Source of the DNA: Phenylobacterium deserti
GTDB taxonomy: Bacteria; Pseudomonadota; Alphaproteobacteria; Caulobacterales; Caulobacteraceae
Direction of reading: 5' to 3'
Assembly: GCA_945883235.1 (NCBI GenBank)
Contig: CAMCXF010000005.1
Coordinates: forward strand, 1-64,000
Length of the DNA: 64,000 bases
In this document: piece by piece, positions 1-64,000 of the stretch
Layout of the letters: the number at the start of each line of letters is the position of its first letter
Position numbering within the stretch: position 1 is the stretch's first letter
The notes under the pieces: generated by a model
What the model was told of the DNA's origin: nothing
Databases searched by the model: none
The model's input: only the letters and a program-made list of their open reading frames with translations
Program-made: the position numbers and the translations under genes

Positions 1-102
1 AGCCGACGAATGCGCCAACTACCTCGTCAACTCCGGATCTGCTGCAACTTGATCCGGTCACGCTCTAGCCGCCAAACGACCGATACCGTCGCCAAGCCCA
101 CA

Positions 103-996
103 TCAGTACGTCTGAGTGATCGTCACGATCTTGGAGAAATCCCCGCGCCTCGCGTCGCGCGCCCGGATGAAGACGTAAAGCCGCCCGCCGTCCCACCAGT
201 TCATGTTCAGCGCCGGGTCGCTGTCGATTTGCAGAAGCAGGCGCCACTGACGCGAGGCGACGCGAATGGTCTCAGGCACATCTTCGCGATAGTCTTGCGT
301 CTGGCCCCGCCAGAGATATTCGCATTCAATCTGCATCCGGCCGTCCTGGATCGCCCCGGGATAGCCGCCGATCCGGTGCTCGATCTCGTCGCCGAAGTCG
401 CAGTCCTCCATGCCCCGGAAACCGCTCCAATCCATGTGGTGACCTGGCCAGTCCTCGTCGAACCAATCCGGGCTTGGAAATGACGCAAACTGGCGGAAAC
501 CCACCCGCCGCTCCAGAAAGCGCCGGTTCCGCGCAAGATCCGCCGGCGCGGCGCGCTCCGGTCCCGGGGGATCGTTCGTGTAGATCAGCCGTCCACAGTC
601 CGCCGCACCGTTCCGGTTCTCGTCGAAGAACAGATGGAGCCGCCCGCGTTCCGGAAGCCAGTCAAACGCCCCGTGCTTTCGGAAGGTCTCGATGTCGATC
701 TGCGCGACAAACGCCAGAGCTTCGCCTTCGCCCTTCGGCCAGACCGCGCCCAGGGGCAACTCCGGCAAGCCACCCACCTTCGAGAATCCGGGAACCTTCG
801 TCGGGATCAGCAATAGAGTCGGTCGTTCCAGCCGCCGCATGCGCCCGCGCATCTGGAAGGCCTGGGCATCCGAAAGCTGGCCGTTTTCTTTCCGTTTCGC
901 CGCCAGCCGGGCATTCCGGTACCGGCCGATAACGACTGCGCCGACAAAGATCAGCAGAAGTGTCAACGGCCCCAGAACCGACGCCGGCAAGTCCAT
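103..996 (-). CDS. DUF1963 (YwqG-like) protein, candidate immunity protein
   Basis: A 297-residue protein. It opens with a hydrophobic membrane segment (residues ~5-20, LGPLTLLLIFVGAVVIG), then a basic stretch, then a DUF1963/YwqG-like domain with features such as PELPLGAVWP and ALAFVAQIDIETF. The start MDLPASVLG was chosen because its ATG shares the A of the TGA stop of the upstream toxin-like gene (TGATG), so the two are translationally coupled; the track's longer 363-aa ORF runs into the other gene. Family knowledge: Bacillus ywqG sits beside the ywqH-L toxin cluster. I infer an immunity role from the coupling, and the N-terminal anchor would place it at the inner membrane. A truncated paralogue (about 75% identical over 63 residues by my count) lies at 4502-4690. 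Confidence 0.75.
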   Translation of the reverse strand: MDLPASVLGPLTLLLIFVGAVVIGRYRNARLAAKRKENGQLSDAQAFQMRGRMRRLERPTLLLIPTKVPGFSKVGGLPELPLGAVWPKGEGEALAFVAQIDIETFRKHGAFDWLPERGRLHLFFDENRNGAADCGRLIYTNDPPGPERAAPADLARNRRFLERRVGFRQFASFPSPDWFDEDWPGHHMDWSGFRGMEDCDFGDEIEHRIGGYPGAIQDGRMQIECEYLWRGQTQDYREDVPETIRVASRQWRLLLQIDSDPALNMNWWDGGRLYVFIRARDARRGDFSKIVTITQTY

Positions 997-1774
997 CACC
1001 GCGACGTCTCGTTCGCACGCACCGGCGCTCTCACAGCGCCGCCGACCGCCCCCGCTGCGGCCGGCTTCGTCCAGGTGGGCGTGCCGTGCCAGACGCGCTC
1101 CGCCGGATTGAACCGGGGCAGTTTCACGCCATTCACTGTATAGCGCCCATGAATTCGGCCATGCGTTACGGGGTCCAGACCTTTGATGTTCCACGGCTGG
1201 TTCTTGATGAAATCCGGAACCGCCTTACCCCACCCATTCTGCGGGATGATCCCGTGATGTCCATGCTGGCCGGGAGCCAGGTGCCCCTTTTCGCCCATCC
1301 ATTTTCTGACGCCGGCGACCTCATCCTGTGGCCTGCTGCGCCAGGCGTAAGAACCCCCAACCTTTGCCGCCCCCTTGGCGACGCCCACGGCAATCCCTTT
1401 GGCCAAGGCAACGTCAGATATGGCCATAGCACCATTCCCGACTGCGCCAAGGTAGTCGCCGTCATGCAGGTCGGCGAGCGCCTCCCGCCCGGATCCCCAG
1501 ATCGGAATGAGTGACTCAGCCGCACCCAGGTGGCCGACATCCGGAGCCCAACTTGGTCCTGCCGACCTCGTTGGTAATCTGGCACCGCTTCTACGAGCCG
1601 CGACCTCGGCCGCCTGTCGCTGATTGTAAGCGCGCTGGGTCTGAGCCGCTCTTGCATGGGCGGCTGCATCAGGGTTGGGAACCGAGCGCGGTTGATCGCC
1701 TCGGACATATGAGCCAGAGCTTGCCAATTGAAATCTCCAAGGGATTGCTTCTGACGCAGAGTTGCGCTCGTCAC
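996..1774 (-). pseudogene. Polymorphic-toxin-like nuclease, probably frameshifted near its 5' end
   Basis: The open frame 996-1727 encodes an Ala-rich helical part, a hydrophobic pre-toxin stretch (AAESLIPIWGSGREALADL) and a His-rich C-terminal domain with GQHGHHGIIPQ, then NQPWNIKG, HGRIHGRY and FNPAERVWHGTPTW. This layout is typical of HNH/EndoVII-like toxin domains, but the exact family is not recognised. The only start in that frame is a TTG and the first 15 residues look unnatural. The neighbouring frame, from a GTG at 1774, reads QSLGDFNWQALAHM and SEAINRAR; adding one C in the short C-run (+ strand GGG 1677-1679) would join the two smoothly. I therefore read it as one gene with a 1-nt deletion, or a sequencing error. 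No export domain is visible, so it may be a solitary toxin cassette. The coupled DUF1963 gene follows. Confidence 0.55.
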
Positions 1775-1809
1775 ACGCCGACTATGCCACAGGCGCCTCG
1801 CGAAGAAAA

Positions 1810-1824
1810 GAACAAAACGGGAAC
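1810..1824 (-). promoter_or_regulatory. Candidate LexA (SOS) box
   Basis: The + strand reads GAACAAAACGGGAAC, i.e. GTTC-N7-GTTC on the minus strand, an exact match to the alphaproteobacterial LexA direct repeat. It lies 36 nt upstream of the GTG proposed for the toxin-like gene, a plausible promoter position. It could instead act on the rightward DUF1993 gene, about 200 nt away. Confidence 0.6.
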
Positions 1825-1910
1825 ATTTTCGCCAACGGTCACTCGCGACCATCGAAGCGTCGCGCCTTCGCCGGCCGCGTTCTCGCATTGGAACGGTCAG
1901 GCTGGCGCCA

Positions 1911-1960
1911 CCCCTCATCCGTCAGCTGCGCTCACGCCTTCTCCCGCTGCGGGAGAAGGC
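1911..1960. repeat. Intergenic palindromic repeat (DUF559-associated family)
   Basis: It contains CCCCTCATCCG, then a small inner hairpin region, then CCTTCTCCC-GCTGC-GGGAGAAGG. The first and second blocks match the repeats flanking the DUF559 gene at 62.8-63.3 kb, so this looks like a dispersed copy of that family. Confidence 0.6.
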
Positions 1961-2025
1961 GGGGGCGCCGCTGTCACGCCTCCGTGACGGTTCCCGGATA
2001 GGCAGGGGCCCAGGAGGCTGCCCCC

Positions 2026-2550
2026 ATGCCCGTCACCTTGTTCGAGCTCACCCTGCCGCGGTTCCGGCGCGCGCTGGGCGTCATCGTGCATCTGCTGGAT
2101 CGGGCTGAGGCGCAGTTTCGCGCCGAAGGCCGGAACGTCTCGGACCTGACCAACCTGCGGCTGGCACCGGACATGAACCCGCTGCCCGCCCAGATCGCCT
2201 CGGCCATCGACAACGCCGTCGGCGCGGCGGCGCGGCTTCGCGGTTTGCCTCATTTGCCGGTGTCGGGGCTGGCCACGCTGGAGGATGTCCGCGCCGCCCT
2301 GGCCCGGGCGCTGGCCGAGCTGAACGCTTTGACGCCGGGCGATTTCGAAGGCGCCGAGGAACGCGAGATCGTCCTGCCCAGCCCGAAGGGCGCACGGCAC
2401 TTTCCGGCTGTGGACTATGTGCTCAACCTCGCCCTGCCGAACGTGCAGTTCCACACGGCGATCGTCTACGCCCTCTTGCGCGCCGAGGGCCTCGACATCG
2501 GCAAGCGGGATTTCCTGGGCGAGCTGCCGCCGCGGAGGACGGAGGGTTAG
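2026..2550 (+). CDS. DUF1993 family protein
   Basis: A 174-residue protein matching the DUF1993 family in length and features: an N-terminal helical segment, a TNLRLAPDMNPLPAQI block and a C-terminal YVLNLALPNVQFHTAIVYALLR helix. The family has a DinB-like four-helix fold and no established reaction. The ATG has a good GGAGG ribosome binding site about 8 nt upstream. It stands alone between a palindromic repeat and the DUF427 gene. Confidence 0.8.
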   Translation: MPVTLFELTLPRFRRALGVIVHLLDRAEAQFRAEGRNVSDLTNLRLAPDMNPLPAQIASAIDNAVGAAARLRGLPHLPVSGLATLEDVRAALARALAELNALTPGDFEGAEEREIVLPSPKGARHFPAVDYVLNLALPNVQFHTAIVYALLRAEGLDIGKRDFLGELPPRRTEG

Positions 2551-2679
2551 TGTCCAGCCTGTGCGGTCTTTGGTCCCAAATCGCGCGCCGACGGATGACA
2601 TCGCCGATCCGCGACCTATATCGACAGGCATGATCCTGTCGTCCACCTCCCGCCGTTCCGGTGCGTTCAGGCCCGTCGC

Positions 2680-3174
2680 TTGAGGCCACGCCCCGATCCC
2701 CCTGGCCCCGGCCAGGAAAGCGTCTGGACCTACCCGCGTCCAGCCAAGGCGGAACGGAGCCCGGCGCATGTGGTCATCGTCCATGGCGGCGTCGTCGTGG
2801 TCGAGACGCGCGCGGCGGTCCGAACCCTCGAGACCAGCCATCCGCCCAGCTACTACATACCGCCGTCGGACGTTGCGCCCGGATGTTTGCGGCGCGCGGC
2901 GGGTAGCTCATTTTGCGAGTGGAAGGGCGACGCCGTCTATTGGGACGTCGTGATCGGCGACCTGGTCCTGCCGCGGGTTGGCTGGAGTTATCCGAACCCC
3001 ACGGCACCTTTCGAGATCCTGCGCGATCACGTCGCCTTCTACGCCACGCCCTTCGACCGATGCAGCGTCGACGGCGAGACGGTCGTTCCCCAGGCCGGCG
3101 GATTCTATGGTGGCTGGATCACCTCCAGGCTCGCCGGCCCTTTCAAGGGCGTGCCCGGTAGTCAGGGGTGGTAA
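2680..3174 (+). CDS. DUF427 domain protein
   Basis: A 164-residue protein with a clear DUF427 fold: ESVWTYPRP near the start, TLETSHPPSYYIPPSDV, SFCEWKGDAVYWDVV and a C-terminal VPQAGGFYGGWIT with GPFKGVPGSQGW. The family is widespread in alphaproteobacteria and actinobacteria and its biochemistry is unknown to me. The reading frame begins at a TTG (2680); no ATG is available before the conserved region, so the start is uncertain. It is followed within 5 nt by the ABC1 kinase-like gene and the two are probably co-transcribed. Confidence 0.8.
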   Translation: MRPRPDPPGPGQESVWTYPRPAKAERSPAHVVIVHGGVVVVETRAAVRTLETSHPPSYYIPPSDVAPGCLRRAAGSSFCEWKGDAVYWDVVIGDLVLPRVGWSYPNPTAPFEILRDHVAFYATPFDRCSVDGETVVPQAGGFYGGWITSRLAGPFKGVPGSQGW

Positions 3175-3178
3175 GGTG

Positions 3179-4537
3179 GTGAGCAATGACACCAACGATC
3201 CGCGCGGTCGCCAGGTCCCGCGTGGCCGGCTTTCACGGCTGAGCCAGTTTGGACGGCTGGCCGGATCCGTCGCGGGCGGCATGATCGCCGAAGGCGGCCG
3301 TCGACTGGCCGCCGGCGAACGGCCCCAGCTGCGCGACATGCTGCTGACCCCGGGCAATGTCGGCAAGGTCGCCGACCGCCTGTCGCACCTGCGCGGCGCG
3401 GCGATGAAGCTGGGTCAGATGATCTCGATGGATGCGGGCGACCTGCTGCCCGCCGAACTGACCGCGATCATGGCGCGGCTGCGCGACAATGCCCAGCACA
3501 TGCCGGCGGCCCAGCTGCAACAGGTGCTGACCCGGGAGTGGGGGCCGGATTGGCGCGCGCGGTTCTCACACTTCGACCATCGCCCCATCGCTGCCGCATC
3601 CATCGGCCAGGTGCATCGGGCCATCGCGAAGGATGGTCGGGAACTGGCCATCAAGGTGCAGTACCCCGGTGTGCGCGAAAGCATCGATGCCGATGTCGGC
3701 AACGTCGCGACCCTGTTGCGGATGTCAGGCGTTCTGCCGCGCGGGTTCGACGTCGGGCCGCTCCTTGAGGAAGCGAAACGGCAGCTGGCCGAAGAAGCGG
3801 ACTATGAGCGCGAAGGCGAGTATATGGTCCGGCTCGGGCGGTTGCTCGCCGACATGCCCGAGGTCATCGTGCCGACCTTGGAGTCCGGGCTCACCACGTC
3901 TCGCGTGCTGGCGATGACGTTTCTTGAGGGTCGACCCATCGAGTCGCTGGAGACGGCTTCGCAGGATGTGCGAGACGCGACGATGCAGACGCTGATCCGC
4001 GTGGTCCTGCGCGAGCTGTTCGAGTTTGGCCTGATGCAGACGGACCCGAACTTCGGAAACTACAGGATACAGCCTCGCACCGGACGCCTGGTTCTACTCG
4101 ATTTCGGGGCGGCGCGGTCGGTCGCGCCCGAAACCGCAGAGGGCTATCGGCGCCTGCTGCGTGCTAGCCTGTCGGGCGACCGCGTGGCGGTCCGGGACGC
4201 TGCCGTCGCAGCCGGTTTCCTGGGACCGGCCGTTGTCGCGCGCCACGGCGCGGCCGTAGACCAGATCATCGACGTGATCCTGGGCGAACTCAATCGCCCT
4301 GGTCTGTTCGACTTCGGCGATCGCCGCTTCGTAGAGGCGCTGCGCGGTCGGGGTATGGAGATTGCGGCCGACGCCGGCGCCTGGCATTTGCCGCCGACAG
4401 ACATCCTGTTCGTGCAGCGCAAGATCAGCGGCACGGCCCTGCTGGCTTCGCGCCTCAAAGCCCGCGTCGATATCCGCGAAATCGTCCAGCCGTGGCTCGG
4501 CGAGCCGGCGACCGTCCCACCAGTTCGTATTCAGTGA
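3179..4537 (+). CDS. ABC1/UbiB-family atypical kinase, with substituted C-terminal tail
   Basis: A 452-residue member of the ABC1/ADCK/UbiB family of atypical kinases/ATPases linked to ubiquinone metabolism. Signatures in order: the KxGQ motif in AAMKLGQMISM, the Ala-rich AAASIGQVH loop, AIKVQYPG (catalytic Lys), DPNFGNY and LLDFGA (metal-binding Asp). Start is GTG at 3179 (or 3176), just after the stop of the DUF427 gene. The last ~11 residues (GEPATVPPVRIQ) are encoded by DNA that is the antisense of a DUF1963 gene remnant, so the native 3' end was apparently replaced by recombination. The catalytic core looks intact. Confidence 0.85.
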   Translation: MSNDTNDPRGRQVPRGRLSRLSQFGRLAGSVAGGMIAEGGRRLAAGERPQLRDMLLTPGNVGKVADRLSHLRGAAMKLGQMISMDAGDLLPAELTAIMARLRDNAQHMPAAQLQQVLTREWGPDWRARFSHFDHRPIAAASIGQVHRAIAKDGRELAIKVQYPGVRESIDADVGNVATLLRMSGVLPRGFDVGPLLEEAKRQLAEEADYEREGEYMVRLGRLLADMPEVIVPTLESGLTTSRVLAMTFLEGRPIESLETASQDVRDATMQTLIRVVLRELFEFGLMQTDPNFGNYRIQPRTGRLVLLDFGAARSVAPETAEGYRRLLRASLSGDRVAVRDAAVAAGFLGPAVVARHGAAVDQIIDVILGELNRPGLFDFGDRRFVEALRGRGMEIAADAGAWHLPPTDILFVQRKISGTALLASRLKARVDIREIVQPWLGEPATVPPVRIQ

Positions 4538-4690
4538 CGGGTCACTTTCGATCTGCAACAGCACGCGGCACTGGCGCGACGCCACGCGGACGGTCTCGGG
4601 CACACGGTCGCGATAGTGGCGTGTCGCGCCGCGCCAAAGAAACTCACATTCGATCTGCATGTGGCCGTCCTGGGTCGCGCCGGAATAGCC
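4502..4690 (-). pseudogene. Truncated DUF1963 paralogue fragment
   Basis: On the minus strand this encodes 63 residues (GYSGATQDGHMQIECEFLW through NWWDGRRL) that align without gaps to the C-terminal region of the DUF1963 protein at 103-996, with 47 of 63 identical by eye. Neither the N-terminal three quarters nor the last ~20 residues are present. Its downstream end overlaps the last codons of the ABC1 kinase-like gene on the other strand. The 633-nt ORF reported here (4094-4726) is mostly antisense to that gene. Confidence 0.8.
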
Positions 4691-4797
4691 ATGTGGCCGC
4701 AGCATAGTTTCGCGGTGCCTGCGCATCAGGCTGCCTTCGCCGTCGCGAAGCAGCTAAGCTTACGCAACACATTTCAGGCTCCGGACGTTTGCTGAAT

Positions 4798-5415
4798 ATG
4801 AAATCCCTGCCCAACATCCTCACCGGATCGCGTCTGGTGCTCGCGCTGTTCATGTTCGTGGCGCTGGCGGCCTCGTCCGGCTCGGTGCCATACTTTGCCA
4901 ACCGGCTGGAACCTGAGATGCAGTTCGGCCTGCAGCGGTGGGCGGTCTATGCCTTCGTCATCGCCGCCGTCACAGACTTCTTCGACGGCTGGCTGGCGCG
5001 CAAGATCGGCGCGGAGAGCGTCTGGGGGGCTATCCTCGACCCCATCGGCGACAAGGTGCTGGTCTGCGGCGCGATCCTGGGCTTGCTGTCACTGGGTCCC
5101 CAGCCGTGGGTGGTGCTGCCGGCCGGCCTGATCCTGTTTCGGGAGTTCACGGTCAGCGCACTCCGCGAAGTTGGCGCGAGCAAGGGGATCAAGTTACCGG
5201 TCACCCTGCTGGCCAAGTGGAAGACGACCCTTCAGTTGACGGCCCTGACCCTGGAATTGATCGTTGCGGCCTGGGGTGCCTTCAGCCTGCCAGACGGCAC
5301 GCCGCTCAGGGACGGGTTCGAGGTGGCCGCTCACGGCCTGTTCTGGCTGGCCGCCCTGGTCACCCTGATCACCGGCGCCCAGTACTGGGAACAGACCCGC
5401 AAGGCGCTGGTCTGA
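4798..5415 (+). CDS. pgsA: CDP-diacylglycerol--glycerol-3-phosphate 3-phosphatidyltransferase
   Basis: A 205-residue inner-membrane enzyme that makes phosphatidylglycerophosphate from CDP-diacylglycerol and glycerol-3-phosphate, the committed step to phosphatidylglycerol. The CDP-alcohol phosphotransferase motif DG-x2-AR-x8-G-x3-D-x3-D is present as DGWLARKIGAESVWGAILD followed by PIGD. It starts with the usual KSLPNILTGSRL and has several hydrophobic helices. The track's start is a TTG three codons upstream; ATG 4798 is preferred. It converges on pth with a gap of only 3 nt. Confidence 0.93.
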   Translation: MKSLPNILTGSRLVLALFMFVALAASSGSVPYFANRLEPEMQFGLQRWAVYAFVIAAVTDFFDGWLARKIGAESVWGAILDPIGDKVLVCGAILGLLSLGPQPWVVLPAGLILFREFTVSALREVGASKGIKLPVTLLAKWKTTLQLTALTLELIVAAWGAFSLPDGTPLRDGFEVAAHGLFWLAALVTLITGAQYWEQTRKALV

Positions 5416-5418
5416 GGT

Positions 5419-6042
5419 TCAGCCGTCCCCCCGCGCTGTTTTTCGGGGGTCCATCTTCTCGGCTGGTGCCATGCGCATGACCTCGGTCTGATACTTCTCG
5501 TCCTCGCCGGTCACCAGCAAGGGCAGGGCGTCGGCGCAGGCCTGCAGCAGGGGCTCGACCCACTTGGCGTCAGCCTTGTGGAAGTCGGACAGCACGTGGC
5601 CGTGCACAAGCTCCTTGTCGCCGGGGTGGCCGGTGCCCAGCCGGGCGCGGCGGAAGTCCGCGCCGACCTGCGCGGTGATCGAGCGGACGCCGTTGTTGCC
5701 CGCCGCCCCGCCACCGGCCTTCATCCGGAACCGCCCCGGTGCCAGGTCGATCTCGTCGTAGAAGACGATCAGGCTTCGGGCGGGATCCAGCTTGAAGAAC
5801 TTCAGCGCCTGGCCGACCGAGCGGCCGCTCTCGTTGTAGTACCCTTTGGGCTTGAGCAGCAGGGTGCGCACCGACCCGCCGGGTATCGGGATCTCACCCT
5901 CACTGACATGGGCGTCGAAACGCGAACGCGCCGCGGGGAAGTCCCAGCGGCGCGCAATTTCGTCAACGGCCATGAAGCCGATGTTGTGGCGGTTCTTCGC
6001 GTAGGTGGGGCCGGGATTGCCCAGCCCTGCGATGATCAGCAT
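5419..6042 (-). CDS. pth: Peptidyl-tRNA hydrolase
   Basis: A 207-residue cytoplasmic enzyme that frees tRNA from stalled peptidyl-tRNA. Family landmarks: MLIIAGLGNPGPTYAKNRHN with the catalytic His in NRHNIGF, KPKGYYNESG, the VFYDEIDLAPG block with the acidic partner, and GGAAGNNGVRSI. Length is normal. It lies 30 nt downstream of rplY in the same direction, the usual bacterial rplY-pth arrangement. Confidence 0.95.
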   Translation of the reverse strand: MLIIAGLGNPGPTYAKNRHNIGFMAVDEIARRWDFPAARSRFDAHVSEGEIPIPGGSVRTLLLKPKGYYNESGRSVGQALKFFKLDPARSLIVFYDEIDLAPGRFRMKAGGGAAGNNGVRSITAQVGADFRRARLGTGHPGDKELVHGHVLSDFHKADAKWVEPLLQACADALPLLVTGEDEKYQTEVMRMAPAEKMDPRKTARGDG

Positions 6043-6072
6043 TGGCCCCCCGAAAGTTGGGGAAGCGAGGAC

Positions 6073-6684
6073 TTAAGCCTCGCCGCCTTCAGCGCCTGCG
6101 TCAGCATCGCCGACGCCGGCGCGGGTCATGGTGATCGAGGCGACGACCACGCCGGCGTCCAGGGCAGCTTCCACCTTGGCCGGCAGCTTGAGGTCCGAAA
6201 CGCGGACCGCGTCGCCGATTTCCAGACCGGTCAGGTCGACCATTATCTCTTCCGGGATCGAGTCGGCGTGGCAGGCCACCAGCACGGTGTGCAACATGAC
6301 CCCCAGGGTACCGCCGCGCTTCAGACCGGGCGAGGCTTCCTGATTGGCGAAGTGCACGGGCACCTCGATCTTGATCTGCTGATCGGCGTCGACCCGATAG
6401 AGGTCGAAGTGCCAGGGCTCATCCGTCACCGGATGCATGTCGATCGCCTTGGCGATGACCGGCTGGGTCTCGTCGCCGTACTTCAGGGTCACCATGTGGC
6501 CGAGCAGCTTGCCCGTATGAAGCGCCTTGCGGAATTCGTTCGACTTGACCGCGATGGCCACCGGGTCCTTGGCACCGCCGTAAAGCACGCCGGGGACCTT
6601 GCCGTCACGGCGGGTGTCACGCGCGCCGCCGGTGCCGGTCCGCTCACGTACTTCAACGTTCAAAATGATATCGGCCATGGCCAT
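6073..6684 (-). CDS. rplY: 50S ribosomal protein L25/general stress protein Ctc
   Basis: A 203-residue long-form L25 (bL25, Ctc/TL5 type). The N-terminal 5S-rRNA-binding domain contains RTGTGGARDTRRDGKVPGVL; the C-terminal TL5-like beta domain follows, and the tail is acidic and Ala/Gly-rich (AGVGDADAGAEGGEA). Two in-frame Met codons occur at the start (MAMADIILNVEVRE); the second, at 6678, is closer to the family norm. Co-directional with pth. Confidence 0.93.
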   Translation of the reverse strand: MAMADIILNVEVRERTGTGGARDTRRDGKVPGVLYGGAKDPVAIAVKSNEFRKALHTGKLLGHMVTLKYGDETQPVIAKAIDMHPVTDEPWHFDLYRVDADQQIKIEVPVHFANQEASPGLKRGGTLGVMLHTVLVACHADSIPEEIMVDLTGLEIGDAVRVSDLKLPAKVEAALDAGVVVASITMTRAGVGDADAGAEGGEA

Positions 6685-6699
6685 GCCTCAAAACGAAGC

Positions 6700-6722
6700 C
6701 GCCGCGCGTTGCGCGCGCGGCG
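6700..6722 (-). other. GC-rich hairpin in the rplY leader
   Basis: A perfect 9-bp stem, CGCCGCGCG / CGCGCGGCG, with a 5-nt loop, lies 16 nt before the rplY start. It could end the upstream lipoprotein transcript or be a leader structure of rplY. There is no U-tract, so it is not a standard intrinsic terminator. Confidence 0.35.
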
Positions 6723-6808
6723 ACGGAAATCTGGAACCCCTGCGGGTCGAAAGGTGGGCGTAGATACACAATTGACCCGCCGCACGCAACGGCGCCGACG
6801 TGCTGTTC

Positions 6809-7855
6809 TTATGCGGCCTTGCGCGCGGGCTTTTTCCGGACCGGCGGCTTCTTGCCCATCCCCTTGTTGATCGAGCTGGCGTCGGGGATGAAACGGGCCT
6901 CGTAGGGCTCGGGCAGACCACTCGCGCGGATCATGCAGCGGCCAGTGTCCATCAGGGCATGCTGCCCCAGACAGAAGACATCCTCATAGTGTGGCCTGGC
7001 CACCGCCAGGCACTGATAGAGGTTGAGCTTGGCCGAACCCATGCAGCCGCCGATGTTGCTTTCCGACATCAGGCCGGAGACGCTGGCCATGTCGCTATCA
7101 CGCGCTTCGCCCAGCACGGCCAGCGCTGCGATCGCCAGTCCACGGGTGACCGTGGGCGTATAGGGCGGGGCGACCGGCGGGACGGATATCGCCGCCGAAG
7201 GCAGCGCCATCGAAATCTGCTGCAGCCGGGCGGTCTCGGCGTTCTCTCCTGACATCGCCGTTACCGACGCGGACTTGGCGGCCGCCAGTCTCACGTCGCG
7301 CGCCTGCACGTCGCTCCGGGACCATGGCTGCTTCTGGATATCATAGGCGGACTGCTTGACGGCTTTGCCGGTGTCATAGAGGCGCTGCGCATCGCTGCCC
7401 AGATTGGCGATTACCAAACCCGCCGCACCCGCGGACCCGGGCATGCCCACCACATAGGCGGGGTTCTTCAGAAGCTCGTGGATGACTTCACGTCGCTGAT
7501 CCGGGTCCCGGGAATAGACCCGCACGGCGTCGACGAAGCCCCTGTCCTGCAGGGCGACGACAGCTGCATAGGCGATGGCCCCCCGGACCATCTGGGCTGG
7601 CTCATAGGCAGCCCCGGTCTGGACCGCGCCTGCGATGGTCCCGGCGTCGGCAAACTGCGGTACGATCGCGCTGCTTCGGGCCATGTAATAGCGATAGGCG
7701 CTGGCCGCCTGCACAACCTGCGGCGACAGGTTCACCTTGGGTGCGGGCGGCGGCGGCGGCGTTGGCGCGGCCTTGGGCGGCGCAGCGCAGCTGGCGAGCA
7801 GAGCTCCAAGAAACAGGACTGGCACGAGGCGTAGCAGGGCAGGTCCGGATAGCAT
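6809..7855 (-). CDS. Conserved hypothetical lipoprotein
   Basis: A 348-residue protein with a lipoprotein signal: a hydrophobic segment ending in the lipobox ALLASC, with the modified Cys at about residue 23. A Pro/Ala linker follows, then an Ala-rich helical domain. The C-terminal region contains three spaced cysteines (IGGCMGSAK, LYQCLAVA, VFCLGQHAL) and a final CMIRA, then a basic tail (KKPPVRKKPARKAA). No family function recognised. It is probably a periplasm-facing lipoprotein whose cysteines may pair. It sits between prs and rplY, all on the minus strand. Confidence 0.8.
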   Translation of the reverse strand: MLSGPALLRLVPVLFLGALLASCAAPPKAAPTPPPPPAPKVNLSPQVVQAASAYRYYMARSSAIVPQFADAGTIAGAVQTGAAYEPAQMVRGAIAYAAVVALQDRGFVDAVRVYSRDPDQRREVIHELLKNPAYVVGMPGSAGAAGLVIANLGSDAQRLYDTGKAVKQSAYDIQKQPWSRSDVQARDVRLAAAKSASVTAMSGENAETARLQQISMALPSAAISVPPVAPPYTPTVTRGLAIAALAVLGEARDSDMASVSGLMSESNIGGCMGSAKLNLYQCLAVARPHYEDVFCLGQHALMDTGRCMIRASGLPEPYEARFIPDASSINKGMGKKPPVRKKPARKAA

Positions 7856-7960
7856 CGAGTGGCGTACCTCTTGCGAGTGGTCAAATCTGGCGCGCGCCCC
7901 CGAGCGCTCAAGCCTTAGACGCGTCTGTACGATTTGGGCAAGCTTGGCCTCAACTCCGGA

Positions 7961-8896
7961 TCAATCGAAGAGTTTTGAAACGCTCTCTTCATTGGCGATG
8001 CGCCGGATGGCCTCGCCGATTAACCGGTCGCAGCTGACATAGCGGATCTTGCCGCCTTCGGTGGCCCTGTCCGGCGGCGAGATGCTGTCGGTCATCACCA
8101 GCTCCTTCAGGATCGAGCTGTTCACCCGTTCAACCGCTGCGCCCGACAGAACCCCGTGGGTCACATAGGCCGACACTTCCAGCGCACCGTTGTCGACCAG
8201 GGCCTGGGCGGCATTGGTCAGGGTGCCGCCGCCGTCGATCATGTCATCGAACAGGATGCAGCGCCGCCCGGAAACATCGCCGATGATATTGGCCACCTCG
8301 CTCTTGCCGGGACCCGAGCGCCGTTTGTCGACGATGGAAAGCTCAGCCTTCAGCCGGGTCGCCACGGCCAGCGCCCGCACCACACCGCCGACATCTGGCG
8401 ACACGATCATCAGCTCAGAGGTTTTCGCGTGATTGTTCTTGATGTCGGCCGCCAGCAGCGGCGCGGACAGCAGGTTGTCGGTCGGAATGTCAAAGAAGCC
8501 CTGAATTTGGCCGGAGTGCAGATCCATGGTCAGAACCCGGTCGGCCCCGGACCGCGTCAGCAGATTGGCCACCAGCTTGGCCGAAATCGGCGTACGCCCC
8601 CCGGTCTTCCGGTCCTGACGGGCATAGCCGAAATAGGGCATCACCGCTGTGATCCGCCGGGCAGAGGCGCGCTTCAGCGCATCGATACAGATCAGCAGCT
8701 CCATCAGGTTGTCGTTGGCAGGATAGCTGGTGGACTGGATGACAAAGACGTCTTCGCCGCGGACATTTTCGTCGATGGTGACGAAGATCTCGTTGTCGGC
8801 GAACCGTTTCACCTGGGCGCGCGTGAGCGGGAGGTCAAGGTGGGACGCCACGGCCTGGGCCAGTGTGCGATTCGAGTTGCCGGCCAGCAGCTTCAT
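7961..8896 (-). CDS. prs: Ribose-phosphate pyrophosphokinase
   Basis: A 311-residue PRPP synthetase, which transfers pyrophosphate from ATP to ribose-5-phosphate. Signatures: [21 protein letters not shown] near the N-terminus, the [18 protein letters not shown] divalent-metal/flexible-loop region, and the PRPP-binding loop in [14 protein letters not shown]. Length and N-terminus match the family. It supplies PRPP to purine, pyrimidine, His and Trp synthesis. Transcribed with the downstream lipoprotein and rplY/pth in the same direction, though with intergenic gaps of about 100 nt. Confidence 0.95.
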
Positions 8897-8970
8897 CGTA
8901 CCCCCAAGTCCAACTCTGCAGCGATGCGCGCGCTTGTATCAACGGCCTCGCCTGAGTCTATAGCTGGCGG

Positions 8971-9735
8971 CTAGGCCAGAGTGATTGCCGACAGCAATCG
9001 TCCGTAGTCCGGCTCGCCCATCTTGAAGGCGCGGCGGTTGGAAAAGAACAGTTCGGGCTCGGCGCAGGTGTCGCGACCGATCCATTCGCTGGCGGCGATT
9101 CCTGCGGCTTCCAGGCGGGACAACACAAAGGCCGGCAGATCGAACTGGCGCTTGTCGGCGCTAGCGCCCGCGCCAAAGAATCGCGCGAACGACGGGTTCA
9201 CCTCGGTGAAGCGCTGAACATACTCCAGGCCCACCTCATAGGACGCCGGTCCGATGCAGGGGCCCACTGCGGCGACGATCCGGTCGCGCCTTGCGCCCAG
9301 CTCTTCCATCCTGACGATGGTCGCTTCGGCGACACCGTGAAGCGCGCCCTGCCAGCCAGCATGCGCGGCGGCTACCACACGGGCTTGCGCATCGGCCAGG
9401 AGGATCGGCGCGCAGTCAGCGGCCAGAGCGCCGCAGATCACCCCGGGCGTTGCGCTGACCACGGCGTCGGCCTGTGGCGGTTCGCCCGGCCATGCGCCAT
9501 CAGCGGTCAAAGCTCGCGCGGAATGCACCTGATAGGCCGTGACCAGGGTTCCGCCCAGATGTCCGGCGGCACGTCGGCGGTTTTCCTTCACCGCGTCCGC
9601 ATCGTCCCGGGATCCAACTCCGACATTCAGCCCGGCATAAATGCCGTTCGAGACCCCACCGCGGCGCGTAAAGAAAGCGTGGCGGATGCCGGACAGGTCC
9701 AGCAGCGGCGAGGTCAGGACGGGCAGGTCGATCAT
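8971..9735 (-). CDS. pgeF: Peptidoglycan-editing factor / purine nucleoside phosphorylase LACC1-like (YfiH family)
   Basis: A 254-residue YfiH/LACC1-family protein, once called polyphenol oxidase. Zn/substrate motifs: AADCAPILLAD, AAAHAGWQGALHGV and VGPCIGPASYEVG, with the expected His/Cys/His set. Family members act on purine nucleosides and, in E. coli, on misincorporated amino acids in peptidoglycan precursors. The C-terminus EPDYGRLLSAITLA is normal. Its start overlaps the stop of the upstream MidA-like gene by 4 nt, so it belongs to the lgt-midA-pgeF operon. Confidence 0.88.
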   Translation of the reverse strand: MIDLPVLTSPLLDLSGIRHAFFTRRGGVSNGIYAGLNVGVGSRDDADAVKENRRRAAGHLGGTLVTAYQVHSARALTADGAWPGEPPQADAVVSATPGVICGALAADCAPILLADAQARVVAAAHAGWQGALHGVAEATIVRMEELGARRDRIVAAVGPCIGPASYEVGLEYVQRFTEVNPSFARFFGAGASADKRQFDLPAFVLSRLEAAGIAASEWIGRDTCAEPELFFSNRRAFKMGEPDYGRLLSAITLA

Positions 9736-10790
9736 GGCTCTACGGCGTCCTCGAAAGCGGGCGGCGTCCAGCCGGGGGAATAGAGGCAGCAGGCCTTGAA
9801 CAGCTGGCCCATCTGATCACCGCCCACCAGGCGGTTCAGTTGGCGGCCGATCAGCGCCGCTTTGTCGGGGCGAGCACGTACCAGAGCCTCGGCCCGCTCG
9901 CCAATACCAAGCCGGGCCAGGAAGGCGGCCTGGGTCAGGATTGCTGCAAGCGCGCCCGTAGTTCGCGCTGCGGCCATCACAGCCGGAAAGTCAGCATGGA
10001 CGGTCAGGTCCGCTTGGCCAGGGCAGGCAAGGGGGTCGACCTTCTCGTGCCGACGCAGGGCCTGCAGGGTGTCGCCAAAGCCGGGCTCGCTGCGACCATA
10101 GTCGATCAGTAGCGCCGCGCCGCCATCCCGGCCCAATCGCTCGCCCAAGGCTGCGCCCAACGCTTCCTGAGGCCCTGAGCGTTCCAGTACCACGCCATCG
10201 CGGGCGTCCGGCAGATCGTCGCTTGCCGGTACGAGCCTAAACCCAAGTGCCCCGTTTTTGTCGAGCCCGACCACCTGTTCCGCCCAGCCGGTGACTGTGC
10301 GCAGGAACTGGCGGGCCGGCAGGCAATCCAGCAACTCGTTGGCGATCAACAGGATTGGCAGCCCGCCCGGCACCTCGTTAAGTGTCGTTGTCCATCGCAC
10401 CGCATCGCCCAATCGTTCACGCTGCCGCGCCGCCAGCGGGGCCGAGGTTTCAACCAGCCACACATCCGCCGCAGCCAGGAACGCCGAGGATAGCTGACCA
10501 GCGCGCAGCAGATCGCTCATCAACGTCCCGTCCCCTGGACCGATTTCCACCAGCACAAACGCCTCAGGGGCACCCATGGCCCGCCACGCCGAAATCGCCC
10601 AGACACCAATCAGTTCGCCGAACATCTGGCTGATCAGAGGCGCGGTGATGAAATCGCCATCCTCCCCCAGCGCAGGCCGGGTGGCGTAGTAGCCGAAGTC
10701 CGGATCGTGCAGGCAGGCGGTCATGTACTGGGCCACGGTCATCGGCCCGGTCTGGGTTATCTCGGCCGCCAGACGATCCCGCAGGCTCAT
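9732..10790 (-). CDS. SAM-dependent methyltransferase, MidA/NDUFAF7 family
   Basis: A 352-residue class I methyltransferase of the DUF185 family (MidA/NDUFAF7). The SAM-binding motif is VLVEIGPGDGTLMSDLLRA; other family blocks are GYYATRPALGEDGDFITAP near the start and LIDYGRSEPGFGDTLQALRRH later. In eukaryotes the relative methylates an Arg of complex I subunit NDUFS2; a similar bacterial target is possible but not shown. The start MSLRDRLAAEI (10790) was chosen because it lies 10 nt after the lgt stop; the longer track start would overlap lgt. Confidence 0.88.
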   Translation of the reverse strand: MSLRDRLAAEITQTGPMTVAQYMTACLHDPDFGYYATRPALGEDGDFITAPLISQMFGELIGVWAISAWRAMGAPEAFVLVEIGPGDGTLMSDLLRAGQLSSAFLAAADVWLVETSAPLAARQRERLGDAVRWTTTLNEVPGGLPILLIANELLDCLPARQFLRTVTGWAEQVVGLDKNGALGFRLVPASDDLPDARDGVVLERSGPQEALGAALGERLGRDGGAALLIDYGRSEPGFGDTLQALRRHEKVDPLACPGQADLTVHADFPAVMAAARTTGALAAILTQAAFLARLGIGERAEALVRARPDKAALIGRQLNRLVGGDQMGQLFKACCLYSPGWTPPAFEDAVEP

Positions 10791-10800
10791 GGATCGACGG

Positions 10801-11670
10801 CTAGGCAAAGGCGGGCGGCAAGGGCTCACGCATACCGCGCCAGATCAGATAGAGACCGGCCACCACCATCGGGATCGACAGGATCATCCCCATGGTCAGG
10901 CCCAGCGGCAGCGTTTCGAGTCCCGCGTCCGGCTGTCGCACGGTCTCGATGGCGATCCGGAACACGCTGTAGCCCAGCAGGAATATCCCCGCGATCACAC
11001 CACGTCGGTTGCCCAGCTTCGCGACATGGGTAACCCACATCAGGATCAGGAATAGGATCAACCCTTCGAACAGCGCCTCATAAAGCTGGCTGGGGTGGCG
11101 CGGCACCAGGCCGGCTGGACAGCCGCCATAGGTCCGCTCGACCACCTTGTTGCAGAACACCATGCCCCAAGGCAGATCGGTGGGGCGACCCCAGAGCTCG
11201 GCGTTGATGAAGTTGGCGATGCGGCCCAGGAAATGGCCAATGGGATAGGCGGCGACAATCACATCAGCGATCCGCAGCAGATCGAGTTTGTTGCGCCAGG
11301 CAAACGCGATCATGGCGACCGAGACGCCGATCACGCCGCCGTGGAAGCTCATCCCGCCTTCCCAGGTTTTGAAGATGCCGATCGGATCCTGCCAGATCAT
11401 GGTCGGTGTATAAAACAGGACATGGCCCAACCGGCCGCCGGCGATGATTCCGATGGTGATCCACAGGATCAGGTCGTCCATCTGGGCCGGGGTGAACGGG
11501 GCTGGACGATGCGTCCAGAGGAGGGTGTTCCGAAGCAGACCGGACGCATAGCGCCAGCCCAGCAGGATGCCGGCGATATAGGCCAGGGAATACCATCGGA
11601 TCGCCAGCGGCCCGAACTGCAGGGCGAGTGACCCAATGTGCACGATCGGTTCGATTTCGGGGAAGGGCAC
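10801..11670 (-). CDS. lgt: Prolipoprotein diacylglyceryl transferase
   Basis: A 289-residue polytopic inner-membrane enzyme that attaches diacylglycerol from phosphatidylglycerol to the lipobox Cys, the first step of lipoprotein maturation. Visible signatures: RWYSLAYIAGILLGW, GGMSFHGGVIGV and the Lgt signature GRIANFINAELWGRPT, plus a HPSQLYEALFEG helix. It heads the lgt-midA-pgeF operon and is divergent from the ubiK-like gene. Its product would process the several lipoproteins seen in this window. Confidence 0.96.
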   Translation of the reverse strand: MPFPEIEPIVHIGSLALQFGPLAIRWYSLAYIAGILLGWRYASGLLRNTLLWTHRPAPFTPAQMDDLILWITIGIIAGGRLGHVLFYTPTMIWQDPIGIFKTWEGGMSFHGGVIGVSVAMIAFAWRNKLDLLRIADVIVAAYPIGHFLGRIANFINAELWGRPTDLPWGMVFCNKVVERTYGGCPAGLVPRHPSQLYEALFEGLILFLILMWVTHVAKLGNRRGVIAGIFLLGYSVFRIAIETVRQPDAGLETLPLGLTMGMILSIPMVVAGLYLIWRGMREPLPPAFA

Positions 11671-11785
11671 TTTGGGGACGACTCCGGGGTTCCAGCAACG
11701 ATCTAGCCGAGAAGGTCTTCGCTTTCATCCCCCGAGAGGCCATATAGAGACCACGGACGGGCCATTCAGCCTTGAGATTGATGAC

Positions 11786-12034
11786 ATGCAGACCCAGAAC
11801 CCCATTCTCGACGAGATCGCCAAGCTGACAACAGCTGCCATGGGCATGGCCCAGGCCGCCGGCGATGAGGCCAAGGCTGCCTTTCGCAGCCAGACGGATC
11901 GGCTGGTCGCCGAGATGGACCTTGTGCGGCGCGAAGACCATGACGCGCTGAAGGCCGAGGTCGCTGCCTTGCGACTGGAAATCGAAGCCTTGAAGCCCGC
12001 CGCCAAGCCAAAGAAGAGCGGCAAGACAGCGTGA
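11786..12034 (+). CDS. UbiK-like accessory factor (BMFP domain)
   Basis: An 82-residue coiled-coil protein: an N-terminal amphipathic helix (NPILDEIAKLTTAAMGMAQAAGDEAKAAFRSQ), a central VREDHDALKAEVAALRLEIEAL coiled coil, and a basic tail (KPAAKPKKSGKTA). This matches the BMFP-domain UbiK family, which assists ubiquinone synthesis. ATG 11786 was chosen over the longer frame beginning inside the lgt promoter region. Divergent from lgt. Confidence 0.82.
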   Translation: MQTQNPILDEIAKLTTAAMGMAQAAGDEAKAAFRSQTDRLVAEMDLVRREDHDALKAEVAALRLEIEALKPAAKPKKSGKTA

Positions 12035-12173
12035 GCCTTACGCATCTCAAGCGAACGTCGCTCGCCCCAGACAAGAACCCGCTGCCATTCGAACCGGGAA
12101 ACGGTTTAGGGTCAGCTTTGCGGGCGATTCGGGGGCGGCGATCCGCACCCCGTCCGCGTCGAAAGGCGTCGTG

Positions 12174-12677
12174 ATGGACACCTCCCACGTCGATGAAGGC
12201 GTGATCCTGACGAACGACCCGCTGGACGTGGTCGAACACGTTCTGACGGCAGAAAACCTGCCCTTTGACCGGACCGAGGATGGCGACCTGGCCTTCACCC
12301 TGGCCGGGGATTGGAAGGACTACGAACTCTGGTTCGCCTGGCGGCCCGAGGGCGACACCCTGCAGCTTTGCCTCTCGATGGATCTTATGGTGCCCAAGGC
12401 ACAGCACCAGACCGCCCAGGAACTGATCGCCACGATCAATCCGCGCGTCTGGCTGGGCCACTTCGAGCTTTGGGAAGAAGGTGAGATCATCTTCCGCAAC
12501 GGTATGGCGCTGATGACCAATGAACAGCCCAGTTTGGCCCAGGCCGCCGCCATGATCGACGTGGCGGTAGAAGCCGCTGACCGGTTCTTCCCGGCCTTCG
12601 ACTTCCTGCTGCGCGGCGCCAAAACCCCTAAGGAAGCGATTGCCGCCTGCATGTTCGAGACTGTCGGCGAGGCGTAG
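12174..12677 (+). CDS. YbjN domain protein
   Basis: A 167-residue protein of the YbjN family (type III secretion chaperone-like fold). Recognisable blocks: NDPLDVVEHVLTAENLPFDRTEDGDLAF, NPRVWLGHFELWEEGEIIFRN and a C-terminal helix ending KEAIAACMFETVGEA. Alphaproteobacterial members of this length are common and their role is unknown; E. coli YbjN modulates stress and motility genes. Start is ATG 12174 or the GTG just before it. It follows the ubiK-like gene co-directionally after about 140 nt. Confidence 0.82.
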   Translation: MDTSHVDEGVILTNDPLDVVEHVLTAENLPFDRTEDGDLAFTLAGDWKDYELWFAWRPEGDTLQLCLSMDLMVPKAQHQTAQELIATINPRVWLGHFELWEEGEIIFRNGMALMTNEQPSLAQAAAMIDVAVEAADRFFPAFDFLLRGAKTPKEAIAACMFETVGEA

Positions 12678-12705
12678 TAGAGCTTCCCTTGCGGGAGGGT
12701 CACCA

Positions 12706-12960
12706 TCAGGCGTAGGTCTGCATCGCCAGCACACCGGCCGGGATCGGCACGGTAAACGCGGCGACGTGGCGTTGGAAATCCGAAAGAGCCTGTTCGCTCC
12801 AGAGGCGGATGGCCACGGTCTGGCGGCGGCCGGCCGGCTGGATCTGCATGGAGGCGACGTCGATGTCCTCGTCGCTGTGTTTCTCGATGAAGCGGTAAAA
12901 CGCTGTGGAAACCCGCTGGGCTTCCCGATCTGAAACAATCCCGGTGTCGAAAGTGTGCAT
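12706..12960 (-). CDS. Hypothetical small protein
   Basis: An 84-residue soluble protein beginning MHTFDTGIVSDREAQRVSTAFYRF with the body IEKHSDEDIDVASMQIQPAGRRQTVAIRLWSEQ. No family recognised. The alternation of charged and hydrophobic residues looks like a real alpha/beta protein. ATG 12960 is preferred over the longer track start, which adds an unlikely basic extension. It ends 28 nt from the YbjN-like gene on the opposite strand. Confidence 0.6.
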   Translation of the reverse strand: MHTFDTGIVSDREAQRVSTAFYRFIEKHSDEDIDVASMQIQPAGRRQTVAIRLWSEQALSDFQRHVAAFTVPIPAGVLAMQTYA

Positions 12961-13068
12961 TCTGCTTGCTCTCTTCAGCTTCGGGCTGACCTGAGCAAGT
13001 ACGGTGCCGGAGCGGGCGCGGACGCCGATGAAAAGCTCCGGCATGAACGCGGCGGGCGGCGAAGTCCG

Positions 13069-13464
13069 TTATCCTTGCGGCAACCGGAACCCCAAGGGCA
13101 GCAGCGCTTCGATCGTATGGCGCGTCTCGCTGCCATCCGCCCCGACACTGACCACCTCGCAGCCGGGCTCGGCAAACTCCCAGATCTTTTGCCGACACCC
13201 GCCGCAGGGCCAGATCAGACCGGGCAGCGACGAGGTCACCCAGACCCGGCGGATCGTCGTCGCACCCTGCGTCACCGCCGCCGAGATGGCGCTGGCCTCT
13301 GCGCAAACCCCTTCCGGATAGGCAGCGTTCTCGACATTGACGCCGTAGTGGATGCACCCGTCAGGCCCCTCGACGGCGGCTGCGACGTGGACCCCGGAAT
13401 AGGGCGCGTGGCTGTTGTCCAGCAGGCGGGTGAGTTCGGCGGCGATGGCGGGGGGCGTGGTCAT
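13069..13464 (-). CDS. cdd: Cytidine deaminase
   Basis: A 131-residue zinc enzyme that converts cytidine/deoxycytidine to uridine. The Zn motifs are present: CAEASAISAAV (the alpha-helix with the catalytic Glu) and PCGGCRQKIWEF (PCxxC). Short homotetrameric type. The start MTTPPAIAAELTRLL at 13464 gives a 4-nt overlap with the upstream M24 gene; the track's longer ORF runs antisense-like into it. Salvage role. Confidence 0.93.
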   Translation of the reverse strand: MTTPPAIAAELTRLLDNSHAPYSGVHVAAAVEGPDGCIHYGVNVENAAYPEGVCAEASAISAAVTQGATTIRRVWVTSSLPGLIWPCGGCRQKIWEFAEPGCEVVSVGADGSETRHTIEALLPLGFRLPQG

Positions 13465-14846
13465 GGGCCAGGGCGTCCGGCAATCAGGGTCAGCGCGGTC
13501 TGGCGACCATCCAGGTAGCGCACCTGCTGGCCGTCGAAAAATGCGTTCTCCTCCGCGCGGAACGATACTTCCTGGCTGTCCCACTCGGGGACGGCGGCGA
13601 AGGCGGCCAGTTCGATGGACCAGACGGTGTCGGCGTGGACCTTCAGCGATCCGCGCACGTCGGCGTTCTGGTTGTCCCAGAAGCCGATGGCCGGGCCGGC
13701 ACCGTGGCCGTGGTAGCCCAGAGGGTGCGAATAGATCGACGGCTTCAGGCCCTGGACCAGGGCCTTGGCGCGCGCCGCCGCGAGCACCTCATTGCCGGAC
13801 AGTCCAACGGCAAAAGATGAGGTCAAGGCGTCCTGCACCCGGTTGGCCTGGGCCAGCCCGGCCCGCAAGCCCGCCGGTGCCTGGGTTTCCCCGTCCATCA
13901 GCACATAGGCCAGATGCTGGGTGTCGGTGTTCAGCCGCAGGTAGGTGATGCCGAAGTCGGTCCAGAGGAGGTCGCCCTTCTGGATCACCGTGTCGCCGTC
14001 CAGAATGCCCTTGGTGCCCTTGCGCTGCACCCCCACCGAGGGGTGGAACCAGGTGGCGATCCCCAGCCGGGCCAGGCGTTCGCGATAGAACCAGACGACG
14101 TCGGCGGCGGTGGTGATGCCGGGCTTGATGGTGGCTGCCGAAAAGGCCTCGGCGATCACTGCGTGGGCCAGCCGCATGATGCCCGGATAGAGCTTCATCT
14201 CGGCGGGCGTGCGGGTTTCCAGCCAGCCGACCGACAGACCCTCGCCCGAGACGATCCGGTCGCGCAGGCCAGGCGACAGGGCCGCAACCATTTCGCTGTA
14301 CTGGCTGAACGTCATGCCGTCGCCGAAGGCGGTGAGGCTGGAGGTGTTGACGGCAATCCGCCTAGGGTCGTGCCGGGCGATCAGATCGGCCAGCGCCTTC
14401 CACTGATCGGGTTGCGTGTCCGGGTTCCAGGCACCGGTGAACAGCGTGCCCATGCCATAGCGGCTGACTGTCAGCCGCTCGACGGGGCGACCATCGCCCG
14501 GATCGAAGAACACCAGGATGGTGCGCCGGCGGGCATGCAGGCTCTCGGCGTTCAGCATGGTGGCGACCACCGGGTCCTCAAAATACTCGCGGGCGACCAG
14601 CACCCACATGTCGATCTTCTGGTCCCGCATGAGGCGAGGGATCACGGTGTCGAGCCGGTCGGCCAGCAGGGCGTTCTCCACCCTGGCCCGATCGCGCATT
14701 GGCAGGATCGGTGGCAGGGCCGGTCGGACGAGCTCGGTTTCGGACATCGGCAACAGGGGCGGGTCCGCCGCCACCGCTCCGGTTGGCGCAAGCGCGATCA
14801 GGCCTGTGCCGAGCAGCACCGCCATGGCCTTGATGTATTGCGGCAT
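13461..14846 (-). CDS. Secreted M24 family (Xaa-Pro dipeptidase-like) protein
   Basis: A 461-residue protein with a Sec signal peptide (IKAMAVLLGTGLIALAPTGAVAA), an N-terminal creatinase-like domain and a C-terminal pita-bread M24 domain. The metal-site region is recognisable (LLWTDFGITYLRLNTDTQ with Asp ligands, SHPLGYHGHGAGPAIG with His, and WSIELAAF with Glu), so catalysis is plausible, although spacing should be checked. ATG 14846 has a GGAG 7 nt upstream. Periplasmic or secreted proline peptidase is the likely role. It is coupled to cdd by a 4-nt overlap. Confidence 0.82.
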   Translation of the reverse strand: MPQYIKAMAVLLGTGLIALAPTGAVAADPPLLPMSETELVRPALPPILPMRDRARVENALLADRLDTVIPRLMRDQKIDMWVLVAREYFEDPVVATMLNAESLHARRRTILVFFDPGDGRPVERLTVSRYGMGTLFTGAWNPDTQPDQWKALADLIARHDPRRIAVNTSSLTAFGDGMTFSQYSEMVAALSPGLRDRIVSGEGLSVGWLETRTPAEMKLYPGIMRLAHAVIAEAFSAATIKPGITTAADVVWFYRERLARLGIATWFHPSVGVQRKGTKGILDGDTVIQKGDLLWTDFGITYLRLNTDTQHLAYVLMDGETQAPAGLRAGLAQANRVQDALTSSFAVGLSGNEVLAAARAKALVQGLKPSIYSHPLGYHGHGAGPAIGFWDNQNADVRGSLKVHADTVWSIELAAFAAVPEWDSQEVSFRAEENAFFDGQQVRYLDGRQTALTLIAGRPGP

Positions 14847-14947
14847 CTCACACTCCGACGGCACCTGCCGGGTGTTTCCATGATCTCGGGCGATCCGGCA
14901 ACTCCGTCCAGGAATGGCGCGAGTTTGTCATCGTTTTACAGCTGCGT

Positions 14948-14982
14948 GTTTGTCACAAGTAGCGTGTCGAACGCTGACAAAC
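14948..14982. promoter_or_regulatory. Inverted repeat between divergent genes
   Basis: A perfect 8-bp inverted repeat GTTTGTCA...TGACAAAC with a 19-nt spacer lies in an AT-richer gap between the divergent M24 and GNAT genes. It could be an operator. No known regulator consensus is assigned. Confidence 0.35.
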
Positions 14983-15095
14983 GGCGTGCAATACACCGAT
15001 TGCGAATATGCAAAGATACAGCTTAAAATTGTTGTTTGAAGCCATGTCTTGACGCGGCCATTGTGGAGTTTCGTGGGTTTGGTGAGAATGGGGCG

Positions 15096-15611
15096 ATGAG
15101 TTCGTCGGTCGCCAGACTCGAAATCCAGACCGCGCGGCTTCGGTTGCGAACCGCTGTCGAGAGCGATCTGGCGGCGATGCACGCCATCATGTCCGACCCC
15201 CAGGCCATGCGGTACTGGTCGAGCCCGCCACACCCGGATTTGCAGACCACGGCAGAGTGGCTGGACAGCATGATCGCGGGGCCGTCGGGTGGTGATTTCA
15301 TTGTCGAGCTGGATGGCTGTTGTATCGGCAAGCTGGGGTGCTGGCGCTGGCCGGAGGTCGGTTATCTTCTGTCACGCGACTGCTGGGGCAAGGGTTATGC
15401 GACCGAGGGACTGATGGCCTTCATCGCCTATGCGTTTGCGGGATTCACGGACCATTTGACCGCCGACGTAGATCCGCGAAACGAAGCCAGCCTGAGGCTG
15501 CTGGCGCGTGCGGGGTTTCGGGTGAGTGGCTACGGGGCGAAGACCTGGCACGTGGCCGACGAATGGTGCGATAGCGTTTATCTGCGGCTCGACAAACCGG
15601 GCACTTCCTGA
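15096..15611 (+). CDS. GNAT family N-acetyltransferase
   Basis: A 171-residue RimJ/RimL-type GNAT protein: TARLRLRTAVESDLAAMHAIM at the start, EVGYLLSRDCWGKGYATEGL (acetyl-CoA pyrophosphate loop) in the middle, and DVDPRNEASLRLLARAGF near the C-terminus. The substrate is unknown. ATG 15096 preferred. Followed after 10 nt by a small membrane protein, probably co-transcribed. Confidence 0.88.
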   Translation: MSSSVARLEIQTARLRLRTAVESDLAAMHAIMSDPQAMRYWSSPPHPDLQTTAEWLDSMIAGPSGGDFIVELDGCCIGKLGCWRWPEVGYLLSRDCWGKGYATEGLMAFIAYAFAGFTDHLTADVDPRNEASLRLLARAGFRVSGYGAKTWHVADEWCDSVYLRLDKPGTS

Positions 15612-15621
15612 AGGCCAGACC

Positions 15622-16011
15622 ATGACACTTAGGGAAACGATTATCCTCGGCCTGCTGGGCTTCGGCGTGTGGCTGAACGGGGCGGTGATGTTCCGGTTCG
15701 GGGGCGCGATGATGTTCGAGAGCGGGCCGCTGGCCCTGGGAGTGAGCGGACTGGCCATAGGGCTCAGCGTCTGTGTCCTGCTGAGCTCGATCATGTCGTG
15801 GCGCAAGGTGGCCCCGGCTGACGCGGTCAACGCCGCAGTGATCCTGATCCTGCCGGGCCTGTTCGGCGACGTGGCCTATGTCCTGAACTTCAGCGCGATC
15901 ACCGGCCTGAAGTCCGAAACCGCCGGTCCGTTCGCGGCCGTCCTGGTATTCGGCACAGCGGTGCTGCTGGCCTATGCGCTTTGGCTGGCGCGGCCGTCCC
16001 GCATACCGTAG
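15622..16011 (+). CDS. Small membrane protein (DUF5367-like)
   Basis: A 129-residue protein with four predicted transmembrane segments (IILGLLGFGVWLNGAVMF; LALGVSGLAIGLSVCVLL; AAVILILPGLFGDVAYVL; AAVLVFGTAVLLAYALWL). It resembles DUF5367-type membrane proteins, a tentative assignment. ATG 15622 follows the GNAT stop by 10 nt. Confidence 0.6.
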   Translation: MTLRETIILGLLGFGVWLNGAVMFRFGGAMMFESGPLALGVSGLAIGLSVCVLLSSIMSWRKVAPADAVNAAVILILPGLFGDVAYVLNFSAITGLKSETAGPFAAVLVFGTAVLLAYALWLARPSRIP

Positions 16012-16065
16012 CGTCGGGCAAGCCTGTCGCGCTTCACGATGGCGGGCCATCGGGGGGAGCAGGCC

Positions 16066-18360
16066 ATGCGGTTGAACATACAGGCGCTAGGCATCGCATT
16101 GGCGATGGCCGCCTTTGCCACAGGCACGCTCGCCGCCGAGCCGACCTACAAGGCCAAACTCACCCGCACCGCCTATGGCGCACCGCACGTCATCGCCGCC
16201 AACTATGGCGGCCTTGGCTACGGCGCGGGCTATGCGGCGGCGCAGGACAATTTCTGTGACTTTGCCGAGCGGATGATTACCGTCAGCGGGGAGCGATCCC
16301 GGTATCTGGGGCCCGGCGAACGTGACGCCAACATCGTCAGCGACCTCTATCATCAGCGGCTGATCAAGACGGGTCGGCTGGAGGCCAGGCTGGCCGGCGA
16401 CGTCCCCGGGGGCTTCAAGCCGTCGGCCGACGCCCGCGCCCTGGCCAAGGGGTTCATCGCCGGCATCAACCGCTATGTCCGCGACACCGGCGTCGCCAAC
16501 CTGCCAGACGCCCGTTGCAAGGGCGCGGCCTGGGTGCGGATCTATACCGAGACGGACTACTGGCGCTCCACCATCGCCGGGCAACAGCCAACGCTGATGG
16601 CCGGCGTTGCCACCGCCGCGCCGCCCGGGGTCCCGGATATCGTGGCACCTCACAGCCCGACCGAGCGTTCGCCTGTGCCAGAAGGGCAGGGCAGCAATGC
16701 CTATGCGCTGGGCCGCGAGGTCACGAAGTCCGGTCGCGGCGTGCTGCTGGGCAATCCGCACTATCCCTGGGACGGCATCAACCGGTTCACCCGGATACAC
16801 CTGATCATTCCGGGTAAACTCAATATCGTCGGAGCCGGCCTGCAGAACAGCCCAACGCCCGGGATCGGTCACAACCAGTGGCTGGCCTGGACGCATACGG
16901 TGTCCACTGCGCGGCGCTTCGGCCTGTTCGAGCTGAAACTCGATCCGAAGGACCCCACCGCCTATCTCTTCGACGGCAAGTCGACGCCAATGGAAAAGAC
17001 CACGGTCACCATCCAGGTGAAGACAGCGGGCGGTGTAGCCCCTCTGACCCGGACATTCTATGACAGCCGCTTCGGACCTCTGGTCGAGACGCCGACCAAT
17101 CCATGGACCGCAGAACGCGCCTTTGCCGTTCGTGACGCGCCGACGGGCTTTCGCAGCGTCGACCAGTATCTGACCATGTACCGGGCCCGGAACGTCCGCC
17201 AGCTGGCGGCGGCGTTGAGCAAATTCCAGGCGGCGGGATTTAACACCACGGCGGTCGATGCGGGGGGTGAGGCCTTCTATGGCGACATCGGCCCCTTGCC
17301 CTATGTCACTGACGCCAAGGCCGAGGCCTGCTCGGTCTCCGACCTGGCCCGCACGGCGTGGAAAACCACCCGCGTCCCGGTTCTGGATGGTTCGCGGTCG
17401 ACCTGCGACTGGGACAGCGACTCGAAGGCGGCGACCACCGGCATATACCCGGCCTCCGCCCTGCCGCAGATCTTCCGCAACGACTATGCGAGCAATTCCA
17501 ACGACAGCTACTGGCTGACCAATCCGAAACAGCCGCTGGCCGGCTTTGGTCGCATCTTCGGCGAGGAGGCGACGACACGCTCCCTGCGCACCCGGCTCAG
17601 CCTGAAGCAGATTGATGATCGGGTGGCGGGAACCGACGGGCTGGGGGCTGCGAAGTTTGACCTGTCCAGCGTTCAGGCGGTGCTGTTCGGGAACCGCAAT
17701 CTGGGTGCCGAGATGACCCGTGATCCGCTGGTGGCGCTGTGCCGCCGGGCCGCCGCTGGCCCTGAGCCGGACCTGGCCGAAGCGTGCGATGCACTGGCCG
17801 CCTGGGACCTGCGCGTGAACCTGGACAGTCGCGGTGCACACATCTTCCGCCTGTTCGTCGAGAAGGGCGGCCTGGAGTTCAAGGTCGCCTTCAATGCTGC
17901 CGATCCGGTGAACACGCCCAACACGCTCGACGTGGAAAATCCCAAGGTGCTGGCCGCGCTGGTCGACAGCGTGAAACAGCTGCGCACCCTGAAAATCCCG
18001 ATGAACGCGACGCTGGCACAGGTCCAGACCGAACCCCGCACCGGTGGCGAGCGCATTCCGATCCACGGCGGCCCGGGCCCTGAGGGGATCTTCAACGTCA
18101 TCACGCCGGTCGACCTGAAGCCCGAACTGGGCTGGACCAAGATCCGCCACGGCTCGAGCTGGATCATGACCGTGGAGTTCACGGACAAGGGGCCGGTCAG
18201 CCAGGGCGTGCTGACCTATTCCCAGTCCACCAACCCGACATCACCGCACGCGGGTGATCAGACGCGGCTTTATTCAGGTAAGGGCTGGGATGATCTGCAT
18301 TTCACCGAGGCGGCGGTGCGGAAGGCGGCGGTTTCCACGGTGGTGTTGAAGGGGCCGTAG
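16066..18360 (+). CDS. Penicillin acylase-family / acyl-homoserine lactone acylase-like Ntn hydrolase
   Basis: A 764-residue secreted Ntn hydrolase of family S45. Signal peptide: ALGIALAMAAFATGTLAA. The alpha-chain begins TAYGAPHVIAANYGGLGYG with AAAQDNFC. The processing site is GQG|SNAYALG, with the catalytic Ser at about residue 210, followed by LGNPHYPWDG. Family enzymes autoprocess and hydrolyse amides in penicillins, AHLs or other N-acyl compounds in the periplasm; this one resembles the AHL/aculeacin acylase branch but the substrate is unproven. ATG 16066 has a strong GGGGGGAG ribosome binding site; the track's start is earlier. Confidence 0.85.
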   Translation: MRLNIQALGIALAMAAFATGTLAAEPTYKAKLTRTAYGAPHVIAANYGGLGYGAGYAAAQDNFCDFAERMITVSGERSRYLGPGERDANIVSDLYHQRLIKTGRLEARLAGDVPGGFKPSADARALAKGFIAGINRYVRDTGVANLPDARCKGAAWVRIYTETDYWRSTIAGQQPTLMAGVATAAPPGVPDIVAPHSPTERSPVPEGQGSNAYALGREVTKSGRGVLLGNPHYPWDGINRFTRIHLIIPGKLNIVGAGLQNSPTPGIGHNQWLAWTHTVSTARRFGLFELKLDPKDPTAYLFDGKSTPMEKTTVTIQVKTAGGVAPLTRTFYDSRFGPLVETPTNPWTAERAFAVRDAPTGFRSVDQYLTMYRARNVRQLAAALSKFQAAGFNTTAVDAGGEAFYGDIGPLPYVTDAKAEACSVSDLARTAWKTTRVPVLDGSRSTCDWDSDSKAATTGIYPASALPQIFRNDYASNSNDSYWLTNPKQPLAGFGRIFGEEATTRSLRTRLSLKQIDDRVAGTDGLGAAKFDLSSVQAVLFGNRNLGAEMTRDPLVALCRRAAAGPEPDLAEACDALAAWDLRVNLDSRGAHIFRLFVEKGGLEFKVAFNAADPVNTPNTLDVENPKVLAALVDSVKQLRTLKIPMNATLAQVQTEPRTGGERIPIHGGPGPEGIFNVITPVDLKPELGWTKIRHGSSWIMTVEFTDKGPVSQGVLTYSQSTNPTSPHAGDQTRLYSGKGWDDLHFTEAAVRKAAVSTVVLKGP

Positions 18361-18435
18361 GGGCGTTGGGGAGCAGCGAAGTGCACCGGATGCACCGAGG
18401 TAGGTCTGTGAAAGACTGGGGTGGTGCAACTGCGC

Positions 18436-18455
18436 TCTCCTCCTCTATCGGGGGA
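18436..18455. other. Small hairpin downstream of the acylase gene
   Basis: A CTCCTCC...GGGGGAGG inverted repeat lies about 75 nt past the acylase stop, before the convergent GFA gene. It could terminate either transcript, although there is no long T-run. Confidence 0.3.
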
Positions 18456-18500
18456 GGATAAGGGCGCTACGTCGGCGGCTCCTGAGACGCGCCCGCAAAG

Positions 18501-18908
18501 TCAGCCAGCGGCCTGACCGAACCGGCGGGCACCCGCGATCGGGGCCACCCAATTGGCGGCGTGGTCGGTGTAGACCTCGATGTCCGGGGTTACGCCGGAC
18601 AGGTCGTCCAGGGTGCCGGCCTTGACCATCACGACGCCGGGCATCATGGCGATTTTCGATATGATCGGTGAGCCGCAGCCCGGGCAAAAGTGTCGCCAGA
18701 CGGCCTGGCCGCTGTCGCCGTTGTCGTCATAGACTTTGGTCTCGCCGGTCTGGGTATAGGCTGCCTCGGGAACCACGAGATTGGTCGAGAACACGCCGCC
18801 GCTCTGCCGCTGGCAGTGGGTGCAGTGACAGACCGCTGTCGTCACGGGTTCGGCCGTCAGCACATAACGAACCGCGCCACAGAGGCATCCGCCCTCACGA
18901 TCGGCCAT
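18501..18908 (-). CDS. GFA/CENP-V family zinc protein
   Basis: A 135-residue protein of the glutathione-dependent formaldehyde-activating (GFA) family. Zn-ligand motifs: GGCLCGAVRYVL, VCHCTHCQRQSGG and HFCPGCGSPI. Most such proteins are unassigned glutathione-S-transfer or Zn-binding proteins, so a formaldehyde role should not be assumed. Convergent with the acylase gene. Confidence 0.88.
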   Translation of the reverse strand: MADREGGCLCGAVRYVLTAEPVTTAVCHCTHCQRQSGGVFSTNLVVPEAAYTQTGETKVYDDNGDSGQAVWRHFCPGCGSPIISKIAMMPGVVMVKAGTLDDLSGVTPDIEVYTDHAANWVAPIAGARRFGQAAG

Positions 18909-18972
18909 GGTTTTCTCCTTCGGGCCTTGCGCCTCCTCAGATCGGGCGGGGCTAGCCAGACCAAAATGTCAT

Positions 18973-19023
18973 CGTCATCCCGGCCGAAGGCCCGCGAAAG
19001 CGGGTGGGAGAGCCGGGATGACG
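18973..19023. repeat. Palindromic intergenic repeat (GTCATCCCGG type)
   Basis: Perfect 12-bp arms CGTCATCCCGGC ... GCCGGGATGACG enclose a shorter inner hairpin CCGC-gaaa-GCGG. This is a common alphaproteobacterial intergenic palindrome; only this one copy was seen in the window. Confidence 0.75.
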
Positions 19024-19078
19024 GAACTGAAGAATATTCTAACCCGAGTTCGGGGTCCGGAGAATGTCCGACGGTCAT

Positions 19079-19128
19079 TTGCCTGATTCAATTCAACTCT
19101 GTAGATACGTATCTGTAGCTACAGAGTT
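19079..19128 (+). promoter_or_regulatory. Promoter and palindromic operator of the BrnA-like gene
   Basis: TTGCCT (19079-19084), a 17-nt spacer and TAGATA (19102-19107) form a plausible sigma-70-type promoter. The -10 lies inside a perfect 10-bp inverted repeat AACTCTGTAG / CTACAGAGTT (19095-19104, 19119-19128), with a nested palindrome GATACGTATC. This is the architecture of an autorepressed antitoxin promoter. Confidence 0.6.
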
Positions 19129-19185
19129 GCAAAGTGATGCGGACATGGGGCCCCGCCAAGGCAACGGCCCATGAAAGGAAAGCCT

Positions 19186-19467
19186 ATGAAAAAGGGGAAT
19201 TCTGATCCGATCCCGGCGGACTTGCTGGCCGAGCTGAAGGCCCTGGAATCCCTGCCCGACAGCGATATCGACCTGAGTGACAGTCCCGAGGTCACCCTCT
19301 GGTCCGAGGCGGCGCGCGGCAAATACTACCGGCCCGTAAAACAACTGCTTTCGGTGCGCCTCGACGCCGACCTGATCGACTGGTTCAAGGCCTCGGGCAG
19401 TGGCTATCAGACGCGCATCAATGCCGCCTTGCGCGAGTTCGTGTTGCGCCATCAAACGCGGCTATAA
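19186..19467 (+). CDS. BrnA-like antitoxin, apparently without BrnT partner
   Basis: A 93-residue protein whose C-terminal half KQLLSVRLDADLIDWFKASG and GYQTRINAALREFVLRH matches the ribbon-helix-helix BrnA antitoxin family; the N-terminal half is acidic. ATG 19186 is preceded by GGAAAG and is preferred to the track's start 15 nt earlier. In BrnTA operons the BrnT toxin gene normally precedes brnA; here the upstream 280 nt hold only a palindromic repeat and the operator, so it appears to be an orphan DNA-binding protein. Confidence 0.75.
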   Translation: MKKGNSDPIPADLLAELKALESLPDSDIDLSDSPEVTLWSEAARGKYYRPVKQLLSVRLDADLIDWFKASGSGYQTRINAALREFVLRHQTRL

Positions 19468-19660
19468 TACGGAGCGTGCGCAGGGCCGTGAAACTGCGAT
19501 GCGTCTCGACGTCCGATGCTTTTGGTCCTGATTTAACGCGAGAGCTGAAGTCGTGTCACAAGACTGCTTTCAGACTTGGGGATTTAGACCGTTGTCGACC
19601 CTGAGCGGGCGTTCGAAAGGTCCGCTTGCGGAAGCGCATGGACCAAGCCACCATCCCTTG

Positions 19661-20246
19661 ATGGTAGGGCTCCGCTCCTTTTTTGCCGCAGTAGGGATGC
19701 TGTATGTGGTCCCGGCCCACGCCTTTGCTGAGCCGAACCCTTTTTCCCGCCGCAGTCATCTCCGCGGGTGGTGAAGCAAGTTTCGCGGAGAGGCTTAGAG
19801 AGCCACCTCTGTGGGTGACACCGCCGAGCGCCAACGCGCCTGAGCGGATAAGGCTCCTCATCGGGGGGCATACCGTCGCATCCTGGAGTATCCGACTTGA
19901 CCGAACACCGGAGGGGCGCTGGACAGGCTATTTCCGTGAGCACACAGGACGCCATCTAGGTGGAGTGAAGCGGTTTGAGGTCACTGGTGCCGATGTTGCG
20001 GAACTGATCGGGCTGATCGACGATGCGGGCTTGTGGAGGGTCTACCCTCAGTTTTGGGTGTCTGACGATGGCCCCAACGAAATTTGTATCGACGGGATAA
20101 CCGTTGTTTTTGAGAGAAGCAGCGCAAGCGGATACGGCTACTCCGAGGGCAATGCGCAGTGCACAATGGGGCAGAACCAAAAAGCCGTCGCCGCTAAGAT
20201 GATGCAGATGGCTGGGCGTGCCGATATGGAGATGCTTCTCCACTAA
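19661..20246 (+). pseudogene. Frameshifted secreted hypothetical protein
   Basis: The signal peptide and the mature protein lie in different frames. From ATG 19661 the sequence MVGLRSFFAAVGMLYVVPAHAFA is a good signal peptide, but the frame stops at 19774. The adjacent frame (track ORF 19704-20246) encodes a natural mature domain including RIRLLIGGHTVASWSIRL and DDAGLWRVYPQFW. Removing one T from the T5 run at 19741-19745 joins them as AEPNPFPAAVISAGGEASF. This is either a real frameshift mutation or a homopolymer sequencing error. No domain family recognised. Confidence 0.7.
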
Positions 20247-20317
20247 CGCTAAGGCAGCTTCCCCTTCCAAAGCAGCCGTTAGCCGGGGCCGCCAAGAGAC
20301 AGAGGTCTCGCGCCGCC

Positions 20318-20851
20318 TCAGATCGGGCAGGCGGCGACTTCCAGTTGCAGCATGGCCAGCACGCGGCCAAAGCCGATGTACTGGCCGGCCATCATCGACA
20401 GTTCCAGGAACTCCGCGTCGCTGAAGTGGCGGCGCATGGCGGCCACGTCGTCGTCGCTGATGTTGTGATGATCGACCGCCATCTTCTCCGCGAAGTGGAT
20501 GGCCGCGCGCTCGCGGGGCGTGAAATCGAAGGCGTCCGCGTTGTCGACGCCGCTGGCCGCCTCGTCCTCGCGGACGGTATCGGGAGCCATGCGGACGCTC
20601 TTGCACAGCACGCAGCCGTTCAGGGTGGCGATGCGCAGGCGGATCAGCTCCTTCAGCCGGGGTTCCAGCGATCCGGCACCGCCGGTGTGCCAGGGGTGGT
20701 AGAAGGCCTGGTAGGCCTGCACCAGGTCCGGGTTGGGTGCGAAGGCGCGGGCGAAGTGGCGGCCCAGCCAGTTCTCTTCCGGCGTCGCGTCATGGATCGC
20801 CTTGAGGTAGGGCGGCAGGGCCTCGGGCTCCACCAGCGGCATGCGGGACAT
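20318..20851 (-). CDS. Carboxymuconolactone decarboxylase/AhpD-family protein
   Basis: A 177-residue all-helical AhpD-like protein. The redox CxxC is in LNGCVLCKSVRM, flanked by LKELIRLRIATLNG, and a conserved ERAAIHFAEKMAVDHHNISDD segment follows. Peroxidase-related members use the CxxC; substrate unknown. It is divergent from the SDR gene at 20995. Confidence 0.85.
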   Translation of the reverse strand: MSRMPLVEPEALPPYLKAIHDATPEENWLGRHFARAFAPNPDLVQAYQAFYHPWHTGGAGSLEPRLKELIRLRIATLNGCVLCKSVRMAPDTVREDEAASGVDNADAFDFTPRERAAIHFAEKMAVDHHNISDDDVAAMRRHFSDAEFLELSMMAGQYIGFGRVLAMLQLEVAACPI

Positions 20852-20994
20852 CGGCGGCTCCGTTCAGGATTTTGCCCATTGGCAGCCGGAAATCGGGTCC
20901 AGACAAGTGTGACGTCGGGGCAGCGGAACTGCGACGGCCTCGACTGCCGTCGCGGCAGTGGGCAAAGTCGCTTCCGCCAGATCAGGAGATCGCC

Positions 20995-21777
20995 ATGAAA
21001 CTCGATTCCACCATTTCCGCCGTCATCACCGGGGGTGCCTCGGGCCTGGGCGAGGCGACGGCGCGACGGCTGGCCTCCCACGGCGTGCGCGTGGCGCTGT
21101 TCGATCTCAATGCGGAGCGCGGGGAAGCGTTGGCCAAGGAGCTGGGCGGGGTGTTCTGTCTGGCGAACGTGACCTCCAGCGAGGAAGTCGACGCCGCCTT
21201 CGCCAAGGCGCGTGCGGCCATTGGTCAGGAGCGGATCCTGGTGAATTGCGCGGGCGTCGGCGGCGGCGCCAAGACGGTGTCGCGGGACAAACAGACCGGC
21301 GAGATCAAGGAGTACTCGCTGGAGAACTTCGAGCGGATCATCCAGATCAACCTGATCGGCACCTTTCGCTGCATCACCAAGAGCGCGGCGGGCATGCTGA
21401 CCCTGCCGGTTATGGACGACGGGGATCGCGGGGCCATCGTCAATACGGCGTCCGTGGCGGCAGAGGACGGCCAGATCGGCCAGGTGGCCTACACAGCGTC
21501 CAAGGCGGGGATCGTCGGCATGACGCTCACCATCGCCCGCGACCTGGCCAGCGAGGCCATCCGGATCAATACCATCCTGCCGGGGATCTTCGACACCCCG
21601 CTGCTGGCCCGCGCCGCCGAGCATGTGAAGGCGGGGTTGAGTGCGTCGGTACCGTTCCCCAAGCGCCTGGGGCAGTCGGAGGAATTCGCTCAGCTGGCCG
21701 AGACCATGATCATCAACGGCTACTTCAACGGCGAGGATGTGCGGTTGGACGGAGCGATCCGGATGGCACCGCGGTAG
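20995..21777 (+). CDS. SDR family oxidoreductase (HSD10 / 3-hydroxyacyl-CoA dehydrogenase type 2-like)
   Basis: A 260-residue short-chain dehydrogenase. The NAD-binding motif is TGGASGLGEATARRL, the active-site Ser is in NTASVAAEDG, and Tyr/Lys are in YTASKAG. The sequence around IRINTILPGIFDTPLL resembles 17beta-HSD type 10 / short-chain 3-hydroxyacyl-CoA dehydrogenases, suggesting beta-oxidation or steroid-like substrates. ATG 20995 follows a GGAG; the track start is 41 codons earlier. Convergent with the porin gene. Confidence 0.85.
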   Translation: MKLDSTISAVITGGASGLGEATARRLASHGVRVALFDLNAERGEALAKELGGVFCLANVTSSEEVDAAFAKARAAIGQERILVNCAGVGGGAKTVSRDKQTGEIKEYSLENFERIIQINLIGTFRCITKSAAGMLTLPVMDDGDRGAIVNTASVAAEDGQIGQVAYTASKAGIVGMTLTIARDLASEAIRINTILPGIFDTPLLARAAEHVKAGLSASVPFPKRLGQSEEFAQLAETMIINGYFNGEDVRLDGAIRMAPR

Positions 21778-21783
21778 GCGGCG

Positions 21784-23145
21784 TCAGAACTGGCCGGTGA
21801 GGTTCAGCGAGACGTAGCGCTCGTCGCCGGTCGGCGGCGCATTGGGGGCCTGGCGCAGGAACCTGGCCTTGTCCAGCCAGACGCCGTTGGCCTCGGCGCG
21901 CAGTTTTCCGGGGACCAGCCAGTAGCGCAGGCGGCCTTCCAGCTGGGTCCCGGCGAACCGACCCGACGCGCCGCCCGGATCGCGCACGCCGGTGGTCGAG
22001 AACGCGTCCTCCTTCGCCTCAAGCCACAGTCCGCGCGCCGCCACGAAGCCGTCCCACCGTGGCGAGGGGGTCACCTCGAGCCGCAGCCCCGGCGTCACGA
22101 TGTTGGCGCGGCCGATGGCGTTGTAGATGCCCGACGGGGCCAGGTCGCCGCGGCGCGTGCCGAACAGGCTGTCGAACCGTCCGAAACGGCCGCCAGCCTT
22201 GTCGCCGCTGGCCAGGTCGAACTCGGCAGAGATATGCGGCTTCCATGGACGGTTCCAGGTGTAGCCGGCCTCGGCGTGAAGGAAGTGCGCTCGCACCGTC
22301 AGTGTCGGGTCCGCCGCGCCCAGGCCTTGGCGGATCGTCCCGCCCTGGCCGATCGCCTCGAGCTCGTAGTCCCACCCCCCGGCCGCCGGATCGCGGATCA
22401 CCCGCAAGCCGAAGCTGTTCAGGCGTCGGTTGCGCGTCGACCGCCCGGGGGCGTCGGATTCCACCAGTCGCAGGAACGTCCCCTCCAGGGTCGCCCCACC
22501 CAGGGTGTTCGGCCGCGCCGCCGTCCCGCCGAACAGTTCCAGACGACGGCTCGCGCGGTCCGCGCGGTGGCGATTGTCCAGCAGGGCGTCCAGGCCGTCT
22601 GGCAGGCGCACCTGGGGCTGGGCATAGATCAGCGTGGTCTTCACCCCTGCCGGTGCCAAATCCAGGCGCACGCCGGTGAAGCCGTTGGTGGTATTGCGGT
22701 AGTCGTCGGCCGCGACCAGCCGGCGCGAACCCAGGTTCACGGTGAACCGTCCCGCCTGCAAGCTCACCGGGCCCAGCGTCTCGTCCTCACCGTCAAGCGC
22801 CGCATAGGCCTGGACCAGCTCGAACGTGTTGACTTCGCCGGTGCTCAGCGGACTGCGCCGGTCCGCTCCCCAGGCGCGGCTGTCGTACATCTCCGCGCCC
22901 AGCCGCAGCGACCCGCGCCGGTACTCCCCGGTTAAAATGGTCCGCAGGCTGATCAGGTCGTCAGTGGCGTTGAAGCCGGGGCGCACCTGGCCCTCCAGCG
23001 CCTCGTAACGCAGCCGCATCGACCCGGAGACCGTCCAGGGCGATGGCGTGTCGGCCCGCGCCGGGGACGTTGCTGCCAGCACCGCCAGCCCGAGGGCCGC
23101 GACACCGTGCCGGCCCGCCAGGCGGGGGAACCTGGGCACCGTCAT
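21784..23145 (-). CDS. Outer-membrane porin, alginate-export-like family
   Basis: A 453-residue beta-barrel protein. Signal peptide: VAALGLAVLAATSPARA. Then MRLRYEALEGQVRPGFNATD and alternating aromatic strands such as LRLGAEMYDSRAWGADRR, with the terminal Phe (SLNLTGQF) typical of BAM-inserted barrels. It matches the alginate-export/porin family with the conserved start MRYE-type strand. The first codon overlaps the MoaD-like stop by 4 nt, so it is the last gene of the Mo-hydroxylase operon. A role in substrate entry is inferred. Confidence 0.82.
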   Translation of the reverse strand: MTVPRFPRLAGRHGVAALGLAVLAATSPARADTPSPWTVSGSMRLRYEALEGQVRPGFNATDDLISLRTILTGEYRRGSLRLGAEMYDSRAWGADRRSPLSTGEVNTFELVQAYAALDGEDETLGPVSLQAGRFTVNLGSRRLVAADDYRNTTNGFTGVRLDLAPAGVKTTLIYAQPQVRLPDGLDALLDNRHRADRASRRLELFGGTAARPNTLGGATLEGTFLRLVESDAPGRSTRNRRLNSFGLRVIRDPAAGGWDYELEAIGQGGTIRQGLGAADPTLTVRAHFLHAEAGYTWNRPWKPHISAEFDLASGDKAGGRFGRFDSLFGTRRGDLAPSGIYNAIGRANIVTPGLRLEVTPSPRWDGFVAARGLWLEAKEDAFSTTGVRDPGGASGRFAGTQLEGRLRYWLVPGKLRAEANGVWLDKARFLRQAPNAPPTGDERYVSLNLTGQF

Positions 23146-23387
23146 CCGCCGCCGATCTTGGGGATCAGATAGACCTCGCTGCTGGATCCCACGGGCGAGA
23201 ACCAGGCGTCCTGATGGATCTCACCGTCGATGGCGAAGGCCATCTTCCGGTCCACGAAGTCGCCAAGGCCGGGGAAACGGACATCCAGTGCGGCGATCAC
23301 CTCGCGCACGCTCGCGGCCTCGACCTCGAACGCCGACTGGCCGCCTGTGAAGGGCCAGCACTCGCTACCGACAGTGATGTGGGCCAT
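23142..23387 (-). CDS. MoaD/ThiS-like ubiquitin-fold protein
   Basis: An 81-residue beta-grasp protein ending in PKIGGG, the C-terminal Gly-Gly typical of sulfur carriers. FEVEAASVREVIAALDVRFPGL matches the MoaD/ThiS pattern. In-operon position downstream of the molybdopterin subunit suggests a dedicated sulfur-carrier or maturation role, but no MoeB/MoaE partner is nearby. Confidence 0.78.
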   Translation of the reverse strand: MAHITVGSECWPFTGGQSAFEVEAASVREVIAALDVRFPGLGDFVDRKMAFAIDGEIHQDAWFSPVGSSSEVYLIPKIGGG

Positions 23388-23393
23388 GCCCCG

Positions 23394-25682
23394 TCAGCCG
23401 CCCTTCCCGTCCAGGGCCGCCAACACCGCAGGCGGCGACAGGGGAAGGCTGGACATCCGAACGCCGATGGCGCCGCGCATCGCATTGGCCACGGCGGCCA
23501 GCGGCGGCACGATCGGCACCTCGCCCACGCCCTTGGCCCCGAACGGGTGACGCGGGTTGGGGACTTCGATCATGATGGTATCCAGCATCGGCAGATCCGA
23601 GGCCACCGGCATGCGGTAGTCGAGGAAGCCGGCGTTTTCCATACGGCCGTCGCGGTCGAAGATGTAGGCCTCGTTGAGCGCCCAGCCGACGCCCTGGGCG
23701 ACGCCGCCCTGGATCTGGCCTTCGACGTAGGACGGGTGGATCGCGCGGCCCACGTCCTGGGCGGCGGTGTAGCGCACGATGCTGGTGTGGCCGGTCTCCG
23801 GGTCGACCTCAAGATCGCACAGATGGACGCCGAAACCCGGACCGGCGCCCTGGGCATTCAGCGTCACCTGGGCCGAGATCGGGCCGCCGGTGCGTCCCGA
23901 CTGGGCGGCGAGGGCCGCCAGGGTCATGGGTTTCTTTTCGGGCTTGGCGGGGTCGATGCATTCGGCCTGCCCCATGCGCCAGACCACGTGGTCCAGGCTG
24001 ACCTCCCAGAGTTTGGCGGCGCGCTGACGCAGGTCGAGGATGACCTTTTCCGCCGCCTGTACGACGGCCATGCCGGTGGCGAAGGTGGTGCGGCTGCCGC
24101 CCGTCAGCATCGAATAGCCGATGGAGGCAGTGTCGCCGATCATCGGGCGGACCCGCTCGACGGGCACGCCCAGAGTTTCCGCCGCCATCATCGCCATGGA
24201 GGCGCGGCTGCCGCCGATATCCGGATTTCCGGTGACCACGGCGGCGCTGCCGTCCTCGCTGATGTGGATGGCAGCGGTGCTCTCACCGCCGATGTTGAAC
24301 CAGAAACCCACGGCGACGCCACGGCCCTGGTTGGGTTTCAGGGGCGACTTGTAGTGATCGCTGTCGCGAATGGCGGCCAGGGTTTCCACGTAGCCGATGT
24401 TCTGGAAGGTCGGGCCGTAGGAGGCCTTGGTGCCATCGCGCACGGCGTTCTTTTCGCGCAACGCGATGGGGTCCATGCCCAGCTTGCGGGCCAGGTCGTC
24501 GACGGCGCTTTCCACCGCAAAGGCGGCAATCGGGGCACCGGGCGCGCGATAGGCGGCGGTCTTGGGCGTGTTGGTCACCACATCCCAGCCGACGATGGTG
24601 AAGTTGGCGATGTCGTAGCAGGCGAGCGCTGTCATGCAGGCCGCGCCTACCGGAGAGCCCGGGAAGGCGCCGGCCTGGAACTTCAGCTCCACGGTGGCCG
24701 CAGTGATCGTGCCGTCTGACAGGGCACCCAGCTTGACATGCATGACCGCGCCCGACGTCGGGCCCGTGGCGCGGAAAACGTCCTCTCGGGTCATCACCAT
24801 CTTCACGGGATGGCCGCTGGCGCGCGACAGGGCGAGCGCTATGGGTTCCAGATAGACGGTGGTCTTGCCGCCGAAGCCGCCGCCGATCTCGGCGGGTGTC
24901 ACCCGGATGTCGGAAATCTCCAGACCCAGGATCTTGGCGCAATAGGTGCGGACCATGAACTGGCCCTGGCTGGAGCTCCAGACCTCGCAGCGGCCGTCCT
25001 CGGCCCAGGCGGCGACGCAGGCCTGCGGCTCGATGTAGCCCTGGTGGACGGCCTGGGTGGTATAGCGATCCTCGACGATCACGTCGGCGGCGGCGAAGGC
25101 GGCGTCAACGTCACCGCGCACATTCTTGTGCCGCTTGGCGATGTTTGAGGCGACAGTCGGCGGGGTCTCAAGACCTTCGGTGAACATGTAGTCGTGCAGG
25201 ACGGGCGCGTCCGGCGACATGGCGGGTTCCACGTCGATCACGTGAGGCAGGGTCTCGTAGATCACCTTGATGCGGGACAGGGCTTCCTCGGCGACGGCGG
25301 CCGAGACGGCGGCGACAGCGGCCACCGCATGGCCGTCGTACAGCACCTTGCCGCGCGCCATGACGTTCAGGGATAGGTCACGCAGGTTGGACGCTGCCTC
25401 GCCGCCGTCGTGCATCTCCGAGGCCAGGTCCGGGAAGTCGGCAGAGGTGACCACGGCCTTGACGCCGGGCAGGGCGCGGGCGCGGCTGGCGTCGATGGAA
25501 ACGATGCGGGCGTGGGCATGGGGGCTGCGCAGGATGCGTCCTACCAGCTGGCCCGGCATGTTGTAGTCGGCGCCATAGGTGGCGCGGCCGGTCACCTTGT
25601 CCGCGCCGTCGGGGCGGATCGGGCGGGTGCCGACGACGTTCAGCGTTGCTTGTGCAGCGGGTTTGTCCAGGGTCTCGCTCAT
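23394..25682 (-). CDS. Xanthine dehydrogenase-family molybdopterin-binding large subunit
   Basis: A 762-residue catalytic subunit of a molybdenum hydroxylase (CoxL/XDH C-type). It has DKVTGRATYGADYNMPGQLVGRILRSPHAHARI at the start, the Mo-cofactor loop EIGGGFGGK, and the active-site Glu region FGAKGVGEVP near the C-terminus. Cytoplasmic: no Tat signal is present. The start MSETLDKPAAQ at 25682 overlaps the iron-sulfur subunit by 4 nt. Exact substrate unknown. Confidence 0.9.
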   Translation of the reverse strand: MSETLDKPAAQATLNVVGTRPIRPDGADKVTGRATYGADYNMPGQLVGRILRSPHAHARIVSIDASRARALPGVKAVVTSADFPDLASEMHDGGEAASNLRDLSLNVMARGKVLYDGHAVAAVAAVSAAVAEEALSRIKVIYETLPHVIDVEPAMSPDAPVLHDYMFTEGLETPPTVASNIAKRHKNVRGDVDAAFAAADVIVEDRYTTQAVHQGYIEPQACVAAWAEDGRCEVWSSSQGQFMVRTYCAKILGLEISDIRVTPAEIGGGFGGKTTVYLEPIALALSRASGHPVKMVMTREDVFRATGPTSGAVMHVKLGALSDGTITAATVELKFQAGAFPGSPVGAACMTALACYDIANFTIVGWDVVTNTPKTAAYRAPGAPIAAFAVESAVDDLARKLGMDPIALREKNAVRDGTKASYGPTFQNIGYVETLAAIRDSDHYKSPLKPNQGRGVAVGFWFNIGGESTAAIHISEDGSAAVVTGNPDIGGSRASMAMMAAETLGVPVERVRPMIGDTASIGYSMLTGGSRTTFATGMAVVQAAEKVILDLRQRAAKLWEVSLDHVVWRMGQAECIDPAKPEKKPMTLAALAAQSGRTGGPISAQVTLNAQGAGPGFGVHLCDLEVDPETGHTSIVRYTAAQDVGRAIHPSYVEGQIQGGVAQGVGWALNEAYIFDRDGRMENAGFLDYRMPVASDLPMLDTIMIEVPNPRHPFGAKGVGEVPIVPPLAAVANAMRGAIGVRMSSLPLSPPAVLAALDGKGG

Positions 25683-26164
25683 GCGGTTCTCTCCTGTCGA
25701 AGGTCGGCGGCGGCGTCCATGACGGCGCGGATAATCTTGTCGTAGCCGGTGCAGCGGCACAGGTTGCCCGCCAGCCAGTAGCGGGCCTCAACTTCGGTGG
25801 GGTCGGGATGGGCGTCCAGCAGGGCCTTGGCGGCCACCAGCAGGCCTGGTGTGCAGAACCCGCACTGCAGGGCGGCGTGTTCGAGGAATTTCTGCTGCAG
25901 GGGATGCAACTGCCCGCCCTGGGCCATGCCCTCGATGGTCTCGACGCGGCAGCCTTCAACCTCAGGGGCCAGCACCAGGCAGGAACAGACCAGTCGGCCG
26001 TCCAGCATGACGCTGCAGGCACCGCAGTCGCCCGAGCCGCAGCCTTCCTTGGCGCCGGTCAGGCCGAGTTCGTCACGCAAGGCGTCCAGCAGGGTCATGC
26101 CCGGTGAGGCGAGGAACTCTGCCGGGTCGCCGTTTACGGTGGTGGTGATGTGGATCTTGCTCAA
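25679..26164 (-). CDS. (2Fe-2S)-binding small subunit of the Mo hydroxylase
   Basis: A 161-residue subunit with an N-terminal plant-type ferredoxin domain (CGSGDCGACSVMLDGRLVCSC) and a C-terminal [2Fe-2S]-binding four-helix domain (CGFCTPGLLV and LCRCTGYDKI). It passes electrons between the Mo centre and FAD. Overlaps the large subunit by 4 nt and is 3 nt from the FAD subunit. Confidence 0.95.
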   Translation of the reverse strand: MSKIHITTTVNGDPAEFLASPGMTLLDALRDELGLTGAKEGCGSGDCGACSVMLDGRLVCSCLVLAPEVEGCRVETIEGMAQGGQLHPLQQKFLEHAALQCGFCTPGLLVAAKALLDAHPDPTEVEARYWLAGNLCRCTGYDKIIRAVMDAAADLRQERTA

Positions 26165-26166
26165 GC

Positions 26167-27027
26167 TCAGGCTCCCGCGCGGTCATAGGCGATCAAGGCC
26201 GCCCGGCGGGACAGCACGCCCGCAATCTTGGTCCGATACTCTGCGGTGCCCCGCTTGTCGCTGATCGGCTTGCAGGCGGCACGGACCGCCGCCTCCATGG
26301 CCGCGAGGCGCGCGTCGTCCAGCTTGCCGCCGACCAGGGCCGCGCCCGCGCTCGCCACCAGCAGCGCCGTGGGGGCCACCGCGCCGATGGCCACGTGGGC
26401 ATGGGTGACCACGCCGCCCGCATCCAGCACCAGATTGACCCCGACGCCGGCCACAGCGATGTCCATTTCCGTGCGTGGGATCAGCCGCAGATAGGCATCC
26501 GACGCGCGGGCCGGTCGCGCCGGCAGCCGGAATTCCAGGACAAACTCTCCCTGGACCAGCGAGGTCTTGCCGGGCCCGGTCACAATGCTCTCGACCGGCA
26601 CCTCGCGCCGCCCGTTCGGGCCGACGATGACGCAGGTCGCCCTGGCCGCGATCAGGGCCGGAACCCCGTCGGCGGCCGGTGACCCGTTGCACAGGTTGCC
26701 GCCCAGGCTCGCGCGGCCCTGCACCTGGGTCGATCCAATCAGGTTGGCGCCCTCCACGATGCCCGGCCAGGCGCGCACCAGTCCCGCGTGTTCGCCCAGC
26801 ACCGCGCCCGATGTCGCCGCCCCGATGACGAAGCCGCCGTTCTCCTCGCGAACCCCCACGGCTCCGGCGATCTTCTTCAGGTCGACGATGACATCCGGCT
26901 TCACCCGTCCAGCGCGCAGCTGCACCAGAAGGTCTGTGCCGCCGGACAAGGGTCGCGATCCCGCAGAAGCCAGCGCACGCGCTGCCTCTTCCGGGCTGGA
27001 GGGTGCGAGATAGGCTAACTCAGGCAA
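26167..27027 (-). CDS. FAD-binding medium subunit of the Mo hydroxylase
   Basis: A 286-residue CoxM-type FAD-binding subunit. It starts PELAYLAPSSPEEAARALA, followed by the FAD loops PLSGGTDLLVQ and IGSTQVQGRASLGGNLCNGSPAAD. The start is a TTG at 27027, chosen because GGAGG stands 6 nt upstream and the TTG codes the first residue of the family N-terminus; the track's longer ORF adds an unrelated upstream extension. First gene of the five-gene operon that ends with the porin. Confidence 0.9.
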   Translation of the reverse strand: MPELAYLAPSSPEEAARALASAGSRPLSGGTDLLVQLRAGRVKPDVIVDLKKIAGAVGVREENGGFVIGAATSGAVLGEHAGLVRAWPGIVEGANLIGSTQVQGRASLGGNLCNGSPAADGVPALIAARATCVIVGPNGRREVPVESIVTGPGKTSLVQGEFVLEFRLPARPARASDAYLRLIPRTEMDIAVAGVGVNLVLDAGGVVTHAHVAIGAVAPTALLVASAGAALVGGKLDDARLAAMEAAVRAACKPISDKRGTAEYRTKIAGVLSRRAALIAYDRAGA

Positions 27028-27191
27028 TGGAGACCTCCGCCAGACATGTTCTTGTTGGTGTCCCCGGCGGCCCTGGTTCAGGCGCGGCGCGACCACATCG
27101 GCGTCTCGCGCCAATTTCGAAGACCCAGCATGCAACGGCGTGGCGACGGGGGTCAACCGTTGGCCGTTGGACGATGGTCCGTGTGTCGGTC

Positions 27192-28013
27192 TCAGGTTCC
27201 GGGCTTGAGCAGGCGGGCAATCTCCCCGCCGGAGGCTCCAGCCCCCAGTTTGGCAAACGTCCCGTCGTCGGCGATCTCGCGGGCGGCAGCCAGGAAACCA
27301 CCCCAGGCGGCGCGGGCCAGCGATCCGCCGACGCTGATCCGGCGCACGCCCAGGTCAGCCAACTGGGCCACCGTCCCACCCGGCGTCATCATCAGCACGC
27401 TGAGGGGCTTGGGTGTGACGGCGCGGACGGCTGCGGCGATGTCTTCCGGCGTCTTCAGGCCGGGCGCGAACAGGCAGTCGGCGCCGGCATCGGCCAGGGC
27501 GACCAGGCGGTCCAGCGCCTGATGGACATCCATCCTGCCGACCAGAATGCCCTCGGCGCGCGCCACCAGCACCGCGCCACTGCCCTCGGCGTCGATGGCG
27601 GCCCGGGCCGCGCGGATGCGGGCCACCGCCATGTCGACGTCATAGAGCGCGCGCTCAGGCCCCCGGATCATGTCCTCGATGGACAGGCCGGCCACACCGG
27701 CGTCCAGCGCGCGACGCACATTGACCGCTACGTCCTCCGGCGCGTCGGCAAACCCGTTCTCGAAGTCGGCGTTCACCGGCAGGTCGGTGGCGGCGCACAC
27801 GGCGGCCAGGTGCGCAAGCTTGCCCTCCAGCGTGACATCATTGTCCATCTGACCCTGGGTCCAGGCGAACCCGGCGCTACTGGAGCCCAGGGCCTGGAAC
27901 CCCAATCCCTGCAGCATGCGGGCGCTGCCCACGTCCCAGAAATTGGGAATCACGAAGCAGCTGCTCTCGTGCATCCGTCGGAACTGCGCGCGCTTTTCCG
28001 CTGCGGACGGCAT
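27192..28013 (-). CDS. Isocitrate lyase/PEP mutase superfamily protein
   Basis: A 273-residue TIM-barrel protein of the PEP mutase/isocitrate lyase superfamily. The metal-binding motif region is [14 protein letters not shown], with GLSIEDM later and CLFAPGL. It resembles the uncharacterised oxaloacetate decarboxylase/PEP mutase-like group rather than isocitrate lyase, and lacks the K-K-C-G-H motif of the latter. Divergent from rpmB. Confidence 0.82.
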
Positions 28014-28086
28014 GGCGTTTCTCCTCGAAGCGCATCTTAATAACGTCGGACCGGGTTCGGGAACGAGGGCGCAACAAACCGCGACC

Positions 28087-28187
28087 GAATCACTGACTTC
28101 CAGCGATTCAGCTTTCGTTCCCTACGATATGTTGTGGCTGAATCGCTTCGATGCACAACGAAGTAACGGCAAGGCGCATGTTGAATC
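28087..28187. promoter_or_regulatory. Cluster of four GANTC sites upstream of rpmB
   Basis: Four GANTC motifs (28087, 28105, 28140, 28183) lie within 101 bp, where chance would give about one per 256 bp. GANTC is the CcrM methylation target in Caulobacterales, so methylation-state control of the flanking promoters is possible. No promoter boxes could be assigned with confidence. Confidence 0.45.
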
Positions 28188-28299
28188 GTTTCGCATCGCG
28201 CGTCACCTTGACGGGGAAGGTGCCCTTCCTCTATATCGCCCGCTCCTTGCGCGGACCCTCGTCCGTTGCATACTCATTTCCACGCGAAGGTATTCGCTT

Positions 28300-28596
28300 A
28301 TGTCGCGCCGCTGCGAAATCACGGGTGTCGGTCCTATGGTCGGCAACAATGTGAGCCACTCGAACATCAAGACCAAGCGTCGGTTCATGCCGAACCTGGC
28401 CGCCGTGAAGCTTCAGTCGGACGCCCTGGGCCAGGCGTTCAGCCTGCGCATCACCAACGCGGCGCTGCGCACGGTCGACTTCAGGGGCGGCCTCGACGTC
28501 GTCCTGCTGAAGGCCAAGGACGAGGTGCTCTCGACCAAGGCGCTGAAGATCAAGCGCGCGCTGAAAGCCAAGATCGCCGAGCAAGCCGCCGCCTGA
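28300..28596 (+). CDS. rpmB: 50S ribosomal protein L28
   Basis: A 98-residue L28 starting [20 protein letters not shown] and [12 protein letters not shown], the usual alphaproteobacterial signature. ATG 28300 has GAAGG 7 nt upstream; the track's start is far upstream. It has its own terminator. In many alphaproteobacteria rpmB stands near cobT as here. Confidence 0.95.
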
Positions 28597-28621
28597 TTGA
28601 CGGTGGATTGACGCTACGAAG

Positions 28622-28650
28622 AGGCCGCTCGCGAGGGCGGCCTTTTTCTT
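28622..28650 (+). terminator. Rho-independent terminator of rpmB
   Basis: AGGCCGC / GCGGCCT form a perfect 7-bp stem with an 8-nt loop, followed directly by TTTTTCTT, 26 nt after the rpmB stop. Confidence 0.88.
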
Positions 28651-28664
28651 GCTTCCCATGCGAA

Positions 28665-28790
28665 GCGGGGGAGGGGGACCGCGCCCCGCAGAGGGCGTGG
28701 TGGAGGGGGCGAGACCAAGCACTGAGCCCCGTCGCGCCCCTTCCACCCCGCCCTGCGGGCGCGGTCCCCCTTCCCCGTAAACGGGGAAGG
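28665..28790. repeat. Long imperfect palindrome, family 2 copy 1
   Basis: The left part has GGGGGAGGGGGACCGCG, a small hairpin, then GGTGGAGGGGGCG. After a ~23-nt loop the right part carries the reverse complements CGCCCCTTCCACC and CGGTCCCCCTTCCCC, with a terminal CCCCGT-aa-ACGGGG hairpin. A close copy lies at 49377-49506. Confidence 0.75.
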
Positions 28791-28795
28791 CAATC

Positions 28796-29539
28796 CTACT
28801 TCAGCGCGCCATCGAACAGCGCCATCAGTTCGCGCCAGTGGCGCTCGGCGCCTTCGGGGTTGTGGATCGGCATGTCGGTCGGCACCCAGCCGTGGCGGCA
28901 GCCGGGCCAGATCGAGACCTGCGCCTCTATGCCGGCCTGCGCCAATGCTGCGGCCAGACGGTCCTTCTGCGCCTCGTCGAAACTGGTGTCCTTGTCGCCG
29001 CCGGCGACCAGCACCCGCGCCTTGATCTGCGCGGCCTCGAGGTGAGGGCTGTCCGGCTCATCCGTCGCGAGGTTGGAGGGGTGGAACGAGGCGGCTGCGG
29101 CAAAACTGTCGGGAAACGCCGCGGCGGCGCGAAGGGCGAAACCTCCGCCCATACAATAGCCGGTGACGCCCCGGCTTCCCGGCTTCGCTTGCGGCTGGTC
29201 CGCCAGCCAGTCCAGGAACATCGCAGTGTCGGCCATGGCGCGTGTCGGATCGGTGGACGAGAAATAGGTCTCCCGGAACACTTTGCGCCCCTCGGGTGAT
29301 CCAAATGCGGCGGCCAGGTCGATCGGCGGGTAGGGTCCGAGCCGCCAGAACATGTCAGGCAGCAGCACATAGTATCCCGCCTGCGCCATCCGCTCGCCCA
29401 TCTCGAACAGCGCCGGACGGATGGCGGGGCCGTCCATGTAGAAGAGGATCACCGGCCAGGGACCGTCTCCAGCGTCGGGCGTGAACACGAAGGCCCGGGC
29501 GTTTCCGTCCCGTATGGGGACGGTGACGTCGGTTTTCAT
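28796..29539 (-). CDS. Dienelactone hydrolase family protein
   Basis: A 247-residue alpha/beta hydrolase. The nucleophile Cys is in GYCMGGGFALRAAA, the Asp in GGDKDTSFDEA, and the His in GCRHGWVP, matching the DLH triad. Typical DLHs open lactones formed in ortho-cleavage of chlorinated aromatics, but most members are unassigned esterases. Its start overlaps the phytase-like stop by 4 nt; third gene of the cobT operon. Confidence 0.85.
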   Translation of the reverse strand: MKTDVTVPIRDGNARAFVFTPDAGDGPWPVILFYMDGPAIRPALFEMGERMAQAGYYVLLPDMFWRLGPYPPIDLAAAFGSPEGRKVFRETYFSSTDPTRAMADTAMFLDWLADQPQAKPGSRGVTGYCMGGGFALRAAAAFPDSFAAAASFHPSNLATDEPDSPHLEAAQIKARVLVAGGDKDTSFDEAQKDRLAAALAQAGIEAQVSIWPGCRHGWVPTDMPIHNPEGAERHWRELMALFDGALK

Positions 29540-30504
29540 GGCCGTGATGTCCCGCCAGGGGTCCAGTCAAAGGCCAGCAAGAGCGTCCGTTGCGCCGGCG
29601 AGAAATTGTCGTCCGAGATGAGATAGAACCGCACCGAACCGTCGGCGCGAGGCAGGGCTGAGATGCCCTCGAAATTGTCCACGGTCGCGGGCCGGGTGAT
29701 CGTGTGCAGGTCCAGCGTCTTTCCTGCCCGGTCGGTGATCAGGATGCGGATCGTGGCACCGGACGTCACGCTGAAGTCGCGCAGCAGGAATGCCCAGCGA
29801 CCGCCGGGCAGGGCGCGCGCGGCCACCAGCTTGCCCATGCTGGCGTCGCCGGGCTGGATCCCCGGCCTGCAACCCGCGGACAGCCGACAGGTCCAGGTCT
29901 CCCGTGTATCCTCGCGTCCGACGAGGTAGGCACCCGAACCGGTCGCCAGGTCCAGCGCCAGCGCCTCCATGCCGTCGTTGTCGGGGAAAGCCGAGTTGGG
30001 CGAAGAGACGGCGCGTGGCGGCCCACCCCTGGCCGGGTACAGCCAGATCCGGTGCTGGCGCTCGAAGCTGACCATCATGTCGCCGTTCGGCAGGATCGCC
30101 AGGCCCTCCGCGTCCGAGGTGGTCTTGTCGCCGCCCAGCGGCTTACCGCCCGGGTCGGTGAGCGGCGCCAGCGTCATCTGGCTGACGCCGGTCAGGCGGC
30201 CCTCTGCCCCCAGTACAATCCGGCCCTTCACAAGGTCGCCGTCGTCACTGATGGCCACGATCCTGCCATCGGCCATGACCTCCAGATCGGAGAGACCATG
30301 AAGGCGCGAGGTATCGGCAGAGGTCATGACGAACCCGCCCGCATAGCGGAACGTGCCAACGCTGGCCGTCGGACCTTCGGAGACGGGTTCGACAACCACG
30401 CCGATCGCCGGACCGGCACCGACCGGAGAGCTGGGCAATCGCGCGCTTTGCGGCGCACACGCCGCGAGGGTCAGCGCCAGGCTGATCCCTGCAAACCGCC
30501 TCAT
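29536..30504 (-). CDS. Phytase-like esterase domain lipoprotein
   Basis: A 322-residue lipoprotein. The lipobox is ALTLAAC (Cys at ~residue 16), followed by the phytase-like domain (PF13449 type) with [53 protein letters not shown] and a C-terminal [13 protein letters not shown]-like [14 protein letters not shown] block. Probably a beta-propeller in the periplasm; the reaction is unknown. It overlaps cobT (ATGA) upstream and the DLH gene downstream. Confidence 0.82.
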
Positions 30505-32450
30505 GCCGTGGCCCTACGGACTTCCTTGAAGGTCGAGGTCCGACGCGACGAGCCTTGCGGCCCCTGGGTGTTGGGCGGCGGCGCCAGCAGGTTGGCGTTC
30601 TTGCGGGTCACGCGGCGCACGTCCTCGTCAAACAGATCGGCAAGCTGCTCCACCATGGCGCCGGCCAGTTGCTCAACGTCGACGATGGTGACGGCGTTCT
30701 TGTAATAGCGGGTCACGTCGTGGCCGATGCCGATGGCGATCAGCTGCACCGGGCTCTTGGTCTCGATTTCAGTGATCACCTCGCGCAGGTGGCGCTCCAG
30801 ATAGTGGCCGGAGTTCACCGACAGGGTGCTGTCGTCGACCGGGGCACCATCGGAAATGACCAACAAAATACGCCGCGCCTCGGTGCGGCCCATCAGGCGC
30901 TGGTGAGCCCACATCAGGCCTTCGCCGTCGATGTTCTCCTTGAGCAACCCCTCGCGCATCATCAGGCCAAGGTTTCGCCGTGCGCGCCGCCAGGGGGCAT
31001 CGGCGGCCTTGTAGATAATGTGGCGCAGGTCGTTCAGGCGGCCGGGCTGGGCGGGCTTTCCGGCCTTCAGCCAGTCCTCGCGCGATGAGCCGCCCTTCCA
31101 CGCCCGGGTGGTGAAGCCCAGGATCTCGGTCTTGACGCTGCAGCGTTCCAGGGTGCGGGCCAGAATATCGGCGCAGACGGCGGCGACCATGATCGGACGC
31201 CCGCGCATGGACCCGGAATTGTCGATCAGGATGGTGACCACCGTGTCGCGGAAATCGGTGTCTTCCTCTTCCTTGAAGGCCAGCGATGCCGTGGGATCGA
31301 CGATCACCCGCGTCAGGCGCGCCACGTCCAGAAGGCCTTCTTCGAGGTCAAACGTCCAGGAACGGTTCTGTTGTGCCAGCAGCTTTCGTTGCAGCCGGTT
31401 TGCGAGACGGGAGACCACGTTGGACACGGACGCCAGCTGCTGGTCGAGATAGGCGCGCAGGCGGGTCAGTTCCTCGGGGTCGCAGAGCTCTTCGGCCGAC
31501 ACCACCTCGTCGTGGGCGGTGGTGAAGACCTTGTAGGTGATCGTTCGGTTGTCGCCGGAGGGATCAGGACGCGCCGGCTGGTCGCCCTCGCCCATTTCCG
31601 GTGCCTCTTCGCTGTCGTCGGCGTCCGGATCGGCCTCCGACTCCATCATCTGGCTGTCAGCGTCGTCGGCCTCGCGCTGGCTGGCCTCGTCGTCGTCCAT
31701 GGACGACTGCTGCGGCGACTGGCTTTCGCCGTCACCGTCATCCTGATCCTCGGAGGCTTCGGGCTCGCCCTCCTCGCCGTCCTCGCTGTCGTCGGCCTGG
31801 TCGGGCATGTCCGACAGGTCGTCGCCCATCTCCATGTCGCGAATGATGGTGCGCGCGATGCGGGCGAAGGCCTTCTGGTCCTCGAGGGCACCGGTCAATC
31901 GATCAAGGTCGGCTCCAGCCTTGGCCTCGACGTCGGCACGGAACATATCGACCAGCGCCCGCGCCATCGGCGGCGGCGGCTCGCCGGTGAGGCGCTCGCG
32001 CACCATCAGAGCAATCACCTCGGCGATCGGCGGATTGGCCATGGCCTCGACATCGTTGAACACCCGCCGCGACCAGGCCTGCTCCATGACAGCCGTCAGG
32101 TTCTTGCGAACCCCGCCCATCGCATTGGCACCGATGGCCTCGATGCGCACCTGCTCCAACCCGTCATAGATCGGCTGGCCGGTGCCGGTCTGCGGGCGGG
32201 TCTTGGCGTGGGCGATGGGATCGTGGTGGGCGACGCGGAGCGCCATCTGGTCGGCCAGCCCGCGGATCCGCGCCGCGTCTGCCGGGGTCAGGTCACGCGG
32301 CGGGTGCGGCAACACCGCGCGGTTGCCGGTCAGCAGCGGGCCTTCACCGGAGAAAACGATTTCGAGATCCTCGGACTCAGCGAGCGAGCGCGCGGCGTGC
32401 GCCAGCGCACGCTTGAAGGGTTCCAGGGGGCTTTCCGGATTCTTGGCCAT
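30501..32450 (-). CDS. cobT: Aerobic cobaltochelatase subunit CobT
   Basis: A 649-residue CobT: an N-terminal domain ([20 protein letters not shown]), a long acidic central region ([20 protein letters not shown]), and a C-terminal von Willebrand A/MIDAS domain with [11 protein letters not shown]. CobT with CobS (42734-43735) and CobN forms the ATP-dependent Co insertase of aerobic cobalamin synthesis; CobN is not in this window. First gene of a coupled operon with the phytase-like and DLH genes. Confidence 0.94.
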
Positions 32451-32577
32451 GTCAGGTGATCAATAGATCAGGCGGGGCAGCGGGTGAAACAGGGAAATGC
32501 AGTGCGCGGGAACAGACTTGGTCCGTGCGGGGTTCTCAAGACCAAGGGCGAAGGCCCGGCATCCAAGGAGAACGAAA

Positions 32578-32757
32578 ATGCTGAACTGGGCCCTGATCTT
32601 TGGCGTCATCGCCGTCATCGCCGCCGTGTTCGGCTTTGGCGGTATCGCCGGCGCCGCCGCTGGCGTCGCCAAACTGCTGTTCCTCATCGCCGTCATCGGC
32701 TTCGCGATCTTCGTCGCGCTGGGGGTGTTCGCGGGGAAGAAGCTCTCGGGGGGGTAG
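32578..32757 (+). CDS. DUF1328 small membrane protein
   Basis: A 59-residue two-helix membrane protein: [20 protein letters not shown], then [20 protein letters not shown] and a short C-terminal tail. This is the YtjA/DUF1328 family. ATG 32578 has AAGGAG upstream. It sits between cobT and a palindromic repeat. Confidence 0.88.
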
Positions 32758-32760
32758 TTT

Positions 32761-32819
32761 ACCTCCACCCCCCACTTTGCAGCGGGCGGTCCCCCTCGCG
32801 CCGCTTCGCGGGGGAGGTG
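32761..32819. repeat. Palindromic repeat, family 2 related
   Basis: Between a CCTCCACCCC block and GGGGGAGGT, with an inner CGCG-CCGCTT-CGCG type hairpin. It shares CGGTCCCCCT with the copies at 28.7 and 49.4 kb. It fills the gap between the DUF1328 and DUF3089 genes and may serve both as a terminator. Confidence 0.55.
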
Positions 32820-32822
32820 AGC

Positions 32823-34001
32823 CTATTTCCGCGCCAGGTACGCCTTGCTCTCGATCCCCACCACATCGACGAGGTTGCCCATGGCGATGTTGGCGTCGAT
32901 CAGGTGCAGGCCCCAGTCGGCCGCGACCTGGCCGCCCGCGCCCACCACGTCGCCGGCTATGGTGTCCGTGCGTGGGTCCGCAGGATCGGCATTCACATGC
33001 GCTTCCAGATAGTTGAAGCCGTTTTTCGAAACGCATTGGCCGGTCAGCAGGCCAGGGACCGACACGAAGGGGGTCATGGGGTTAGCTGTGCCCCTGACCC
33101 AGGCGGGAGTTGCCGCCGCTGAACTGGCGATCTCGGCTGCGGTGTTGGACAGATAGGCCTTGAGTTCCCCCTTGCCGCCGCCCAGTGCCGCCGGATTGGT
33201 GCAGACCGCCTCCATGGCCGGGTTCGCGACGCGCCCGAAGCGGGTGTTGGCCGGTGGCGGCACGGTGTCGCGGAAAGTCGCATAGGCGATCACGCACCCG
33301 GTCTGGTTGGCAGACTTGCAGGTGGGGATGGACTTGAACGTTCCGGTGTCCTTGCCCTTGTCGACACCCAGGCTGGTGCCCATCAGGATGGCGGAGATCA
33401 GTTGCTTCTGGATCGGCTTGCCGTCGATCTCGGCGGCGATCAGGCGGGCCAGCACGCCCGAGCCCTGTGAATGGCCCACCAGCACGACGCCGCGGCCCTT
33501 GTTCTCATGGGTCAGGTAATGGTTCCAGGCGTCCAGCACATCATTGTAGCCCACCTGGCGCACGGCGGGGTCAGCGGACCCGGCAATCGGCGTCCCCGCG
33601 CTGGCAGCGCGCAGGGCGGTCAGCGTGAACTGGCGATAGAGCGGCGCATAGATGCGGCATTTGGCCCCCAACCGCGCCAGCTGGGCGCGGACCACGTTCA
33701 GTTCCTCCGGCCCGGCGGTCATGTCCGAGACCACACCCGTGTCGTTGGAGACCGTCGGGTAGACGTAGAAGCAATCCACCGGGGCCTTGGGCTCGGCCTT
33801 GAAGGCCTCTACCGACATCGCCCCATTGGCCTTGATGACCGTGGTGGTCATGTCGACGGCGCAGGCGTCGCCGGCCTTGCCGGGCCAGCAGACCCAGGTC
33901 TCAGGCTTTGCATAGTCGTTGCGAACGCTGGCCGGCTGGGCCTGGGCCAGGGTCGACAGGAGCCCGATGGCGCATCCCAGCGCGAGTGATTTACCGATCA
34001 T
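32823..34001 (-). CDS. DUF3089 family secreted alpha/beta hydrolase
   Basis: A 392-residue protein with a signal peptide (LALGCAIGLLSTLAQA), then AKPETWVCWPGKAGDACAVD, a family-typical N-terminus, DCFYVYPTVSNDTG, and the nucleophile elbow GHSQGSGVLARLI. DUF3089 proteins are presumed lipases/esterases. ATG 34001 is preferred to the TTG used by the track. Divergent from the PQQ glucose dehydrogenase gene. Confidence 0.82.
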   Translation of the reverse strand: MIGKSLALGCAIGLLSTLAQAQPASVRNDYAKPETWVCWPGKAGDACAVDMTTTVIKANGAMSVEAFKAEPKAPVDCFYVYPTVSNDTGVVSDMTAGPEELNVVRAQLARLGAKCRIYAPLYRQFTLTALRAASAGTPIAGSADPAVRQVGYNDVLDAWNHYLTHENKGRGVVLVGHSQGSGVLARLIAAEIDGKPIQKQLISAILMGTSLGVDKGKDTGTFKSIPTCKSANQTGCVIAYATFRDTVPPPANTRFGRVANPAMEAVCTNPAALGGGKGELKAYLSNTAAEIASSAAATPAWVRGTANPMTPFVSVPGLLTGQCVSKNGFNYLEAHVNADPADPRTDTIAGDVVGAGGQVAADWGLHLIDANIAMGNLVDVVGIESKAYLARK

Positions 34002-34148
34002 GACGTTCGTCCCCAATGGCTCGCTTTTTTCGAATTCTGCGTACGATCATCGCGCGGCCTGCGGCAAACGTCCAGTGACGCCACCCAAGTCAATGACGGC
34101 AACGATTCCGCCCGCTAAGGTCCGTGGAAAGAGTCGAGGAGAACGCGA

Positions 34149-36623
34149 ATGGCGACCGACAAGCAGGCAGGCTGGCCGGCCCGGATCTGGGCGGCGGTCG
34201 GGGGTGGGCTGATTGCTCTCGTCGGGTTGGCGCTGTTGGGCGGTGGCGGCTGGCTGATTTTCCTGAACGGCTCGCCCTATTACCTTCTGGCGGGAGCGGG
34301 CGTGATCGCCTCCGGGGTGCTGTTGATCAGGCGCCATCCCGCCGCAGGTTTTGTGTATGCCGCCGTCCTGGCCGCGACCCTGGCCTGGGCGATCTGGGAA
34401 TCCGGCCTCGTCTACTGGTCGCTGGTCCCGCGGCTGGTGGCCCCCGCAGTGCTGGGCGTCTTCCTGCTGCTGGTGCTGCCCGCGACCCGAAAGACCGCCT
34501 TGCGTGGGCAGGCCGCTGCGGCCACGGCACTGGCGTCGGTGGCGTGCTTCGCGGTCCTGGGTCTGACCATTCCGGACACGTTCACGCAGGGACAGGCCGT
34601 CATCCCGGCGCAGGTCAGCGATGGCGCGCCGCCGGCCCAGACCGGCTCTGACTGGCGCTACTACGGCCGTGACCCCGGCGGATCGCGCTACGCCCCCGTC
34701 GACCAGATCAACCGCGAAAATGTCGATGAGCTGAAAGTCGCCTGGACCTTCCGCACCGGCGAGAAGGAAAACCGCGGCTCTGAAGACCAGAACACGCCGA
34801 TGCAGGTCGGCGACAAGGTATTTCTCTGTACGCCGACCAATGTGGTGATCGCGCTGAACGCCGATACCGGCAAGGAAATCTGGCGCCACGATCCCAAGGT
34901 CAAACCCTTCTTCTGGAATCGGTGTCGCGGCGTGGCTTACTGGGACGGAACCCAGCCCAAGGTGGCGCTCTCCAGCTTGCCGACGACGCCTGAGAAGGCT
35001 GCAGACGCTGCAGCCAAACCCGTCGTGAAAGTCGTGGCGAAGCCAGCGCCGACACCCAAGCCAGCCGTCGCGATGCCGACCGCAGCGCCCGCACCTGCCG
35101 CGCCGCTTTGCAAACGCCGGATCATCACCTCCACGATCAACGCCGAACTCCTGGCGCTGGATGCCGAAACCGGCGCGCCGTGCCCGGGCTTCGGCGTCGA
35201 TGGCAAGGTCAACCTGACCACCGGCATCGGGCCGATCAAGAAGGGGTTCTACTTCCAGACCTCGATGCCCACGGTGATTGGTAATCGCGTCATCATCGGC
35301 GGCTGGGTGGCCGATAATCAGGAGATCGCCGAACCCGCCGGCGTGGTCCGCGCCTTTGATGTGGTCACCGGCGAACTGGTCTGGGCCTGGGATCTCGGCA
35401 ATCCGGCGATTACCAAACTGCCGCCGGAGGGGCAGACCTACACGCGCGGCACCCCCAATGTCTGGTCGACGCCGGCCTTTGATCCGGACCTGGGGCTGGT
35501 CTACCTGCCCACTGGCAACTCGACGCCCGACTACTGGGGTTCGCACCGGTCCCTGCTCAGCGAGTTCTATTCTTCATCCGTGGTCGCGCTGGATATTGCG
35601 ACCGGCAAGGAACGTTGGGTGTTCCAGACTGTGCACCACGACGTCTGGGACTATGATGTGCCTTCCCAGCCGATGCTGATCGACTTCCCCGTGGCAGGGG
35701 GAACGGCCCCGGCGCTGGTGCAGTTTACCAAGCGCGGCCAGGTGTTTGTGCTGGACCGCCGCACCGGCAAGCCGCTGACCAAGGTGGTGGAGGTCTCCAC
35801 CCCGCGCGGTGCCCAGAAAGGAGAGTGGCTGTCGCCGACCCAGCCCTATTCGGTGGAAATGCCGACGGTGGGCGTCGAGCGTCTGACGGAAAAGATGATG
35901 TGGGGCGCCACGCCGCTGGACCAGCTCTATTGCCGGATCAGCTTCAAACAGCTGCGCTATGGCGGCGACTTTACCCCGCCGGGCGGCAAGCAGGCGTCGC
36001 TGCAGTATCCTGGCAACGCAGGGGGCATGAACTGGGGGTCTGGTGCCTTCGACGCCCGTCGCGGTCTGTTGTTGGTGACAGACATCAGGATTCCACAGGC
36101 TGTGAGGCTGATACCGACCAAGGAGCCAGGGCTGCAGATCAAGCTGGCCAAGGACCGTCCACCGCCCAGCATGAAGGCCGTGGCCTACAAGAGCGAGAAC
36201 AAATGGATGGTCAGCCCGCTGTTCACGCCCTGCCTCCAGCCGCCGCACGGGATGATGACGGCCATCGACGTCAAAACCCGTCAGATCGTGTGGCAAGTCC
36301 CGGTGGGCACAGCAGAAGCCGAAGGGCCGCTGGGCCTGGAGTCGAAAATTCCGCTTCCGGTCGGGACTATCGGCCTGGGCGGGGTTATCACCACGGCAGG
36401 CGGTGTCACCTTCCATGCCGCCACCATCGACCCCTACCTGCGCGCCTATGATAACGCGACTGGCAAGGTGCTGTGGAAGGGCAAACTGCCCGTCGGCGTG
36501 GGCGGCACCCCGTCGACCTATGTTTCGCCTACAACCGGCAAGCAGTATGTGGTGGTCTCGGCCGGCGGCGCGCGGATGAGCCGGCTCAAGGGCGACTATG
36601 TGGTGGCCTACGCGTTGCCGTAG
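34149..36623 (+). CDS. Membrane-bound PQQ-dependent dehydrogenase (glucose/quinate/shikimate family)
   Basis: An 824-residue quinoprotein: five N-terminal transmembrane helices (residues ~13-140) for ubiquinone reduction, then the PQQ beta-propeller opening DWRYYGRDPGGSRYAPVDQIN and featuring the tryptophan docking repeats. It oxidises sugars or cyclic acids in the periplasm. Odd: between FWNRCRGVAYWDG and CKRRIITSTINAELLALD the propeller carries a ~40-residue Ala/Pro/Lys insertion (e.g. KPVVKVVAKPAPTPKPAVAM). Convergent with the cytochrome-PQQ fusion gene 6 nt away. Confidence 0.9.
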   Translation: MATDKQAGWPARIWAAVGGGLIALVGLALLGGGGWLIFLNGSPYYLLAGAGVIASGVLLIRRHPAAGFVYAAVLAATLAWAIWESGLVYWSLVPRLVAPAVLGVFLLLVLPATRKTALRGQAAAATALASVACFAVLGLTIPDTFTQGQAVIPAQVSDGAPPAQTGSDWRYYGRDPGGSRYAPVDQINRENVDELKVAWTFRTGEKENRGSEDQNTPMQVGDKVFLCTPTNVVIALNADTGKEIWRHDPKVKPFFWNRCRGVAYWDGTQPKVALSSLPTTPEKAADAAAKPVVKVVAKPAPTPKPAVAMPTAAPAPAAPLCKRRIITSTINAELLALDAETGAPCPGFGVDGKVNLTTGIGPIKKGFYFQTSMPTVIGNRVIIGGWVADNQEIAEPAGVVRAFDVVTGELVWAWDLGNPAITKLPPEGQTYTRGTPNVWSTPAFDPDLGLVYLPTGNSTPDYWGSHRSLLSEFYSSSVVALDIATGKERWVFQTVHHDVWDYDVPSQPMLIDFPVAGGTAPALVQFTKRGQVFVLDRRTGKPLTKVVEVSTPRGAQKGEWLSPTQPYSVEMPTVGVERLTEKMMWGATPLDQLYCRISFKQLRYGGDFTPPGGKQASLQYPGNAGGMNWGSGAFDARRGLLLVTDIRIPQAVRLIPTKEPGLQIKLAKDRPPPSMKAVAYKSENKWMVSPLFTPCLQPPHGMMTAIDVKTRQIVWQVPVGTAEAEGPLGLESKIPLPVGTIGLGGVITTAGGVTFHAATIDPYLRAYDNATGKVLWKGKLPVGVGGTPSTYVSPTTGKQYVVVSAGGARMSRLKGDYVVAYALP

Positions 36624-36629
36624 GAAGCG

Positions 36630-38501
36630 CTACTTCCCGTCCACGGAAAACGCCAGCAGCAGGTTGTTGGCACCTGCGCTGCCGTTGTAGCCGGAGTGCA
36701 CATAGAGCCGCCCGCCGGCCACCACCGGCCCGCCCATGTCGAGGTAGCCGCCGGGCGCTTGTTTGACCCCGTTGACGGTGTCGCGGGGCGTGGTGGTGTC
36801 AAAGGTCCAGATCGGCTTGCCGTCCGCCGTGGCATAGGCCCGCAGGCGTCCGTCGAGTACGCCCACAAAGATCGCGCCGGGGATCACGGTCGCGGCCTGG
36901 GAAATCCCGGGCCGACAGCGGCCAGACGGCACGTTGCAGGGCAGATCCTTTGGCGTATCAACCCTCCAGACCTCGCGGCCCGTCGCGGTGTCCAGCGCCA
37001 CCAGGCCGGGACGCCCCGCCGTGGGACTGTCCACCAGCGGCGCATAGACCCGCCGGCCATCGGTGGCCGTCGACCATTCCACCCCGCCCGATGTCCCACC
37101 GGAGCCCAGCTTCGGCGTTTCCCAGACCATCCGGCCGGTGTCGGGGTCCATGGCATAGACGATGGACGACTTGTTGCCGGTGATCACCAGCTCACGCCCG
37201 TTCGCCAGCCGCACCAGATTGGGTGAGGACCCGAAATCATAGTCCGGGCCGCGCTCGCCCAACGGTCCGTTGATCGTCCCGGACATGAAGTTGTCGTTGG
37301 CCAGCACCTGCGTGGTCCAGCGGATCTTGCCGGTCTTCAGGTCCATGGCCAGGACAGCGTCGGATGTCGGGTGATCCACCTCGGTATAGCTGTCGCCGGT
37401 GGCCACATAGAGCTGGCCGCGTTTGGCGTCGATGGTTGGCGCCGACCAGATCGCCCCCCCGGCCGGTCCGTACATCTGGGTCCCTGCCGGGTTCAGCCGG
37501 GTCGGGCGGGGTTTCTCGTTGAGGATGGCCTGTTTCCAGATTGGCCTGCCGGTCCGGGCATCCAGCGCAACCACCGTCCCGATGAAGGTGCAGCAGTTGT
37601 AGGTCGCGACATTGCCCTGGCTCTCCTCCGACGCCGACAGAGGCACATAGAGCACGTTGTTGTACAGGGCCGGTGACCCGGTGATGCGTCCGACCCGGTG
37701 ATCGTCGACCTGCGTGGTCCACAGCACCTTGCCCGAGGCGGCGTCCAGAGCTCGCATGAACATGCGGTCGTCGCCGACGTAGAGCGCATAGCCGCTCGCG
37801 GCGTCGGGATGCTTGCCAATGCTCATCGACGCACGTGCACCACCCCGGAAATCATAGCGCCAGTGAACGCAGCCCGTCGCGGCATCCAGCGAATAGAGCT
37901 TGCCCGCCAGACTGGCCACGAACAGTCGGTCGCCAAACACCAGCGGCTGGGTGTTTTTCGTGCCGGGGTATGAGAACGCCCATTTCACCATCAGGCGCGG
38001 GATGTCGGCGGCGTTGAGGCCCGGGTTCGGCTGAAATCGGCTGTTGGCCAGGTCGCGACCCCAGCCGTTCCATCGCGGTCCTGCAGGTTGCAAAGGCCCG
38101 TGCACACGGCAGACGTTGGGGTCGGGCCCCTGAGCCGTCTGTGGCGTCGGCGACTTGCCGGTCAGGAACCGGACTACGCCATAGATTTCCGCCGGGGTCA
38201 TGGCGTCGCCCACGGGTTTCATCGCGCCGACAGTCAGGGCGTCATAGACCTCCTCCGGCGAGCGGGCATTCAGCTGTTGCCGGTTGGGCGCGCGGTCGAC
38301 GGCGGGCTCGTGGCATGTGGCGCACTTATCGCGAAAGATCGGCTCGCCGCTGATCGGATAGAGGCCAGCGGAATTCTCCGGCGGCGTCACATAACCAGGC
38401 AAGGGCACCACGACCGGTCGGGTCTGCGCCAAGGCCCCACCCGCCGCGAGCGTGATCGCCATCCCTGCCAGCGCAGCGGCGCCCCATCGTGCGAGCAGCA
38501 T
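36630..38501 (-). CDS. Cytochrome c-PQQ propeller fusion (polyvinyl-alcohol-dehydrogenase-like)
   Basis: A 623-residue protein: signal peptide (LAGMAITLAAGGALA), a short N-terminal cytochrome c domain with CATCH at about residue 60, then a PQQ-type eight-bladed propeller (GWGRDLANSRFQPN, VKWAFSYPGTKNTQ, NSAP-like blades) that includes a vicinal Cys pair in TYNCCTFIG. The heme-first order is that of polyvinyl alcohol dehydrogenase rather than quinohemoprotein ethanol dehydrogenase (heme last). Periplasmic alcohol oxidation is likely; substrate unknown. Confidence 0.82.
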   Translation of the reverse strand: MLLARWGAAALAGMAITLAAGGALAQTRPVVVPLPGYVTPPENSAGLYPISGEPIFRDKCATCHEPAVDRAPNRQQLNARSPEEVYDALTVGAMKPVGDAMTPAEIYGVVRFLTGKSPTPQTAQGPDPNVCRVHGPLQPAGPRWNGWGRDLANSRFQPNPGLNAADIPRLMVKWAFSYPGTKNTQPLVFGDRLFVASLAGKLYSLDAATGCVHWRYDFRGGARASMSIGKHPDAASGYALYVGDDRMFMRALDAASGKVLWTTQVDDHRVGRITGSPALYNNVLYVPLSASEESQGNVATYNCCTFIGTVVALDARTGRPIWKQAILNEKPRPTRLNPAGTQMYGPAGGAIWSAPTIDAKRGQLYVATGDSYTEVDHPTSDAVLAMDLKTGKIRWTTQVLANDNFMSGTINGPLGERGPDYDFGSSPNLVRLANGRELVITGNKSSIVYAMDPDTGRMVWETPKLGSGGTSGGVEWSTATDGRRVYAPLVDSPTAGRPGLVALDTATGREVWRVDTPKDLPCNVPSGRCRPGISQAATVIPGAIFVGVLDGRLRAYATADGKPIWTFDTTTPRDTVNGVKQAPGGYLDMGGPVVAGGRLYVHSGYNGSAGANNLLLAFSVDGK

Positions 38502-38674
38502 GGATCATTCCCCCCGAAGTCGTTGGTTCTAGGCGTATCGCAGTTTTGACGCGCATGCAGGTTCTGATGTCCTTGCGGAACAGTCCATTCCGGGAATCCG
38601 GCGTGCAGAGATATTGTCTTTGCCATAGGCTCAGAGTGGCAATCGCGACGTCCAACGGCGCTCCGGGGAAAACG

Positions 38675-39457
38675 ATGGCGGCACGCGTAAGGTTTGGTCT
38701 GTTTTGTATCATCGTTCTGGCGCTGCCCGCCGGCCTGATGGCCCTCGATGACCCCCGGATCGGCGATCTCGGCAAGCTGGTGATGATCCTCAGCCCGGCC
38801 GTGGCCGGACTGGCGCTCAACTGGGGTCTCGGCAAACGCGACGGTCCGATCCGGTGGCGCAGCGTGGGGCTGGCGGCGCTGGTGACGCTCACGATCGCCG
38901 GGCTGGCGCTGGCGGCCGCGCTGGTGACCGGGGCGGCGAGCTTCAGTGGCCAGCCCCGCGCGGTTCCAGACGCGGCGACCCTGGTCGCGGGCACTTTGCT
39001 CACCAGCGTGCTGGAGGAACTGGGCTGGGCCGGCGGAGGTCTGGCGCTGGCGCTGAAGGCCTTCGGACGCCGAGCCGGCGTGCTGATCCTAGGCCTGGTC
39101 TGGGCCGCCTGGCACCTGATCCCGACGTTCCTGAAGATCGGCCTGTTCCCGGAGCTTGAGGCCGCCCCGCCGCTCATGCTGGTCGTCTTCGTGATCGCCT
39201 GCGTAATCTACCGCGAACTCCTGACACGCTTCGTCGAGCGCAGCGGTACCTGGCTTGGCGCGGCCGCCGGCCACGCAGCGCCCAATGTGCTGCTAACCGG
39301 CTTCATGGCTCTGTCCGGTCTTGTGGTGCTGGAACGTCCCGAAGCCTGGCCGTTGTTCCCGGCCCCCGGTGGTGTCGTTTTCGCCGCGCTGGCACTGGCA
39401 GCGGTGTGGGTGCTGCGATCAAAGATTGGGGCTTCGCGACCTGCGTCCGTCGGGTAA
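38675..39457 (+). CDS. CPBP-family intramembrane protein
   Basis: A 260-residue polytopic protein. The CPBP/Abi motifs are TSVLEELGWAGGGLA (EExxxR-like, here EELGW) and WAAWHLIPTFLK, with GHAAPNVLL as the third conserved block. Family members include CAAX-type proteases and bacteriocin self-immunity proteins. ATG 38675 has GGGGAA upstream; the track ORF is extended by 62 residues. Confidence 0.8.
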   Translation: MAARVRFGLFCIIVLALPAGLMALDDPRIGDLGKLVMILSPAVAGLALNWGLGKRDGPIRWRSVGLAALVTLTIAGLALAAALVTGAASFSGQPRAVPDAATLVAGTLLTSVLEELGWAGGGLALALKAFGRRAGVLILGLVWAAWHLIPTFLKIGLFPELEAAPPLMLVVFVIACVIYRELLTRFVERSGTWLGAAAGHAAPNVLLTGFMALSGLVVLERPEAWPLFPAPGGVVFAALALAAVWVLRSKIGASRPASVG

Positions 39458-39466
39458 CTATGGCAG

Positions 39467-40702
39467 ATGGCAACACCGCTCCCCGCCACCGGAACCGACT
39501 GGCCGACGCTGAAGGCCCGCATGGCCGAGTACGCCACCGGCGACGTCGCCTGGCGTGACGGCAAGACCGCTGTCTATGTGTTCAACGCTGGCCCCGAGGT
39601 CGAGCGGGTGCAGAAGGAGGCCTACACCGCCTTCATGTCCGAGAACGGCCTGGGCCCAGCCGCCTTTCCCAGCCTGGCGCGGATGGAGGCTGAGGTGGTG
39701 GGTTTCGGCCTGTCGCTGCTCCACGGGCCGGAGGACGCGGTCGGCACGATCACCTCGGGTGGCACCGATTCCATCACCATGGCGCTGAAAGCGGCCCGCG
39801 ACTTTGCGCGCAAGGAAAAGGGCGTCGTTGGCCCCCTCAACATCGTGCTGCCCAGGTCCGCCCACCCGGCCTTCGACAAGGCCGCCGCAGTTATGGAGAT
39901 CGAGGTCCGCCGCACCCCGCTCAACGCCTACCTCGCCGATCCCGAGGCCATGGCGGCGGTTTGCGACGCGGCCACGGTGATGATCGTCGGCTCCGCGCCC
40001 AGCTTTCCCTACGGCCTGATCGACCCCATCGCGGCGTTGTCGGACCTGGCCATCGCCCGCGACCTGTGGCTGCACGTGGATGCCTGCGTCGGCGGCTATA
40101 TCGCCCCCTTCGTGCGCATGAACGGCGAGGACATTCCGCCCTTTGATTTCGAACTGCCGGGCGTGCGCTCGATGTCCGCCGACCTGCACAAATACGGCTA
40201 CTGTGCGAAGGGGGCCTCGACGGTGTTGTTCCGCACGGCCGCCCTGCGCAAGTTCATGATCTTCGACTTCAGGGACTGGCCCGGCGGCCGCATGGTCACC
40301 CCCACCCTGGCCGGCACCCGGCCCGGTGGGGCCATCTCGGCGGCCTGGGCGGTGATGAATTTTCTGGGCGTGGCGGGCTATCGCGAGAAGCAGGGGCTGG
40401 TCACCGCGACGCGCGCAAAGATCGCGGCGGGCGCGGAGGCGCTTGGCTTCTCCGTCCTGGGCCAACCGAAACTCGGCATTCTCGCCTTCACCCACCCGGA
40501 GGTCGACAGCCAGGCAGTCTGGGGAAAACTCCGCGAACGCGGCTGGTTCACCAGCCTGGCGACCGAGCCGAGGAGCCTGCACCTGATGCTGTCGCCATTT
40601 CACGCTGAAGTGGCGGATACGTATCTGGCCGATCTGGCGTGGGCGCTGGGAGAGGTGAGGGGCGGCGACGGCGCGACGGGCGGAGAGGTGCGGTATTCGT
40701 GA
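39467..40702 (+). CDS. PLP-dependent enzyme, sphingosine-1-phosphate lyase/group II decarboxylase-like
   Basis: A 411-residue fold-type I PLP enzyme. Family blocks: GTITSGGTDSITMALKAARD, HPAFDKAA (ring-stacking His), LHVDACVGGYIAPF, and the PLP-Lys in SADLHKYGYCAKG. The closest family by eye is bacterial sphingosine-1-phosphate lyase-like proteins, so a C-C lyase or decarboxylase role is likely. It starts 9 nt after the CPBP stop. Confidence 0.82.
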   Translation: MATPLPATGTDWPTLKARMAEYATGDVAWRDGKTAVYVFNAGPEVERVQKEAYTAFMSENGLGPAAFPSLARMEAEVVGFGLSLLHGPEDAVGTITSGGTDSITMALKAARDFARKEKGVVGPLNIVLPRSAHPAFDKAAAVMEIEVRRTPLNAYLADPEAMAAVCDAATVMIVGSAPSFPYGLIDPIAALSDLAIARDLWLHVDACVGGYIAPFVRMNGEDIPPFDFELPGVRSMSADLHKYGYCAKGASTVLFRTAALRKFMIFDFRDWPGGRMVTPTLAGTRPGGAISAAWAVMNFLGVAGYREKQGLVTATRAKIAAGAEALGFSVLGQPKLGILAFTHPEVDSQAVWGKLRERGWFTSLATEPRSLHLMLSPFHAEVADTYLADLAWALGEVRGGDGATGGEVRYS

Positions 40703-40727
40703 GGCGGTCGGCGTGTGATCCGCGAGT

Positions 40728-40756
40728 TTGACACTCATAACGTTATACGTTATATA
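40728..40756 (+). promoter_or_regulatory. higBA promoter with overlapping operator
   Basis: TTGACA (40728), 17-nt spacer, TATATA (40751) is a near-consensus sigma-70 promoter. A perfect palindrome ATAACGTTAT (40737-40746) and a second half-site (ACGTTAT) sit in the spacer, the expected place for HigA/HigBA autorepression. Transcription would begin at about 40763, right at the higB start codon, so the message is leaderless or nearly so. Confidence 0.75.
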
Positions 40757-40763
40757 TTGATTG

Positions 40764-41045
40764 ATGCTGCGTAGCTTCCGGGATTCTGAAACCGAGCGGA
40801 TATGGGCCGGCGTACGTTCGCGACGTCTGCCACCTGACATACAGGATGCTGCGCTTAGAAAACTTCGCTTGCTGAACAGGGCGGGACGTTTGGAAGACCT
40901 GTTGGCCCCGCCGGGCAACCGGCTTGAGGCGCTGCGCGGCGACCGCCGAGGACAGCATTCGATACGGATCAATCAGCAATGGCGGATTTGTTTCCGCTGG
41001 AATGATGGACACTGCGACGATGTCGAAATCTGCGACTATCACTGA
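40764..41045 (+). CDS. HigB-family toxin (RelE-like mRNA interferase)
   Basis: A 93-residue HigB/RelE-fold protein: MLRSFRDSETERIWAG at the start, the core LEALRGDRRGQHSIRINQQWRICFRW and the terminal VEICDYH, all typical of HigB. It is expected to cut mRNA on the ribosome. ATG 40764 is used; a TTG one codon upstream is the track start. It overlaps higA by 26 nt. Confidence 0.88.
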   Translation: MLRSFRDSETERIWAGVRSRRLPPDIQDAALRKLRLLNRAGRLEDLLAPPGNRLEALRGDRRGQHSIRINQQWRICFRWNDGHCDDVEICDYH

Positions 41046-41340
41046 CACTTCGGATCAGCTGATCAACCCTACACCGGGAGAAATCCTGATGGCGGAATTC
41101 CTCGCGCCCCTGGCCATGAGCCAGACTGCGCTCGCCCACGCCCTTGGAGTCTCGCCGCGGCGTATCAACGAGATCGTACTCGGCAAGCGTGCCATCACTG
41201 CCGACACCGACCTGCGCCTTGCCCGCTACTGGGGCATGAGCGAAGGCTTCTGGCTGGGCCTGCAGATGGACTACGACCTGATGCAGCGTCGGCGGGAACT
41301 GGGCCCGGCTCTGGACGCGATCACGCCGCGGGCGGCCTGA
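41020..41340 (+). CDS. HigA-family antitoxin
   Basis: A 106-residue XRE-type HTH antitoxin: INPTPGEILMAEFLAPLAMSQTALAHALGVSPRRINEIV with the helix-turn-helix, then GKRAITADTDLRLARYWGMSEGFWLGLQ. The toxin-first gene order and the overlap are the HigBA norm. Start chosen as ATG 41020; ATG 41005 is an alternative. Confidence 0.88.
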   Translation: MSKSATITDTSDQLINPTPGEILMAEFLAPLAMSQTALAHALGVSPRRINEIVLGKRAITADTDLRLARYWGMSEGFWLGLQMDYDLMQRRRELGPALDAITPRAA

Positions 41341-41387
41341 AGCGCGCCCAGGATGGTGGGCACCTACAGCGGCTCAAAATGGCCTCC

Positions 41388-41620
41388 CTACGCTGCCTGA
41401 TCAAGCCGGTCGGCGATTCACATCTTGATCAGCGCCTGCCGGGTCACGCCGCGTCTCTGGGCTTCGATGTCCAGGCACCGCACCATCTGATCGGTGAAGT
41501 CTATGTTGACCCGCCGATTGGCCAGCCGGGGAGCCGTGCAGTGGACCAGTCGATGTGGGCGTCGATGTCGTCGCCGTCGTCGAGGCTCGGCGGAGCGATC
41601 ACCGTAATGGCATTTCGCAT
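41388..41620 (-). pseudogene. Broken CopG/BrnA-type antitoxin gene
   Basis: Not in the ORF track. From ATG 41620 (after GGGAGGAG) the frame reads MRNAITVIAPPSLDDGDDID then goes off; one missing C in the run near 41528 restores NRRVNIDFTDQMVRCLD and GVTRQALIKM, a ribbon-helix-helix antitoxin typical of BrnA/CopG. In this frame a TGA (41420-41418) replaces the conserved Trp before IADRLDQAA, a likely TGG-to-TGA change. Two lesions make it a pseudogene. No BrnT partner remains. Confidence 0.75.
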
Positions 41621-41688
41621 CTCCTCCCTCTACATAGGAGTTAGCACAAAGGATCCTAACCTTGAGTAGCCAGCCTTGGACAAAATTG

Positions 41689-41886
41689 ATGTCTCATCCG
41701 AGGGCCGAACTTTGGCGACAGGACCGCAATGACCCGAGCGGCAATCCGGTGTCGATCTATCGCGGCTCCACATTCCTCCAACTGCCGAACGGAGAGCGCC
41801 GCATGACCCCTGTCGACCTAAGCTTTCGCACGCTGGCCGAAGGGGAAGCTTGGTTTATCTTGAATTGCGGAACCGGCGCGGATTGA
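41689..41886 (+). CDS. Hypothetical small protein
   Basis: A 65-residue protein from ATG 41689: MSHPRAELWRQDRNDPSG, ending WFILNCGTGAD. Residue composition looks natural but no family is recognised. The track start (TTG 41662) is less likely. It begins the stretch of small genes downstream of HigBA. Confidence 0.45.
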   Translation: MSHPRAELWRQDRNDPSGNPVSIYRGSTFLQLPNGERRMTPVDLSFRTLAEGEAWFILNCGTGAD

Positions 41887-41952
41887 GTGTCGGGTGAAGG
41901 TTCATGCTATTCAATTAGCAAGCATCTCGAGATCTTCTAGTGCTTCTATTCG

Positions 41953-42156
41953 TCAGTCGCACTGCATATCTTGGCTGATCGTTTCGAGGTGTGCAACAAC
42001 ACTGAAATGATATTGACGACGGTGTGTATTGATATATTCCATTGTCAATTGAAAATGTCCATCCCGTTTCGTGTAATCCTTAAATTGTCGTCGCTGAAAA
42101 TACACTAATATTCTGCAAAGATCGGAAAAACTGTCTACATGACTAATATAGTTCAT
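41953..42156 (-). CDS. Hypothetical small protein in AT-rich DNA
   Basis: A 67-residue ORF (MNYISHVDSFSDLCRILVYF...) in markedly AT-rich sequence. No family recognised. It is convergent/overlapping the small gene upstream of the DUF2158 gene and may not be real. Confidence 0.3.
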   Translation of the reverse strand: MNYISHVDSFSDLCRILVYFQRRQFKDYTKRDGHFQLTMEYINTHRRQYHFSVVAHLETISQDMQCD

Positions 42157-42192
42157 TTATCATTAATAGAGAGCTATCGTAAGGATTTTATA

Positions 42193-42393
42193 ATGGCAGA
42201 TAATTTTGTGGCCGGTCAAGTAGTTCAACTCAAATCTGGTGGCCCCAAAATGACGGTTGCCGAAGCGGGAATCGATCAAGACAAAGATGCTTATGTATGG
42301 TGTAGATGGTTTGCAGGTTCGAAACTTGAGGTTAGTAAATTTGAGCCTGTTGTCTTGATGCATCCCGCTGGAGGAAATTCGCCGGGAAAGTAG
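42193..42393 (+). CDS. DUF2158 (YodC-like) protein
   Basis: A 66-residue protein: VAGQVVQLKSGGPKMTVAEAG and VWCRWFAGSKLEVSKFEPVVL match the DUF2158/YodC family pattern (VxLKSGGPxMTV and CxWFxGxKL). ATG 42193 is preferred to the track's upstream start, with TAAGGA upstream. AT-rich codon use differs from the neighbourhood, suggesting recent transfer. Confidence 0.8.
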   Translation: MADNFVAGQVVQLKSGGPKMTVAEAGIDQDKDAYVWCRWFAGSKLEVSKFEPVVLMHPAGGNSPGK

Positions 42394-42659
42394 TGGCGAC
42401 GTCACGCGTCATAGCCGAGTGGATGATGCGCGAGTTGGTGCGAGTTACTTATCTCGCTCAAGATAGTGTCGCCTGGGAAATCTCTGACCGCTTCGGCGAG
42501 CGGTTCATTTACGTTAACTCGAACGGAAACCCCGCAATCAATCGCGACGTATTGAGGGAATTCGACAGTCTGACCAAGTCGGCTGTTGTATGGGAGTTTG
42601 CCAGTCGATTGTGGAGAGCCCGCGAAGACTACGACCTCCCAAGTCGACGTCAACCCTAA
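42393..42659 (+). CDS. Conserved small protein (DUF6953-like)
   Basis: An 88-residue protein starting with GTG that overlaps the DUF2158 stop by one base: ATSRVIAEWMMRELVRVTYL, FGERFIYVNSNGNPAINRDVLREF, and a C-terminal WRAREDYDLPSRRQP. It resembles the DUF6953 pattern as I remember it. Likely co-translated with the DUF2158 gene. Confidence 0.6.
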   Translation: MATSRVIAEWMMRELVRVTYLAQDSVAWEISDRFGERFIYVNSNGNPAINRDVLREFDSLTKSAVVWEFASRLWRAREDYDLPSRRQP

Positions 42660-42733
42660 CTCTGGCGCAAGCGGCGAGCCTAACTGTGAGCTCTCGGCCT
42701 GCCATACCCGGCGCTGAACGAACCCGCCGCCCC

Positions 42734-43735
42734 CTACGCCACCCGCACCCGCGCCGTGCTTTCCGGCAAATCCGTGCCGAACGCGCGCTGGAAGAACTCG
42801 GCGACCGTGCCGCGTTCCAGTTCGTCGCACTTGTTCAGGAAGGTCATCCGGAACGCCAGACCGATGTCGCCGCCGAAGATTTCGGTGTTTTGCGCCCAGG
42901 TGATCACGGTGCGCGGGCTCATGACCGTAGAGATGTCGCCGTTCATGAAGGCGTTGCGGGTCATGTCGGCGACACGGACCATGGCGCTGATGGTGCGCCG
43001 ACCCTCGACGGTGTTGTAGCTGGCGGCCTTTGACAGCACGATCTCGGCTTCCACGTCATGGGCCAGATAGTTCAGCGTGGTGACGATCGACCAGCGGTCC
43101 ATCTGGCCCTGATTGATCTGTTGCGTGCCGTGATAGAGGCCCGTCGTGTCACCCAGACCGATGGTGTTGGTCGTGGAGAACAGCCGGAACCACTTGTTGG
43201 GCTGGATCACGCGGTTCTGGTCCAGCAGGGTCAGCTTGCCCTGCGCTTCCAGCACGCGCTGGATCACGAACATCACATCCGGACGGCCGGCGTCATACTC
43301 GTCGAACACCAGGGCGATGGGCCGCTGGATCGCCCAGGGCAGCATACCCTCGCGGAATTCGGTGATTTGCTTGCCGTCTTTCAGGACGATGGCGTCCTTG
43401 CCGACAAGGTCGATGCGGCTGACGTGGCTGTCCAGGTTCACCCGGATCAAAGGCCAGTTCAGGCGCGCGGCCACCTGCTCGATATGGGTCGACTTGCCGG
43501 TGCCGTGATAGCCCTGCACCATGACACGGCGATCAAAGGCGAAGCCCGCCAGGATGGCGCGCGTGGTCTCCGGATCGAACTGATAGGCTGGGTCCAGATC
43601 CGGCACGTGGCTGTCGCGATCTGTGAAGGCGGGAACCTTCATGTCGATGTCGACGCCGAAGGTCGCGCGCACGTCGACCTCCCGGTCCGGGGTGAGCGCG
43701 ATGAGCTTGTCTTCGGATGAGTCAAATGCAGCCAT
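42734..43735 (-). CDS. cobS: Aerobic cobaltochelatase subunit CobS
   Basis: A 333-residue AAA+ ATPase. Walker [11 protein letters not shown]; Walker [13 protein letters not shown]; sensor [11 protein letters not shown]. The N-terminus [26 protein letters not shown] is CobS-typical. It works with CobT (30501-32450) and CobN for cobalt insertion. Here it is about 10 kb from cobT, separated by accessory genes. Confidence 0.95.
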
Positions 43736-43813
43736 GGTCGGGTTCGATTACAGGCTTGCCGTGGCGGACGCAAACAGGTGTTTGATGCTAAAGTGACAAC
43801 GGAGGATACAACG

Positions 43814-44686
43814 ATGCCAACAGAAGCGCAAAGCGCCTGGCGGACGATCAGGGTGGCACCCCAGCCGACAGGCTTCGGCGCGGAGATCACCGGGGTTGAT
43901 CTGTCGAGGCCGCTGGCCACAGATGCCCTGGCCGAGGTGAAGGCCGCCTGGGCTCAACACAGCGTCGTGGTCTTTCCCGGCCAGCCCCTGACCCTCGACC
44001 AGCTTGAGGCCTTCACCCTGCAGATGGGTGCCTTCGGCGACGACCCCTATGTCAAGCCGATGGAGGGTCATCCGAATGTGCTGGAGGTGCGGCGCGAGCC
44101 GGACGAGAAGGTCACCCCATTCGGCGGCAACTGGCACTCCGACTGGAGCTTTCAGGCCCGGCCCCCGGCGGCGACGATCCTGCGGTCCGAGACCATCCCC
44201 CCGGTCGGCGGCGATACCCTCTATTGCGACGCGGCCAGCGCCTATGAGGCGCTGCCTCAGGCCACCAAGGACAAACTGGCCCCCTTGCGCGCGGTGCATT
44301 CGGCCAGTCGCGCCTATGGCCCGCAGAGCGCCTACTCGCGGGAGCTCCACCTTCGCGCCATGCCGATCATCGTCAGCCCCGAGGCCGACAAGACCTATGT
44401 CCATCCCCTTGTCCGCACCCATCCGGTGACGGGTCGCAAGGCGCTGTTCGTGTCGCCTGTCTATACCGTCGGCATCGAGGGCATGGCTCCCAACGACGCC
44501 GACCCGCTGCTGGCGGAACTTCACCGGCATCTGGTCCAGGACCAGTTCATCTATCGCCACCACTGGACGCCGGGGATGGTGGTGATCTGGGACAATCGGT
44601 GCACGATGCACAATGCGCTGGGCGGCTATGATGGCCACCGGCGCGTCATGCACCGCACCACCGTGGCGGGCGAGGCGCCGGTCTAG
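43814..44686 (+). CDS. TauD/TfdA-family Fe(II)/2-oxoglutarate dioxygenase
   Basis: A 290-residue dioxygenase. Metal motif HxD in GGNWHSDWSFQARPP and distal His in RRVMHRTTVAG; Arg for 2OG in the same block (HRRVMHRTT). The N-terminus (GAEITGVDLSRPL) is TauD-like. Taurine, alkyl sulfate or phenoxyacid substrates are all possible. ATG 43814 has GGAGG upstream; divergent from cobS. Confidence 0.88.
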   Translation: MPTEAQSAWRTIRVAPQPTGFGAEITGVDLSRPLATDALAEVKAAWAQHSVVVFPGQPLTLDQLEAFTLQMGAFGDDPYVKPMEGHPNVLEVRREPDEKVTPFGGNWHSDWSFQARPPAATILRSETIPPVGGDTLYCDAASAYEALPQATKDKLAPLRAVHSASRAYGPQSAYSRELHLRAMPIIVSPEADKTYVHPLVRTHPVTGRKALFVSPVYTVGIEGMAPNDADPLLAELHRHLVQDQFIYRHHWTPGMVVIWDNRCTMHNALGGYDGHRRVMHRTTVAGEAPV

Positions 44687-44708
44687 CAGCCCGGCAGGGG
44701 GTAGGACC

Positions 44709-45158
44709 ATGAAGATCCAGATTCTGGGCGCACTGGCCGCGCTGGCGATCGCGGGGTCGGCGCGAGCCGAGCCGCCGCCGCCGGCCTTGATGCCGAAAGC
44801 GATCTCCGGCTCCGGCTGGAGTGTCATGGATCTGGAAGCCGCAAGGGCCTGGTACATCGACAAGCTGGGCATGAAACAGGTCGGGACCTATGCCCGCGAC
44901 GGCAAAATCATCGAGTACATCATGGGCTATGAGGGCCCGCCGGGCAGCGCAATCCTGGCGCTGCTGGCCACGCCGCAGCGCAAGCCAGGTGTGAACACCC
45001 TGAGCCGGCTGATCCTGCACGTACCCGATGCCAGGGCTCTGGCCGCCCATCTGGCAAAACAGGGGATCATGACGAGCGAGGTTGTGCCGGGCGTGGCCTA
45101 TTTCCTGTCCGACCCCGAGGGCAATCCCGTGGAGCTGTACACACCGCCGTCGCGCTGA
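44709..45158 (+). CDS. Secreted VOC-family (glyoxalase-like) protein
   Basis: A 149-residue protein: signal peptide (IQILGALAALAIAGSARA), then a vicinal-oxygen-chelate domain with SGWSVMDLEAARAWYIDKLGMK and DPEGNPVELYTPP. Exported VOC proteins are uncommon. ATG 44709 is 22 nt after the dioxygenase stop, probably the same transcript. Confidence 0.82.
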   Translation: MKIQILGALAALAIAGSARAEPPPPALMPKAISGSGWSVMDLEAARAWYIDKLGMKQVGTYARDGKIIEYIMGYEGPPGSAILALLATPQRKPGVNTLSRLILHVPDARALAAHLAKQGIMTSEVVPGVAYFLSDPEGNPVELYTPPSR

Positions 45159-45160
45159 AA

Positions 45161-46441
45161 TCAGTCCTCGAACCGCGTCCGCAGCATCAGCAACCCGACG
45201 AAACTGAGCGCCGCGGCGGCGGCCAGATAGCCGCCCACTGGCACCAGGCCGCCGGCGTTCGCCAGTGATTGGGCGATGACCGGGGTCAGGCCGCCGCCGA
45301 TGATCCCGCCGACGTTGAACACCATCGAGGCCCCGGTGTAGCGCACGCGCGGCGGAAACAGGCTGGGCAGAAACGCCCCCAGCGGACCATAGACGAAGCC
45401 CATCACGAACAGCGCCAGTGACAGCCAGGCCCAGACCATCACCAGCGAGCCTGCGCCCATCATTCCGGCCATCACTGCGCCCACGCCGACGGTCGCCAGG
45501 CACCCGCCCATCAACACGCGCCGCGAGGTGGTGGCGTCCGCCGCATAGCCGGCGGCGATGATGCCGGCAGCCATGAAAATGATCGCGCCCAGCTGCACCT
45601 GCAGGAACGTCTCGCGGCTGTAGCCGAGCACTTTCGTGCCGTATCCCAGGGCAAACGCGGTCGAGATGTAGAAAACGGCAAAGCAGGCCACCGCCGCCAA
45701 TGTGCCGCCGATCAGCGCGCCCGGATGACGCAGGACCACCTCGGCCATGGGCACGTGGCTGGTTTCTGACTGTTCCAGCACTTTCTGGAATGCCGGGGTC
45801 TCGCCGATCCTCAAACGGACCCACAAACCCACGCCCACCAGGATCGCGCTGGCCAGGAATGGCAGCCGCCAGCCCCAGGCCTGGAACGCCTCGGGCGACA
45901 GGAACAGGCCCAGGAGCAGGAACAACCCGTTGGCGGCGATGAAACCCACCGGCGCCCCCAGCTGCGGGAACATGCCGAACCGCGCCCGCCAGCCGGGCGG
46001 CGCGTTTTCCACTGCCAGCAAGGCCGCCCCGCCCCACTCGCCGCCCAGCCCGAAGCCCTGGCCGAATCGGAGCAGACACAGGAGCGCCGGCGCCACCCAG
46101 CCAACCAGGGCATAGCTGGGCAGGAACGCGATCAGAAACGTCGACACACCCATCGTCAGCAGCGAGGCCACCAGCGTCGACTTGCGTCCGATCCGGTCGC
46201 CGAAGTGGCCGAACACAGCGGCACCTACGGGGCGGGCAAAGAACGCGACGGCAAACGTCGCATAGCTCTGCAGCAGCTGCGCCGAATCCGATGATTTGGG
46301 AAAAAACAGGTCCGGGAACACCAGCGCCGCGGCCGTGGCGTAGATGTAGAAATCATAGAACTCCACCGCTGTTCCGACCAGACTGGCGGTCAGGACACGG
46401 CGGTTGGAAGCGCTGCCCGCGCGAGACGTTTCAGATGCCAC
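45161..46441 (-). CDS. MFS transporter, metabolite:H+ symporter (MHS) family
   Basis: A 426-residue 12-TM major facilitator. The MHS features are the YDFYIYATAAALVFPDLFFP N-terminus and FGHFGDRIGRKSTLV (conserved loop 2-3), and GFGLGGEWGGAAL. Members move dicarboxylates, betaine, shikimate or aromatic acids. Convergent with the VOC gene, 2 nt apart. Confidence 0.9.
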   Translation of the reverse strand: MASETSRAGSASNRRVLTASLVGTAVEFYDFYIYATAAALVFPDLFFPKSSDSAQLLQSYATFAVAFFARPVGAAVFGHFGDRIGRKSTLVASLLTMGVSTFLIAFLPSYALVGWVAPALLCLLRFGQGFGLGGEWGGAALLAVENAPPGWRARFGMFPQLGAPVGFIAANGLFLLLGLFLSPEAFQAWGWRLPFLASAILVGVGLWVRLRIGETPAFQKVLEQSETSHVPMAEVVLRHPGALIGGTLAAVACFAVFYISTAFALGYGTKVLGYSRETFLQVQLGAIIFMAAGIIAAGYAADATTSRRVLMGGCLATVGVGAVMAGMMGAGSLVMVWAWLSLALFVMGFVYGPLGAFLPSLFPPRVRYTGASMVFNVGGIIGGGLTPVIAQSLANAGGLVPVGGYLAAAAALSFVGLLMLRTRFED

Positions 46442-46523
46442 GGACGTGTCCCCCTGTTGCGAATGACTTCGCCTCCGGAGCGGGCGGGGTCAAGCCGGTT
46501 GGCGCCCCGGCACCTTTGCGGCC

Positions 46524-46573
46524 AGAGCACGACAGCTTGAAGTGGATACCGGTTCGAGCGCCCGTCGTGCTCT
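46524..46573. repeat. Palindromic repeat with AGAGCACGAC arms
   Basis: AGAGCACGAC...GTCGTGCTCT flank a 30-nt interior containing GGATACCGGTTCGAG. This is the alphaproteobacterial intergenic palindrome type (related to AGAGCATGATC...GATCATGCTC repeats). It lies upstream of the aminotransferase gene. Confidence 0.75.
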
Positions 46574-46587
46574 AAATGTATGAGAAC

Positions 46588-46635
46588 GAGCCTGTTTATC
46601 CGTTTCAGATGGTTCCATCTGAAACGGACAGGCTC
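46588..46635. repeat. Palindromic repeat directly following
   Basis: GAGCCTGT-ttat-CCGTTTCAGATGG / CCATCTGAAACGG-a-CAGGCTC is an almost perfect 20+-bp inverted repeat. It lies just upstream of the aminotransferase start at 46648, so it probably forms a strong hairpin in its leader. Confidence 0.75.
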
Positions 46636-46647
46636 TAGGGCGATAGG

Positions 46648-47790
46648 ATGAGCGCTCAGGTCGATCCCTTCCACGCCATCTCCATCAGCGGGCTGGCCCA
46701 GCGGCTGAAGGCCGAGGGGCGCTCGATCATCCATATGGAGTTCGGCCAGCCGTCCACCGGCGCGCCGAAAGCTGCCATCGTGGCCGCTCATGCGGTGCTC
46801 GATGCCGAGCCCATGGGTTACTGGTCCAGCGATCCCCTGAAAGCCCGGATCTGCCGTCACTACGCGGAGATCTACGGGGTCGCGGTCGAACCTGCCCGCA
46901 TTACGCTCACCAGCGGCGCGTCTCCTGCGCTGGTGCTGGCACTGTCGGCCACCTTCAGGCCCGGCGATGTGATCGCCATGGCGCGGCCGGGCTACGTCGC
47001 CTATCGCAACACGGTCAAGGCGCTGCACATGGTGCCGCTGGAGATCGCCTGCGGGGCGGAAACCCGGTTCCAGTTGACCGCGGCGATGTTGGCCTCGCTT
47101 GAGCCCGCCCCCGCCGGTGTGATCCTGGCCAGCCCGGCCAACCCGACCGGCACAGTGATCCCGGGACCAGAGCTGGCGGCCATCGCCGAGGTCTGCGCGG
47201 CAAGGGGCATCCGCATCGTCTCCGACGAAATCTACCACGGCCTGAGCTACGACCGGCCCACGCACTCGATGCTGGAGTTCGCCCCCGACGCCATCGTCGT
47301 GAACAGCTTTTCCAAATATTTCAGCATGGCGGGCTGGCGCCTGGGCTGGCTGATCGTGCCGCGCGAAGAGGCCTCGCGCGCCGTGGCCTATATGGGCGCG
47401 CTGTTTCTGACCGCGCCGTCGCTGGCCCAGCACGCCGCCCTGGCGGCCATGGACTGTCGCGACGAGCTCGAGGGCCATCTGTCCACCTACCGCCGCAATC
47501 GGGAGCTGTTACTGGAGGCGCTGCCGAAGCTGGGGCTGGAGAAGATCGCCCCGCCGGACGGCGCGTTCTACATCTGGGCCGATGTCGGGGCCTTTACCGA
47601 CGACAGCCTGGCCTTCTGCAAGCAACTGCTGCGCGACACCGGCGTCGCCCTGGCCCCCGGCATCGACTTCGACCCCGCCCTTGGCCACCACTTCATCCGG
47701 CTGAGCTTCGCGGTCTCGACGCCAGAGGTCGAAGACGCCATCCGGCGGCTGACGCCGTGGTTCGCCGCAAGAGGCGTGGCCACGTCATGA
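46648..47790 (+). CDS. Class I/II pyridoxal-phosphate aminotransferase
   Basis: A 380-residue fold-type I aminotransferase. PLP-Lys in NSFSKYFSMAGWRLGW; conserved EFGQPSTGAPKAAI, SPANPTGTVIPG and Tyr/Arg loops. Probably an amino-acid or 2-oxo-acid transaminase; substrate unknown. The start is only 12 nt after the palindromic hairpin. Confidence 0.88.
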   Translation: MSAQVDPFHAISISGLAQRLKAEGRSIIHMEFGQPSTGAPKAAIVAAHAVLDAEPMGYWSSDPLKARICRHYAEIYGVAVEPARITLTSGASPALVLALSATFRPGDVIAMARPGYVAYRNTVKALHMVPLEIACGAETRFQLTAAMLASLEPAPAGVILASPANPTGTVIPGPELAAIAEVCAARGIRIVSDEIYHGLSYDRPTHSMLEFAPDAIVVNSFSKYFSMAGWRLGWLIVPREEASRAVAYMGALFLTAPSLAQHAALAAMDCRDELEGHLSTYRRNRELLLEALPKLGLEKIAPPDGAFYIWADVGAFTDDSLAFCKQLLRDTGVALAPGIDFDPALGHHFIRLSFAVSTPEVEDAIRRLTPWFAARGVATS

Positions 47791-47794
47791 GGGC

Positions 47795-48187
47795 CTACCG
47801 TCCGGACGCCTCGCCCACCGCACCGGCCACCGTGGCGCGCGCGGCGCATTGAATCAAGGCGGTGCGGGTCTCCGGGCTCAACGCCTGGCTCTTCTCGGCC
47901 GCACCCTCAAGCGTGCCGGTCTTGACCGTCTCGACGATAATCTCGGTCAGCCCGCGCAGCTGGCCAGCGTCGAGTTTTGAGCCCAACTGATCCTGGACGC
48001 ACCCACAGAACGCCTCGCTCTGGCCGGCAACCGTGCAGGCGGTCTTGAGACTGACCATCCCGGACGCCGTGCGGGTGGCCTCCTTCGCGAAGTCTCCCGC
48101 GCCGGCCTTGATCGCTGATCCGGCGTTGTCGCAGGCGACCAGGGCCAGACCGGCCAATAGAACAAGACCAAGACGCAGGTTCATCAC
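47795..48187 (-). CDS. Hypothetical lipoprotein
   Basis: A 130-residue lipoprotein: MMNLRLGLVLLAGLALVAC with the lipobox Cys, then a helical domain with two Cys (TACTVAGQSEAFCGCVQDQ) and a C-terminal Cys (LIQCAARAT). No named family. Convergent with the aminotransferase, 4 nt apart. Confidence 0.78.
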   Translation of the reverse strand: MMNLRLGLVLLAGLALVACDNAGSAIKAGAGDFAKEATRTASGMVSLKTACTVAGQSEAFCGCVQDQLGSKLDAGQLRGLTEIIVETVKTGTLEGAAEKSQALSPETRTALIQCAARATVAGAVGEASGR

Positions 48188-48359
48188 GATAGAAGTCCTC
48201 CAGGCCGACCAGATGCGCGGGTTCCATGCGCCATAGTCGTCTCGCTATCCAATTCCAACTCGGCATCTGACAGATGCGACGTCGCAATGCTGATATGGTG
48301 TGGGGGCCTTGACGCGCCACCCCGGGCGCCGTCTCTCCCAGCCGAGCAGGGAGACATAC

Positions 48360-49361
48360 ATGCAGACGCGCCGCATCGGTCAGTTCGAGGTTTCCGCCAT
48401 CGGCCTGGGCTGCATGAGCCTCAGCCACGCCTACGGTGCCCCTCCGCCCCGGGCACAGGCGGAACAGGTGCTGCTGGGCGCGCTGGACGCGGGCTATACC
48501 TTCTTCGACACGGCGGCGGTCTATGGGCTGGGCCACAACGAGACGCTGGTCGGCGAGGTCCTGAGCCCGCATCGCGACAAGTTCGTGCTGGCATCCAAGT
48601 GCGGTATCACCGACGCCACCGGCACCCAGCGCGGCATCGATGGCCGGCCGGAGACGATCAAGGCGCTTTGCGAGGTCAGCCTCAAGCGGCTGAAGACCGA
48701 GGTGATCGACCTCTACTACCTGCACCGTATGGACCGTCAGGTGCCTATCGAGGACAGCGTCGGGGCGCTGGCCGAGCTGGTGGCAGAGGGCAAGATCCGC
48801 GCGATCGGACTGTCCGAGGTTTCTGCGCCGACCTTGCGCAAGGCCCACGCCGTGCATCCGATTGCCGCGTTGCAGACGGAATACTCGCCGTGGACCCGCA
48901 ATCCCGAGATTGCCGTGCTGGACGCCTGCCGCGACCTGGGCGTGGCATTTGTGGCCTTCTCGCCGGTAGGCCGCGGGTTCCTGGCCGGCGGTGTCACCGA
49001 TGCCGCGAAACTGGAAGAGGGCGACTTTCGCCGTGGGATGCCGAGGTTCCAGGGCGAGGCGTTCCAGGCCAATCTGGCGCTGTATCGAAACTTCGAGGCC
49101 CTGGCCCGCGACGCCGGCTGTACGACGGCGCAGCTGTGCCTGGCCTGGCTGCTGCAGAAGGACGAGATCATCGTCCCCATCCCAGGCACGACCAATCCTG
49201 ACCACATGCGCGAAGATGCGGCGGCGGCCGGAGTGACCCTGTCCGACGCCGTGATGGCTCAGGTGGATCAGCTGGTAAACGGCGACACCGTCACTGGCTC
49301 CCGTTACGCCCCGGCTATGCAGGCCTCGGTGGACACAGAGCTGATGCCGACCGAGGGGTAG
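48360..49361 (+). CDS. Aldo/keto reductase
   Basis: A 333-residue NAD(P)H-dependent oxidoreductase of the AKR13/Tas-like group: MSLSHAYGAPP, FFDTAAVYGLGHNETLVGE, the catalytic Tyr in AVYG, Lys in VLASKCGI, and DLYYLHRMD. TIM barrel; substrate carbonyl unknown. ATG 48360 has a GGGAG ribosome binding site. Confidence 0.88.
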   Translation: MQTRRIGQFEVSAIGLGCMSLSHAYGAPPPRAQAEQVLLGALDAGYTFFDTAAVYGLGHNETLVGEVLSPHRDKFVLASKCGITDATGTQRGIDGRPETIKALCEVSLKRLKTEVIDLYYLHRMDRQVPIEDSVGALAELVAEGKIRAIGLSEVSAPTLRKAHAVHPIAALQTEYSPWTRNPEIAVLDACRDLGVAFVAFSPVGRGFLAGGVTDAAKLEEGDFRRGMPRFQGEAFQANLALYRNFEALARDAGCTTAQLCLAWLLQKDEIIVPIPGTTNPDHMREDAAAAGVTLSDAVMAQVDQLVNGDTVTGSRYAPAMQASVDTELMPTEG

Positions 49362-49376
49362 CCTTGCCTCACCCGC

Positions 49377-49506
49377 AAAGCGGGGGAGGGGGACCGCGCC
49401 CCGTAGAGGGCGTGGTGGTGGGGGCGAGTTCAAGCGACGAGCCCGGTCCCGCCCCTTCCACCGCGTCCTGCGGCCGCGGTCCCCCTTCCCCGTGAACGGG
49501 GAAGGC
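49377..49506. repeat. Long imperfect palindrome, family 2 copy 2
   Basis: Same design as 28665-28790: GGGGGAGGGGGACCGCG, inner hairpin, GTGGTGGGGGCG, loop, CGCCCCTTCCACCGCG, CGGTCCCCCTTCCCC and a CCCCGTGAACGGGG hairpin. The two copies differ mostly in the loop and inner hairpins. Confidence 0.75.
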
Positions 49507-49519
49507 AAGATGTGTGATT

Positions 49520-50368
49520 CTACCGCAGCGCCGCCGGGAACTTCGGCAGGGCGTCGAAGTCGGCGGGGACGTGTTCGAGGATCACGCGCGCCTTGTTGGC
49601 CGCCGCCAGGGCCTCGACCTTGTCCATGCTGCGCAGGCTCATGGCCCGGTCGACGTTGAAGCGGGGGACCCGGCGGGCGGCGCGGCTTTCGGCAATGTGC
49701 CACATGTCGCCGGTCAGGATCACGGGGCCGGCCTTGCGCAGTCGCACCATCAGCACCGTATGGCCGGGGGTATGGCCCGGCGTCTGGTGGATCGTCACCG
49801 ACCCATCGCCGAAGACGTCGTGGGTGGCGTCACCCTCGATCAACACCGTCTTCGAGGTCTCCAGCGCCGAATAGGCGGCGAAGCCCTTCACGTCGGCTCG
49901 TGCGCTGGGGCGAAATGCATAGGCGCGTTCATCGGGATCAACGATCCAGGTGCTGGCGGCAAACAGGCCGGCATTGCCGATATGGTCGACATGGCTGTGC
50001 GAGATTGAGAGGTACTCGATGTCGGCGGGGGTCAGGTTCAGTTGCTTCAATTGGTCGGTCAGTTTGCGTGACACGGTGATCCCGCCCGGCAAGGTGCCTC
50101 CGGGGTTGTCAGCAATCCACTGAGGGACGCCTGTATCCCAGACCAGATCGCCCTTGGGATGGCGGATCAGGTAGCAGGGCACCACCATGCTGGCGGGCTT
50201 GCCCTTGTAGGATCCGTCATCGGCGTAACCGTCGGCGTTGGCCATGGTCAGCCGGCCGCAATCCATCGCGTAGAGGCGGATATCGGGCTTGGCGGCTGCG
50301 GCGACCGGCAACGCGGGCAGAGCCAGCAGGAGCGCCAGACCGATACGGCGGAATTTCTTCCCGAGCAT
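49520..50368 (-). CDS. Secreted MBL-fold N-acyl homoserine lactonase-like hydrolase
   Basis: A 282-residue metallo-beta-lactamase-fold protein: signal peptide (IGLALLLALPALPVAAA), then the AttM/AiiB-type features LYAMDCGRLT, SISHSHVDHIGNAG (HxHxDH), HQTPGHTPGHTVLMV and the late His. It resembles N-acyl homoserine lactonases, and an exported location fits. Start at ATG 50368; the track extends it upstream. Confidence 0.83.
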   Translation of the reverse strand: MLGKKFRRIGLALLLALPALPVAAAAKPDIRLYAMDCGRLTMANADGYADDGSYKGKPASMVVPCYLIRHPKGDLVWDTGVPQWIADNPGGTLPGGITVSRKLTDQLKQLNLTPADIEYLSISHSHVDHIGNAGLFAASTWIVDPDERAYAFRPSARADVKGFAAYSALETSKTVLIEGDATHDVFGDGSVTIHQTPGHTPGHTVLMVRLRKAGPVILTGDMWHIAESRAARRVPRFNVDRAMSLRSMDKVEALAAANKARVILEHVPADFDALPKFPAALR

Positions 50369-50418
50369 TGCAAAACCTCTCCCGATTTGTCCCAGACTGC
50401 GCTGGTCAGCGAAGCCTG

Positions 50419-51041
50419 TCACCCCCGCGTCCACTCCGGTTGGCCTACGTCGTCCAGTCGGGTTGCCCGACCGTGCAGCGCGACCTCGCGGAACTGATAG
50501 AGCCATGCCGCCGTGGGCGCGTTCACCCACTGGCCGCGCAGCCGCATTTGCAGGATCAGGTTGTCGCCGTGCGGGTGAGCTTGCCGTCGCGGCGACCTGG
50601 GATGATCCAGCTCGGCTAGCGGGACGCGCCAGGCCACGTGCACCTCGACCGGGTCGGGGGTGACCGTCAGCTCGGCGTCGGACCAGAACACCACCGGCGT
50701 CACCCGATGACCGCCCAGGGTCTTGAAGTCATCCAGCTGACCTAGGGCGGCGTCGCGTCCCAGCGACACACCCAGTTCCTCGGACGTCTCGCGACGGGCG
50801 GCGTCGATGACGTCCTCGCCCGGTTCGATATTTCCGCCGGGCAGGGCGTAGTTGCCGGCATTGCGGCGCATGGTCAGCGCGCGCCGGGTCAGCAGGAATG
50901 TCGGTGCGCCCTTGTGGGGCGACACTACAACGGCCACGGCTGCCAGCCGCAGGCCGTCTGGCGCAATCTCCCGGCGGGAGAAGTCCGCGAGGTTGGCCGC
51001 GATCCGGGATCGCAGGTCAGAGTGCGGAAGTCCGGCCCAAC

Positions 51042-51045
<4 letters not shown>
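50419..51045 (-). CDS. NUDIX hydrolase (CoA pyrophosphatase-like)
   Basis: A 208-residue NUDIX protein. The NUDIX box is GGNIEPGEDVIDAARRETSEELGV (G-x5-E-x7-RE-x2-EE-x-GU). The CoA-pyrophosphatase-type LLTRRALTMRRNAG segment precedes it. The GTG start at 51045 was chosen because it overlaps the upstream monooxygenase stop (GTGA), i.e. coupled translation. Confidence 0.82.
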
Positions 51046-52661
<1,616 letters not shown>

Positions 52662-53193
52662 CGCTTTCCGCTCCCCACGTCGCACCTGCGTCAGCATACC
52701 CCAGTTGTCGAAGGGTGTAGCCGTTTCGTGGCCTTGGCTTACCTAGGGGGAAGCGCAGCCACTGGATGGAACAGAACACTGTAGTCCCGTTGGAGGCTTC
52801 GCGAAGGTCCGCTTGCGGGCCCGAACCCAACGCGAAAGAACGACCCATCCCTGCCGTTCGGAATGTCCGCTCATGGCGAATTGGCAATCCACGGTCCTGC
52901 CGGTCCATGGCCGTGCGGGCACCAGGCGTCAGATACTATCCGCGAGGAGGCGATCCACAGTTCCAAGTTGCGCATCGTGCTGCGGTTGCCGTGACTCTGT
53001 AGAAAATAGAGCCTCGCTGTGCAGCAGATCACTAGGGAATGTTCTATTTCATAAGGTGTCACCGTGAACCTACGTGCGCGAACCTGGCCATGGATCGTCT
53101 TCCTGCCGGCGAGGGACGCTGTCCGTCTGGTCCGACGACGCCACGCGACATTTCCAGCATTGTCGCTACGGTCAGGACGGAGTAGGGTGCTGC
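52662..53193. other. Gene-free gap of about 530 nt
   Basis: No convincing gene. The region includes a stretch AAGGTCCGCTTGCGG (about 52803) that also occurs near 19615, possibly a shared degenerate remnant. The last ~60 nt are AT-richer and may hold the promoter of the rightward membrane protein. Confidence 0.5.
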
Positions 53194-53826
53194 ATGTTGA
53201 GCGCGACGGAATTCTATCCGACCACGATGGCGCTGACCGTCGTCCTCTGGATCGAGGCGGTCGTCTATCTCGGCATTGGCCTCATCGAACTGTTCGATGA
53301 CTTTCTGGTCCAGCCAAGACCCTGGATGCGCATCAACAACAGGCCGAACGGCTACGTGGTTCTGTCGCACAAGATCGGCCACAAGATGCATGCGGGCCTG
53401 TGCATCATCCTCGGCTTCGTCGCCCTGAATGGCGTTCTCGAAAGGGCGGTCACGCGCCTCGAACTCGAACTGATCTTCATCAGCTTCGCGGTCATCATGG
53501 CGACGCTGTGGGCTACGCTGCTGCCGGGTCGGCTGGGGCCCGTGGTGTTGGCGATGAAGCCGGAGTTCTGGCTTCAGATCGTCATGTTTGTCCTGTTCCG
53601 CCATTTGGTTCGACCGGAGATTCTCGGCCTTTGTCTCGCCCTGAATGGCTGGGGTATCATCGTCTATGTCTTCCACACCCGACGGACCCTGCTGAAACCC
53701 TACACCTACGCGCAGTTGCGTCAGGACTGGGTTGAGGCTGAAGGCGAGGCCGCCGCGGCCAAGTTCGACAGGCTGGCCGGGCAGGGGCCGAACGCCACGC
53801 CCCCTGTGAAGGGCGCCGCGAGGTAG
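53194..53826 (+). CDS. Membrane protein of unknown function
   Basis: A 210-residue protein with about five transmembrane segments: ALTVVLWIEAVVYLGIGLIEL, MHAGLCIILGFVALNGVL, LELIFISFAVIMATLWATLL, FWLQIVMFVLFRHLV and ILGLCLALNGWGIIVYVF, with a cytoplasmic helical C-terminus. No family recognised. ATG 53194 is preferred to the track's first Met. Confidence 0.7.
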   Translation: MLSATEFYPTTMALTVVLWIEAVVYLGIGLIELFDDFLVQPRPWMRINNRPNGYVVLSHKIGHKMHAGLCIILGFVALNGVLERAVTRLELELIFISFAVIMATLWATLLPGRLGPVVLAMKPEFWLQIVMFVLFRHLVRPEILGLCLALNGWGIIVYVFHTRRTLLKPYTYAQLRQDWVEAEGEAAAAKFDRLAGQGPNATPPVKGAAR

Positions 53827-54057
53827 CGGGCACAGCGCGACGGTGGATCTCCACCCACGCGCCGATACCCGGGATACGATATTTCTGTAGACGGGACGCG
53901 TTGCCCACCCCGGAGCTAACCCCCCATTTCTGTCATTCCGAAGGTCCGCTGGAGGGTGGTCATCGGGGACCAAGTGCCGGAATCTATCCGCTAGCGTTTA
54001 GATCTTCGCCGGGCGACAGTTTGCATCGGCGAATCCGGGGAAGGTTTCAGGTTAAGT

Positions 54058-55353
54058 ATGACGGCCAACGACCGCCCGGCGCCTGGCACCCGGGACGCCA
54101 TCCCCGCCCCGCCGACCGGCTTCGCCAGCTATCTGTTCACGCAAGGCGCCTGGTTTCTGGCGTTCGGGCTGCAAATGGTGCTGTTTCCCTACCTGGTGCG
54201 GGTGCTGCTGCAGGAAAACGAAATCCGCTTCGGCCTCGCCCAGATGTCGATGCAACTGCCCACGGTGCTGTTGATCCTGCTGGGCGGGTTTGTGGCCGAC
54301 CGGACCGACACCCGGCGCACTGTATTGATCGGATGCGGGCTCTGTGCCGCGACCTTCCTGGGGCTCGGGGTCTTCGTGGCCGGGGGTCGCCTGACCTACG
54401 GAACACTGATCATCTATGCGCTGATCATCGGGACCATCGGCGCCTTCGTGACGCCGGCCCGCGACGCCCTGCTCAGCCGCGTGGCGCCGGGTGGCGTGCA
54501 CCGGGCCGTGGGGTTTGCGTCGCTCGCCCAGTTCGGTGGCCAGATCCTGGGCATGGCGGTCGCGACAGCTGCGCCACTCCTGGGCCTGCCGGCCTTGTTG
54601 TTCGGACAGGCCGCGCTGATGGCTGCAGCTGCTGTAGCGGCCATGCGGATCAAACCCCGTCCGGCGGGTGCCCCAAGAATTCGCGAAGGCAGCGTCCTGG
54701 GGTTCATGGCGAGCGAGATCGGTGGAGGCTTCCGCGCCGCTATCGCCTCGCCGGTCATTGCGCCGGTGATCATCTGCGCCGTTGGCATGGGCATGTGCTT
54801 CATGGGCGCGTTCGCAGTGTTGCTGCCGTTGATCGTGCAGAACTATTTCCCCAGTGACCTTGTCGGTCCCGCCCGGACCCAGATCGCCACGGCGCTGGGC
54901 ATTTTCAGCCTGACCTTCTGGGTGGGGTCGATCCTGTCGGCAACCGCGCTGCTGCGGTTCGGCCATATCCGGCGCAAGGGCGTGGTCTATCTGGCCTCGC
55001 TGTTCACCGGTGCCTCGGTCCTGGTGCTTTGCAGCATTCCGATGCCGTTCTGGCTGTTGTGCGGCCTGAACTTCGTCTGGGGCCTGGGGGGCGGCGTGGC
55101 CATGACGCTTGGCCGCAGTCTGGTCCAGCAGTATGCACCGCCGGACAAGGTGGCCCGTGTGCTTTCCATCTTCACGCTCGGCACAATGGGCGGTGCACCG
55201 GCGGGTGCCGTGCTCTACGGCGTCCTGGCTCACGCTATCGGCCCCCACGCCGCGATCCTGTTCCCGGGCGTGGGCATGCTGGTGATCGTTGGCGGGGTCT
55301 CGGTGTTCTCGCAGCTCTGGCGACTGGATGAGGCGCATCCGGAGGTGGCTTAA
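54058..55353 (+). CDS. MFS transporter
   Basis: A 431-residue 12-TM major facilitator of the drug/multi-purpose type: GAWFLAFGLQMVLFPYLV, GGFVADRTDTRRTVLIGC (loop 2-3 motif), PARDALLSRVAPGGVHRAVG. The MFS fold is sure; substrate is not. It is convergent with the dnaJ-like gene, 3 nt apart. Confidence 0.88.
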   Translation: MTANDRPAPGTRDAIPAPPTGFASYLFTQGAWFLAFGLQMVLFPYLVRVLLQENEIRFGLAQMSMQLPTVLLILLGGFVADRTDTRRTVLIGCGLCAATFLGLGVFVAGGRLTYGTLIIYALIIGTIGAFVTPARDALLSRVAPGGVHRAVGFASLAQFGGQILGMAVATAAPLLGLPALLFGQAALMAAAAVAAMRIKPRPAGAPRIREGSVLGFMASEIGGGFRAAIASPVIAPVIICAVGMGMCFMGAFAVLLPLIVQNYFPSDLVGPARTQIATALGIFSLTFWVGSILSATALLRFGHIRRKGVVYLASLFTGASVLVLCSIPMPFWLLCGLNFVWGLGGGVAMTLGRSLVQQYAPPDKVARVLSIFTLGTMGGAPAGAVLYGVLAHAIGPHAAILFPGVGMLVIVGGVSVFSQLWRLDEAHPEVA

Positions 55354-55356
55354 GGC

Positions 55357-56007
55357 CTACCCCCCGACCAACCCCATCTTCTGCAGCACCTTGTAGGCCC
55401 GGATCACCCGCTGCAGGCGGTTCTCGCCGGAGCGGTCGCCCTTGTTGGCGTCGGGGTGCAGGCGGCGGACAAGCACCGTGTAGCGGGCGCGGATCTTGGC
55501 CCCGTCGGCGGTTTCGTCGAGGTCGAGGTCGGCCAGCGCATTACGCTCGATCTTGCCCAGCCGGCGGGCCTCGGGCTGGGGTGAGGCCTGGCCGGCACCG
55601 TTGAACATGCCGAACGGGTCCTTGTAGCCCTGTCCCTTGCCGAACTTCGCAGCGAAGGCTGCGGCCTCTCGCGAGGTGCGGCTGGCCTTCATGTCCCAGG
55701 TGGGCCTGCCCCCGGTCATCAGCTCCTCGGTTTGACGACGGCGAACCTCCGCGTCGGACAGTCCGGAAAAGAAGTTCCAGTTACGATTATACTCGGCCGC
55801 ATGCGGCTGACAGAACCAGTAGTGCTCGTTCAGCATATCGCGGGCTTTGGGTGCGCGCGCAGTTGCCGCCTTGCTGCAAGCCGGGTGGTCACAGCCTCGC
55901 TCGCCCTTCTTCAGGGCATTGACGTCCTGCTCCGCCGCATCGTTTTCCGACGGGGGGCGGACACGGATATCGACGAGTCGAGGCTTGTATTGAAACGAAG
56001 CGGCCAT
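55357..56007 (-). CDS. J-domain (DnaJ-like) protein
   Basis: A 216-residue protein: an N-terminal segment with a Cys-rich patch (GCDHPACSKAATARAPKARD and YWFCQPHAAEYN), a linker, and a C-terminal J domain (IRARYTVLVRRLHPDANKGD with HPD, QRVIRAYKVLQKMG). C-terminal J domains of this layout are typical of the alphaproteobacterial gene next to cobS and bolA. ATG 56007 start. Divergent from bolA. Confidence 0.88.
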   Translation of the reverse strand: MAASFQYKPRLVDIRVRPPSENDAAEQDVNALKKGERGCDHPACSKAATARAPKARDMLNEHYWFCQPHAAEYNRNWNFFSGLSDAEVRRRQTEELMTGGRPTWDMKASRTSREAAAFAAKFGKGQGYKDPFGMFNGAGQASPQPEARRLGKIERNALADLDLDETADGAKIRARYTVLVRRLHPDANKGDRSGENRLQRVIRAYKVLQKMGLVGG

Positions 56008-56050
56008 GGCCTGATTATGGAGATGAGAAACTTCCCTGCAAGAATTGAAG

Positions 56051-56332
56051 ATGAAGCCAATGGGCGCCATATCTGAAAACATCCGTTCCAAACTTGAGGC
56101 GGCCTTCCAGCCGTCGCGTCTGGTGGTCGAGGACGACTCGGATCGGCACTCCGGGCACTCCGGCGCGCGGGAGGGCGGCGAGAGCCACTTCAACGTCACG
56201 ATCGAGGCCGCAGCCTTCGCAGGCGCCGCGAAAGTGGCGCGCCAACGGATGGTCTATCATGCGCTGGCCGAGGAACTGGCCGGCCCGGTCCATGCGCTGT
56301 CAGTCAAGGCCTCAGCGCCCGGCGAAGCCTGA
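56051..56332 (+). CDS. BolA family protein
   Basis: A 93-residue BolA: ISENIRSKLEAAFQPSRLVVEDDSDRHSGHSGAREGGESHFNVTI with the conserved SHF motif, then ARQRMVYHALAEEL. BolA proteins partner monothiol glutaredoxins in Fe-S trafficking or regulation. Start is ATG 56051; ATG 56060 is also possible. Confidence 0.9.
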   Translation: MKPMGAISENIRSKLEAAFQPSRLVVEDDSDRHSGHSGAREGGESHFNVTIEAAAFAGAAKVARQRMVYHALAEELAGPVHALSVKASAPGEA

Positions 56333-56407
56333 GACCTTGCGTCAAGGCGTCATGAGTTTCGAATAGAAGAGCTGCGGTCGCGTAGCCACAATCTAGGGGA
56401 TGTCCGC

Positions 56408-56911
56408 TTGAAGACCACGATCCACGTGAACGGAGAGGCGCGGTCGCTGGACCTCGACCCTCGCACGACGCTTCTCGACGCGCTGCGCGAGCATCTGAAA
56501 CTGACCGGATCCAAAAAAGGCTGCGACCATGGCCAGTGCGGGGCCTGTACGGTGCTGGTGAACGGCGTGCGGATCAATTCGTGTCTGAGCCTGGCCGTGA
56601 TGCATGACGGCGACGCGGTGACCACGATCGAAGGCGTCGGCACGCCGGAACATCTTCACCCCATCCAGACGGCGTTCCTGACCCACGACGCCTATCAGTG
56701 CGGCTACTGCACGCCGGGCCAGATCTGTTCGACGATCGGCATGCTGAGCGAACTTTCAGCCGGTGCGCCCAGTCAGGAGACGCCGCCCGGTGCCGCGCCT
56801 GTGCTGAGTGACGCCGAAATCCGTGAGCGGATGAGCGGCAACATCTGCCGCTGCTCGGCCTATCCCCAGATCGTGGCGGCGATCAAGGACGCGGCGAAGG
56901 TGATGGCATGA
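56408..56911 (+). CDS. Aldehyde oxidoreductase (2Fe-2S) subunit, PaoA/YagT-like
   Basis: A 167-residue iron-sulfur subunit: plant-type ferredoxin cluster (KKGCDHGQCGACTVLVNGVR..NSCL) and the second [2Fe-2S] domain (CGYCTPGQICST, CRCSAYPQIV). PaoA of E. coli carries a Tat signal; this one begins directly with MKTTIHVNGEARSL, so the complex looks cytoplasmic here. The start is a TTG. It overlaps the FAD subunit by 4 nt. Confidence 0.9.
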   Translation: MKTTIHVNGEARSLDLDPRTTLLDALREHLKLTGSKKGCDHGQCGACTVLVNGVRINSCLSLAVMHDGDAVTTIEGVGTPEHLHPIQTAFLTHDAYQCGYCTPGQICSTIGMLSELSAGAPSQETPPGAAPVLSDAEIRERMSGNICRCSAYPQIVAAIKDAAKVMA

Positions 56912-57858
56912 GGGCGTTCACCTACGAACGCGCCGGTGATGCCAAGGCGGCGGTAAAGGCCGCGGCGTCTACGCCAGGCGCACGGTTCATCGCCGGCGGC
57001 ACCAATTTGCTGGACCTTATGAAGCTCGAAATCGAGACCCCCGCGCATCTGATCGACGTCAGCCGCCTGAATATGGCGACCATCGAGGCGACGCTCGACG
57101 GAGGCCTGCGGATCGGTGCGGCGACGTCCAACAGCACTGTGGCCGCGGACCCGCAGGTCCGCGCCCGCTATCCGGTGCTCTCGCAGGCTATTGTGGCCGG
57201 TGGTTCGCCGCAGCTGCGCAACAAGGCCAGCGTGGGCGGCAACCTGCTGCAGCGAACCCGCTGCGCCTATTTCTACGACACCAGCAAACCCTGCAACAAA
57301 CGCGCGCCCAGAACCGGGTGCAGTGCGCTGGAGGGGCTGAACCGCAATGCGGCGATCTTTGGCGCGACCGACCACTGCATTGCCACCCACACCTCGGACA
57401 TGGCGGTGGCGCTGACGGCGCTTGGTGCCAACGTCGAGACCTTGATGCCGTCCGGGCAATCGCGAACACTCCCCATGCTGGTGCTTCACCGGCTGCCCGG
57501 TGAGACGCCGGAAATCGAAACCTGCCTGGAGACCGGCGAACTGATCACCGCCGTGGTCCTGCCGCCGCCGCCGCCCGGTGGTCAGATCTATCGCAAGGTC
57601 CGCGACCGTGCCTCGTACGCAGGTGGTCTGGCCAGCGTCGCGGTGGCGGGCCGGCAGGTTGCCTTGGGCATGGTGGCGCATAAGCCATGGCGCGCCTCGG
57701 CGGTTGAAACGGCGCTGGCCTCCGGTGCATCACCGGCTGAAGCCATCGCCGTCGAGCTGGAAGGTGCCAGCCCGCTGGGGCGTAATGATTTCAAGCTACC
57801 GCTGGTCGCTCGGCTCGCCGCCGCCGCCATCAGCGAAGCGAACGGGAGGGGCGCATGA
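56908..57858 (+). CDS. Aldehyde oxidoreductase FAD subunit, PaoB/YagS-like
   Basis: A 316-residue FAD-binding subunit: MRAFTYERAGDAKAAV, FIAGGTNLLDLMKLE and the [4Fe-4S]-binding insert with four Cys (RTRCAYFYDTSKPCNKRAP, TGCSALEG, and DHCIATH). That insert is a hallmark of PaoB. Overlaps both neighbours by 4 nt. Confidence 0.92.
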   Translation: MRAFTYERAGDAKAAVKAAASTPGARFIAGGTNLLDLMKLEIETPAHLIDVSRLNMATIEATLDGGLRIGAATSNSTVAADPQVRARYPVLSQAIVAGGSPQLRNKASVGGNLLQRTRCAYFYDTSKPCNKRAPRTGCSALEGLNRNAAIFGATDHCIATHTSDMAVALTALGANVETLMPSGQSRTLPMLVLHRLPGETPEIETCLETGELITAVVLPPPPPGGQIYRKVRDRASYAGGLASVAVAGRQVALGMVAHKPWRASAVETALASGASPAEAIAVELEGASPLGRNDFKLPLVARLAAAAISEANGRGA

Positions 57859-60119
57859 GCTCGGTTCACGACTGGACGCCCAATAACCCCGTCAAGGAAA
57901 ACCGCTCGGGCCTGATCGGCAAGCCGGTCGACCGCTACGAGGGGCCGCTCAAGGTGACGGGCACCGCGCCCTACGCCTATGAGGTGCAGCCGCCGTCGCC
58001 GCCAGCCTATGGCGTGATGGTGGGCGCAGCCATCGCGGCCGGTCGGATCACCGGCGTCGATATTGCCGAGGCCGAGGCGACGCCGGGCGTCCTCGTGGTC
58101 TGGACCCACCTCAATGCGCCACCGCAAGCTCCCCGGGGCACCAAGGCCCATCCGCGCAGCAGCGCTGGATCGCGACCAGCTCTGGAAAGCGACCGCATCT
58201 TCTTCTTCGGCCAGCCGGTGGCGCTCGTGGTCGGCGAGACCCTGGAAGCCGCCACCGCCGGCGCGCACCGGGTCAAGCTGACCTATGCCGCCGACACGCC
58301 CGATGTGGATTTCCGCGCCAGTCTGGACCGCGCCGTCTCGCCCTCCGGCGAGGAGGACATCGAGGTTGGCGATTTCGTGCGCGGCTTTACCAGCTCGCCC
58401 ATACAGGTCGACGAGACCTGGGAGACGCCGATCCAGAACCACTGCCAGATGGAGCCCTGCGCCTCCACCGTCTGGTTCGAAGGCGAAAAGTGCATCGCCC
58501 ACACCTCGATCCAGATGGTCAAGCCGGCCCAGCACGGCCTGGCCGAAACCCTTGGCCTCCCACGTGACGACGTTCACCTGCTGACCCGCTACATCGGTGG
58601 CGGGTTTGGCGGCAAGGGCCAGACCTATGACGACCTGATCCTGGCTGCACTGGCGGCCAAGGCGCTGGGGCGGCCCGTCAAGGTTGCCTACACCCGCCAG
58701 CAGATGATGCACGGCACCATTCACCGCCCGGCGACGGTGATGCAGGTGCGGCTGGGCGCGGAAAAGGATGGCCGGCTCAACGCGTTCTCGATGATGACAT
58801 GGACCCACTGTCATCGCGAAGGCAACTTCACCGAGCACGCATCGAACTTTGCGCGTGCTCTCTATGCCGCGCCAAACCGGTTGACGGGCCACCGGCTGGT
58901 CAAGCTGGACCTGCCGGGTGCCGGGCCCATGCGGGCCCCGGGCGAGGCCTCCGGTACGCTGGCGCTGGAATGCGCCATGGATGAACTGGCGGAGAAGCTG
59001 GGCCTGGATCCGGTCGAGCTGCGCATTCGCAACGAGCCTGAAACCGATCCGGAGAACGGTCGCCCATTCTCGATGCGCCAGCTGGTGCGCTGCCTGCGCG
59101 AGGGTGCCCAACAGTTCGGCTGGGACCGGCGGTTGCCGACCCCGGGGCTGGTCCGCGAAGGCCGCTGGCTGGTGGGCATGGGAATGGCGACTGCGATCCG
59201 CGGCAATTTCCTGTTGCCGGCCAAGTGCAGCTTCACGGTGGACGCCGACGGCGTCATCACGGTGCGCCAGGGCATGACGGACATCGGCACCGGCACCTAC
59301 ACCGTGCTGGCCCAGATCGCCGCCGAGACGCTGGGCGTGCCTCTGGGCCATGTGAAGGTGGAGATCGGCGATTCCGAGTTTCCGCCCGCGCCCGGCTCCG
59401 GCGGCCAGTTCGGGGCCGCCACGGCGGGCTCGGCGGCGCTGGCGGCGGGCCAGAATCTGCGGACCGCGATTGCTGAACTGGCGACCGGCGATGAAGCCTC
59501 GCCGCTGTTCGGAGGGCGGCCGGTGGATGTGACCTTCCAGGACGGCGTCATCGCCATCGAGAACCGCTCCGAAACCCTGGCCAGCCTGATCAGCCGCGCC
59601 GCGCCGGAGGGCCTGACCGTCGAAGGCGAGATCAAACCGGCTCAGGATGCGCGCGAGTGGAGCCAGCAGACCTATGGCGGCCACTATTGCGAGGTGGGCG
59701 TTGATCCCGTGACGGGCGAGGTCCGGGTGCGGCGCATGCTGGGGGTGTTCGCCGCCGGCCGTATCCTCAATGCCAAGACCGCGCGCAGCCAGCTGACCGG
59801 TGGCATGATCTGGGGCATCGGCTCGGCCCTGACCGAAGGCAACGCCGTCGACACCCGATACGGATCGCTCATCAATCAGGATCTGGCCCAGTACCTCGCG
59901 CCGGTGCAGGCCGATATCGGTGACCTCGACGCCATCATGCTGGATGAAGTTGACGACAAGGCCAATCCGATGGGCGTGAAAGGCGTCGGCGAGCTGGGCA
60001 ATTCAGGCGCTGGAGCCGCAGTAGCCAATGCGATCTACAATGCCTGTGGCGTCCGGGTCCGGGACTATCCGATCACGCCGGACAAGCTGCTGGCCGGGTT
60101 GATCGCCAAGGGACTTTAG
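57855..60119 (+). CDS. Aldehyde oxidoreductase molybdopterin subunit, PaoC/YagR-like
   Basis: A 754-residue Mo-hydroxylase large subunit: IGKPVDRYEGPLKVTGTAPYAYE at the start, RYIGGGFGGKGQTYDD (Mo-cofactor loop) and the active-site Glu in NPMGVKGVGELGNSG. With the two preceding genes it forms a PaoABC-type enzyme that oxidises aldehydes to acids. It ends 4 nt into the convergent response regulator gene. Confidence 0.92.
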   Translation: MSSVHDWTPNNPVKENRSGLIGKPVDRYEGPLKVTGTAPYAYEVQPPSPPAYGVMVGAAIAAGRITGVDIAEAEATPGVLVVWTHLNAPPQAPRGTKAHPRSSAGSRPALESDRIFFFGQPVALVVGETLEAATAGAHRVKLTYAADTPDVDFRASLDRAVSPSGEEDIEVGDFVRGFTSSPIQVDETWETPIQNHCQMEPCASTVWFEGEKCIAHTSIQMVKPAQHGLAETLGLPRDDVHLLTRYIGGGFGGKGQTYDDLILAALAAKALGRPVKVAYTRQQMMHGTIHRPATVMQVRLGAEKDGRLNAFSMMTWTHCHREGNFTEHASNFARALYAAPNRLTGHRLVKLDLPGAGPMRAPGEASGTLALECAMDELAEKLGLDPVELRIRNEPETDPENGRPFSMRQLVRCLREGAQQFGWDRRLPTPGLVREGRWLVGMGMATAIRGNFLLPAKCSFTVDADGVITVRQGMTDIGTGTYTVLAQIAAETLGVPLGHVKVEIGDSEFPPAPGSGGQFGAATAGSAALAAGQNLRTAIAELATGDEASPLFGGRPVDVTFQDGVIAIENRSETLASLISRAAPEGLTVEGEIKPAQDAREWSQQTYGGHYCEVGVDPVTGEVRVRRMLGVFAAGRILNAKTARSQLTGGMIWGIGSALTEGNAVDTRYGSLINQDLAQYLAPVQADIGDLDAIMLDEVDDKANPMGVKGVGELGNSGAGAAVANAIYNACGVRVRDYPITPDKLLAGLIAKGL

Positions 60120-60496
60120 GGTTTCCGGCGCTCGGACATTTCCGTCAGCACACGGACCAGATCGCTTTCGCGGAATGGTTTCATCAGGATGATGGCCCCG
60201 CGATCCTGCGCGCGGAGACTGGCCTCGCCATAGCCCGTTGCATAGGCAAAGGGCGTCTTGAGGTTGCGAAGGCTGTCGGCCAGAGGGAAGCTTTGCTGGC
60301 CCGCCAGGTTTACATCCAGCAGGGCGCAGTCGAATGGCTGACTGTCTGCCAGCATCATCGCCTCATCCAGGCGTGCGGCGGGGCCAACGACCAGGCACCC
60401 CAGGTCGGCCAGCATGTCCTCCAGCAGCATGGAGACCATCATCTCGTCCTCGACGACGAGGACCCTCAGACCTTGCAATGCCAGGGGATCTGTCAT
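60116..60496 (-). CDS. Single-domain response regulator
   Basis: A 126-residue CheY-like receiver: VLVVEDEMMVSMLLEDMLADL (acidic pair), phospho-Asp in CALLDVNL, Thr in YATGYG and Lys in ILMKPFRE. No output domain. Lone receivers of this kind often follow HWE/HisKA2 kinases in Caulobacterales; no kinase is nearby. ATG 60496 is used. Confidence 0.88.
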   Translation of the reverse strand: MTDPLALQGLRVLVVEDEMMVSMLLEDMLADLGCLVVGPAARLDEAMMLADSQPFDCALLDVNLAGQQSFPLADSLRNLKTPFAYATGYGEASLRAQDRGAIILMKPFRESDLVRVLTEMSERRKP

Positions 60497-60806
60497 TCCA
60501 CGGACTCCTGCGGGCAGACCCGCGACCGCGTCAACTGGCGCATGGTCGTTCGCATGTCTCCTACCTTGCCCTCGCAAGCGTGTCGCGCAACGGGTGTGGA
60601 TGCTTGGAGGCTCCCATCGCAACCGCAGTTTCCATGCTCACCGCGCAGCCTTCGTGTTACGTGAATGTTAAGTATTAACGGACTGTAATATTCTTACATC
60701 TGCTTCATGACGTCCTATTCACGGGTATTAATGGGATCATCCAAGTATTCATCCCTTGCCGGCGGACAACACCGCCCCAGCACAACCGCTTCGAGGGATA
60801 ACGACA
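60497..60806. promoter_or_regulatory. Divergent promoter region of the response regulator and UrcA genes
   Basis: About 310 nt with an AT-rich core that includes the inverted repeat GTTAA-gta-TTAAC (60667-60679) and several TTAC/TAAT blocks. CtrA-type TTAA-N7-TTAA spacing is not met, so no regulator is assigned. Confidence 0.4.
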
Positions 60807-61133
60807 ATGCAAAAGATCAACACGCTGACCAACACCATTTCCAGCATCGCCATGCTGGCCCTGGCCGCCCTGCCGATCGCCGCCCTGGCCACCGGTGCCC
60901 AGGCCGCTCCCGCGTCGGTGAAGGTGGCCGATCTGAACCTGGCCAGCCAGGCCGGGGTCACCGCCTTCAACCACCGCGCCGACTACGCTGCCCGCAAGTT
61001 CTGCAACACCGAGCTCTCCCTGTCAGCCCGCGCCAACTGCCGTGAAGGCGTTCGTGTCGAACTGAGCGAGAAGTTGGACGCTATCCGCAGCGCCCAGGTG
61101 TCACGCGCCGCCACAACCTTCGCCGCCCGCTAA
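60807..61133 (+). CDS. UrcA family protein
   Basis: A 108-residue secreted protein: signal peptide (ISSIAMLALAALPIAALATGAQAA), then VKVADLNLASQAGVTAFNHRADYAARKFC, a UrcA-family core with two Cys (FCNTELSLSARANC) that may form a disulfide. UrcA proteins are typical of Caulobacterales and sphingomonads; function unknown. ATG 60807 has GAGGGA upstream. Confidence 0.85.
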   Translation: MQKINTLTNTISSIAMLALAALPIAALATGAQAAPASVKVADLNLASQAGVTAFNHRADYAARKFCNTELSLSARANCREGVRVELSEKLDAIRSAQVSRAATTFAAR

Positions 61134-61164
61134 GCTCTCCCTTCGAAACAGCGGACGTGCGAAC

Positions 61165-61193
61165 GGGCCCGCGGTCTCCCCCACCGCGGGCCC
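61165..61193 (+). terminator. GC hairpin after UrcA
   Basis: A perfect 11-bp stem GGGCCCGCGGT / ACCGCGGGCCC with a 7-nt loop, about 30 nt past the stop. No T-run follows, so termination may need Rho or be bidirectional with the convergent pirin gene. Confidence 0.55.
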
Positions 61194-61217
61194 AATCGCA
61201 TCCTGACCAGACGCCGC

Positions 61218-61916
61218 TCAGGCGGCGTCGACCAGAACCACTTCCGCATCTTCAAGGGCTTTGATTGTCAGGTTCGGCTCATCCATCACGGCGGCACCGT
61301 CGCGGGTCTCGAGCCGCAGGCCATTGATCTCGATCACGCCGGCCGCCGCCACCAGATAGGCATGGCGCCCTGCGCCCAGCACATAGTCCACGCTTTCCCC
61401 TGCTTTCAGCGTCGCACCGACGACCCGGGCATTGGCGCGGATCGGCAGGACGTCATCCTGGTCCTCAAATCCACTGGCCAGAGTCACAAACCGTCCCGCC
61501 CGATCAGACTTCGGAAAGGGCCGCGCGCCCCAACTGGGTGCGCCGCCGGCCTCAGTCGGCTCAATCCAGATCTGGAAGAGCGTTGTGGTTTCCGCTTCCG
61601 CATTGAATTCGGCATGCCGGATCCCGGACCCGGCGCTCATCACCTGCACGTCACCCGCTTCAGTGCGTCCCTGGTTTCCCAGGCTATCCTTGTGGGTGAT
61701 CGCGCCCGTCCGGACATAGGTGATGATTTCCATGTCGGCGTGGGCGTGCGGCGGAAAGCCTGAATTCGGCGCGATCTCATCGTCATTCCAGACCCGGATC
61801 GCCCCCCAGCCCATGTTCTTCGGATCGTAAAAGTCGCTAAACGAGAAATGATGACGGGCGTTCAGCCAGCCATGGTTGGCCTTGCCGAGGCGATTGAAGG
61901 GGCGATGCTCGATCAT
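61218..61916 (-). CDS. Pirin family protein
   Basis: A 232-residue cupin of the pirin/YhhW type: MIEHRPFNRLGKANHGWLNARHHFSFSDFYDP and the metal motif PPHAHADMEIITYV. Some bacterial members are quercetinases; the role here is unknown. ATG 61916 is used because the family N-terminus begins there. Confidence 0.9.
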   Translation of the reverse strand: MIEHRPFNRLGKANHGWLNARHHFSFSDFYDPKNMGWGAIRVWNDDEIAPNSGFPPHAHADMEIITYVRTGAITHKDSLGNQGRTEAGDVQVMSAGSGIRHAEFNAEAETTTLFQIWIEPTEAGGAPSWGARPFPKSDRAGRFVTLASGFEDQDDVLPIRANARVVGATLKAGESVDYVLGAGRHAYLVAAAGVIEINGLRLETRDGAAVMDEPNLTIKALEDAEVVLVDAA

Positions 61917-62086
61917 GGAGGTAATGGCTCCTTTAGGGCAGCGGATCGCGGTGATCCAGTCAGGGCCACAGATAGGAAATTGCCCCAACGGAAATAAGGC
62001 TCTGCGCCGCCAGCCCGGCTTCAGCCAAGGTTCATCCTGAACGCGGTTCAAATGGAGCTACGAGGCTCAACAGAGGTCGCAGGACG

Positions 62087-62683
62087 ATGAAAACGACGGT
62101 TGCTATGATCTTTGCCGGGGCTGTGGCCTTGAGCGGCGCGGTCCAGGCCCAGCCCTATCGGCCGGGCTCGGTCACGCTATATGACCAGCCCGGCTTTCAG
62201 GGCGCGTCGGTGACGATCACCCAGTCGGCGCCGGACCTTGGCAAATGGCGCTTCAATGATCGCGCCCAGAGCGCCCGCTTCGAGGGTCGCTGGTTGATTT
62301 GCGAGCACGACGACTTCAAGGGCCGTTGCCAGGAGGTGAGGGGCGACGTCGCCAATCTCCACACCCTGGGTCTGATGGCGCAGGTGTCGTCGTTGCAACC
62401 TGTTGGCCGTCCCGCAGGCCTTGGACCAGGGCGTCCTGACACCCCCCGGCGCGATGCGCGCGGAATTGAAGGCGTAACCACGGTGTTCTTCCCCCGCCCG
62501 ACTGTCGACGGGCTCGACGTAGCGGCGGGTGATCGCGGCGCAGATGTGTTCTGCCGCAGCCAGGGACTGGACCGAGCCCAGTGGTTTGATTCCAGCCAGC
62601 GCGCCCCGCAGGCCATCGGCCCCGAGGGCCAGATCGTCGGGCGCTCCAGCGTCCTGCGCGACCTGCTCTGCCGCAAACCTTGA
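62087..62683 (+). CDS. Secreted beta/gamma-crystallin-fold protein
   Basis: A 198-residue protein: signal peptide (MIFAGAVALSGAVQAQ), then two crystallin-like Greek-key motifs (SVTLYDQPGFQGASVTI, RWLICEHDDFKGRCQEV) and a C-terminal region with two Cys (VFCRSQGLDR, LLCRKP). Calcium binding or envelope stress roles are possible. Confidence 0.8.
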   Translation: MKTTVAMIFAGAVALSGAVQAQPYRPGSVTLYDQPGFQGASVTITQSAPDLGKWRFNDRAQSARFEGRWLICEHDDFKGRCQEVRGDVANLHTLGLMAQVSSLQPVGRPAGLGPGRPDTPRRDARGIEGVTTVFFPRPTVDGLDVAAGDRGADVFCRSQGLDRAQWFDSSQRAPQAIGPEGQIVGRSSVLRDLLCRKP

Positions 62684-62771
62684 CCGCGACGTACCCGCCT
62701 GCCTCTCTCGCGGACGGCGCTAGAAGTTAATTCGAGCAACCTTGGCTCCACTCCCCTTGTGGTGCCGTTGC

Positions 62772-62864
62772 GTAATTCCAGATTGGCTCCTGCGACGGGA
62801 GGTCATGGCCCTTCGCCCCTTGTGGGAGAAGGTGGGCCGCGCGAGCGGCTCGGATGAGGGGTCG
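62772..62864. repeat. Left inverted repeat flanking the DUF559 gene
   Basis: Begins GTAATTCCAGATTGGC and, nearer the gene, CCCTTCGCCCCTTGTGGG and GGATGAGGGGTCG around an inner hairpin GCCGC-gcga-GCGGC. The right repeat (63247-63337) is its reverse complement, with 42 of 42 core flank bases identical by eye and only the inner hairpin different. Confidence 0.8.
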
Positions 62865-62895
62865 AAAGCCGGTTCAGGATAAGTCACGCTGCAAT

Positions 62896-63239
62896 ATGGC
62901 TCGCCTCACCACCGTTCCGCAGGCTCGCGCTCTGCGCCGCAATGCGCCGGAGACCGAACGCCTGCTGTGGAAGCTGCTGCGTGATCGCAAGCTGGAAGGT
63001 TCCGGCGACAGGTCCCGCTCGGGCCTTACGTTCTGGACTTCGTCTGTATGCGCCATCGTTTGGTGATCGAGGCGGACGGCCCGTTTCACGATCCTGAACG
63101 GGATGCTGTGCGAGACGCCTGGCTGGCGGCAAAGGGTTTTCGGGTCCTGCGTTTCCCGAACACCGAGATCCAGCTCAAGGACTGGCAGGTCATCGGGCGA
63201 ATTCTCGAAGTCGTCGGAACGCCGCCACTCCAGCCATAG
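62896..63239 (+). pseudogene. Frameshifted DUF559 (Vsr-like) endonuclease
   Basis: DUF559 proteins have a PD-(D/E)xK/Vsr-like nuclease fold. The N-terminal half (MARLTTVPQARALRRNAPETERLLWKLL-type) is in one frame and the C-terminal half (MRHRLVIEADGPFH, FRVLRFPNTEIQLKDW) in another. Between them, an alternative reading RQVPLGPYVLDFVC joins up, indicating a small deletion near 63000. It lies inside near-perfect inverted repeats of about 90 bp. Confidence 0.8.
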
Positions 63240-63246
63240 GGCGGCA

Positions 63247-63337
63247 CGACCCCTCATCCGACCGCCTTCGGCGGCCACCTTCTCCCACAAGGGGCGAAGG
63301 GGCATAGGGTCAAGTTCCGCCGCCAATCCGGAATGAC
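63247..63337. repeat. Right inverted repeat flanking the DUF559 gene
   Basis: Begins CGACCCCTCATCCGA, has the inner hairpin CCGCC-gaa-GGCGG, then CCACCTTCTCCCACAAGG and GGCGAAGGG and ends CCAATCCGGAATGAC. A further partial copy (TCCCACAAAAGGCGAAGGG) follows at about 63345-63363. Confidence 0.8.
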
Positions 63338-63426
63338 CCAGCGGTCCCACAAAAGGCGAAGGGCGGCAGTGGCTTTCGTAGACAAAGTGTGACTGCCTAA
63401 CGCGGACGGCGACGGAGTTTGGCGAC

Positions 63427-64000
63427 ATGTTTCGAACAGCAACGGTTCTTTTTGCGGCCCTGGGTCTCATCGGCGCGGCGCCGGCGGATTTCCGGCAGCT
63501 TGATCCCGAAAACACCCTGGTGATCGACACCACAAAGGGCCGCATTGTCGTCGAACTGCGCCCCGAATTTGCGCCACAGGCGGTGGCCCGCATCAAGCTG
63601 CTGGCGCGCGAGAAGGTCTATGACGGCCTGCAGTTTCACCGCGTCATCGACGGCTTCGTCGCCCAGACTGGCAACCCCAACAACCGTGACGGGGGCGTCT
63701 CGGCCCACCCCGACCTGCCGCCGGAGTTCAGCTTCCGCATCCCGACGGAGACCGCAACGGTGGTGGTCGGTCGCAGCGACGGTCGCGAGGGTTTTGTGGG
63801 TGCCACGCCGTTCGCCGCCGTGTCCGCCAATGAACAGCGACTGTCGCCGGACCAGCGGTTGCGGGGCTGGGGTGCCTATTGCCCCGGCGTCATGGGCATG
63901 GGCCGCCAGGCCGACCCTGGCACGGCGAACAGCGAAATCTTCTTCATGCGAGAGGCGTCGCGGCGTCTGGACCATGACTATACCGTCGTGGGGCGCGCGG
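63427..64000 (+). CDS. Cyclophilin-type peptidyl-prolyl isomerase (cut by window end)
   Basis: Not in the ORF track because it is open at the window edge. ATG 63427 gives a signal peptide (MFRTATVLFAALGLIGAAPA), then a cyclophilin domain: VIDTTKGRIVVELRPEFAPQAVARI, DGLQFHRVIDGFVAQTGNPNN and EIFFMREASRRLDHDYTVVGRA. It folds periplasmic proteins by prolyl isomerisation. At least 191 residues are visible. Confidence 0.85.
   Translation, partial: MFRTATVLFAALGLIGAAPADFRQLDPENTLVIDTTKGRIVVELRPEFAPQAVARIKLLAREKVYDGLQFHRVIDGFVAQTGNPNNRDGGVSAHPDLPPEFSFRIPTETATVVVGRSDGREGFVGATPFAAVSANEQRLSPDQRLRGWGAYCPGVMGMGRQADPGTANSEIFFMREASRRLDHDYTVVGRA

Follow-up and report, generated by a model that had tools for sequence, protein, structure and literature searches.

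BoxC/PIT repeats, noted in E. coli in the 1990s and present in hundreds of genomes, are markers of unstable sites and adopt a triplex that is stable in vitro (PMC4666352). BoxC/PIT/TM elements are intergenic, occur in many copies and often lie in inverted pairs of two types, those of E. coli combining type A with type B; their structure, a hairpin followed by a mirror purine tail, was established as a triplex in vitro for TM_ECO by CD and NMR (PMC4666352, Holder et al. 2015). No transposase or integrase remnants were reported near the motif in that work, where DUF559 is unmentioned, and the repeats had so far lacked an associated gene. As for DUF559 itself, one member of the family, VsrA of C. 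crescentus, is required for the DNA-damage response in cells without cytosine methyltransferase (PMC12907096), and therefore DUF559 family members act on DNA in vivo.

Here we analyze a stretch of 64,000 nucleotides (the window) from contig C5 of the draft genome of Phenylobacterium deserti (3.82 Mb, 109 contigs), in which a DUF559 gene lies between two palindromic repeats. The original prediction was that the nuclease may mobilise or process these palindromes, in analogy to RAYT/REP pairs. The comparison is apt, since in both cases a nuclease gene is framed by palindromes, the repeat type follows the nuclease clade, and there are dispersed, gene-less facing doublets with a spacer of fixed length and variable sequence. 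It stays an analogy, however, as neither the fold of the nuclease nor the structure of the repeat is related to that of REP/REPIN-RAYT (TnpA-REP): the DUF559 protein has a Vsr-like fold and not that of an HUH/Y1 transposase, its repeats bear a mirror purine tail and no GTAG-type foot, and its units are present in several copies, moving with their ends. By analogy, the DUF559 unit would work like REP-RAYT, yet it falls outside that family, nuclease and repeat both being unrelated.

The window locus and its relatives in P. deserti

The features of the locus are collected in Table 1. Direct reading bore out the description of two inverted repeats of ~90 bp around the gene: a 15-nt block, CGACCCCTCATCCGA, and a 27-nt block, CCACCTTCTCCCACAAGGGGCGAAGGG, are identical in both, the outer ends GTAATTCCAGATTGGC and GCCAATCCGGAATGAC match as reverse complements at 14 of 16 positions, and the inner hairpins are unlike in sequence, each pairing perfectly. 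The inverted-repeat score across the gene was 57.5, versus a maximum of 22 in 1,548 intervals of equal size from the same window. Each repeat continues past its inner hairpin with a purine tail, GGATGAGGG, which mirrors the purine arm GGGAGAAGG except that T replaces one A; such mirroring of a hairpin's purine arm is the signature of an intrastrand triplex. A related palindrome elsewhere in the window, also proposed originally, is real but solitary, without a partner. The gene is indeed a frameshifted, dead copy, with 7 nt fewer than the intact copy at G000:C1:162686-162988, which encodes 116 aa and whose unit is otherwise 88% identical to that of the window. A synteny comparison found the flanks of the window site little conserved among relatives and too diverged to reveal an empty site there. 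Between the window unit (62810-63300) and the related unit with the intact gene (L001), the two inner-hairpin types have traded places: the type found 5' of the gene in one unit lies 3' of it in the other, as would result from an exchange of ends or an inversion of the middle part.

Table 1. Position of the elements of the DUF559 locus and of the lone palindrome in the window
Feature	Position	Strand	Remarks
Lone palindrome, same family as window pair: tail, inner hairpin, first hairpin	1912..1959	-	
Outer inverted-repeat block, left, GTAATTCCAGATTGGC	62772..62787	.	14/16 vs 63322-63337, read directly; inverted repeat continues outward
Left palindrome, first hairpin: pyrimidine arm CCTTCGCCC, loop CTTGT, purine arm GGGAGAAGG	62810..62832	+	
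Left palindrome, inner (linker) hairpin GCCGC-GCGA-GCGGC	62836..62849	+	Read directly
Left palindrome, mirror purine tail GGATGAGGG	62852..62860	+	Gene-facing; proposed third strand
DUF559 (PF04480) endonuclease pseudogene	62896..63239	+	Two frames; 7-nt deletion near 62990-63000 vs intact contig C1 copy
Right palindrome, mirror purine tail	63251..63259	-	Gene-facing
Right palindrome, inner hairpin CCGCC-TTC-GGCGG	63262..63274	-	Read directly
Right palindrome, first hairpin: purine arm, loop, pyrimidine arm	63278..63300	-	Purine arm 63278-63286 (minus strand), pyrimidine arm 63292-63300
Outer inverted-repeat block, right, GCCAATCCGGAATGAC	63322..63337	.	Read directly

The protein of the intact copy matches Pfam DUF559 (PF04480) with 126.5 bits, against a cut-off of 20.6, and the window copy matches it in two frames. 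Its predicted fold (pLDDT 85) resembles NGO0050 (3HRL), the homing endonuclease I-Bth0305I (3R3P) and Vsr (1VSR); residues E21, D50, E61, D63, D72 and R75 are invariant among 27 DUF559 sequences, and H67 nearly so. According to this model, DUF559 is predicted to be a nuclease of PD-(D/E)XK / Vsr-like fold with a conserved acidic site. Both NGO0050 and E. coli YcjD are members of this family (44% identity between 3HRL and the model; E 4e-38). The likeness to I-Bth0305I and Vsr is one of fold only: DUF559 units have flanking repeats of their own and no known intron or homing site, and the loci studied have no methyltransferase linkage. No known transposase domain was matched in the scanned proteins, which hit only DUF559 and, weakly, the nuclease family PF18741. 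A role as phage-defence nuclease was considered and discarded, as five proteins gave no convincing PADLOC match, the one marginal hit (E 1e-3) having no supporting stretch.

A profile search of the contigs located eight DUF559 genes and a ninth remnant in the genome, all of them in or beside inverted palindromic repeats of several sequence families; the relatives of these DUF559 genes fall in Caulobacteraceae. The palindrome family of the window has 26 exact copies, nearly all in facing pairs ~91 nt apart with a non-conserved spacer of ~54 nt, and only two pairs enclose DUF559. The spacers of the short doublets showed no DUF559 remnants and no likeness to gene-adjacent sequence. No Y1/RAYT gene (PF01797) was found in the genome by profile search, and the reading of a RAYT acting there in trans was set aside. 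Several elements have an outer repeat, ATTCACACATCGTCG, beyond the palindromes. At L013, L018, L020, L030, L032 and L001 the doublets are embedded in a larger repeat, itself dispersed, whose ends resemble GGCATTCACACATCGTCG, and some of them have a further GTCATCCCGG-type repeat outside, giving a mosaic of nested repeats.

Repeat architecture and association with DUF559 genes

Across lineages the motif has the same order, i.e. pyrimidine arm, loop, purine arm, linker and purine tail, where the linker is either 2-5 nt long or a second hairpin, the covarying inner hairpin of the window being of this second kind. Arm and tail form mirror pairs, such as GGGAGAAGG with GGATGAGGG, GGGAGAGGG with GGGTGAGGG or GGGAGAGGG, GGGGGAAGG with GGATGGGGG, and GGGGGAGGG with GGGTGGGGG or GGGAGGGGG. 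In a purine-motif triplex the permitted triads are G on G-C, A on A-T and T on A-T. Two variable arm positions agree with their mirror partners in 93 of 94 and 94 of 94 units, while positions in direct register do not, and the tail base facing the constant arm A is T (47) or A (45) and rarely C (2), with a search pattern that did not admit G at this place. Arm and tail thus covary as a triplex requires. The proposal that the structure is under selection is supported by this covariation more strongly than by the inner hairpin on which it had been based. The G-runs of some types could also form a G-quadruplex, a reading that was set aside because it does not predict the A/G covariation at the inner positions. 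Five loci gave no RNA family match in Rfam.

A stricter rule, that the two ends are always unlike in type, did not hold: pairs with similar linkers numbered 0 of 30 in three genomes, versus ~4.6 expected, and a fourth genome showed the opposite by the measure used. The data suggest a tendency of doublet ends to differ in linker, the tests per genome being weak. Pairs with unlike linkers, which have different inner hairpins, can be seen in G000, G014 and G063.

The window repeats share with BoxC/PIT/TM the two arms, one of pyrimidines and one of purines, and a mirror purine tail that would fit a purine-motif triplex. They differ in their arms (GGGAGAAGG/GGATGAGGG) and in having a hairpin instead of the 3-nt second loop, and the exact TM_ECO consensus with that loop was not matched by the window copies; because of the different arms and the hairpin linker they are a subfamily and not TM_ECO itself. 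On sequence grounds we place them in the BoxC/PIT/TM intrastrand-triplex superfamily, with the triplex of the hairpin-linker subfamily as a prediction. In line with the original statement that no description of the pairing of gene and repeat was known, the open-access literature searched gave no report of it; the repeat itself is a variant of a known one (PMC4666352). Motif copy 9 of E. coli (1351239-1351204) in that article adjoins ycjD (1351407-1351760), a DUF559 gene. Both ycjD and the gonococcal NGO0050 have triplex-type repeats nearby, differing from the window locus in that a clear motif is present on one side only of the former and that the motifs of the latter are in direct orientation. 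At the NGO0050-type locus of N. gonorrhoeae (L147) the adjoining motifs are, accordingly, direct and not inverted, and are part of a longer direct repeat.

Loci for a survey were picked by protein similarity only, so that the selection was blind to repeats: GTDB genomes spread over many phyla gave 80, and a set of 142 Alphaproteobacteria gave more. Of these, 108 had usable flanks, at least one pair of them looking like the same locus and a few sharing a genome. Inverted repeats with a score of at least 22 linked both flanks at 68% of the DUF559 loci versus 1.9% of 3,470 intervals from the same loci. When hairpins with a mirror purine tail were scanned for within 250 bp of the gene, the motif was found at 97.2% of the 108 DUF559 genes versus 2.4% of 2,844 control intervals. 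The tail faced the gene in the left motif at 80.6% of the 108 loci and in the right motif at 63.9%, and tail-in motifs on both flanks were present at 53.7% of them versus 0 of 2844 control intervals. In a gammaproteobacterial replication the motif accompanied 95.7% of 23 loci with full flanks versus 6.0% of controls; for 26 more loci, taken from seven genomes and partly fragments, the values were 69% and 8%. The palindromes are thus specific to DUF559 genes (97% vs 2.4%, and on repetition 96% vs 6%) and almost absent beside others, and the pairing spans phyla; the outcome named originally as refuting, no enrichment or equal abundance by unrelated genes, clearly did not arise. DUF559 genes of Synechocystis and Azospirillum plasmids and of one P. 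aeruginosa plasmid had no flanking motif pairs. The plasmid collection was also tried as a source of strain-level empty sites and abandoned, as DUF559 of Azospirillum lacks flanking repeats and is positionally conserved across related plasmids. At L151 (S. meliloti Ak57), L101 (R. tubonense) and L166 (Sinorhizobium sp. M103), the DUF559 gene is enclosed not by two single palindromes but by a pair of complete doublets in inverted orientation, which at L151 reach a 106-nt score over 114 nt.

Gene and motif also co-occur at the level of genomes. Among 142 alphaproteobacterial genomes a strong DUF559 match was present in 27 of the 30 with at least three motif copies versus 10 of the 112 others (Fisher 1e-17; 4e-12 with genomes of at least 2.5 Mb only), and the corresponding numbers in Gammaproteobacteria were 18/26 versus 13/117 (p = 4e-9), all of these statistics ignoring relatedness. 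On the DUF559 tree, which is short and weakly resolved, arm type changed 18 times, versus 29 with shuffled labels (minimum 26) and 24.5 with shuffles within host classes (minimum 20). Five genomes (G042, G278, G232, G230 and G267) had 14-94 motifs each and no DUF559 detectable by two different queries; the PF04480 genome search was silent on the E. coli control although K-12 has ycjD, so its negatives are not absolute. Among the doublets listed, 51 of 59 in DUF559-bearing genomes were tail-in, which is the polarity of the full unit, and 31 of 35 in DUF559-less genomes, mainly two of them, were tail-out. G042 and G278 (loci L233-L262) carry 44 and 94 triplex motifs, in doublets almost all tail-out and regularly spaced. 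These tail-out doublets are perhaps a different element with another cognate gene, and their opposite polarity would offer such an explanation for the motif-rich genomes without DUF559.

Units, deletion derivatives and empty sites

Two pairs of units in the P. deserti genome are 91% and 88% identical over ~500 bp and have unrelated flanks, their homology stopping within a few bases of the outer palindrome edges. Another pair, in G119, is 71% identical over 502 bp, with homology up to the palindrome edges. The search for empty sites proposed originally was productive at L008: several other species of the genus have nothing inserted at this site, and one more has a doublet without the gene, intergenic divergence being too high to define the exact junction. 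Broken DUF559 genes are many, among them those of the window, L008 and L009 and the remnants in G183.

G183, a spirochaete MAG, contains full units that share 91% identity over 500 bp. It also has copies shortened by internal deletion, in which both palindromes and a stub of DUF559 remain, and two such copies, located at unrelated sites, are 99% identical along 303 bp. Because the gene-less copies hold DUF559 remnants, they must have arisen from full units and not the other way round. An outer CTYGAGTTAGGCG repeat bounds the unit, and outside of this repeat three of four complete copies have, by eye, A/T-rich flanking direct repeats of 6-7 bp (TTAATTA, TTATTA, TAATAA) that are apparent target duplications. 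None were evident for the units of P. deserti. Loci L190, L191, L196, L197 and L198 of G183 are the cleanest set for a transposition study. The G183 set is the best evidence of transposition, and an unlinked transposase in that genome remains a candidate because of the outer CTYGAGTTAGGCG repeat. Taken across genomes, the comparisons clearly indicate that gene and palindromes moved together and that non-autonomous derivatives exist; gene-less tail-in pairs share genomes with full units and in G183 are plainly internally deleted full units. The window holds a small mobile unit of this kind in decayed form, with one DUF559 gene (~116 aa) between two facing palindromes predicted to form triplexes.

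This organization recalls an insertion sequence with MITE derivatives: a short unit with one gene, terminal inverted repeats and internally deleted copies, repeated with its ends at unrelated sites and, in one genome (G183), with 6-7-bp direct repeats that may be target duplications. Unlike an insertion sequence, it has no known transposase domain, it shows no target duplications in the genome of the window, and it is the putatively triplex-forming hairpin ends that are common to unrelated hosts, while other end sequences vary.

Proposed role of DUF559 and alternative explanations

Since gene and repeats moved together and their pairing recurs in many phyla, DUF559 is a strong candidate for the agent that spreads the repeats, and it is probably a transposase-like or RAYT-like partner that acts on the motif. 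The palindromes would be the working ends of the element. A single-stranded end, e.g. during replication, would fold so that the tail clasps the purine arm of the hairpin as a third strand, and the DUF559 protein would recognise the folded end and cut at the edge of the fold. The pair of ends, with anything between them, could then be copied or moved to another intergenic site, DUF559 acting in cis for the full unit and in trans for the short doublets, much as has been proposed for RAYT and REPINs. On this view the BoxC/PIT/TM repeats would be ends of such elements, resident in the genome and non-autonomous.

The two main alternatives assign the mobility elsewhere. DUF559 could be a homing-type parasite that invades existing motif doublets by cutting empty ones, followed by break-repair copying, the repeats spreading by other means; I-Bth0305I is among the closest solved folds after NGO0050, and both gene-less doublets of the same polarity and motif-rich genomes without DUF559 exist. 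We consider this unlikely, as the doublet spacers of P. deserti are unlike the sequences beside the gene, the remnants in the gene-less copies of G183 trace these to full units, and units have moved with their own ends to unrelated sites. The outer repeats past the palindromes, CTYGAGTTAGGCG in G183 with its direct repeats outside and ATTCACACATCGTCG in several P. deserti elements, would fit gene and repeats being passengers of other transposases or of repeat recombination, with a separate role for the nuclease. This is rather improbable: it is the triplex motif, not the outer repeat, that is common across phyla, the motif type follows the nuclease clade, and homology ends at the palindromes in most copies compared.

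The prospects are poorest, and very slight, for a host function, with DUF559 as a repair enzyme of the Vsr type and the hairpins as terminators or regulators of its gene. Gene-adjacent hairpins are often terminators, and VsrA of Caulobacter has a functional link with a solitary cytosine methyltransferase (PMC12907096); however, the motif is almost absent beside other genes, PIT elements had neither promoter nor terminator activity in the earlier work as cited in PMC4666352, and a conserved repair gene would not be found broken as often as DUF559 is.

Returning to an element mobilised by its own nuclease, we tentatively propose, as a reading with a real but somewhat lesser chance than not of being correct, that these units constitute an unrecognised class of bacterial transposable element, found from Pseudomonadota to Chloroflexota and Spirochaetota, whose sole gene is a Vsr-like endonuclease, whose ends are single strands folded into hairpins that a third strand locks as an intrastrand triplex, and whose BoxC/PIT/TM derivatives are mobilised in trans. 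BoxC/PIT-type repeats are among the most widespread orphan repeats in bacteria, and no gene had earlier been tied to their spread (PMC4666352). A nuclease family tied to them makes that spread directly testable, with E. coli ycjD as the obvious model. If the proposal is true, the widespread DUF559 family would gain a biological role, and a non-B DNA structure would be serving as a transposon end.
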